This document shows positions 1 to 32,710 of a stretch of 32,710 bases of DNA, piece after piece. The first letter of the stretch is position 1; every line of letters begins with the position of its first letter. A model generated the notes under the pieces. It worked only from the letters and a program-made list of their open reading frames with translations, was not told where the DNA came from and made no database searches. Source of the DNA: Bacteroidales bacterium (GTDB taxonomy: Bacteria; Bacteroidota; Bacteroidia; Bacteroidales; FEN-979); contig PLMO01000171.1 of NCBI GenBank assembly GCA_003142515.1, forward strand, positions 5,956-38,665, in the 5' to 3' direction. The position numbers and the translations under genes were made by a program.

Positions 1-393
1 GGGGATCGGAAAAATAGTACGGTAACCATGGATCACGTCATATCCAAAGATCAATGGTATTTTCAGGCGGGATTCTTCGACTGCCATTTTTTGCAACGTT
101 TTTACATAATCCACAGTAGTAGCATTTAAGATAGCTCCTACCTTGCCATCCTTGATAAGCTGTTTGTAATTGGAATTGAGGGTGGGGCCTGTAACATCCC
201 AGCCGGAAGCAAACAGGGATAATTGGCCTATCTTCTCATCCAGGGTCATTTGTGAGAGTAAGGTCTCAACCTTAATGCTGTCGGCTGGAGAAAGTCTTGC
301 AACAGGGGTTTCCTGGGCAATCGCAGTCTGAATCAGTAAGTAAAGTCCGAATTCAAGAAGGAAGGATTTCAGAAACCCGGAGTTAAAATGCAT
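1..393 (-). CDS. GH3 beta-glucosidase, N-terminal part (runs off the left edge)
   Basis: The first 131 codons of a minus-strand gene are visible; the rest lies outside the window. The start ATG at 391-393 is followed by a hydrophobic signal peptide ending near AIAQE (about residues 1-27), so the enzyme is exported, probably periplasmic. From about residue 33 the sequence matches the start of the GH3 (BglX-like) barrel: LLSQMTLDEKIGQL, then DVTGP, and DVIHGYRTIFPI at the edge, the segment that lines the -1 subsite in the family. The catalytic Asp is not in the window. It lies 33 bp downstream of the GH144-like gene and is the last visible gene of the susCD operon. Family knowledge: exo-acting beta-glucosidase releasing glucose from oligosaccharides. 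Given the GH144 neighbour, sophoro-oligosaccharides (beta-1,2) are the inferred substrate; beta-1,3 or beta-1,4 activity cannot be excluded. Confidence 0.88.
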   Translation of the reverse strand, partial: MHFNSGFLKSFLLEFGLYLLIQTAIAQETPVARLSPADSIKVETLLSQMTLDEKIGQLSLFASGWDVTGPTLNSNYKQLIKDGKVGAILNATTVDYVKTLQKMAVEESRLKIPLIFGYDVIHGYRTIFPIP

Positions 394-426
394 AAGGTTT
401 TAAGTTTAATGGATAGGGATTACTAT

Positions 427-2397
427 TTAATATGTAAAACCAAGTTTTGTCAGTGATGCCTTTACTTCAGGGCTGCTCATAAACAGGGTCCACAACAATT
501 GTGTGCGGTAATTTTCGATCATTCCCACAATAGGTCCTTCATCAATTGCAATATAGGATGATGCCCACCAACTTGCTGAGACATCAAAAGCATCATAATA
601 CCCATATTGCCCCCAGAGACGATTCCCGAGGATATAATAAAAATTCCTAATTGCATTCATCGATTGGACAGGGGTATAAGGAAGTGAGGAAACAGCGGCT
701 GTTGGTGTAATAACACCGTCGTCATTTGTCGGGGAATGAGCCGTATATGCAACAGGGTCATCACTCGCAGTGAGTCCCCATGAAGAGGCATTGTACCCTA
801 TATATTTCTTTGGGTTAGCCACACAATAGGAATAGTTTATCAATGACTGGTTAACATTCTGTGTCCAGTAATTTGCGTAGATATCACTTAGATTTCTTGG
901 GTCCAATCCCAGGTATGTATATTGAGTAAAGAACAGAGGACCTCCATAGGGTTGGCCCAACGGAAGTGTAATTCCATAATAAGTATTGCCATTTTTTATG
1001 GCGCCGTTCTGCGCATAACCCTGATGGTAAACTGCTGCAGAAACAGGATGTGTCGTTGATGAAGCGGCAACAACATAGGTGATGAGTGTTTCATTGTATC
1101 CCTGGATTTTGACATTGACGGCAAACCCGTAATCAGGAGACCAATTCCAGTACAACACATTTTGTCCCTGGGTGTACCAGTCATACTCCACTGCAGCGGT
1201 GAGTGTATTGATCCTGTTGATCAGAAGTTTTTCCGCCGCATTGGTTGAATCAAGGTACTGTCGCATGGTATAAAGCCCCATTACCATATAAGAAGTTTCC
1301 ACGAGGTCTCCTCCATCATCTTTTGCACCAAAAGGAACAACTTTCCCGGTATTTCCGTTCAGCCAGTGTGGCCATGCCCCGTGAAACCTGTCGCAGGTTT
1401 CAAGAAATGTGAGTATCTTTCCAAATTGTGCAAGCCCCTGGTCCCTGGTGATAAAACCCCGGTTAATCCCGACCACCAGCGCCATTACTCCGAACCCGGA
1501 GCCCCCGGTCGCTACCACATCACCGGATGTATTCCGTTCGCGTGCCATTCCACATGCAGGGTGGGCAAAATCTACAAAATATTTCAGGGTTTGTTGCTGT
1601 ACCAGGGTTAATAGTGCATCATCAGACAGCGGCGGAAACTTATAGGTTGAATCCAGCGAGGTGTAAAACGAATTTATAAATCCGTCAAAAGCAAAACCTT
1701 TGGTTGATTTCAGGTTACCTGAAACCGTGAACCAGATAAGTGTGTAATCCGGCAGGGGTGAAGTGTTGGTTATCGAAATTTTCCTGCTGCTGTCGGAGAG
1801 AGACAATGAAAGGTGACTGCTACTGGACAGGCTAAAACAAGACTTGTAATTGGATGAATCGAGAGGGTCAGAGAACAAGAGTTCAATGTCGATATGCTGC
1901 CAGTCAATGTTCGTTAAGTTTTTGTGGGTTAAGAATTCTGTGCCATTCAATGTAACACTTTTCAGCGTAAGTTTTCTGTTGATCGTAGTGAACGAATAAT
2001 TTGTTCCTGCGAAACCTTCCCCGGCACTGCCGGTTAAAGTGGCCCCGATCTGCAGAATGTAATTGGTCAACGGATCTAAAGGGCTCGCAGGTGTGATCGT
2101 GACGGTTTGATAAATGTTGGAATAGGCGATCCCAATTAACACATCGGTATTCCCATTCCTCCTAAGGAACAGGCTCTTCCTGACCGTATTGGTATCCAGT
2201 GAAGCATTGAATGTAATTGAGATAGAGCTATCGACCGGGATATTAAAATTCGGACCCTGGATTGTAATTTCAGTGTTCCCGGTTATTATATATTCCACCA
2301 CGAGACTTTCGGAATTGCCTGACATTTTCTTTTTGCAGGAGGGAATGAATATGAGCAGGACGATGGCCAGTAATCCTATGATCGCATGGAATTTCAT
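427..2397 (-). CDS. GH144-like endo-beta-1,2-glucanase, surface lipoprotein
   Basis: A 656-residue lipoprotein. A signal peptide ends at FIPSC (Cys21), followed by KKK. Residues about 35-140 look like a bacterial Ig-like Big_5 domain (DSSISITFNASLD, then YSFTT) and a second beta-rich segment follows to about 245. The catalytic part, about 252-656, matches the Pfam glycoamylase family PF10091, which CAZy places in GH144: visible hallmarks are GGSGFGVMALVVG, GAWPHWLNG, KDDGGDLVETS, the C-terminal WGLTASDDP, SPTNDDGVITPTAA and IDEGPIVGMIENYRT. Characterised GH144 enzymes are endo-beta-1,2-glucanases that cut beta-1,2-glucan to sophoro-oligosaccharides; older annotations say glucoamylase. The gene lies between the LamG lipoprotein gene (125-bp gap containing a 19-bp inverted repeat) and the GH3 gene (33-bp gap). 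The family call is strong; the exact linkage specificity is inferred. Confidence 0.87.
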   Translation of the reverse strand: MKFHAIIGLLAIVLLIFIPSCKKKMSGNSESLVVEYIITGNTEITIQGPNFNIPVDSSISITFNASLDTNTVRKSLFLRRNGNTDVLIGIAYSNIYQTVTITPASPLDPLTNYILQIGATLTGSAGEGFAGTNYSFTTINRKLTLKSVTLNGTEFLTHKNLTNIDWQHIDIELLFSDPLDSSNYKSCFSLSSSSHLSLSLSDSSRKISITNTSPLPDYTLIWFTVSGNLKSTKGFAFDGFINSFYTSLDSTYKFPPLSDDALLTLVQQQTLKYFVDFAHPACGMARERNTSGDVVATGGSGFGVMALVVGINRGFITRDQGLAQFGKILTFLETCDRFHGAWPHWLNGNTGKVVPFGAKDDGGDLVETSYMVMGLYTMRQYLDSTNAAEKLLINRINTLTAAVEYDWYTQGQNVLYWNWSPDYGFAVNVKIQGYNETLITYVVAASSTTHPVSAAVYHQGYAQNGAIKNGNTYYGITLPLGQPYGGPLFFTQYTYLGLDPRNLSDIYANYWTQNVNQSLINYSYCVANPKKYIGYNASSWGLTASDDPVAYTAHSPTNDDGVITPTAAVSSLPYTPVQSMNAIRNFYYILGNRLWGQYGYYDAFDVSASWWASSYIAIDEGPIVGMIENYRTQLLWTLFMSSPEVKASLTKLGFTY

Positions 2398-2419
2398 GGA
2401 ATGATCCGGGGTATAAAAA

Positions 2420-2481
2420 GTTATTGGTAGTTATTTATTTTCTTCAATTAAGATCAAAGAGGATAAATAACTACCAATAAC
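2420..2481. repeat. Perfect 19-bp inverted repeat inside the PUL operon
   Basis: The arms are 2420-2438 and 2463-2481, perfectly complementary and AT-rich (core TTATTGGTAGTTATTTA), separated by a 24-nt loop. The repeat sits in the 125-bp gap after the LamG lipoprotein gene and 23 bp upstream of the GH144 start. In the transcript it would form a long stem. It has no G+C-rich base and no clean U-run, so it is not a classical terminator. It could be a processing or mRNA-stability element, or the remnant of a small mobile repeat. Confidence 0.75.
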
Positions 2482-2522
2482 CGGATTAATAATAACTAAC
2501 AACTACAACCTTCCAAACCGGG

Positions 2523-3797
2523 TCAGGGTTTTTCAGAATTGTACATCAACAAAATTTCGTTTGGTGTAATTACTTTATGGAAAATCCTCACATCATCCAG
2601 CCATCCTATGAAATGATTATTGGTCGGAATGTTATAATCGGCCCAGGAATCGGTGATCGTAGGATCAACCTTGTCCTGGATAAAACCAAAGACAAATGTA
2701 TTGTTTCCGGGGTTTCCTGCATATTTCAATCCCGATGCATTATGTATGGGATTCGTAATTGGAGCAAGGTTGAAATCCTGGGATTTCATTATTTGGCCAT
2801 TGATATACATCGTACCCACTTTCGTGGTGTGGTCATAAGTACAAACAACATTTGCCCATTTTTCAACCAATAACCCGTTAACACCCGTTCCTCCGTTGGA
2901 AGTAAGGTCCCTGCAATAGGTATAAGTTGGATAGGACAATGTGTCTTCCGCGTTATACCAAAGATCCTGCGAGGCGGTGGTGTCACCTCTCAGGCTGTAG
3001 GTGGCAGCTAATTTGCATTCCCCTTTACCGCTGTGTCCATTGTTATTTATTTCAAACTGGAATCCATTCCAACCGGCTAATCCCATAGTAAAATGATCCT
3101 TCCTGCCTGTCGAATCTTCTTTAATCCAAAATGACAACGAAAAATCGAGGGTTTTATTGGTATTCATAAGAAGGTCTCCATTGGGGATTTCAATTAGGCT
3201 GGTAGTGCCATTAAAACGGGCAGCTAATCCTGCAGCGGCCGAACGGGAAGCTTCTAAGGTCACAGCGGTAGCAATTGAAGGTGAAATTGTAGGATATGTA
3301 CCGATCTGATCATTGCAAGGAAGGCTTTCAAAATTCCAGTAAGCTATTGCTCCTGACGGAACGAAGGTGCCGATGGTTGTAAACGAACGGGTAAATGCAC
3401 CTATGGCCTGACCATCAGTAGACGTTATACCAGCTTTGAATTTGAGTGAATACAACGCGCCGCCAGCCAGTGGTGGAGTGGTGGGCGTAATGGTAATCGT
3501 AGCTCCAGTCACTACAACGGCAATTGCGATGTTTGCTGTATCATAACCCTGTACAAGGCTAATGGTAGCGGTGGTTGCAGTAGTCGCGTTAATAGCGACT
3601 GTAAAGACAGCCGTAATCGTAGGGCTGGTTGGAACATTCGTAGGAGGAACGGCTCCGTTGAGATCAATCGCTCCTGCCTTCAGGCTTGAGAGACCGAAGG
3701 ATGTAGTCGAACTTGTCGACTTTTTGCAACTTGTAATTCCAACAAAGAGTATCATTGCAAGAAGCAATGAACTCAGAATCAACATTTGTTTTCTCAT
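2523..3797 (-). CDS. LamG-domain surface lipoprotein (SusE/F-position glycan-binding protein)
   Basis: A 424-residue lipoprotein with a signal peptide ending ITSC (Cys24) followed by KK. Residues about 40-145 form a Big_5 Ig-like domain (PTSPTITAVFTVAIN, then FTRSFTTIG). From about residue 150 to the end is a concanavalin-type LamG (Laminin_G_3) jelly roll: YWNFES at its start, LDFSLSFWIK, KWANVVCTYDH, GTMYINGQ, and the C-terminal FIGWLDDVRIFHKVITPNEI. No catalytic residues are recognisable. It lies 44 bp downstream of susD and precedes the GH144 gene, the position in which Bacteroidota PULs carry extra surface glycan-binding lipoproteins. A role in holding the glucan at the cell surface is inferred from domain and position; the ligand is not visible from sequence. 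Confidence 0.82.
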   Translation of the reverse strand: MRKQMLILSSLLLAMILFVGITSCKKSTSSTTSFGLSSLKAGAIDLNGAVPPTNVPTSPTITAVFTVAINATTATTATISLVQGYDTANIAIAVVVTGATITITPTTPPLAGGALYSLKFKAGITSTDGQAIGAFTRSFTTIGTFVPSGAIAYWNFESLPCNDQIGTYPTISPSIATAVTLEASRSAAAGLAARFNGTTSLIEIPNGDLLMNTNKTLDFSLSFWIKEDSTGRKDHFTMGLAGWNGFQFEINNNGHSGKGECKLAATYSLRGDTTASQDLWYNAEDTLSYPTYTYCRDLTSNGGTGVNGLLVEKWANVVCTYDHTTKVGTMYINGQIMKSQDFNLAPITNPIHNASGLKYAGNPGNNTFVFGFIQDKVDPTITDSWADYNIPTNNHFIGWLDDVRIFHKVITPNEILLMYNSEKP

Positions 3798-3841
3798 GAC
3801 ATCATACTTTTAAGGTTTAACAAAATTTAGATTAGTAAATA

Positions 3842-5332
3842 TTAATAATTTGGGTTCTGTACCAACACTCCTTGCGAGAGATCAATTTCACTTTGAGGAA
3901 TCGGTAGTATTTCATTTTTTCCGGTAACAAAACCAAGCGGGCCTAACTTTGTTGGTGCTCTTCCTGTTCTCACCAGGTCCCAGAACCTGAGTCCTTCCAA
4001 TCCAAGTTCATGCCTTCGCTCATTAAAAATGAGCTCTCTCAATTGGGACTGATCTGTAGTTGTGATATCAGGCAGTATGCCTGGATTGCCTTGTCGGGCA
4101 CGGGCTCTGACCATGTTCAGGTAAGTCAGTGCCTGAGTGGGTTTCCCATTTTCATTCAAAGCCTCTGCTGCCATAAGTAAAACATCCGCATAACGGATAA
4201 GGCGTCGATGGAGTCCCCAGTTTGAAGTTGTAGTTGCTCCAGGTACCCAGACTTTACGGTTATAACATTCTATTTCGATTATTTTCCCAGAAGAATCCTG
4301 TGTAATATCAGGGGTCTGACCATCTCCAAGAATAACAATGCCATCAATAGTATCTCCCAGATTAATGACGGTTCCTTTATATCTTGGATCGCCGGTTTCA
4401 AATGAATTCCTGAGATCAACCGATGGCCGGTTGAATCCCCAGCCTTTGTTCGGATTACCACGAACTCCTTGGGTATTGCCATATTGGTCGCCACCAGCAT
4501 CCTCATTTTCCACCTGTATGGCTCCAATTTCAAAAACTGATTCCACCCCGTTGTTCCCGTTGATCCCGTTTGCATCGGTATAAACAGGCTCGAGGCTATA
4601 TTTGTTCAGGTTTATCACATCCATGGCATACGTCTCTGCATTAACGAAATCATTCCGGAATAAGTATACCTTAGCAAGTAACGCTTCAGCTGCCTCTTTT
4701 GTTGCACGCCCAACATCGGCTGACACATAATCACTTTTTAGAGGTAAAATGTTGATCGCACTTTGGAGATCGTTGATGATCAATGTATAAATTTCTTCTT
4801 TGCTCGATCTTACCAGTCCCAGCGGGGGGGTCGTTGTGGTTACCAAGGGAACACCTCCCCATGCACGAACAAAATCAAAATAAAATAATGCCCTCAGAAA
4901 TTTTGCTTCCGCAATATAACGGCTTTGAAGCGTTGCATCCATTGCGATCAGTGGAACTTTCTCAATCACCACATTGGCGCGCCTTACGCCCACATAAAGT
5001 GCATTCCACCAACGGTCGAGTCCGTCCTGGGTCGGGGTGATCCCGAAATAGTCATATGGCCCCACCGTGCTGGCCTGATCGGAAGGATTGCTTCCCTTCC
5101 TTGCATCATCCGACATGATATCCAGGATCGGGTAACCTCCGGAATGATAGTACCAACCCCTGAGCGATTCATACACAGCATTGGTAGCCAGGAGCGCATC
5201 GGATGCGCTGGTCGGGAACTGATCCGCGGTGAGTATTCCCTGAGGATCTTTCTGGAGAAATTTTTTACAACCGGGCATTATCATGAAGAGAACCAATGCG
5301 AATAATAGTATGGAGATTCTTGATAGTTTCAT
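3842..5332 (-). CDS. susD: SusD/RagB-family outer-membrane glycan-binding lipoprotein
   Basis: A 496-residue SusD-like protein. The signal peptide ends MPGC (Cys22). Family features are the N-terminal LQKDPQGILTADQFPTSASDA, the TPR-like helices containing RYIAEAKFLRALFYFDFVRAWGGVPL, and the C-terminal RLIRYADVLLMAAEALNENG, ELIFNERRHELGLEGLRFWDLVRTG and LPIPQSEIDLS. SusD proteins form the lid over the SusC barrel and deliver oligosaccharides into it. Only 3 bp separate its start from the stop of the susC-like gene upstream, so the two are translationally coupled. Substrate cannot be read from SusD itself; downstream enzymes suggest beta-1,2-glucan. The gene symbol marks the family, not starch specificity. 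Confidence 0.95.
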   Translation of the reverse strand: MKLSRISILLFALVLFMIMPGCKKFLQKDPQGILTADQFPTSASDALLATNAVYESLRGWYYHSGGYPILDIMSDDARKGSNPSDQASTVGPYDYFGITPTQDGLDRWWNALYVGVRRANVVIEKVPLIAMDATLQSRYIAEAKFLRALFYFDFVRAWGGVPLVTTTTPPLGLVRSSKEEIYTLIINDLQSAINILPLKSDYVSADVGRATKEAAEALLAKVYLFRNDFVNAETYAMDVINLNKYSLEPVYTDANGINGNNGVESVFEIGAIQVENEDAGGDQYGNTQGVRGNPNKGWGFNRPSVDLRNSFETGDPRYKGTVINLGDTIDGIVILGDGQTPDITQDSSGKIIEIECYNRKVWVPGATTTSNWGLHRRLIRYADVLLMAAEALNENGKPTQALTYLNMVRARARQGNPGILPDITTTDQSQLRELIFNERRHELGLEGLRFWDLVRTGRAPTKLGPLGFVTGKNEILPIPQSEIDLSQGVLVQNPNY

Positions 5333-5335
5333 TGG

Positions 5336-8300
5336 TCAGAAATTTAAATTTAATCCTATTGAATAAACAGAAGTCGTTGGATATGCACCAAAATCAACCC
5401 CGCTCGACAAAGCATCAGAACTGCCTATTTCAGGGGTATATCCGGTATATTTTGTCCAGGTAAAAAGATTGTCAGCTTTTAAATAAATTCTTAACTTTTG
5501 AACATAGATTTTTTTTGTGATCCCGGAAGGTAACGTGTATCCCAAAATGATGTCACGAAACCTTAGGAATGATCCGTCCTGAACGTAATGATCGGAAGGA
5601 AGATAATTATAACCTCCCGAGGAAGCAACCGGTTCGGTGTAACTTGTACCGGGACCTGTCCATGCATTCAATACATGACTCTCGTAATTATATTGATCCG
5701 GACGAATGATTTCTTTTGCGTTAAATATTTTATTTCCGGTCTGTCCCTGGATATCAATTGCAAGATCGATACCTCGGTACTCGAAACCAGCAGAAAATCC
5801 AAAAATAAATGTTGGTATCGGGGAACCGATGTAGGTTCTGTCACGGCCATCCAATTTTCCATCGCCGTTCACATCTATGTAACGCAAGGATCCGACAGTG
5901 GCATCCGCTAAGTGAGGATAGGCATTCAGTTCGGACTGGGTTTGAAAGAGCCCGTCGGTCTTATAACCATAAAAAGCCCCGATAGGTAATCCAACCCTTG
6001 AAGCAGTGACATTCTGACCATTGCCGAGATATCCCCCGTAAAGAACGGTATCCGATCCGCTCACTCCCCCGATGCTGATAATTTTGTTGGATATCGTCGT
6101 TCCGTTAATACCGAAATTATATTTCAGCTTTCCGACCTGATCCCGCCAACCAAGGTTGAATTCAAACCCTTTGTTTTGTACTTTCGCAGCATTAAAAATT
6201 TCTTTTGTATTGAGCCCGTTCCCAAAATAGGCTGGGATGGTTAAGCCCACAAGGATTCCGTAAGTCTCTTTGTCATAATAATCAAATTCACCAGTCAGCC
6301 GGTCTTTAAAAAATCCGGTTTCAAGTCCAACATCCAGTTGTGAGGTAGTCTCCCATTTCAGGTTATTATTCCCGATCATCCCGTAAGTGGCACCAGGATC
6401 GGCAGAAGAACCTGTTCCAAGTACAGTCACCAGGTTAGAATTCACAAGAGAATACCGACTTTCATAGGGTATCTTATCATTCCCGACAATTCCCCAACTT
6501 CCTCTCAATTTTAGTTTTGAGAGGAATTTTAATTTACTCATAAATTTTTCCTCCGAAGTATTCCATCCAACAGCAATTGAAGGGAAATCACCCCACCTGT
6601 TTGATTGGCTGAATTTGGAGGAACCATCCCGCCTGTATGTTAATGTCAGAATGTATTTTTTAAACAGGGTGTAGTTTACCCTTACAAGGTAGGAGATCAT
6701 GGAATAATATAAGTTAGGATCAAGGTTGTTTGTGATCAGTCCAATATTATTGATATTATGCGACGGATCCCATACATAAGTTGGCTGGATATACCAAAAA
6801 TTCGCATTATCACGGATGATGTTTGACCCGGTCAAGTTCATAAATTCATTCGTGGAATTCTGCATGGTATAACCGGCTACAACATCTAAGTAATGTTTCC
6901 CGAAATCTTTTTTGTAAGAGATCGTATTCTCCCAAAGCCAGGTGAGGTTATCGCTCCATGCTTTTCCGAGCAAACTATATAAGTTGAATTGGGTTGGTGA
7001 TACTGTATAGGCTGGAGTAAAGCTTTCTCCTTTATTATAGGCTGCATCGATCCCGTAGCTTGACCTGATAACAAAATTTTTCAGGAAGCTTACTTCCCCG
7101 AAAAGGTTTCCGACCGCCCGGACTCCTTTGTTGAAATTATTCGAATAAGCCAGGGCAGCGAGTGGATTCCCAACTCCCGGGACGCTATTGAAGTTTCCAT
7201 CGGGTTTATAAGGGTCGATAATAGGCTGGGCCCTGTAAGCTTGAAATGTAACATCCGGTGCGACCTGCTGGGTATATGGGGTGACCGTGATGTTGTTGCC
7301 CAGTTTAATATTCTTTGTCAGTTCATAAGTGTTATCAATCTTAAGTGTAAGTCTTTTATAATACGATTTGTCAATGATCCCTTCCTGGTCAAAATACCCT
7401 ACACCAATGTAATATTGAACGGTTTTACTTGCACCACTCGCTGACCCTTCGAAATTATAAATCGGGGCCATATGAAAGATCAGGTTTTGCCAGTCGGTAT
7501 TTGGTAGCAGATCAACATTATTGTACGTTCCGGGTTGAAATTCATTGATAATGTTTGCATAATCCTTTCCATTCAACAAACTGATTTTATGCGCTACTTT
7601 CTGCCATCCTGTTTCTCCGTTCAGTGTGAACGTAGTTTTACCTTCGCCAGCCTTCCCGGTTTTAGTACTGATGACGATAACCCCATTGGCTCCCCTGTTC
7701 CCGTATATAGCAGTAGCGGAAGCATCTTTTAATACGGTGATCGATTCGATGTCTGCACTGTTAAGATAAGAAATATCGCTGAGAATCACTCCATCAACGA
7801 CATAAATTGGGGAGGCATCACCTATGGTCCCGATACCACGGATACGGACTACCGGGCTCTCACCCGGAGTTCCGGAGGCACTGGTAACCTGAACACCGGC
7901 CACCTTACCTGCAAGGTTTTCAATCGGGTTCATTGCAGTAATCTTTGTAATATCGTCTGTCTTAACAGTCGAGACCGCACCGGTAAGATCCATTTTTCGT
8001 AATGTCCCGTATCCCACCACGACTACCTCCGACAGTGTCGTTTTTGACGGAACCATCAAGACATCCACGATGTTTTGTAGACTTAATTCAATTTCCTGAG
8101 TAGTGTAGCCGACAAAAGAATATATCAATACAACTTTCCCCTCAGGTACTTTGAATGTATACTTCCCATTAATATCGGTTACCACACCTGTGGTTGTACC
8201 CTTGATCTGTACCGTTGCTCCCGGTAAGGTTTCTTTTGTGTCGGATGCAGATATTGTTCCCGTTATAGTTCGTACCTGGGCATAAGAAACCGAAATCACG

Positions 8301-8371
8301 AAAAGAAAGAAAAGAAGCAATAACATTGCTTTGGGGGTTCCACTTTTTTTTCTTGTTTCTCTAATTTGCAT
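5336..8371 (-). CDS. susC: SusC/RagA-family TonB-dependent outer-membrane transporter
   Basis: A 1011-residue TonB-dependent transporter, normal length for SusC. A signal peptide (LLLLFFLFVISVSYAQ) is followed by a carboxypeptidase-regulatory-like domain, about residues 35-115 (TGTISASDTKETLPGATV, SFVGYTTQEI). The SusC-type plug follows with SEVVVVGYGTLRK, the GTPGESPVVRIRG region, PIYVVDGVI and the conserved SITVLKDASATAIYGNRGAN. The rest is a 22-strand-type barrel ending YSIGLNLNF, with a terminal Phe as in most outer-membrane barrels. It imports oligosaccharides energised by TonB, with the SusD lipoprotein as lid. It is the first gene of the operon. No HTCS, SusR or ECF-sigma/anti-sigma gene is seen next to it; the 664-bp upstream spacer must carry its promoter. 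Confidence 0.96.
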   Translation of the reverse strand: MQIRETRKKSGTPKAMLLLLFFLFVISVSYAQVRTITGTISASDTKETLPGATVQIKGTTTGVVTDINGKYTFKVPEGKVVLIYSFVGYTTQEIELSLQNIVDVLMVPSKTTLSEVVVVGYGTLRKMDLTGAVSTVKTDDITKITAMNPIENLAGKVAGVQVTSASGTPGESPVVRIRGIGTIGDASPIYVVDGVILSDISYLNSADIESITVLKDASATAIYGNRGANGVIVISTKTGKAGEGKTTFTLNGETGWQKVAHKISLLNGKDYANIINEFQPGTYNNVDLLPNTDWQNLIFHMAPIYNFEGSASGASKTVQYYIGVGYFDQEGIIDKSYYKRLTLKIDNTYELTKNIKLGNNITVTPYTQQVAPDVTFQAYRAQPIIDPYKPDGNFNSVPGVGNPLAALAYSNNFNKGVRAVGNLFGEVSFLKNFVIRSSYGIDAAYNKGESFTPAYTVSPTQFNLYSLLGKAWSDNLTWLWENTISYKKDFGKHYLDVVAGYTMQNSTNEFMNLTGSNIIRDNANFWYIQPTYVWDPSHNINNIGLITNNLDPNLYYSMISYLVRVNYTLFKKYILTLTYRRDGSSKFSQSNRWGDFPSIAVGWNTSEEKFMSKLKFLSKLKLRGSWGIVGNDKIPYESRYSLVNSNLVTVLGTGSSADPGATYGMIGNNNLKWETTSQLDVGLETGFFKDRLTGEFDYYDKETYGILVGLTIPAYFGNGLNTKEIFNAAKVQNKGFEFNLGWRDQVGKLKYNFGINGTTISNKIISIGGVSGSDTVLYGGYLGNGQNVTASRVGLPIGAFYGYKTDGLFQTQSELNAYPHLADATVGSLRYIDVNGDGKLDGRDRTYIGSPIPTFIFGFSAGFEYRGIDLAIDIQGQTGNKIFNAKEIIRPDQYNYESHVLNAWTGPGTSYTEPVASSGGYNYLPSDHYVQDGSFLRFRDIILGYTLPSGITKKIYVQKLRIYLKADNLFTWTKYTGYTPEIGSSDALSSGVDFGAYPTTSVYSIGLNLNF

Positions 8372-8830
8372 AAATCTGTTTCATTAAATGGCAATTTACT
8401 TTAATTCCCTGGTGTGCAGATAACAACTAACAACTTTAACTTCAGGCTTGAATTGTTACAAGTGTAAATATACATGAATTCCTGCGTATTTGGTGCCTCC
8501 TGGTGATATTTTATTGTTGAATATTAAATCCTGGTTATAAAAGTATCTTTTTCGATTTAAGGCAGCAGACTTTTAAACTGCTGGTATTATGTCACGAATG
8601 TTTGTTCCTGCCTGAATAATAAAAATCACAGGAAGAAAACAACATTCCTTTTTCTGCTTCTCTTAAGCATAATTTCTGAGTAGTAATACCGTTTTTCGAG
8701 CGATAAAATTAATCTATTTTTCAAGAATATACAACATATTTTATTCTGAAAGAAAAAATCAAATGAATTCCGGGATTGCATTTACGGGAATGAGGGGAAT
8801 TGAGCAGTAATATGATTTAGTAAATTTTCG

Positions 8831-8838
8831 TATTTTTG
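8831..8838 (+). promoter_or_regulatory. Bacteroidota -7 box for the ugd operon
   Basis: TATTTTTG matches the Bacteroidota sigma-70 -7 consensus TAnnTTTG exactly. No good TTTG box is found about 20 bp upstream, so the promoter is supported by one element only. A transcript starting near 8845 would have a 5' leader of about 190 nt before the ugd ATG. Confidence 0.45.
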
Positions 8839-8920
8839 AGGCAACAATTCATTCGAAAAAGAAATAATGATTAACAATCACGGGTATGAACACCAGGGCA
8901 ATCCCTGGACCCTAATTCCG

Positions 8921-8964
8921 GCGCAGAGCAGCGGGGTATTTACCCTCCCCCGAGTACTCGGGGG
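8921..8964 (+). repeat. REP-like palindromes in the ugd leader, related to an IS200 end
   Basis: The 13-bp word AGCAGCGGGGTAT at 8927-8939 is identical to the word at 20027-20039 in the hairpin end of the IS200-type element, and GCGCAG before it resembles the GCCGCA there. The opposing hairpin arm is degenerate here. Immediately after it, CCCCCGAGTACTCGGGGG (8947-8964) is a perfect 18-bp palindrome. The most economical reading is a decayed or solo end of an IS200-like element, but a fortuitous match is possible. Confidence 0.4.
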
Positions 8965-9035
8965 GATTGTTCGACTGATAAATTTTTTATCACTTAGTTC
9001 AAAAAATTTAAGTCTCACGAATAAATACATCTGTA

Positions 9036-10364
9036 ATGAAAATTTCTGTTGTTGGTAGCGGGTATGTAGGACTGGTTACCGGGACTTGCTTTTCAGAAGT
9101 GGGTATCGAAGTAACCTGTGTTGACATTGACCAGAAAAAAATCGAAAATCTGAAAAACGGGATTGTCCCGATTTTTGAACCCGGGCTGGAAGAAATGGTG
9201 CACCGGAATATGAAGAAGGACAGGTTGCATTTTACCACGAACATTGCAGAAGCCATTCAGGATTGTGAAGTACTGTTCAGCGCCGTGGGCACACCCCCCG
9301 ATGAAGACGGGAGTGCCGACCTTCAGTATGTGTTGAATGTTGCCAGGGATTGTGGGAAATACATGAAAGATTACCTGCTGATCGTTACCAAAAGTACGGT
9401 TCCCGTTGGTACCGCCCAAACGGTAAAACAAGCTGTGCAGGAAGAATTGAATAAACGGGGTGTAAAGATTGAGTTCGATGTCGCCTCCAACCCGGAATTT
9501 CTTAAAGAAGGAGCTGCCATTGATGATTTCCTGCGACCCGACAGGATTGTCGTTGGCCTCGATTCCCCGCGGGCAGAGGAACTGATGAAAAGTCTTTATA
9601 AACCGTTTACCCTGAACGGACATCCGGTCATCTTCATGGATATCACCTCGGCCGAGATGACCAAATATGCCGCCAACTCAATGCTGGCAACCAAGATCAG
9701 TTTCATGAACGACATTGCAAACCTTTGTGAGATCGTCGGTGCCGATATTAATATGGTAAGGAAGGGTATTGGTTCCGATTCGCGGATCGGGACGAAATTT
9801 ATTTATCCCGGGATCGGTTACGGAGGATCTTGTTTCCCGAAAGACGTGAAAGCTCTTATCAGTACTGCCGATGCTTATAAATATCCCCTCCGGGTACTGA
9901 AAGCAGTGGAAGCGGTGAATGATGACCAGAAAGCCATGATGTACCACAAAATTCTGAACTATTTCAAGGGCGATCTGAAAGGAAAACGAATCGGATTGTG
10001 GGGATTATCGTTCAAACCACAAACCGATGATATGCGTGAAGCCCCTTCGCTGGTCCTGATCAAGAAATTCCTCGAAGCAGGAGCTAAAGTAAAAGCCTAC
10101 GACCCGGTTGCCATGGATGAAGCCCGGCGGATCCTGGGCGACTCTATTGAGTACGCCACAGACCAGTATGATACTCTTATCGATGCGGATTGCCTGTTGC
10201 TGGTAACCGAATGGCCTGAGTTCAAATTTCCCAACTTCAACATCATTCGTAAACTCCTCAAACAACCCGTGGTGTTTGACGGAAGAAACATCTATGACCT
10301 CCACGAAATGATACAGAAAGGGTTCGCTTATTACTGTATAGGGATCCATACCGAATCCCTTTAA
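9036..10364 (+). CDS. ugd: UDP-glucose 6-dehydrogenase
   Basis: A 442-residue cytosolic enzyme that oxidises UDP-glucose twice with NAD+ to UDP-glucuronate. The N-terminal Rossmann motif is GSGYVG (residues 7-12), with the acidic residue D30 ending the second strand. Further family motifs are STVPVGTA, NPEFLKEGAAIDDFLRPDR (152-170), EMTKYAANSMLATK with K210, and GIGYGGSCFPKDV with the catalytic nucleophile C266. The C-terminal domain carries KRIGLWGLSFKPQTDDMREAP. Full length for the family. It is 10 bp upstream of the UDP-glucuronate decarboxylase gene, so the two form an operon making UDP-GlcA and UDP-xylose. The leader upstream is long and structured. The first residues MKISVVGSGYVG fix the start. 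Confidence 0.97.
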   Translation: MKISVVGSGYVGLVTGTCFSEVGIEVTCVDIDQKKIENLKNGIVPIFEPGLEEMVHRNMKKDRLHFTTNIAEAIQDCEVLFSAVGTPPDEDGSADLQYVLNVARDCGKYMKDYLLIVTKSTVPVGTAQTVKQAVQEELNKRGVKIEFDVASNPEFLKEGAAIDDFLRPDRIVVGLDSPRAEELMKSLYKPFTLNGHPVIFMDITSAEMTKYAANSMLATKISFMNDIANLCEIVGADINMVRKGIGSDSRIGTKFIYPGIGYGGSCFPKDVKALISTADAYKYPLRVLKAVEAVNDDQKAMMYHKILNYFKGDLKGKRIGLWGLSFKPQTDDMREAPSLVLIKKFLEAGAKVKAYDPVAMDEARRILGDSIEYATDQYDTLIDADCLLLVTEWPEFKFPNFNIIRKLLKQPVVFDGRNIYDLHEMIQKGFAYYCIGIHTESL

Positions 10365-10374
10365 TATTTAACCT

Positions 10375-11313
10375 ATGATAAAGAAAAAGGTTTTGGTTAC
10401 CGGTGGCGCCGGATTCCTGGGGTCACACCTCTGTGAACGGTTGCTGAAAGACGGAAATGAAGTGGTTTGTCTCGACAATTATTTCACGGGACAGAAACAA
10501 AATATCGTAACCCTTCTGAACAATCCCTATTTTGAACTGATCCGGCATGATGTAACCATGCCGTTCTTTATTGAAGTAGATGAGATCTACAACCTGGCAT
10601 GTCCCGCATCTCCCATCCATTACCAGTATAATGCGATCAAAACCGTGAAGACGTCAGTGATGGGCGCGATCAACATGCTGGGATTGGCCAAAAGGATCAA
10701 GGCGAAGATCCTTCAGGCTTCCACGAGTGAAGTGTATGGCGATCCGGATGTTCATCCCCAACCTGAAACTTACTGGGGACATGTGAACCCGATCGGGCCC
10801 AGGGCCTGTTATGATGAAGGAAAACGGGCGGCGGAAACGCTGTTTGTCAATTATCACAAGCAAAACAATGTCCGGATCAAGATCATCCGGATCTTCAATA
10901 CTTACGGCCCCCGCATGCATCCCAACGACGGGCGCGTGGTTTCCAATTTCATTGTTCAGGCACTCAGGGGTGAAGATATCACTATCTATGGCGATGGCAC
11001 TCAAACCCGCAGCTTTCAATATGTAGACGACCTGATCGAAGGGATGATCCGTATGATGAATACAAGGGAAGATTTTACCGGTCCGGTGAACCTCGGTAAC
11101 CCAGTGGAATTTACTATAAGGGAACTTGCCGAAAAGGTAATCCGGCTGACAAACTCCCGGTCGAAGATCGTCAGGATGCCGCTTCCACCGGATGATCCAA
11201 CGCAACGCCAACCCGATATCCGGGTGGCCAAAAAGGAACTGGCCTGGGAACCGAAAATCCCCATAGAAGAAGGATTGAAAAAAACCATTGAATATTTCGC
11301 TTCTATCATTTGA
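10375..11313 (+). CDS. uxs: UDP-glucuronate decarboxylase (UDP-xylose synthase)
   Basis: A 312-residue extended short-chain dehydrogenase. NAD-binding G10-x-x-G13-x-x-G16 ([10 protein letters not shown]) and the catalytic triad T117/S118 region (QASTSEVYG), Y146 and K150 (YDEGK) are present. [40 protein letters not shown] and [17 protein letters not shown] are hallmarks of the UXS branch rather than of 4-epimerases or dTDP-glucose dehydratases. The enzyme decarboxylates UDP-glucuronate to UDP-xylose through a 4-keto intermediate. With ugd 10 bp upstream, it supplies UDP-xylose, a donor for cell-surface polysaccharide or O-antigen; no xylosyltransferase is in the window. It ends 91 bp before the convergent CBM48 gene. 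Confidence 0.95.
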
Positions 11314-11404
11314 AATCTTCCAACCCGGGGACAGAATAATTGACAGGCAAAAATTTGATCAGGCGGAAAGCTGGTCGTGAAAAATAAATGCATTGTAATT
11401 CCGG

Positions 11405-12853
11405 TCAGGGTTCAATCCAGAGCACAGAATTCCCGGTCCCGTATTCGTTGTTTTCCCAGAGTTCGTTGCCGGGATCGAGGATCCATTTTCCATCGACCCT
11501 GAATTTATAAGTGTATTTCCCGGGTTTCAGGAAGACGGGAAAGATCCACCTGCCGCCCTTTTTCACCATGATAAAGTTATCCGCATTCCAGTCGTTAAAA
11601 CTGCCTGCCACGGAAACTTGTTTGGCGTCCGGATACTTGTCCAGCCTGAAAACATAGTTTGATTTCAGTGCGAGAAAGGAGTTCTGGGTTTCGCCGGAAC
11701 CTGTTGTATTCGGGTTAGCCGGGTCGGTCATCCATTTTCCGTCGACAATGAATTTGTATTCATAATTACCTGGGCCAAGCATATAATATAGTTGCCATCC
11801 GTCCGGAACTCTTTCCATGAAAAGTTCACCGGTATTCCAGGCATTGAAGCTCCCTGCCAGAACAATATTTTTTGCATCGGGAAATCCTTCCAACCTGAAA
11901 AGGATGCTGTCGCCGATCCCGATAACCGAGTTGAAATTCCCGGCGCCATCCGGCCGTTTCAGTTTGTTATCGGGATCTGTTGTCCAAACCTTATCAACAA
12001 TGAATTTATAAGCATGCGTGCCTTCCCGAAGGTACATAGGCAACAGCCAAGTGCCTTTTATAAGAACCATTTTCAGTTCCTTCTCATTCCAGTTGTTGAA
12101 ACTGCCGGCCAGTATGACCTGGTGAGCGGAACCGTACCCCTGGAGCCGGAAAATATGGTTGTAGCAATATAACACGGAATTATACCCTCCATTGGTATCG
12201 TCTTCTCTGAGTTTGTTGAATGGGTCCTGTGACCATGTCCCGTCCAGGATGTATTTATAGGAATACTTACCCGGTCGCAGTTTCAGGGTAACCACCCAGC
12301 CTGAATCGCAGGCATGCACCGGAGTCTGCTCCGTACTCCAGGAATTGAACGATCCGGATAAAAACACGTGTTTTGCTTCTTTGTGCCCCGGCAGGAAAAA
12401 ACGGGCAACACCATCCCTATACAGGAACACGGAAAATCTTGTAAACCGATTAACGCCATAATCCACCGATTCCCTTTCCGCTTCACCTGCGGCGGCCTTC
12501 ATCCACCGGTCATCCACCATAAAGACGTCATGAGCGGCTGGGGGTCTCACTTGCATGGGCTTGATTACCTTCGACAATTCAACAAGGTGATCATTTAATT
12601 TCACCACCACCCAATTGGCATCCTTTACGGAGATTTCAGTCTTGCCTGAAAAAACTCCTGCCAGCAACACGCTGTCAAGATCAAATAACCGCGTTAGCTC
12701 CTTTTTTTGGACGCTGGTCCACTTCAAGTCAATTTTAAAATAGATTTTTCCGTTTTCCACCCTGCAGATGGTATTCGGATCGAATTGCGACCAGCCTGCA
12801 AAAACCGGCAGAAAAAAGACCAGTACCAGGAAATATTTTCTATGTATCTTCAA
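11405..12853 (-). CDS. Exported protein with four tandem glycogen-binding (CBM48/AMPK-type) modules
   Basis: A 482-residue protein with a signal peptide ending AGWSQ (about residue 23). Residues about 28-145 are a unique N-terminal domain that I do not recognise. Four E-set modules follow at about 150-230, 234-315, 318-398 and 400-482. Each carries the glycogen-binding signature: GSFNSW / GSFNNW / GSFNAW / GSFNDW, a YxYKxxxDGxW strand and a DPxN turn, with NS-V near the end. No catalytic domain is present, so an alpha-glucan-binding or scaffolding role is inferred, not an enzyme. The start is TTG at 12851-12853: there is no earlier in-frame Met, the next is residue 100, and the TTG opens directly into KIHRKYFLVLV. 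Its TTGA overlaps the stop of the retropepsin-like gene, so the two are translationally coupled. Confidence 0.85.
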   Translation of the reverse strand: MKIHRKYFLVLVFFLPVFAGWSQFDPNTICRVENGKIYFKIDLKWTSVQKKELTRLFDLDSVLLAGVFSGKTEISVKDANWVVVKLNDHLVELSKVIKPMQVRPPAAHDVFMVDDRWMKAAAGEAERESVDYGVNRFTRFSVFLYRDGVARFFLPGHKEAKHVFLSGSFNSWSTEQTPVHACDSGWVVTLKLRPGKYSYKYILDGTWSQDPFNKLREDDTNGGYNSVLYCYNHIFRLQGYGSAHQVILAGSFNNWNEKELKMVLIKGTWLLPMYLREGTHAYKFIVDKVWTTDPDNKLKRPDGAGNFNSVIGIGDSILFRLEGFPDAKNIVLAGSFNAWNTGELFMERVPDGWQLYYMLGPGNYEYKFIVDGKWMTDPANPNTTGSGETQNSFLALKSNYVFRLDKYPDAKQVSVAGSFNDWNADNFIMVKKGGRWIFPVFLKPGKYTYKFRVDGKWILDPGNELWENNEYGTGNSVLWIEP

Positions 12854-13854
12854 CTTTTTCCGGTTTTAGTAAAACTGATCTTTAATTCATTTTTCACTAA
12901 ATTAATACAAACTTCCCCTTTTTCAAAGAAATCATATCCAAGCATGCCGTCAATCGGGTATCCATAGGATGCCGACAATGCATCGAGACTTGCAATGATC
13001 GTCTGCATATCCCGGATAGGATATTCTCCAAGAACAAAATCATTCAATTTGCCCAGCAAAACTTCTGCTTCGCCGGAACCCACGCCCATCAGATCAGATC
13101 TTCTCAGGATCGTCACGGTACTTAGTACTTTCTTGGAGGCAAAGCTGTTCAGTACATTTGATTCGGCGCCGGTATCTAAGCAAAAATCGAGGAGTTTTCC
13201 TCCGATCCTAACTTTGACAAAAAGGATGTTATGGTATAATTCGATCTTCTCCGTAACGTCGGCCCTGAATTCAGTCTTCTGAACCGACATCCTGTTACCG
13301 GTTTTATCCAGGCGATATAGTCGAAGTTCATTCTGATTGATATCGATCACCATTTCCATGCCTTTTAACATACACACGCCAAAAAGCCCGAGAACCTTGA
13401 CACCCCGGCGGTTTTCGATGTGGCCGAGGTCTGTTACATCTGCCGTCAGATCGTTGTATAACAACCCGGCAATATCAAGTTTTTTGATCTGCACATGCTG
13501 AATTGCACCCGTTGTTCCGGTAATGCCCCCTCCTTCCCCACCATTAGTCGTCATATATTTCCTGAAATAGGTACTGTTCAGCACCAGCTGGGCAGCACCG
13601 GTATCAAAGAGAAAATTGCCTACCGTGTTATCGATCTTCGCTTCAATCAGGAACAGTCTCCCTATGCGCTTAAGAGGGATGACCACTGATTCAAGTTCAC
13701 CCATCGGGTCCGTGTTCCCGGGTTTGATTCCCGTGATTGAGATCGTATGGGTAATCATAAGTCTTGTCCCTTCCGGAATTTTTTCCGCGAACAAACATCC
13801 TGAAGAAAATAAAAAGAAAACTGCAATTGAGATGAACCGGATCGGAAACTGCAT
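12850..13854 (-). CDS. Exported double retropepsin-like aspartic protease
   Basis: A 334-residue protein with an N-terminal signal sequence (hydrophobic stretch 5-18, then SSGC at 17-20 or cleavage near FAEK). It holds two copies of a retropepsin-like fold. The first has FLFDTGAAQLVL (D84) and, at its end, GLFGVCMLKGMEMVID; the second has FCLDTGAESNVL (D227) and GMLGYDFFEKGEVCIN. Each half thus carries a catalytic-type DTG plus the usual G-[LMF]-[LF]-G-x-D-F-like closing strand (Asp_protease_2 family). Retropepsins normally dimerise with one DTG per chain, so two in one chain would allow an intramolecular active site. Function and substrate are unknown; proteolysis in the periplasm or at the outer membrane is inferred. 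The first half lacks a standard D-F after LFG (VCML), which may weaken it. It is the first gene of a two-gene operon with the CBM48 protein. Confidence 0.8.
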   Translation of the reverse strand: MQFPIRFISIAVFFLFSSGCLFAEKIPEGTRLMITHTISITGIKPGNTDPMGELESVVIPLKRIGRLFLIEAKIDNTVGNFLFDTGAAQLVLNSTYFRKYMTTNGGEGGGITGTTGAIQHVQIKKLDIAGLLYNDLTADVTDLGHIENRRGVKVLGLFGVCMLKGMEMVIDINQNELRLYRLDKTGNRMSVQKTEFRADVTEKIELYHNILFVKVRIGGKLLDFCLDTGAESNVLNSFASKKVLSTVTILRRSDLMGVGSGEAEVLLGKLNDFVLGEYPIRDMQTIIASLDALSASYGYPIDGMLGYDFFEKGEVCINLVKNELKISFTKTGKS

Positions 13855-13976
13855 GCCTGGAATTTTGAACGAAATTAAGACTTTTGAGACAATCTTATCT
13901 CCATTCCCTCCTTTTTTTCAAACAACCTATTTTAGATGGCGGAGAACTTTTATTTTCTAATCTTAAAATTCGGGTT

Positions 13977-13984
13977 TACCTTTG
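13977..13984 (+). promoter_or_regulatory. -7 box directly abutting a start codon (possible leaderless promoter)
   Basis: TACCTTTG matches TAnnTTTG exactly and ends only 4 bp before the ATG at 13989. Since transcription starts about 4-8 bp after this element in Bacteroidota, the mRNA would begin at or beside the start codon. The -33 region, about 13953-13957, reads TTTTC, a partial match to TTTG. Confidence 0.5.
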
Positions 13985-13988
13985 CACC

Positions 13989-14309
13989 ATGTTTAAATTA
14001 AACCGGTATATTTCAATTTTATTACTGGTATGCTTTTTACCGGTAGTGACCCCAAAGGAGTTCATTCATGATCTGTTTGGGCATGAAGATACCCAGGACT
14101 ATTATCATTCTGATATAACAATTGAAAAAATACACAAGCATTGCAGCATCCTGCAGATTTCATTTTCCATCTTCATTTCATCCCTAAAATCTTTTTTTCT
14201 AAAAAAGGAATTTGATAATTGTACTTACTCTTTCCCGCAACAAACTTACATTCCCGGAATATCTGTAAATCTTTCCTTTCTAAGGGCACCTCCCACATAT
14301 CACATCTGA
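13989..14309 (+). CDS. Small exported His-containing protein, upstream of a TonB-dependent receptor
   Basis: A 106-residue protein beginning MFKLNRYIS, with a hydrophobic segment (residues 7-20) that is a signal peptide or anchor. A His/Asp-rich stretch follows (HDLFGHEDTQDYYH at 27-40, then IHKHC at 48-52), which could bind a divalent metal. A second hydrophobic patch lies at about 54-70. An in-frame extension to 13884 exists, but it runs back through the promoter box and has no exported-protein features, so the ATG at 13989 is preferred. Small proteins of this layout with a KEF(I/L)H..HxD segment are common just upstream of TonB-dependent receptors in Bacteroidota; the receptor here starts 117 bp later. 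A role in metal handling or sensing is inferred. Confidence 0.7.
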   Translation: MFKLNRYISILLLVCFLPVVTPKEFIHDLFGHEDTQDYYHSDITIEKIHKHCSILQISFSIFISSLKSFFLKKEFDNCTYSFPQQTYIPGISVNLSFLRAPPTYHI

Positions 14310-14426
14310 TTCATTGGCCGGAGATCTCACTATCTCCAATAAGGTTATTTCACATTAGACAATTGCGGTGGATATCTGATTGATCATTCATTGCTTATTA
14401 TCAATGAAAACACAAATAGAAGTGAT

Positions 14427-16880
14427 ATGAAATATTTCATCATAATGATTTTCGTTATTGTGGGGATATTGGCAGTGGACAATGCCCAATCCCAGGTCCT
14501 TCTTACAGGAAGAGTAACAGACCAAAAAAGCAAAGAACCGCTTTTCGGTGTCAATATGTTTATACCCGATCTTTTAATTGGAGCCACAACCGATACTTCG
14601 GGAACCTACAAGATTGTCAATCTTCCAAAAAGAAAAACTTTGTTAAGAATCAGCTATATAGGATATAAGACAGTTATTGAGCTGGTCGATCTTACAAACA
14701 CCTCAATCAAGGATTTTAAGCTTGAGGAGTCTCCCGAACAGATGAATGAAGTTGTAGTTACAGGAACGTCAAGAGCTACTGATATCCGGAGAAGCCCCAT
14801 CCCGATTGTAGTTGCTGAAAGCAAGGGAATAAATATGAATGTGAACACTAATATTATCAATGCACTTACAAAACTTCCCGGAATCAGTGAAGTCACTACG
14901 GGGCCAAATATTTCCAAACCCTATATTCATGGGCTTGGCTACAATCGTGTATTAACGCTGTATGACGGTGTGAGGCAGGAAGGGCAGCAATGGGGGGATG
15001 AACACGGCATCGAGGTGGATGAATATGCCATCGACAGAGCTGAAATTGTCAAAGGTCCTGCAAGTTTGACGTATGGATCGGATGCCCTTGCAGGAGTAGT
15101 GAACCTGATTCCTTTTTTTCCGGTTCAGACCGGTACCATAAAAGGAAATTTCCTGGGGGAATATCAAACGAACAATGGAATGTTCGGCGGATCATTATCC
15201 CTCGACGGGAACCAGAAGGGTATTCTCTGGGGCGGAAGAATTTCACATAAACAGGCAAAGAATTACCAGAACAGATACGACGGACGCATATACAATACGG
15301 CCTTTAGTGAAACGGATGCAAGCTTGTACACAGGGATAAACAAGAGCTGGGGATATTCACATCTGAATTTTTCTTTGTTTAATGATTTGCAGGAGATCCC
15401 CGACGGAAGCCGGGATTCAATCACCCGTCAGTTCACGAAACAAATTACCGAAGCGGATACGGTCAGACCTGTCGTCAGTAATTCCGAATTGAATTCTTAC
15501 AAGATATCCGTCTTGCACCAGCATATACAGCATTATCGTATTTATTCAACGTCGAATATTTACCTGGATGACAGCAAAATTGCTATCATCCTTGGCTATC
15601 AGAATAATATCCGGCAGGAATTCAGCCATCCGCAAGCCCCGGCTACACCAGGGCTGGATCTTCATCTTAGTACAATTACGTACGATCTGAAATATTATTT
15701 ACCGGATCTAAAGGGATGGGAAATTACTCCCGGGGTTAATGGAATGTATCAAATTAATTCCAATAAGGGAACGGAATTCATTATTCCGGATTACCGGGAA
15801 TTTGATTTAGGCCTTTTCCTTCTGATAAAGAAATCCTTGGATAAAATTGACCTTAGTGCCGGGGCGAGGTATGATATGAGATTCTTCAGTAATGATCAGA
15901 TGTTTACACGTCCCGACCCGACAACTGGTTTTGATATGCAGGTATCTCCCCCTGATACTGCTGGTGCAGAGAAGAAATTCTCCGATTTTAAACATACCTT
16001 TTCAGGTCTTTCGGCAAGCGTCGGGATAACGTACAATGTTTCCAAAAGCCTTGGTATAAAGGCCAATTTTGCCCGTGGTTTCAGGGCTCCTAATATTTCG
16101 GAAATATCGGCTAACGGAGTTCATCCCGGAACAAATATGTACCAGATCGGTAATCCAGACTTTAAGCCGGAATTCAGCCTACAGGGAGACCTTGGTTTGT
16201 TTTATACTTCCAAGCCGGTCATTGCAAGCATAGAAGGGTTTTATACTGATATTTCCAATTATATCTTTAACCAGAAAGTATTGAATCATCTCGGGCAGGA
16301 TTCAGTTATTGTCCAGGGAAACGAGACATTCAAGTTCCATCAGTCCGAAGCTGTTTTATATGGCGGGGAAGCCAGCCTGGATATTCACTTTTTCAAATGG
16401 ATGCATTTTGAGAATTCCCTCTCGGTCGTATACGGTATAAACAAAGGCGGGAATGGGACAGAAATAACGGATAGCTCCAAGTATCTGCCATTCATTCCGC
16501 CTTTACATACACATACAGAACTCCGTGTCGAATTTGATAAAGGGATTAAACACATTTCGTCTGTTTATGCCAGGATCGCTATGGAATATTACGCAAAGCA
16601 GGACAGGGCTTATCTTGCTGATAACACAGAAACGCCTACACCGGGTTATACCCTCTTTGATGCCGGAATCGGAGGCGACGTGACAAAGAAGAACGGTAAA
16701 GTCCTATGCAGCATTCATATCGGGGTCAGTAATATTTTTGACATTGCATATCAGTCTCACCTGAGCAGGTTGAAATATTTTGAACCCTATCCGAATAATA
16801 CTACGGGCAGATCCGGGATCTATGATATGGGGAGAAATATCTCCATTAAAGTAATTATCCCTATCAATATCAGTAATTAG
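14427..16880 (+). CDS. TonB-dependent receptor, probable metal-uptake type
   Basis: An 817-residue outer-membrane receptor. I start it at ATG 14427 (MKYFIIMIFVIVG) because this gives a normal signal peptide ending near NAQSQ; the TTG 36 bp upstream adds a polar leader. A carboxypeptidase-regulatory-like domain (about 25-110: TGRVTDQKSKEPLFGVN, ISYIGYKTVI) precedes the plug: EVVVTGTSRATDIRRSPIP, LTKLPGISEV and RAEIVKGPASLTYGSDALAGVVNLI. The segment YDGVRQEGQQWGDEHGIEVDE resembles the ZnuD-like class. The barrel has FARGFRAPNISE and ends GRNISIKVIIPINISN. It is smaller than SusC and has no SusD partner, so an ion or metal complex rather than a glycan is inferred, consistent with the His-containing small protein upstream. 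The actual substrate is not determined by the sequence. Confidence 0.88.
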   Translation: MKYFIIMIFVIVGILAVDNAQSQVLLTGRVTDQKSKEPLFGVNMFIPDLLIGATTDTSGTYKIVNLPKRKTLLRISYIGYKTVIELVDLTNTSIKDFKLEESPEQMNEVVVTGTSRATDIRRSPIPIVVAESKGINMNVNTNIINALTKLPGISEVTTGPNISKPYIHGLGYNRVLTLYDGVRQEGQQWGDEHGIEVDEYAIDRAEIVKGPASLTYGSDALAGVVNLIPFFPVQTGTIKGNFLGEYQTNNGMFGGSLSLDGNQKGILWGGRISHKQAKNYQNRYDGRIYNTAFSETDASLYTGINKSWGYSHLNFSLFNDLQEIPDGSRDSITRQFTKQITEADTVRPVVSNSELNSYKISVLHQHIQHYRIYSTSNIYLDDSKIAIILGYQNNIRQEFSHPQAPATPGLDLHLSTITYDLKYYLPDLKGWEITPGVNGMYQINSNKGTEFIIPDYREFDLGLFLLIKKSLDKIDLSAGARYDMRFFSNDQMFTRPDPTTGFDMQVSPPDTAGAEKKFSDFKHTFSGLSASVGITYNVSKSLGIKANFARGFRAPNISEISANGVHPGTNMYQIGNPDFKPEFSLQGDLGLFYTSKPVIASIEGFYTDISNYIFNQKVLNHLGQDSVIVQGNETFKFHQSEAVLYGGEASLDIHFFKWMHFENSLSVVYGINKGGNGTEITDSSKYLPFIPPLHTHTELRVEFDKGIKHISSVYARIAMEYYAKQDRAYLADNTETPTPGYTLFDAGIGGDVTKKNGKVLCSIHIGVSNIFDIAYQSHLSRLKYFEPYPNNTTGRSGIYDMGRNISIKVIIPINISN

Positions 16881-16891
16881 CCATTAGGAAT

Positions 16892-17371
16892 TCATTTCAT
16901 AGATTTTGTTGTTACCTTAAACTGTACCTTCCTTGCAACCTTCTGAAGGATTTCGCCTTTATCAGAGAACCGGATGCTGTATCCTGCATCGTCTTTCTTA
17001 AGGTCCATTTCAAAGCAAATTCCTTTATCCAATGCTTCTCTCCTTATTACTGTAACAATCGTATATCCGGGAAAATCTTGGGCAACAGTGGATGATACTT
17101 CTTTCGGAAGTTTGTCCGAAGTTATTTCTTTGTCCGTTCCGAGCAACTTTCCTGCGGAATTGTATGTGGCAATGCATTCTTTCCCTTGTTCCTGGAAATC
17201 GATTTGATAATCCGTTTTATCGAGTCCGTATTTCACCGCTTTGGCAGCAGGGAATTGTTTGGCAAATGCCTGCTTTACAGGTTTGGGGATGTTGCCGGAT
17301 GGTATTTCCTGAGAAAATGCCACCAGCCCAATCAGGTAATAAAGTATAACTACAATTGCAACTTTTTTCAT
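16892..17371 (-). CDS. PepSY-like exported protein (PF11396 type)
   Basis: A 159-residue protein starting MKKVAIVVILYYLIG, with a signal peptide ending AFSQ. A longer in-frame start at 17428 would put 19 polar residues before the signal peptide and also overlap the promoter box, so 17371 is preferred. The mature part has two copies of a PepSY-like beta-lactamase-inhibitor-type fold: KQAFAKQFPAAKAVKYGLDKTDY with EQGKECIATYNSAGKLLGT, then FPGYTIVTVI with CFEMDLKKDDAGYSIRFSDKGEIL. Proteins of this family are periplasmic and of uncertain function. The gene converges on the TonB-dependent receptor gene (11 bp between stops), so any functional tie to it is only suggested by position. A TAnnTTTG box lies 55 bp upstream. 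Confidence 0.8.
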   Translation of the reverse strand: MKKVAIVVILYYLIGLVAFSQEIPSGNIPKPVKQAFAKQFPAAKAVKYGLDKTDYQIDFQEQGKECIATYNSAGKLLGTDKEITSDKLPKEVSSTVAQDFPGYTIVTVIRREALDKGICFEMDLKKDDAGYSIRFSDKGEILQKVARKVQFKVTTKSMK

Positions 17372-17425
17372 AAACAAGATTTTTATTATAGTGTCCAGAT
17401 AAATCCGGATCCTGGTTTTCGATGC

Positions 17426-17433
17426 CAAAGTTA
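17426..17433 (-). promoter_or_regulatory. -7 box for the PepSY-like gene
   Basis: On the minus strand the sequence reads TAACTTTG, an exact TAnnTTTG match. It would give a 5' leader of about 48 nt before the ATG at 17371. No TTTG-like -33 element is evident at the expected distance. Confidence 0.4.
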
Positions 17434-17457
17434 AATATTATCATCCATTCTTCATTT

Positions 17458-17522
17458 TGTATTCTGTATTCTTCACCATATTCATGCCTCTATTAGTCGG
17501 CGAACTGGCGGGTTTGTGAGTT
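17458..17522 (+). repeat. Short period-7 and period-8 direct repeats
   Basis: TGTATTC occurs twice in tandem at about 17459-17472, followed 27 bp later by three degenerate octamers GGCGAACT, GGCGGGTT and TGTGAGTT (17499-17522). The octamers fit NRYGARYT apart from one base in the second. The same octamer family occurs in reverse orientation at 32460-32491. Confidence 0.5.
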
Positions 17523-17573
17523 TTATTTCTGCTTCATCTTATTATTGTGCAAAGATTGAAAAAGATAAAAAAA

Positions 17574-19763
17574 TCATCGAATCAAAGTAACGGTTCCATG
17601 AAGGGTTGTTGTAGAAGTGGAAGGGTTTGCCAGGGAAGAAGTTTGATAAACGATTTTCCAGACATAAGTATCCGGAGGGGCATTCCTGCCATTCACCTTG
17701 CCATCCCAGCCATGATGGACATCTGAAGACTCGAATACCATTTCTCCCCAGCGGTTATAAACAAGCATGGAAAAAGTGATGATCCCTTCCTGGGAAGTAA
17801 CCACCTTAAATTCATCATTCAATCCATCGTCATTGGGTGTAAAGGCATCGGGCACAATTATCAGCGCATCACATATCTTCATCAGGACAGAATCGCTTGC
17901 ACTACAGCCCAGAGAATCCGTAACCGTTACCCGGTAAACGCCTTCGTTGGTTGCAGTGAAATAGCGTCCGGTGCTGCCGTCCTGCCATAGGTAAGTAATA
18001 AATCCCGGACCGGCATCCAACTGGATAGGTTCTCCTGCACACAGATAGGGTTTATCGGTCAGTTTAACCACCGGAGCCGGGGCAGGAGGAATAGACAAGG
18101 GTAGTGATTCTACAGGGTTTATCAGAAGACAGGACAAAGAAGATGTCAGCCGGCATACGATCGATTCCCCTCCTGTAAGGGAATTGGTTATAAAAACAGG
18201 GGAACTCCCCTGCTGTTCCAATACTCCGTTTACCAGCCATTCATAAACGGGTGAAGAGCCCTCATTTAACGGTGTTGCAATAAATGTGACAATTGTTCCG
18301 GGGCATATTGCAGTAACATTAGCAGAGATGCTAATACTGGCCAGCAGATTGTCTGGAATAACCGTTACGGTCACGCTGACACAGGAGGACGCGCCACAGT
18401 TGTTCTGCCAGCGTGCATAATAAATTGTAGTAACTGTTGGCGAAGGGATGGTAATGCTGTTGTTTGCACCATTTCCTGTTCCTACAACCGTGTCCCCGCA
18501 ACTTGTTTCATACCAGGTTAATATCCAGCCTGAACCTCCGGGTGCGGAGAGTGTAATATTTCCCGGATCGTCCGCACAGAAATTATTCCGGTCACTCGAA
18601 GCAGTGACGGGAGCCACCGGTAATACGCCGATGACCTGTGTCGCACCGAACGAAGTTTCATTGTATGCACTTCCCCGGGCCGGATTATAATTATTTCCAA
18701 ATACATTATCAAAGCCATAACGATAGGCGAAGATCTCATAATATAGACCTGTGGGACATGGCACTGAAACTGTATCAACGAAAGTCAGCGTTTGGGAATA
18801 AGGGATATTTGCCACTACAATTGCTCCACCGATATTATCTCCCACAAAATAAAATTGTCCATCGGCCGGAGTACCAAATACATTGGAGGTATTCCGCAGG
18901 ATGATATATCGCTCGGTATTATCAGAAGGATATGGATCAACTTCAGCATTCCAGTTCAGTGATACAAGGGTATTACCTCCATTGGTGGAACCCGTTAATG
19001 TGGGATTTATCCAGAGAGGTTGTCGCAAACTTCGCCAGTAATCGGAATTCGAAGTTATGGATGTTGTACAAGTATTGGGTAATCCGAAAGTCAAATTTGG
19101 TCCGCTTCCTGCTGAAGCCCAGGTAGATCCATCCTGCGGTGCAAGGTTCCCGTATTCATCAATGTTTGCTCCGGGACAAACATACACAGCTTCGCCATCG
19201 GTTAAGCTTCCGTTATAATTTAGTTTCGGTAGCGGAAGAGAATTATAAGATGCTCCTGACACGACTCTATGCCCCAATGCATGTACAAATGCCCCGGAAG
19301 AATCCAGAAGGACCAGCACATCACCGGCAGAATCGATATTCAGCGTTGGACCATTATAACCTGGTGAAGTACCAAAGGATCCACCACTAAAGACCGGGAA
19401 TATATTTCGATCATCCGCTGCAACCTCTATATATCCATCCCATTTTTCTACATCTTCCAGATATCCACCTTCAAAGCGGTGATGTATTACAATTATTGTT
19501 CCGGCACGCATATGATCCCAGAATAAAGGATCACTAAAGATGATGGCAGGTTGCCAGGTTGTTTGGGTTGCATTGTTATCCTGGAGTTTCCAGTAATACA
19601 TGTTTGTGTTATCCGTTATAACAACCAATTCTGTCCATTCATCCAGTGGTGAAGCCGCATTATAATAACTACTTATCACCACGGCAGGCGTTTGGGAAAA
19701 TGAGGGTATGGTCCGGCAAAGAAAGAAGATGATCAAAATGAAGCGAGGCGTTTTTCCAATCAT
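17574..19763 (-). CDS. T9SS type B cargo: lamin-tail-like, Ig/PKD-like and gliding-motility C-terminal domain
   Basis: A 729-residue secreted protein. The signal peptide ends PSFSQ. Residues about 25-160 resemble a lamin-tail domain (VVISSYYNAASPLDEWTELVV, VLVLLDSSGAFVHALG). A beta-sandwich region with GNTLVSLNWNAEVDPYPSDNTERY lies at about 265-390, and Ig/PKD-like modules with Cys pairs follow at about 395-632 (for example ISANVTAICPGTIVTF and YLCAGEPIQLDAGPG). The C-terminus from about 636 is the gliding-motility-associated (CHU_C, type B) sorting domain: VPDAFTPNDDGLNDEF, LVYNRWGEMVFES, GWDGKVNGRNAPPDTYVWKI. T9SS secretion is therefore well supported. A surface or adhesive role is inferred; no enzymatic motif was seen. 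Confidence 0.85.
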   Translation of the reverse strand: MIGKTPRFILIIFFLCRTIPSFSQTPAVVISSYYNAASPLDEWTELVVITDNTNMYYWKLQDNNATQTTWQPAIIFSDPLFWDHMRAGTIIVIHHRFEGGYLEDVEKWDGYIEVAADDRNIFPVFSGGSFGTSPGYNGPTLNIDSAGDVLVLLDSSGAFVHALGHRVVSGASYNSLPLPKLNYNGSLTDGEAVYVCPGANIDEYGNLAPQDGSTWASAGSGPNLTFGLPNTCTTSITSNSDYWRSLRQPLWINPTLTGSTNGGNTLVSLNWNAEVDPYPSDNTERYIILRNTSNVFGTPADGQFYFVGDNIGGAIVVANIPYSQTLTFVDTVSVPCPTGLYYEIFAYRYGFDNVFGNNYNPARGSAYNETSFGATQVIGVLPVAPVTASSDRNNFCADDPGNITLSAPGGSGWILTWYETSCGDTVVGTGNGANNSITIPSPTVTTIYYARWQNNCGASSCVSVTVTVIPDNLLASISISANVTAICPGTIVTFIATPLNEGSSPVYEWLVNGVLEQQGSSPVFITNSLTGGESIVCRLTSSLSCLLINPVESLPLSIPPAPAPVVKLTDKPYLCAGEPIQLDAGPGFITYLWQDGSTGRYFTATNEGVYRVTVTDSLGCSASDSVLMKICDALIIVPDAFTPNDDGLNDEFKVVTSQEGIITFSMLVYNRWGEMVFESSDVHHGWDGKVNGRNAPPDTYVWKIVYQTSSLANPSTSTTTLHGTVTLIR

Positions 19764-19809
19764 CTTGTATGGTCAGTTACATTTGTGTATCTGCGGTATT
19801 CCCGGTTTT

Positions 19810-19817
19810 CAAAAATA
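19810..19817 (-). promoter_or_regulatory. -7 box for the T9SS type B cargo gene
   Basis: The minus strand reads TATTTTTG, an exact TAnnTTTG match. A partial -33 element (TTTC at 19837-19840) lies 19 bp upstream. The predicted leader is about 40 nt. Confidence 0.5.
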
Positions 19818-19842
19818 CAAAAGAATAGGCAGTAGTGAAACT

Positions 19843-19856
19843 AATAGTGAATAGTG
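19843..19856 (+). repeat. Heptamer direct repeat AATAGTG x2
   Basis: Two exact tandem copies of AATAGTG, in the gap between the CHU_C gene and the IS200-type element. The rest of this 277-bp gap (19764-20040) has a promoter box at 19810-19817 and a 49-codon minus-strand frame (19841-19990) that I do not accept as a gene. Confidence 0.5.
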
Positions 19857-20010
19857 GTTTTTGCCAATTTCGCCATCACGTCGATAATGTCGTACGCCTT
19901 TTGTTTGTTGATGGGCGGTGGACAGAATGTAAACACTGCAACCCATCTAAAAGCACTGTTAATATTGGCTTTACAGCGGGCTGAGTTCATTTGTCTATTC
20001 TTATTAAAAT

Positions 20011-20540
20011 GAAGCTCCCCGCCGCAAGCAGCGGGGTATCTTAGAACAAAATAGCTAACTGTTTACTGCTATGCAAAATTGTATATTCTTTTTCAAGCCC
20101 TTGATCTCGAACATATTTCGATATACTTGTCTCATTTCCAAACTTGCTGACGGTGTTGACAAAATATCCATCGCGCCAAAACTCCCCACCCCAAAGCATT
20201 TCTTTCACCTCTGGATTATTCCTAAAAACCTCGCGGGCCGTAATACTTTTCACAATCGTTACAATTTGGGTCGGGCTCATTCTTGGTATCGTTTGTATCA
20301 AAAAGTGGACATGATTGTTATCAGTCCCAATTTCAAGAAAATGAATTTCATACCTCTTTTCTATCTCAAGACAGGTGTCCTTCAGCGTTTGATCAATTTC
20401 TTTGCTTACCACTATATTCCTATATTTTGCAGGACAAACAAAATGATATATCAAAACACTGACATTGTGCGATTTATGTATGTATTCGCTTTCGCTCATA
20501 CATACAAAGATATTGTTTTCGCCGCAAGCGGCGGGGAAAT
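20011..20540 (-). mobile_element. IS200-type insertion sequence with hairpin ends
   Basis: The transposase gene (20041-20499) is bracketed by two hairpins with the same core GCCGCAAGC: 20017-20036 (CCCCGCCGC / GCAGCGGGG) just past the tnpA stop, and 20520-20536 (CGCCGC / GCGGCG, then GGGG) upstream of its start. No terminal inverted repeats or target duplication were seen, as expected for the HUH/Y1 IS200/IS605 group. Exact ends are uncertain; about 530 bp is short but near the usual 0.6-0.7 kb. No tnpB is present. Confidence 0.75.
20041..20499 (-). CDS. tnpA: IS200/IS605-family Y1 transposase
   Basis: A 152-residue single-domain HUH transposase of normal IS200 length. The metal-binding HUH motif is H63-V-H65 (DNNHVHFLIQ) and the nucleophile is Y129 in SKYVRDQG, with Q133 in the expected helix position. 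Other family features are YHFVCPAKYR near the N-terminus and LWGGEFWRDGYFVNTVS. It nicks single-stranded DNA at hairpin-bearing ends and moves by peel-and-paste; both hairpins are present. The catalytic set is complete, so the element may be active. Its stop lies 2 bp from the downstream hairpin. No accompanying TnpB or guide-RNA-like region was found. Confidence 0.93.
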   Translation of the reverse strand: MSESEYIHKSHNVSVLIYHFVCPAKYRNIVVSKEIDQTLKDTCLEIEKRYEIHFLEIGTDNNHVHFLIQTIPRMSPTQIVTIVKSITAREVFRNNPEVKEMLWGGEFWRDGYFVNTVSKFGNETSISKYVRDQGLEKEYTILHSSKQLAILF

Positions 20541-20546
20541 AAACCC

Positions 20547-21146
20547 TTAAGAGATTAAAGCAATCCCATAGGACATAGGAATTGTAAAATTTCTTTTGTC
20601 TTTAAAGTCATTTATTCTTTTGATTGAAGTCTCTCCTTGCATTTTCACTTTCTGATAAATTTCCTCATAATCATTGAAAAACTGAACAGTATTAAATTTC
20701 TGAACATTTTTTAAAGTAAATAATTTAAGTGCTGTCCAACTTTTAGCAATTTTTTCTTCTTCGTCACCAATGAATGCCCACTCAGAACCTGGCCAATGAT
20801 CTATTATAAGAACATTAGGTGCCATTGTTTGTGCATGTTTTAATGCGGTTTCAGGGTCTTTCATCTCATGAAGGCAAAATTCGAACATTACAACATCTCC
20901 CTGCAAATTGGAAAGGTAAAAATCAGAATGAATAAGTGTGAATTTATCATCAAGGCCTGATTTTAATAAATTTTCCTTTAGTTTATGCAAGGCTTCTTTA
21001 TCATAGTCAAGTGCCAGAACATGTTTTGAAATACGTCCATATTCAATAAGTTGTCCTCCACCTGCACCAACTGTGATAATTGTTTGATTGTTAAAATCAT
21101 AAAATTCATATAGGTTATTAAGTATTTTATTAATGTCTGCAGCCAT
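20547..21146 (-). CDS. Class I SAM-dependent methyltransferase
   Basis: A 199-residue cytosolic protein. The SAM-binding glycine motif IITVGAGGGQLIEY (residues 23-36), the acidic end of the second strand (LALDYDKEAL), and the HSDFY and FEFCLHEM segments are those of class I methyltransferases. LIIDHWPGSEWAF follows strand 5. The target (small molecule or otherwise) is not apparent. The gene is visibly more AT-rich than its larger neighbours and lies directly beside the IS200-type element (stop 14 bp from the hairpin), which may mark acquisition. It has no Shine-Dalgarno-like sequence, as is usual in the phylum, and no partner gene is seen in the window. Confidence 0.8.
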   Translation of the reverse strand: MAADINKILNNLYEFYDFNNQTIITVGAGGGQLIEYGRISKHVLALDYDKEALHKLKENLLKSGLDDKFTLIHSDFYLSNLQGDVVMFEFCLHEMKDPETALKHAQTMAPNVLIIDHWPGSEWAFIGDEEEKIAKSWTALKLFTLKNVQKFNTVQFFNDYEEIYQKVKMQGETSIKRINDFKDKRNFTIPMSYGIALIS

Positions 21147-21257
21147 ATATTTTGGAATATCTTTTTTTTAAGATTTACCTTTGAAAATAAAGTAATTGTA
21201 AAAAAGATTGTAAAGATGTAAAGGGATCAGCCGGGCCAGGACCCGATCAGAATGAAG

Positions 21258-21289
21258 AGGCTGTCCAGGAACCAGGGGGACGGCTTTTT
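21258..21289. terminator. Terminator-like hairpin after the orphan exported-protein gene
   Basis: GGCTGTCC (21259-21266) can pair with GGACGGCT (21278-21285) with G-U pairs, followed by TTTTT (21285-21289) on the plus strand. The only adjacent gene stops at 21298 on the other strand, so the orientation does not fit a simple terminator; it may work bidirectionally. Confidence 0.3.
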
Positions 21290-21297
21290 CTGTTAAA

Positions 21298-21987
21298 TCA
21301 TTTTACCTCCACGATACAGGTTGCAAATGGGGGCGCCATCTCGAAAGAAATGGGAATAATATATTCAAGACGTTGCGCGTCCCAGTATTTGTCTTCAGGG
21401 CAATGTCGGCGGAAACCGATGGTATGCAAAATATATAGCTGCCAGCCGGATTTTGCTTTCGAAAGCCAGTTGCCAACGTCACGTTGCAGGTTATTATCCG
21501 AATCGGTAAAGTCCACGCCCGAGGTATTCCATTCCTTGAAACTTCCTTCTGTATTCGAGGGTAAAAACCACAGAGGTTTGTTCTGGTGCAGCATATCAGA
21601 AGGATTGGCGGGCCAGGCCGTAAAAAGGTTATTCCCAACATCATCATAATTGGAGTAGATTTTCCAGTAACCCTGAACCTCGACCACATCCTTAAATTTA
21701 GGATTGCCTGAGGTATATTCATTGATCAGGTCACCGTAAGTTTTGCCCTTAGGAAGAAAGACACGGAGGTCGATAGTTCCTCCTTTTGAAATATAAAATT
21801 TCCCGTTCCTGAAATCGAATTGAGTTGCATCATACCGATCTTTCAGAGGATACCCTTTCATTGAAACACAGATGGAACTGTATCCAAAAGCCTGTAAATA
21901 AGCGGGGTCCGGGTCAGCTATTCTGAACGAGACAGAAACCATCAGAATGACAACCAGGAGTGATAATGTTAAAGTTGATTTTTTCAT
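21298..21987 (-). CDS. Exported protein of unknown function
   Basis: A 229-residue protein with a signal peptide (LTLSLLVVILMVSVSFRIA). I do not recognise the family. The mature part is rich in aromatic residues and Asp/Asn, has no repeats or membrane segments, and contains WKIYSNYDDVGNN, WPANPSDMLHQNKPLWFLPSN and DVGNWLSKAKSGWQLYILHTIGFRRHC. Two Cys (CVSMKG near the start and ATCIVEVK at the end) plus the RRHCPED Cys could form a disulfide. It has a strong Shine-Dalgarno sequence (AAGGAGG, 6 nt before ATG), unlike most genes here. It stands alone: 150 bp separate it from the methyltransferase and 185 bp from the nitroreductase. Confidence 0.75.
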   Translation of the reverse strand: MKKSTLTLSLLVVILMVSVSFRIADPDPAYLQAFGYSSICVSMKGYPLKDRYDATQFDFRNGKFYISKGGTIDLRVFLPKGKTYGDLINEYTSGNPKFKDVVEVQGYWKIYSNYDDVGNNLFTAWPANPSDMLHQNKPLWFLPSNTEGSFKEWNTSGVDFTDSDNNLQRDVGNWLSKAKSGWQLYILHTIGFRRHCPEDKYWDAQRLEYIIPISFEMAPPFATCIVEVK

Positions 21988-22096
21988 GTTGCCTCCTTTT
22001 CGTTTGAATAAAATGAACTGTTCGGAAATATAATAAAAAAAGGCGAATTGAAAGAAAAAACGGTTATATTTTTTTGAGGTGCCGGGGACACGGTAT

Positions 22097-22159
22097 GATT
22101 TACGATTGGACGAGTTAGGATTTTCGAATGAATTTTTTGATTTACGATTTACGATTTTT
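22097..22159 (+). repeat. Heptamer direct repeats GATTTAC
   Basis: GATTTAC occurs at 22097-22103 and in two exact tandem copies at 22139-22152, followed by GATTTTT. Between them lies one octamer GACGAGTT (22109-22116) fitting the NRYGARYT family seen at 17499-17522 and 32460-32491. The 185-bp gap holding it has no other feature that I can see. Confidence 0.5.
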
Positions 22160-22172
22160 CAATATGCTGAAC

Positions 22173-22895
22173 TCAAACGAATGATAACTTGGTGCCAAAT
22201 TTATTATGGTAAGTGAAATCTTTAATATCACGGCGTACTCTCAGGTATTTTGCCGGCGTGGAAATGGTATAACCTAAACGGCAGGAAAAAGCAATCTTTA
22301 AATTTTCGGGTACATGAAGTATGTTTTTTACTTCTTCCTCTACGGTGTCTGAACTGAGGGAACTCATTATATGAAAGCTAATCCCAAGGGAATTTGCCAT
22401 GAGCCACATATTTTCCATTAAACATCCTAAACTTAAAATACCCAGAAAATCACCTTCTGAAGCAGGGGCTCTTTTACCGGGATCATAAACAACAATCAGC
22501 ATTACAGGACATGTCGGGAATGTTCTTTGCATTGATAAATCTGCTTTCTCATCTTTAATATCCAGCCTGAAATCCGGATTTCTCCATGAGGGAGGGAACA
22601 TTGCAGCCAAAAGTCCTGTTTTTTTCATAAGAAGCTCTTCCTCCGAAAAAGATAACTGCTGATAATTTTCCCGAATAAATGTTTCTGAAACCGGCCGTTT
22701 TATATTTCCTATTGACGCCAGAACCTTATCGTCATCAATAACAATTATTTCATAGTTCTGCATATTGTGTGCAGTAGGTGTCCATCGTCCCGCTTCCAGT
22801 ATCTGAATTAAGTCCTGCTTTGCAACAAGACGTTTAGTGTCAAATGGCATTCTTGAAGATTGCCTTTTTTGTATGAGTTTTAATAATTCCTTCAT
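22173..22895 (-). CDS. Nitroreductase-family FMN oxidoreductase
   Basis: A 240-residue cytosolic flavoprotein. RQSSRMPF at residues 11-18 is the FMN-phosphate-binding start typical of the family, followed by ILEAGRWTPTAHNMQNYEIIVI. The central EGDFLGILSLGCLMENMWLMANSLGISFH and the closing FSCRLGYTI are also characteristic. Family members transfer hydride from NAD(P)H to nitro or quinone groups; the physiological substrate is not predictable. It has a good Shine-Dalgarno sequence (AGGAGG). It lies 33 bp downstream of the zinc alcohol dehydrogenase gene on the same strand and is probably co-transcribed with it. Confidence 0.88.
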   Translation of the reverse strand: MKELLKLIQKRQSSRMPFDTKRLVAKQDLIQILEAGRWTPTAHNMQNYEIIVIDDDKVLASIGNIKRPVSETFIRENYQQLSFSEEELLMKKTGLLAAMFPPSWRNPDFRLDIKDEKADLSMQRTFPTCPVMLIVVYDPGKRAPASEGDFLGILSLGCLMENMWLMANSLGISFHIMSSLSSDTVEEEVKNILHVPENLKIAFSCRLGYTISTPAKYLRVRRDIKDFTYHNKFGTKLSFV

Positions 22896-22928
22896 AATAC
22901 CTCCTGAAAAAAAAATCTGATCTGTTTA

Positions 22929-23936
22929 TCAACTTATTTTCAGCACTGACCTGAAATGCACTTTTGCAGTCATCATTTTTTCATACGCCAATGCCGCCTG
23001 CTCTAAAGGAAATACTTCAACCATCGGGATAACTTTGGTAAGGATACTGAAACGGATTGCATCTTCGATGTTTCCACTGACAAATCCGCGGATGGAACGT
23101 TCACCTCCAAGTAAAAGCGCTGGAGGGATCTGCATCATGTCCATTGCACCGGTGATAATGATTGCCTGTCCATTTCTACCAAGTCCCGGGATCAAATCAG
23201 AGATGGCCTTGCCGCTTGGAGCAGTACAAAGGATTACCCGTGCGCCGCCTAGTTTTAATAATCGTTTTGCAGCATCACCGGTATCAGTATCAATATAAAT
23301 ATGAGCACCCAATTTATATGCGAGTTCTTCTTTTTCTTTTCCACGAGACAATACAACTGTTCTGAATCCTAATTTAACAGCATATTGCACTGCCAGATGA
23401 CCTAATCCTCCCAGGCCATGTATTGCAGCCAGGTCTCCTCCTTTAGCACCGCTATGCTGCAGCGCTCCAAAAGTTGTTCGTCCTGCACAAAGAAGTGGCG
23501 CTGCATCCACTGCAGTAAGTTCATCTGGAATATTTACCATTGCTTCCGGATGTGCAATCATATATTCGGCATAACCACCATCCATGTGAAGGCCGGTTGT
23601 AAGTGACTTCTCGCATGCCCCGAAATCGCCTTTGCGGCATGAATTGCATTGATTACAATGTCCACCGTGCCAACCAACGCCAATTCTTTGTCCCGCTTTC
23701 CAATGAGTAACCATTGGTCCGGCTTTATCCACTATCCCGACCACTTCATGACCCGGGATAATTGGATATCTGATCCCGGGAAAATGTCCTTCTTTTGTTA
23801 TAGCATCTCCATGACATACACCACATGCTTCTACTTTTATTAAAACTTCGTTATTCCCCGGTTTGGGAATTTCTTTCTGAATCAGTTCAAAGTCAGCGCC
23901 CGGTGAACTTACCTGAATAGCTTTCATTAACTGCAT
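22929..23936 (-). CDS. Zinc-dependent alcohol dehydrogenase
   Basis: A 335-residue medium-chain dehydrogenase. Catalytic zinc ligands are C41 (CGVCHGDA), H63/E64 (PGHEVVG) and C150 (APLLCAG). The structural zinc ligands are C94, C97, C100 and C108 (GGHCNQCNSCRKGDFGAC). The NAD(P)-binding motif is GLGGLG (174-179). All key residues are intact, so it should be an active alcohol or aldehyde oxidoreductase, closest in look to the AdhP/YahK-type group; substrate and cofactor preference are not clear. Translation could start at the Met at residue 4 instead. It lies 71 bp downstream of the giant cargo gene and 33 bp upstream of the nitroreductase. Confidence 0.93.
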   Translation of the reverse strand: MQLMKAIQVSSPGADFELIQKEIPKPGNNEVLIKVEACGVCHGDAITKEGHFPGIRYPIIPGHEVVGIVDKAGPMVTHWKAGQRIGVGWHGGHCNQCNSCRKGDFGACEKSLTTGLHMDGGYAEYMIAHPEAMVNIPDELTAVDAAPLLCAGRTTFGALQHSGAKGGDLAAIHGLGGLGHLAVQYAVKLGFRTVVLSRGKEKEELAYKLGAHIYIDTDTGDAAKRLLKLGGARVILCTAPSGKAISDLIPGLGRNGQAIIITGAMDMMQIPPALLLGGERSIRGFVSGNIEDAIRFSILTKVIPMVEVFPLEQAALAYEKMMTAKVHFRSVLKIS

Positions 23937-24007
23937 ATGATTATTTTTAAATAGTCAGGTGTTTCAAGGCCGATTCGTGAGCCATTTCAAGCAGATCAGC
24001 TAAGCGG

Positions 24008-27000
24008 TTATTTATTGATCACTATTTTCCGGATCATCCATTGGTTGTTGTTCCGGAAAATCACCGAGTAGATGCCCTGTGGTAAATTCTGCAGATCGAT
24101 CGGAACTTCTATTTTGCTTTCTATGTTCAAATTGGTGAGCTCAAAAACTTTTACTCCCATCATATTAAAAACATCAAGAGTGCAAATATCCCGGCATTCA
24201 CATTGGATAAGTGCGGTGAATCTTCCATTATTCGGATTTGGATAAACAGTAAAACTGGCAGCTGAAAGGCTGGTATCACTCCCTGTGACCATTATTTTGG
24301 TGCAATTAATTACATTGACATTAAACACAGTAGGTGTTGGAGCCCTGCAGCCACCAGCAGCACTGTAATTCACACTTACGGTTTTGGCTCCTGCCGTAAC
24401 CCATTGAACATAGATCTGATGACTGTAAAATCCTGAATAAATTATCCCACCGGAACCGCCAAGCGTCCAGGTATAATCGGTCATCCCGGGTTCTGTTACA
24501 TAGAATTCATACGCCCCGACACAAGGGCTTGTTGGGCCTGTAATTGTAGGTGTCGGGCGTGCATATACGGTTACTGCTTTAATGGTCGGTGTAAGTACCG
24601 GGCATCCTGATGAGGAAGTATAGATTACCGAAATAGTGTTAGCTCCCGGAGTATTCCAAAGTACATTTACAATATGTGTACCTGACCCGGATGTGATGGT
24701 TCCTCCTGCAGAGACAGTCCAGATATAATTGGTCATGCCCGCTTCCGTGCCATAGGTGATGGTTGTATTAACGCAAACGCTGAAGATACCGATGATGGAT
24801 GGAACGGTTGCCTGATTGACAGTTACATTGTATTGAACCGGTGTGACAGCATAACATCCGAAGGTATTCGAATAATTCACCTTGACCCATTGTGCTCCTG
24901 ATCCTGTCCAGGAAACAGTGATGGAATTGGTGCCTGTACCTGCAGTTATAATTCCGCCGGTTGAGATGGTCCATGTGTAGCCTGTCATTCCTGGTTGGGT
25001 TGTATATACGATACCTGCAGATCCCTGACAAACAGTTTTGAATCCTGTGATTGAAGGAACCGGCAGCGGATTTACAGTAATGTTGAACTGGGTATAGGTC
25101 GTAGCCCTGCAACCGGATGAATTCGTATAGTTGACCCGAACCCATTGTGATCCTGTAGCGGCCCATTTCACTGTGATGGAACTGCTCGTGGTGGTTCCTC
25201 CTGCCATGATGGTAGCCCCGGAAGAAACCGTCCAGGTATAATTGGTGTTGCCGGATTGTGTCGTATAAATACCGGAAACACCTGAACAAAGAGCGCTGCT
25301 TCCTGTTATAGCTGGAACCGGTAATGCATTCACTGTTACACCCAAAATCACCGGTGATGCCGCTGTACATCCGTTGGAATTGTAGTAATTGACCGACACC
25401 ATCTGAGTTCCTGCCGTATTCCATGTTACTGTGACGGTATTTTTTGTAGAAGTTCCGCCTGTAGTTATTATGCCGCCGGGGGAAACGTACCAGATATAAT
25501 TACTCATACCTGCTTGTGTTGTATACACATTTCCTGCCGTTCCTGCACAAATGGATACAGGACCGGTAAGGGTAGGCTGTGGCAAGGCACTTACTGTAAC
25601 CGGGTACGAAGTCGGTGACGCAGCCGTGCAACCGTAAGAATTGGTATAGTTCACCCTCACTGTTTGGGCACCTGCTGTATTCCAGGTAACCGTAACGGTA
25701 TTGCTGGAGGAAGTACCACCTGCCGTAACAATGCCACCTAATGAAACGCTCCAGCTATAGTTTGTCATTCCGGGCTGGGTGGTATAAATAACACCGGTAG
25801 TCCCTGCACACACTTTATTGCTCCCTGTGATGGTCGGCACGGGAACAGGATTAACGATGACCGTGTAAAAAGTAGCAGTTGCTGCACTGCAGCTATAACT
25901 ATTGGAGTAATTGACACTCACCCATTGGGAACCGGTGGTATTCCATCGGATCGTAACTGTATGACTGGTGGTAGTTCCACCTGAAATAATGGTACCGCCC
26001 GGAGAAACATGCCATATGTAGTTGTTCATGCCGGTTTCCGTTGTGTACACGTAGGTTTGCGTGCTGATGCAAAGAGCGTTGGTTCCGGTTATTGTGGGGA
26101 TATAAACCGGATTCACGATAACATTTTTGATGGTCGGCGAATTTGCGGTACATCCGTTAGAATTGGTGTAATTTACACTCACAGTCTGAGCGCCGGCTGT
26201 ATTCCAGGTTACTGTGATGGTATTGGTTCCTGAACCGGCTGTGATGGTTCCGCCTGCAGAAACTGTCCACAAGTAACCGGTCATGCCTGTTTCCGTAATG
26301 TAGGTTACTCCGGTTACTCCGGCACAAACGGAGTTGGCGCCACTAATGGTAGGAACCGGGAGTGGGTTCACCGTAACATTTTTTACTGTCGGAGAGCCCC
26401 CTATACAACCGTTCGTATTGGTATAATTTACGCTGACTGTTTGCGAACCCACGGTACTCCAGCTAACTGTGATCGTCCGCGTTCCCGAACCCGCCGTGAT
26501 GGTTCCTCCGGCAGAAACTGACCATATGTATCCTGTATTTCCGGCTTCAGTGGTATATGTTACCCCGGTCATTCCGGCACAGACTGCTGCGAGCCCGGTG
26601 ATGGTAGGAACCGGAAGCGGATTAACAGTAATGTTTTTAACAGTGGCGGAAGAAGCCATGCATCCGTTGCTGTTAGTATAGTTGACGCTTACGGTTTGGG
26701 CACCGGCAATGTTCCAGGTCACGGTGATGCTGATTGTGCCGGCACCGGCGGTTATAATCCCTCCGGAAGATATTGACCAGGTATATGCGGACATGCCGGT
26801 TTCCGTCGTGTATATATTTCCTGTGGAATGCACACAGGCAGATGCAGGCCCCGTAATCGTGGGTACCGGCAGGATATTCATGGTAACCGCCAGGCTGGAA
26901 CTCGATCCGTTCATACACGCATTCGTTCCGTAAACTGTAATATTTCCCGATACCGCAGACTGAGAGAAATTCACGGTGATGGTATTGGTGTTTGCCCCGG

Positions 27001-30000
27001 AAACGATCACTCCGCCGGCTGGAATTGACCAGACATAACCTGTGGCCCCGGTAATGGTAGCAACGGTGTATATCACGCCCGTTGCACCCCGGCAAATACT
27101 GGTTGGACCGGTTATGGGTCCGGCCGGGCTTACTGCTCCTAAGGTGGTGAAGGTCATATCGTTCCCGTTGGATGTCCCTGCCGAATTCGTACCTGACACC
27201 CGGTAATGATACAATGTATTGCAGGTAAGACCTGTAATGTTACCGGAAACAGCTATCACTGTATTCCCGATAATAATTGAAGGAACTGCAGAAATTGTGG
27301 ATCCATATCCTGTGGTAAGTCCATAGTTAAAAGTGACTGAGGTTGTAGCACCATTGCAATTGACCGTCCCGTTAAGGGTGGCAGTCGTTGCTGTGATAAA
27401 AGTGGCTGGCGTGGTGATAACTGTCGGTGGAGCCGCCAGGGTGGTGAAGGTCATGTCATTTCCGTTAGTGAGCCCGACTGTATTAGTCCCGTTGACCCGG
27501 AAATGATAGGTGATGCCGGGTGTCAAACCTGTGATGGCTGCTGATACGGCAGTTGCTGTTCCGCCGGCTACAGGAGAGGGAACCCCGGGAACCGTTGTAC
27601 CATACGCGGTAGTAAGACCATAATCGAAAGAAACTGTGGAGGAGAGATTATTTGCATTCACGGTTCCGTTCAATGTGGCTGCTGAGGAAGTGATCAGACT
27701 TGCTGCAGTTGTAACAACAATAGGAGGACAAGGAGGAGTTATGGTCATATCGTTGCCGTAAATAGTCAGCCCTCCGGAAGTTCCTTTTGCCCTGAAATGA
27801 TTGATCACATTAGGAATCATGCCGGTTACAACAGCGTTTATTGCCATCGGGGTGCTTCCGTTTATAGTTACAGGAACTCCCGCGACCGAGAAACCATAAG
27901 AAATCGTAAGACCATAATCAAATCCCGTGGTAACGTTTGCATTGTTTGGATTGATAGTCCCGTTTAAGGTTATGCTTCCACAAGATACCCCGGTAGCAGA
28001 AGTTGTCGTTACAACCGGGTTGGAAGAAAACTGATAAGCCCCGATATCAGGTGGATCTGTACGCAAAGTTCCGGCAAAATCGTCAGTGATCGATGAAATA
28101 GTAATCCCATCCTTGTTCAACCCGGCGGCTGTTGTATGCAGGTCGGATGCAGAAGTGAATGCAGGATCAACATTCACAGAAGCGGCATCCTGCCCCGTGG
28201 CAGTCTGCCAGGCAGCCAGTGTCGCCTGGTTTGCAGCCCCTATGTACCCGACGTCAGGTCCAATCCCGTCATCCCAGTAATCATTGTTGTTAATCGTTGT
28301 GAAAGCGGTGTTCGCAGAATTACAGTATACCGCATAAGTGTAATCAGCTGGTGTTCCGGAAAGCGCTTGCATGGAATTCTTGAAAATATTATTCCTGATA
28401 TCAAGTGCAGTGATACTTTGGTTAATGGAAAGACATGCCGGTTCTGTTCCGGGAGAAACCGTGGACAGCACAGCCCCAGAGAGATAAATGGAATTGAACC
28501 AGATTTGGCAATTTCCCCCGGTGGCAATGTAAATTCCATACGGATTATCGGTTTGATAACTAATTGAGTTCGGGTAACCGTCTGCTTTGATCTGGTAGAT
28601 CAGGTTGTTTGAGATTTCGGTCACGGTGGAAGCATCCGAACCATAGTAGATCCCGTAATTTCCCCATTCCCCATTTCCGTTATAATACCAGTCATGAATT
28701 TTATTTTTCCGGATCTTGGTATTGATAGCGCCGGTGGTGACATAGATTCCTGCCTGGTAATAATTGGCATTCCCCGCAGGAGCCCCCATGATCTCATTCC
28801 CGCTGATCAAGGTGTTATTTGCATATTGAAGCGTGATTCCGCGGTACTGAATGGATGTTGCATCCGTGCTTGTACCGATGATGTTATTTGTGATCTGGCC
28901 GTTGTTGGCAACGACAGTAGCGGCGCCGCCAAAAAGAATCCCGTTTCGTGCGCTGAAGATCGTATTGTTGTTGATGACTGTATTATCATACCCGCCTCCA
29001 GTGGAATTCATATAAATTCCATAAGTGTTATTAGTCACCTGACTGCTTGCTTTAATGTTGCAATTCCGGATGATATTATTTGTGGCAGGGTCTGTGCCTC
29101 CTGCGTTTGCAAACCCGATTGTATATGTGTTTGCGGCAGTATTTGTATTAATCCAGGTCAGGCTTTTATCCGTTCCTCCACTGTTTGACCCGTCAATGAT
29201 GACGTTGTCGACCCCACTCAGAATCAGGATTCCTGTTGCAGAAGAGCCCGTGATGGTTGGCGTAACCCCGCCGGCGGGGCTTATGGTCACAGTATTGGTG
29301 CCGCTGGAGCCAACATTGGGTCCGATCGTTATCGGGAATGTTTCCGATGGATAAGTGGCATCTGTCAAAAGGAAAGTGACCGGACAAATGATCGCTTTTG
29401 CATTCAGGTCGGTTATAGCGGCGGTGAGTGTCGTATATGTCTGGCCGGCACCAACATTGTACGATCCGCAAAGACTCCCGAGGATAGTGTAAGTGTTCGG
29501 GCTTGTGGGAGGGGTTGAAACAGCTGGTGGGTTCACCGTATAGCCGGATGCGCCAATGGCAGGATTGGCGCTGGATAGCGGTGTAGGCGTATCATTGTCC
29601 TGGGCCACGATATAATACGAAACCACATCCCCGATGATAACCCCTGCACCAAATGTAAACGTATATTGGGTTCCGCCGATAGATACTCCTGCCACAAAAT
29701 TCCAGGTTCCTGCATTAACCTTCCAGTATAACCGCGGAAGACCGATGCCCGAAGTCGGAACTCCGCTGGCATCCGTTATCGTGGCAGTTAGTGTACGGTT
29801 TGTTGTGGAAGAAGTATTAAGCAGGATGGTATAATTGATTACAGGACCATTGACATCAAGAGGGATTCCGGCTGTTTCATCTGCACCGATATCGGGTGCT
29901 GTGGCAGGATAACTTACATTATTCGGGTAACCGCTATTCGGATACCGGGCATCTCCATCATAATCCATTACAATACTTACAGGCGATGAAATGACTGTTC

Positions 30001-32245
30001 CACCGCTTTCGCAGGATGTTGCAATGGTGGTTTTCAAATGAAGGTCATAAGGTGTTGTTGATACATTGACAAACGGTGGGTTTTCACTGATTGACTGGCC
30101 ATCTCTCGGCGTCACAAATGATTTGTATGCACTCAATGTCTGGCTTGAATTGGTGCCGTCATAAAAGATCAGATTCGTTGCAGAAGGTGTTCCTGCATAA
30201 AAGTTATTGTTGTTGGATATACTTGCATAGGTGGTTAACGTAGTTGAACTTCTCCTGTAAGCAACGGTATATCCTCCTGTTCCGACCGGCGTTGAAACAT
30301 TGACGACATTGTTGTTGCGTATATCCACCGTAGGTGTTGAAGATGTATAAATACCCGAAGTTCCAAACGTGGCAGCCGAAGAGGTTGCATTCAGGTATAA
30401 AGAGTTATAGTAAAGCCCGATGTTCGTGCCCCCGTTGATATAAATTCCGCTGATGGCATTCAGTCCGCTGGCAAGCGGCGTAGCAAGCCCCGAAAGAAAA
30501 TTATTATAAATGTATACGTTTGTCCCCGAATTGACATAATATCCATAGAGTACAGAAGCCGCCACGGATCCTGCCAGGCCATATACCGAGTTTTTATAAA
30601 CATTAACCGTGGCGCCCCCGACGATATACATTCCGTAAGTGGCTCCGGTATTCGCGTTGGCTATCCCGTAAACAGTATTGGAATATACCGAAAGGCTTGT
30701 TGTAGCTGCTGATCCGACATATATTCCGTAGAAGATTCCGGCGCCTGTGCTACCGTTACCGGTCGTGACGGTATTTACCGTATTCCCGTATATGCTGTTG
30801 GAACTCCCTGCCGGGGCATAAATTCCGTATATCGTCGTGGATCCTCCCGTTATGCTCTGGATCGTATTGTAGTAAATGGCTTTGTTCTGGGTGGTGGAAG
30901 CGTTCTGTGACCAGATCCCGTAAAAGGCGGTGGCTCCGGTTATCGTTATACTCGTGAAAGTGTTATTGTTAATGGTTTCTGTTCCTCCGGAAGGAGATGA
31001 AGCATTGTAATACCCATAAATACTTCCTCCTGCCGAAGGTTTTGTGATAGTGTTCATGGTATTATTGCTTAAGGTAACCGTGGGGGTTGTCACAGAATTG
31101 TAAATAAAATAAACCGATCCGGTGGTGTTCAGATTCGTACAACTGACAAACTGATTGCCGGTGAACGTGGAAGAACTCATGGCCGTTGAACTATAGATGC
31201 AATAAAGGTTCCCGGTAGCGCCTGAGACAAAGGATGCAGTAAAGGAATTTCCATTCGCTATCAGTGAGCCAGAACCACTTATGCCTGAGTAGATGCAATA
31301 GATCCGGCTGATATTGCTTCCCTGCGATAAGGTGATGATGTTGTTGTTAATTGTACCTGTGGCATTGGTAGATGTATTGTATTGGATTCCATATATTACA
31401 TTGGCTGAAACAATTCCTCCTCCGGCTGAATTGTTGATCGTGTTGTAAGAAATGTTACATGCATTCTGGTAAATCACATTTACTCCATAAGATATGGTTG
31501 TTGCCACTCCCCCGAAATCCTGGATGGTGTTTCCGGTAGTTGAAAGCGATCCGCCGATGTCGTTATTCTGGTCATAATAAGTATAAGGAGAAGTCACATC
31601 ATTAAACCCGGTAATGGAAATGCCTGTATTGACATTCTGGATAACGTTCGAATAAAATTTGTTGTTTGAATTTGCCCCGCTAACTGCAGTGACGGAAAGA
31701 GCCGTGGTTGATGTTGTTAAATGATTTGCCACATAGATCCCCACAGAGCTTAAATAGGTGCGTTGCAGCGTAATCGTGCAGTTGGTGATTAGGACATTCT
31801 GGCATCCGTCGGTAGCTGAATTTTTCAGGAGCGCATACCCCCATTCCATTTGTGTTGTGAAGGTAGTATTTGTTGCAGGGTCTTTGAGGTCGATTCCATT
31901 AAAGGTTATGTAATCGGTCCCCTTCAGGATGATAATCCCGTCGAGCGTTGTGCTTACCCCGGCTGAGGCGGTAACCAGGGGATCAGCCCCGGACCCGGAT
32001 TTCTGGAACAGGATCGGGTTCGCCAGGGTTCCTGTTGTAGTTATAATAAGGTTTGAGGCCGTTTCGGTGTATCCGGCTGCAACGTTAAAGGTCACCCCGC
32101 CGTTCCCGACACCCTGGGCATTCAATGCCGTGATGGCAGCGGAAATACTGGAATAATCACCCGGGATTGACTTGATACCGGACAATTGCCCGAAGCCGGT
32201 GTGATAAATGAAAAAGACGAAGATTACAAGGTAAATTTTTTTCAT
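24008..32245 (-). CDS. Giant T9SS type A cargo: beta-helix, FN3-like, 11 PKD-like modules and sorting tail
   Basis: A 2745-residue secreted surface protein. The signal peptide ends HTGFGQ (about residue 19). Residues about 25-790 are a right-handed beta-helix region with many N-rich turns (for example NNNTFTSIT, YGIYAPAGSSNSIYGN). After an Ig-like linker (about 800-910), a second beta-helix region spans about 915-1400. Three FN3-like modules (about 1407-1700) each hold ATLNGTVN, a YGLT segment and a GNDMTFT end. Eleven PKD-like modules of about 85 residues each (about 1705-2645; PF19408-like) repeat VCAG-T, a Y-W-V core, W-TAG-Q-VSVNYTNSNGC. The C-terminus is a type A T9SS sorting domain: VYPNPNNGRF, LDVFNMMGVKVFEL, LPQGIYSVIF, KIVINK. 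Adhesion or a matrix role is inferred. The first half could also bind or cleave polysaccharide, but no catalytic residues are evident. Confidence 0.93.
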   Translation of the reverse strand: MKKIYLVIFVFFIYHTGFGQLSGIKSIPGDYSSISAAITALNAQGVGNGGVTFNVAAGYTETASNLIITTTGTLANPILFQKSGSGADPLVTASAGVSTTLDGIIILKGTDYITFNGIDLKDPATNTTFTTQMEWGYALLKNSATDGCQNVLITNCTITLQRTYLSSVGIYVANHLTTSTTALSVTAVSGANSNNKFYSNVIQNVNTGISITGFNDVTSPYTYYDQNNDIGGSLSTTGNTIQDFGGVATTISYGVNVIYQNACNISYNTINNSAGGGIVSANVIYGIQYNTSTNATGTINNNIITLSQGSNISRIYCIYSGISGSGSLIANGNSFTASFVSGATGNLYCIYSSTAMSSSTFTGNQFVSCTNLNTTGSVYFIYNSVTTPTVTLSNNTMNTITKPSAGGSIYGYYNASSPSGGTETINNNTFTSITITGATAFYGIWSQNASTTQNKAIYYNTIQSITGGSTTIYGIYAPAGSSNSIYGNTVNTVTTGNGSTGAGIFYGIYVGSAATTSLSVYSNTVYGIANANTGATYGMYIVGGATVNVYKNSVYGLAGSVAASVLYGYYVNSGTNVYIYNNFLSGLATPLASGLNAISGIYINGGTNIGLYYNSLYLNATSSAATFGTSGIYTSSTPTVDIRNNNVVNVSTPVGTGGYTVAYRRSSTTLTTYASISNNNNFYAGTPSATNLIFYDGTNSSQTLSAYKSFVTPRDGQSISENPPFVNVSTTPYDLHLKTTIATSCESGGTVISSPVSIVMDYDGDARYPNSGYPNNVSYPATAPDIGADETAGIPLDVNGPVINYTILLNTSSTTNRTLTATITDASGVPTSGIGLPRLYWKVNAGTWNFVAGVSIGGTQYTFTFGAGVIIGDVVSYYIVAQDNDTPTPLSSANPAIGASGYTVNPPAVSTPPTSPNTYTILGSLCGSYNVGAGQTYTTLTAAITDLNAKAIICPVTFLLTDATYPSETFPITIGPNVGSSGTNTVTISPAGGVTPTITGSSATGILILSGVDNVIIDGSNSGGTDKSLTWINTNTAANTYTIGFANAGGTDPATNNIIRNCNIKASSQVTNNTYGIYMNSTGGGYDNTVINNNTIFSARNGILFGGAATVVANNGQITNNIIGTSTDATSIQYRGITLQYANNTLISGNEIMGAPAGNANYYQAGIYVTTGAINTKIRKNKIHDWYYNGNGEWGNYGIYYGSDASTVTEISNNLIYQIKADGYPNSISYQTDNPYGIYIATGGNCQIWFNSIYLSGAVLSTVSPGTEPACLSINQSITALDIRNNIFKNSMQALSGTPADYTYAVYCNSANTAFTTINNNDYWDDGIGPDVGYIGAANQATLAAWQTATGQDAASVNVDPAFTSASDLHTTAAGLNKDGITISSITDDFAGTLRTDPPDIGAYQFSSNPVVTTTSATGVSCGSITLNGTINPNNANVTTGFDYGLTISYGFSVAGVPVTINGSTPMAINAVVTGMIPNVINHFRAKGTSGGLTIYGNDMTITPPCPPIVVTTAASLITSSAATLNGTVNANNLSSTVSFDYGLTTAYGTTVPGVPSPVAGGTATAVSAAITGLTPGITYHFRVNGTNTVGLTNGNDMTFTTLAAPPTVITTPATFITATTATLNGTVNCNGATTSVTFNYGLTTGYGSTISAVPSIIIGNTVIAVSGNITGLTCNTLYHYRVSGTNSAGTSNGNDMTFTTLGAVSPAGPITGPTSICRGATGVIYTVATITGATGYVWSIPAGGVIVSGANTNTITVNFSQSAVSGNITVYGTNACMNGSSSSLAVTMNILPVPTITGPASACVHSTGNIYTTETGMSAYTWSISSGGIITAGAGTISITVTWNIAGAQTVSVNYTNSNGCMASSATVKNITVNPLPVPTITGLAAVCAGMTGVTYTTEAGNTGYIWSVSAGGTITAGSGTRTITVSWSTVGSQTVSVNYTNTNGCIGGSPTVKNVTVNPLPVPTISGANSVCAGVTGVTYITETGMTGYLWTVSAGGTITAGSGTNTITVTWNTAGAQTVSVNYTNSNGCTANSPTIKNVIVNPVYIPTITGTNALCISTQTYVYTTETGMNNYIWHVSPGGTIISGGTTTSHTVTIRWNTTGSQWVSVNYSNSYSCSAATATFYTVIVNPVPVPTITGSNKVCAGTTGVIYTTQPGMTNYSWSVSLGGIVTAGGTSSSNTVTVTWNTAGAQTVRVNYTNSYGCTAASPTSYPVTVSALPQPTLTGPVSICAGTAGNVYTTQAGMSNYIWYVSPGGIITTGGTSTKNTVTVTWNTAGTQMVSVNYYNSNGCTAASPVILGVTVNALPVPAITGSSALCSGVSGIYTTQSGNTNYTWTVSSGATIMAGGTTTSSSITVKWAATGSQWVRVNYTNSSGCRATTYTQFNITVNPLPVPSITGFKTVCQGSAGIVYTTQPGMTGYTWTISTGGIITAGTGTNSITVSWTGSGAQWVKVNYSNTFGCYAVTPVQYNVTVNQATVPSIIGIFSVCVNTTITYGTEAGMTNYIWTVSAGGTITSGSGTHIVNVLWNTPGANTISVIYTSSSGCPVLTPTIKAVTVYARPTPTITGPTSPCVGAYEFYVTEPGMTDYTWTLGGSGGIIYSGFYSHQIYVQWVTAGAKTVSVNYSAAGGCRAPTPTVFNVNVINCTKIMVTGSDTSLSAASFTVYPNPNNGRFTALIQCECRDICTLDVFNMMGVKVFELTNLNIESKIEVPIDLQNLPQGIYSVIFRNNNQWMIRKIVINK
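24310..27130 (-). repeat. Eleven tandem PKD-like module repeats of about 256 bp within the giant cargo gene
   Basis: The eleven units start at about 27130, 26865, 26610, 26355, 26100, 25840, 25580, 25320, 25055, 24800 and 24555 (each start approximate). They are diverged at DNA level but share a motif order: Pro-Thr-Ile-Thr-Gly, a Cys, a Tyr-Ile-Trp or Tyr-Thr-Trp, a Gly-Gly-Thr-Ile-Thr-Ala-Gly run, Val-Ser-Val-Asn-Tyr and a second Cys. Recombination between units could change copy number. Confidence 0.85.
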
Positions 32246-32292
32246 GCCTGGAATGGAATATCGAATTGACGAAAAATGTTTGGAATCCGATG

Positions 32293-32324
32293 TAAAAATA
32301 TCACAGAATCAGGAGAAAAGCAAA
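32293..32324 (-). promoter_or_regulatory. -33/-7 promoter of the giant cargo gene
   Basis: On the minus strand TTTG (32324-32321) is followed after 20 bp by TATTTTTA (32300-32293). This is close to the Bacteroidota pattern TTTG-N19-21-TAnnTTTG, with one mismatch in the last base. Transcription would start about 41 nt before the ATG at 32245. Confidence 0.5.
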
Positions 32325-32392
32325 TAATATCTTCACGGGAAAGAAGGTGGTAAACAAATCTGAAAAGAGATTTACAAAGTCACAAGGAATGA

Positions 32393-32533
32393 ATTGATAA
32401 TTGATAATTTTTTCTCTGCCTTCACGGTTAAATTTTTCAAAAGAATTACACAGAGAAAAAACTCACTAGCTCGCCAACTCATCAGTTCATCAATCCCTAA
32501 TGGCCAATGGCCAATGGCTAATGGCTAATGGCT
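32393..32533 (+). repeat. Composite of short direct repeats (7-mers and 8-mers) between two T9SS genes
   Basis: ATTGATA occurs twice (32393-32406). An 11-bp perfect inverted repeat follows (TTTTTTCTCTG at 32408-32418 with CAGAGAAAAAA at 32451-32461). Four degenerate octamers, read on the minus strand as GATGAACT, GATGAGTT, GGCGAGCT, AGTGAGTT, occupy 32460-32491. AATGGCC/AATGGCT then occurs five times without gap (32499-32533). The rest of the 315-bp gap 32246-32560 is AT-rich; the promoter of the giant gene is at 32293-32324. Confidence 0.7.
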
Positions 32534-32560
32534 AATTCCTGCTTAATTTCCAGATGATGT

Positions 32561-32710
32561 CTATCGTATCATCACCTTGAGATGATATGATCCATGCATG
32601 GTTTGCAGGGAAAGAAGGTAAATTCCGGAATGAAATGACGTCACCGGAATATCAACAGTTTCATTTTCCGGCTGGGAATGGTATACTTCTCTTCCTGAGA
32701 GATCCGTCAG
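32561..32710 (-). CDS. C-terminal end of a T9SS type A cargo protein (runs off the right edge)
   Basis: The last 49 codons and stop of a minus-strand gene are present; the N-terminal part is outside the window. The frame reads LTDLSGREVYHSQ, DIPVTSFHSGIYLLSLQT and ends HLKVMIR before TAG. These are the conserved LxxxSG(K/R)EV, L/FxxGIYLL and K(V/I) features of the type A (Por secretion tail) sorting domain. The cargo function cannot be told from this fragment. It is the second type A cargo gene in a row on this strand. Confidence 0.85.
   Translation of the reverse strand: MTDLSGREVYHSQPENETVDIPVTSFHSGIYLLSLQTMHGSYHLKVMIR

What the first reader, a model, noticed from the sequence alone, without database searches (positions are those of the whole stretch)
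32393..32533. Densest composite repeat: heptamers, inverted repeat, octamers, heptamers
Within 141 bp lie ATTGATA x2, an 11-bp perfect inverted repeat, four NRYGARYT octamers and AATGGCY x5, located between two T9SS cargo genes. Cyanobacteria are known to carry heptanucleotide repeats (STRR); a Bacteroidota counterpart with changing units and a linked octamer family would be new to me. Possible roles: slippage-prone spacer, recombination site, or a mark left by an unknown element.
Basis: partly seen in the sequence, partly recalled or inferred. Interest (0 to 1): 0.6.

Follow-up and report, generated by a model that had tools for sequence, protein, structure and literature searches.

The report
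Leftover ends of tiny gene cassettes
The odd cluster of 7- and 8-letter DNA repeats is built from the same words that, elsewhere in this bacterium and its relatives, stand as mirror-image ends around tiny one-gene cassettes that seem to move about, which ties a puzzling class of bacterial repeats to two poorly understood small gene families.

Summary
The repeats are real and far beyond chance. They are not special to this spot: period-7, -8 and -9 arrays are strongly enriched in this genome's intergenic DNA (36 period-7 runs against 0 in shuffles). Genes for the four-helix-bundle "23S rRNA intervening-sequence protein" (PF05635; 21 matches in this genome) are bracketed by short tandem arrays of the same word in inverted orientation, a different word from copy to copy. 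Inverted flanks: 30 of 37 copies exceed 95% of swapped controls; in an unbiased sample 7 of 9 such genes have them, against 13 of 945 other genes. GxxExxY genes (PF13366) show the same anatomy with CACAGAG/CGCAAAG-type words. Three of the four window modules match cassette arms exactly over 13-23 bases; the octamers match in kind. At one orthologous site (sdhA-sdhB) relatives show nothing, single arrays, gene-less hairpins, or full cassettes with different words. Related cassettes carry the same words at different loci; one locus carries different cassettes in sister species. The window composite is best read as stacked gene-less ends. Transposition itself, and how most solo arrays arise, is not shown.

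The parts
32246..32560 (.). intergenic gap that holds the composite, between two - strand genes
32392..32409 (+). AATTGAT x2.6 heptamer array; IVP-type arm word
   Evidence: 18 exact bases shared with the arm of the IVP cassette L299
32408..32461 (.). gene-less inverted pair TTTTTTCTCTG ... CAGAGAAAAAA with GxxExxY-type words
   Evidence: GAATTACACAGAG and ATTACACAGAGAAA shared with arms of the own GxxExxY cassette L375
32459..32490 (-). four NRYGARYT octamers; same kind of word as arms of IVP cassette L240
32497..32536 (+). AATGGCY x5.7 heptamer array; IVP-type arm word
   Evidence: 23 exact bases shared with the 3' arm of the own sdhA-sdhB IVP cassette L280
24008..32245 (-). flanking gene: 2745-aa protein with 11 PKD-like domains and a type IX sorting tail
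32561..32710 (-). 3' end of the other flanking gene, sorting-tail-like C-terminus, cut by an N gap past the window

Best explanation
The composite is a pile of gene-less ends of very small one-gene cassettes. SHOWN: in this family of bacteria, genes for the four-helix-bundle IVP/S23 protein, and likewise GxxExxY genes, lie between two short-period tandem arrays of the same word in inverted orientation. The word differs from copy to copy. Closely related cassette genes keep their word at unrelated loci, and one locus can hold different cassettes, gene-less hairpins, single arrays or nothing in related species. SHOWN: the window's words are exact or near matches to such arms. INFERRED: arms and gene spread together as a unit and settle mostly just behind stop codons, also inside operons. 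INFERRED: the arms grow and change by slippage in units of 7-9 nt and are kept complementary to each other, either by hairpin-templated copying or by selection for an RNA stem. INFERRED: when the gene is lost, or only an end is captured, arrays remain; several such events at one tolerant spot gave the window composite. INFERRED by analogy with 23S rRNA intervening sequences: the paired arms let the insert fold out of the transcript and be cut by RNase III, making the insertion nearly harmless.
For: Inverted-flank score: 30 of 37 IVP copies above 95% of 1332 swapped pairs; typical own score about 26 against a swapped median of 10. Unbiased 1.13-Mb sample: 7/9 IVP ORFs against 13/945 others, 2/163 of the same size, Fisher p=1.6e-9. 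GxxExxY: 12/17. Other lineages (cyanobacteria, Sphingobacterium, Acidobacteriota, Planctomycetota and others): 15/24. Same words with related genes at different loci: L286/L289/L301, L276/L310, L297/L298, L275/L306. Same locus with different cassettes: L277 vs L295, outer flanks 86-88% identical, proteins 52%. Series of states at sdhA-sdhB in 28 genomes; empty site in G002. Window words in arms: 23 nt of AATGGCY in L280, 18 nt of AATTGAT in L299, 13-14 nt of CACAGAG in L375. 45 of 79 solo arrays share a 13-mer with the arms of only 50 cassettes, against 11.5% of control stretches. Cassette proteins under purifying selection, dN/dS 0.05-0.18 in most pairs. Arms pair as RNA: median -61.7 against -36.7 kcal/mol for swapped arms; the G014 sdh cassette folds end to end. 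Coxiella's 23S IVS has heptamers beside the S23p ORF and is cut by RNase III at the first repeat (PMC4990558).
Against: 79 of 84 arrays in the own sample are not beside a known cassette gene, and most gaps show no inverted partner (10 of 158 above the shuffle maximum). No transposase in the cassettes, and no RVT_1 reverse transcriptase in this 85%-complete genome. No target-site duplication was found. The window locus itself has no gene and no relative with a cassette at that exact spot; the one orthologous gap (G004) carries a different array. About 7 of 37 IVP copies lack inverted arms, and one (L286) has its words in direct orientation. RNase III excision is untested.
Confidence: 0.66

Rival explanations
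1. Plain slippage: the arrays are neutral simple repeats of 7-9 nt that arise by strand slippage in unconstrained intergenic DNA, as proposed for long simple sequence repeats; the resemblance to cassette ends is secondary.
For: Arrays are almost only intergenic, at periods 7-9 and multiples; their number per gap follows gap length; heptamer arrays are common in other bacteria (PMC4679880); 79 of 84 arrays have no cassette gene beside them.
Against: It does not predict same-word inverted arms around two gene families, the same word at unrelated loci with related genes, or words shared between solo arrays and cassette arms.
Confidence: 0.2
2. RNA-level regulatory element: the arrays act as RNA stems or protein-binding sites in 3' untranslated or intercistronic RNA (message stability, RNase III processing), whatever their origin.
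For: Arrays lie near stop codons (median 17 nt); arms pair as RNA; gene-less hairpins sit in the sdh operon of several relatives; the window composite folds slightly better than shuffles, z -2.25.
Against: Words and even presence change between sister species at the same site, so no single site is conserved; most solo arrays have no inverted partner.
Confidence: 0.1
3. Hot spot between arrays: the small genes insert into, or recombine between, pre-existing inverted arrays; the arrays are targets and not parts of the element.
For: Gene-less hairpins exist at the same site in sister species; synteny breaks fall at arrays in one stretch.
Against: The hairpin words in sister species differ from the cassette words at the same site, and related genes carry their own word to new loci; insertion into one array would give direct, not inverted, copies.
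Confidence: 0.08

Closest known systems
23S rRNA intervening sequences (IVS) with S23p/IVP open reading frames, e.g. Coxiella burnetii (PMC4990558)
   Same: Same protein family (PF05635/TIGR02436) inside an insert of about 400-600 bp with mutually complementary ends; Coxiella's IVS also has tandem heptamers (GACAGAT) next to the ORF; patchy distribution; described as selfish.
   Different: Here the inserts lie between protein genes, not in rRNA; up to about 20 per genome; the arms are multi-unit tandem arrays whose word differs from copy to copy; gene-less versions occur; a second gene family (GxxExxY) uses the same design.
Heptanucleotide STRR / TAACTGA heptamer repeats of cyanobacteria, Beggiatoaceae and Bacteroidetes (MacGregor 2015, PMC4679880)
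   Same: Intergenic tandem heptamers with varied words and patchy distribution across phyla; Kamptonema IVP arms use TAACTGT, one base from TAACTGA.
   Different: That report proposes translational control or horizontal transfer with no mechanism evident; no link to IVP or GxxExxY cassettes was found in the papers searched.
REPINs / RAYT-associated palindromes (PMC3116915)
   Same: Short dispersed intergenic inverted DNA with gene-less copies outnumbering gene-bearing ones.
   Different: REPINs keep one conserved sequence per family and depend on a Y1 transposase (general knowledge); here the word varies between copies and no transposase is in the cassette.
Avd, accessory protein of diversity-generating retroelements
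   Same: PF05635 resembles Avd (PMC10053308).
   Different: No RVT_1 reverse transcriptase was found in the own genome.
P6b heptamer stem of the Nostoc tRNA-Leu intron (PMC4476775)
   Same: A stem made of complementary arrays of 7-nt repeats, with repeated independent replacement of one word class by another.
   Different: Lies inside a group I intron; no gene in the loop.

Membership tests
IVP/S23 cassette (four-helix-bundle gene between inverted tandem arrays) | gene of PF05635/TIGR02436 in the unit | tested here: not met
   No such ORF in the gap 32246-32560; the window composite is not itself a cassette, only array ends with the same words
IVP/S23 cassette (four-helix-bundle gene between inverted tandem arrays) | array words shared with cassette arms | tested here: met
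   AATGGCCAATGGCTAATGGCTAA in L280, AATTGATAATTGATAATT in L299; octamers in L240 arms
GxxExxY-type gene-less hairpin | inverted pair with CACAGAG-type words and the GAATTACACAGAG end | tested here: met
   window 32408-32461 against L375 arms; the inverted pair is only 11 bp
23S rRNA intervening sequence | location in 23S rRNA | tested here: not met
   gap lies between two protein genes
23S rRNA intervening sequence | excision from RNA by RNase III | not testable with these tools
   needs RNA from an organism that carries the element
STRR / long simple sequence repeats | tandem units of 7 nt, intergenic, beyond chance | tested here: met
   36 period-7 runs in noncoding DNA against 0 in shuffles
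REPIN/RAYT | one conserved palindrome with a Y1 transposase | tested here: not met
   words vary between copies; the ORF in the cassettes examined is IVP or GxxExxY
Diversity-generating retroelement | reverse transcriptase | tested here: not met
   no RVT_1 in the own genome, 85% complete

The most novel reading that the evidence does not exclude
IVP/S23 four-helix-bundle genes and GxxExxY genes define a class of minimal mobile cassettes, present in several phyla, whose ends are inverted arrays of 7-9-nt repeats with a freely changing word. The long-puzzling heptamer and octamer arrays of cyanobacteria, Beggiatoaceae and Bacteroidota are the ends and leftovers of these cassettes, and the 23S rRNA IVS is one special case of them.
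Probability: 0.45. Interest if true: 0.88.

Novelty: new variant of a known kind. Interest (0 to 1): 0.74.

Why it matters
Intergenic heptamer arrays have been reported without a known origin, and IVP/S23 and GxxExxY proteins are widespread without a known role. The data tie the two together: arrays are arms of tiny cassettes built around these genes. That turns two open questions into one testable one (do arms and gene move together, and does RNase III cut the insert out of mRNA), and suggests that rRNA intervening sequences are one case of a wider intergenic family.

Tried and rejected
Reverse-transcriptase (telomerase-like or DGR) templating of the arrays: no RVT_1 hit in the own genome. 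Stop-codon traps in all frames: looked at by eye, many units carry no stop on one or either strand, so rejected. Extra clustering of arrays into composites: not significant beyond gap length (51 gaps occupied against 54 expected; 17 gaps with two or more against 13). Head-to-head TAATTC..TTAACC junction as a circular-intermediate scar: 4 against 2 control hits in the own genome, not enriched. AATGGCY triplets as a clade marker: only 3 of 296 phylum genomes have them, yet they recur in cyanobacteria and other phyla. Known RNA families: none in the window. Papers on IVP or GxxExxY with repeats or mobility: only IVS in rRNA, Avd-like context and single mentions.

Full report
OBSERVATION. The window is G000:C148:5956-38665 of a 2.86-Mb, 190-contig, 85%-complete genome. 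AATGGCYAATGGCY has 4 matches and none in 100 shuffles. The gap 32246-32560 lies between two - strand genes. One has 11 PKD-like domains and a type IX secretion sorting tail; the other ends in a sorting-tail-like sequence and runs into an N gap just past the window.

IT IS ONE OF HUNDREDS. A 221-bp query finds about 60 short matches in its own genome, and their flanks are full of similar composites with other words. In 417 kb of the genome, runs of 11 or more matches at lag 7, 8 and 9 number 36, 6 and 7 in noncoding DNA against about 0 in dinucleotide shuffles, with nothing at lags 3-5 or 10. Eighty-four arrays were listed, which scales to several hundred per genome. Differences between units are mostly transitions (period 8: 74 of 87; expected fraction 0.32) and arrays lie near stop codons (median 17 nt). 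The octamer family is found in all five genus members (43-211 hits each), patchily in the family and almost nowhere else in the order; the reversed pattern is near zero in most genomes. AATGGCY triplets recur in cyanobacteria, Rikenellaceae, Planctomycetota, Acidobacteriota and others.

THE KEY. At L037:10006-10520 the arrays turned out to be the two inverted ends of a ~500-bp insert that holds one gene. Its protein belongs to TIGR02436, the four-helix-bundle family, with solved relative 2rld. PF05635 has 21 matches in this genome, 6-14 in genus mates, and none in 14 well-known control genomes. In the flanks of 38 copies the same word mostly stands on both sides in inverted orientation, and the word changes from copy to copy: CACTTAA, GGACAAGC, GGCCATTA, GCTGGAT, GGGACAT, GATTAGG, GTCGGCA, CACAGAGT and others.

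TESTS. (1) Local inverted alignment of each copy's 5' flank with its own 3' flank exceeds 95% of 1332 swapped pairs in 30 of 37 copies; the same flanks compared in direct orientation mostly score at background. (2) In an unbiased 1.13-Mb sample, 7 of 9 four-helix-bundle ORFs have inverted flanks against 13 of 945 other ORFs and 2 of 163 of similar size, p=1.6e-9. (3) GxxExxY genes (PF13366, 13 matches in this genome) show the same anatomy in 12 of 17 cases across the genus and one family member, with words CACAGAG, CGCAAAG, CACGAAG, CGCTAAG, CACAATAGG. (4) All ten genomes chosen from the (AATGGCY)3 hits also carry PF05635, and 15 of 24 of their copies have same-word inverted flanks. (5) Cassette proteins evolve under constraint, dN/dS 0.05-0.18 in most pairs. 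(6) The arms pair as RNA: median -61.7 against -36.7 kcal/mol when swapped, and the G014 sdh cassette folds end to end.

COMPARATIVE STATES. The sdhA-sdhB junction in 28 genomes shows, at one orthologous point: nothing (16-38 bp); single-orientation arrays; gene-less hairpins (G002, G003, G004, G018, G021); or full cassettes with different words (own GGCCATTA; G010, G014, G016, G017 GATTAGG-like; G011 GAGCCAT). At the L289 site, own has a cassette with AATTATG arms, G002 nothing, G003 an AATTATG array at a synteny break, and G004 a long CATCCAG array. Related cassette genes keep their word at unrelated loci (L286/L289/L301; L276/L310; L297/L298; L275/L306), and L277 and L295 are the same locus with different cassettes in sister species. 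At the window's own locus, of the relatives examined only G004 keeps both neighbouring genes, and its gap holds a different array at the same place.

READING OF THE WINDOW. The AATGGCY module shares 23 exact bases with the 3' arm of the own sdh cassette, the AATTGAT module 18 with the arm of a G003 cassette, and the inverted-repeat module 13-14 with the arms of an own GxxExxY cassette. The octamers match in kind the arms of the L240 cassette. There is no gene in the gap. The composite is therefore best read as a stack of gene-less ends of at least three cassettes. Its RNA on the - strand folds into nested stems, z -2.25, only modestly better than shuffles.

HOW IT PROBABLY WORKS. Shown: arms and gene belong together, are found together at different loci, and different inserts occupy the same tolerant site in different species. 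Inferred: slippage in 7-9-nt steps lengthens arms, hairpin-templated copying or selection for an RNA stem keeps both arms complementary, and loss of the gene leaves arrays. By analogy with 23S rRNA intervening sequences, where RNase III cuts at the first heptamer (PMC4990558), the paired arms may let the insert be cut out of mRNA. What moves the cassette is unknown: no transposase in it, and no RVT_1 reverse transcriptase in this genome.

LIMITS. 79 of 84 arrays in the sample are not next to a known cassette gene, although 45 of them share a 13-mer with the arms of only 50 cassettes (11.5% for control stretches). Gene-less inverted pairs exceed shuffles in only 10 of 158 gaps. About 7 of 37 IVP copies lack inverted arms. 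No target-site duplication was identified. The genomes are mostly fragmented assemblies. The literature search covers only open-licence papers.

PRIOR WORK. Heptamer arrays in Bacteroidetes, cyanobacteria and Beggiatoaceae are known (PMC4679880), as are IVS with S23p in rRNA (PMC4990558) and the resemblance of PF05635 to Avd (PMC10053308). In the papers found, no link between heptamer arrays and intergenic IVP or GxxExxY genes was described.

Noticed in passing
L037:10015-10528 and 13210-13294 (own C156) against G003 C56/C25/C77/C35: Synteny with the closest relative breaks at array positions; arrays may act as rearrangement points. One 17-kb stretch only, and one break lies near a contig end.
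   Followed up: partly
upstream of IVP genes, e.g. L277, L283, L285, L288, L297: 13 of 38 IVP copies share a promoter-like block TATTACYTTTT, about 13 nt, GATTAA before the start codon, between the 5' arm and the gene.
   Followed up: partly
window 2398-2522: Another gene-less inverted pair, GTTATTGGTAGTTATTTA, in a gap between two genes (score 21 against a shuffle maximum of 16.5).
   Followed up: no
window 22139-22157: A GATTTAC x2.7 array in another gap.
   Followed up: no
L031 463-505 (just past the window end): The window ends at a short N gap that cuts the upstream sorting-tail gene.
   Followed up: no
L040:2543-2956: A gene that reads like a Y1 transposase, flanked by GCGGCATTTGTAATGCCGCT in inverted orientation: possibly a separate REP-like system in the same genome.
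   Followed up: no
G000:C133:1577-10750: Five PF05635 matches (some partial) on one 14-kb contig; two of them (L279, L281) are 95% identical in protein and share the word AGGTTCA.
   Followed up: partly
L351 (Kamptonema): An IVP cassette with arms of TAACTGT units, one base from MacGregor's unexplained TAACTGA heptamer.
   Followed up: no
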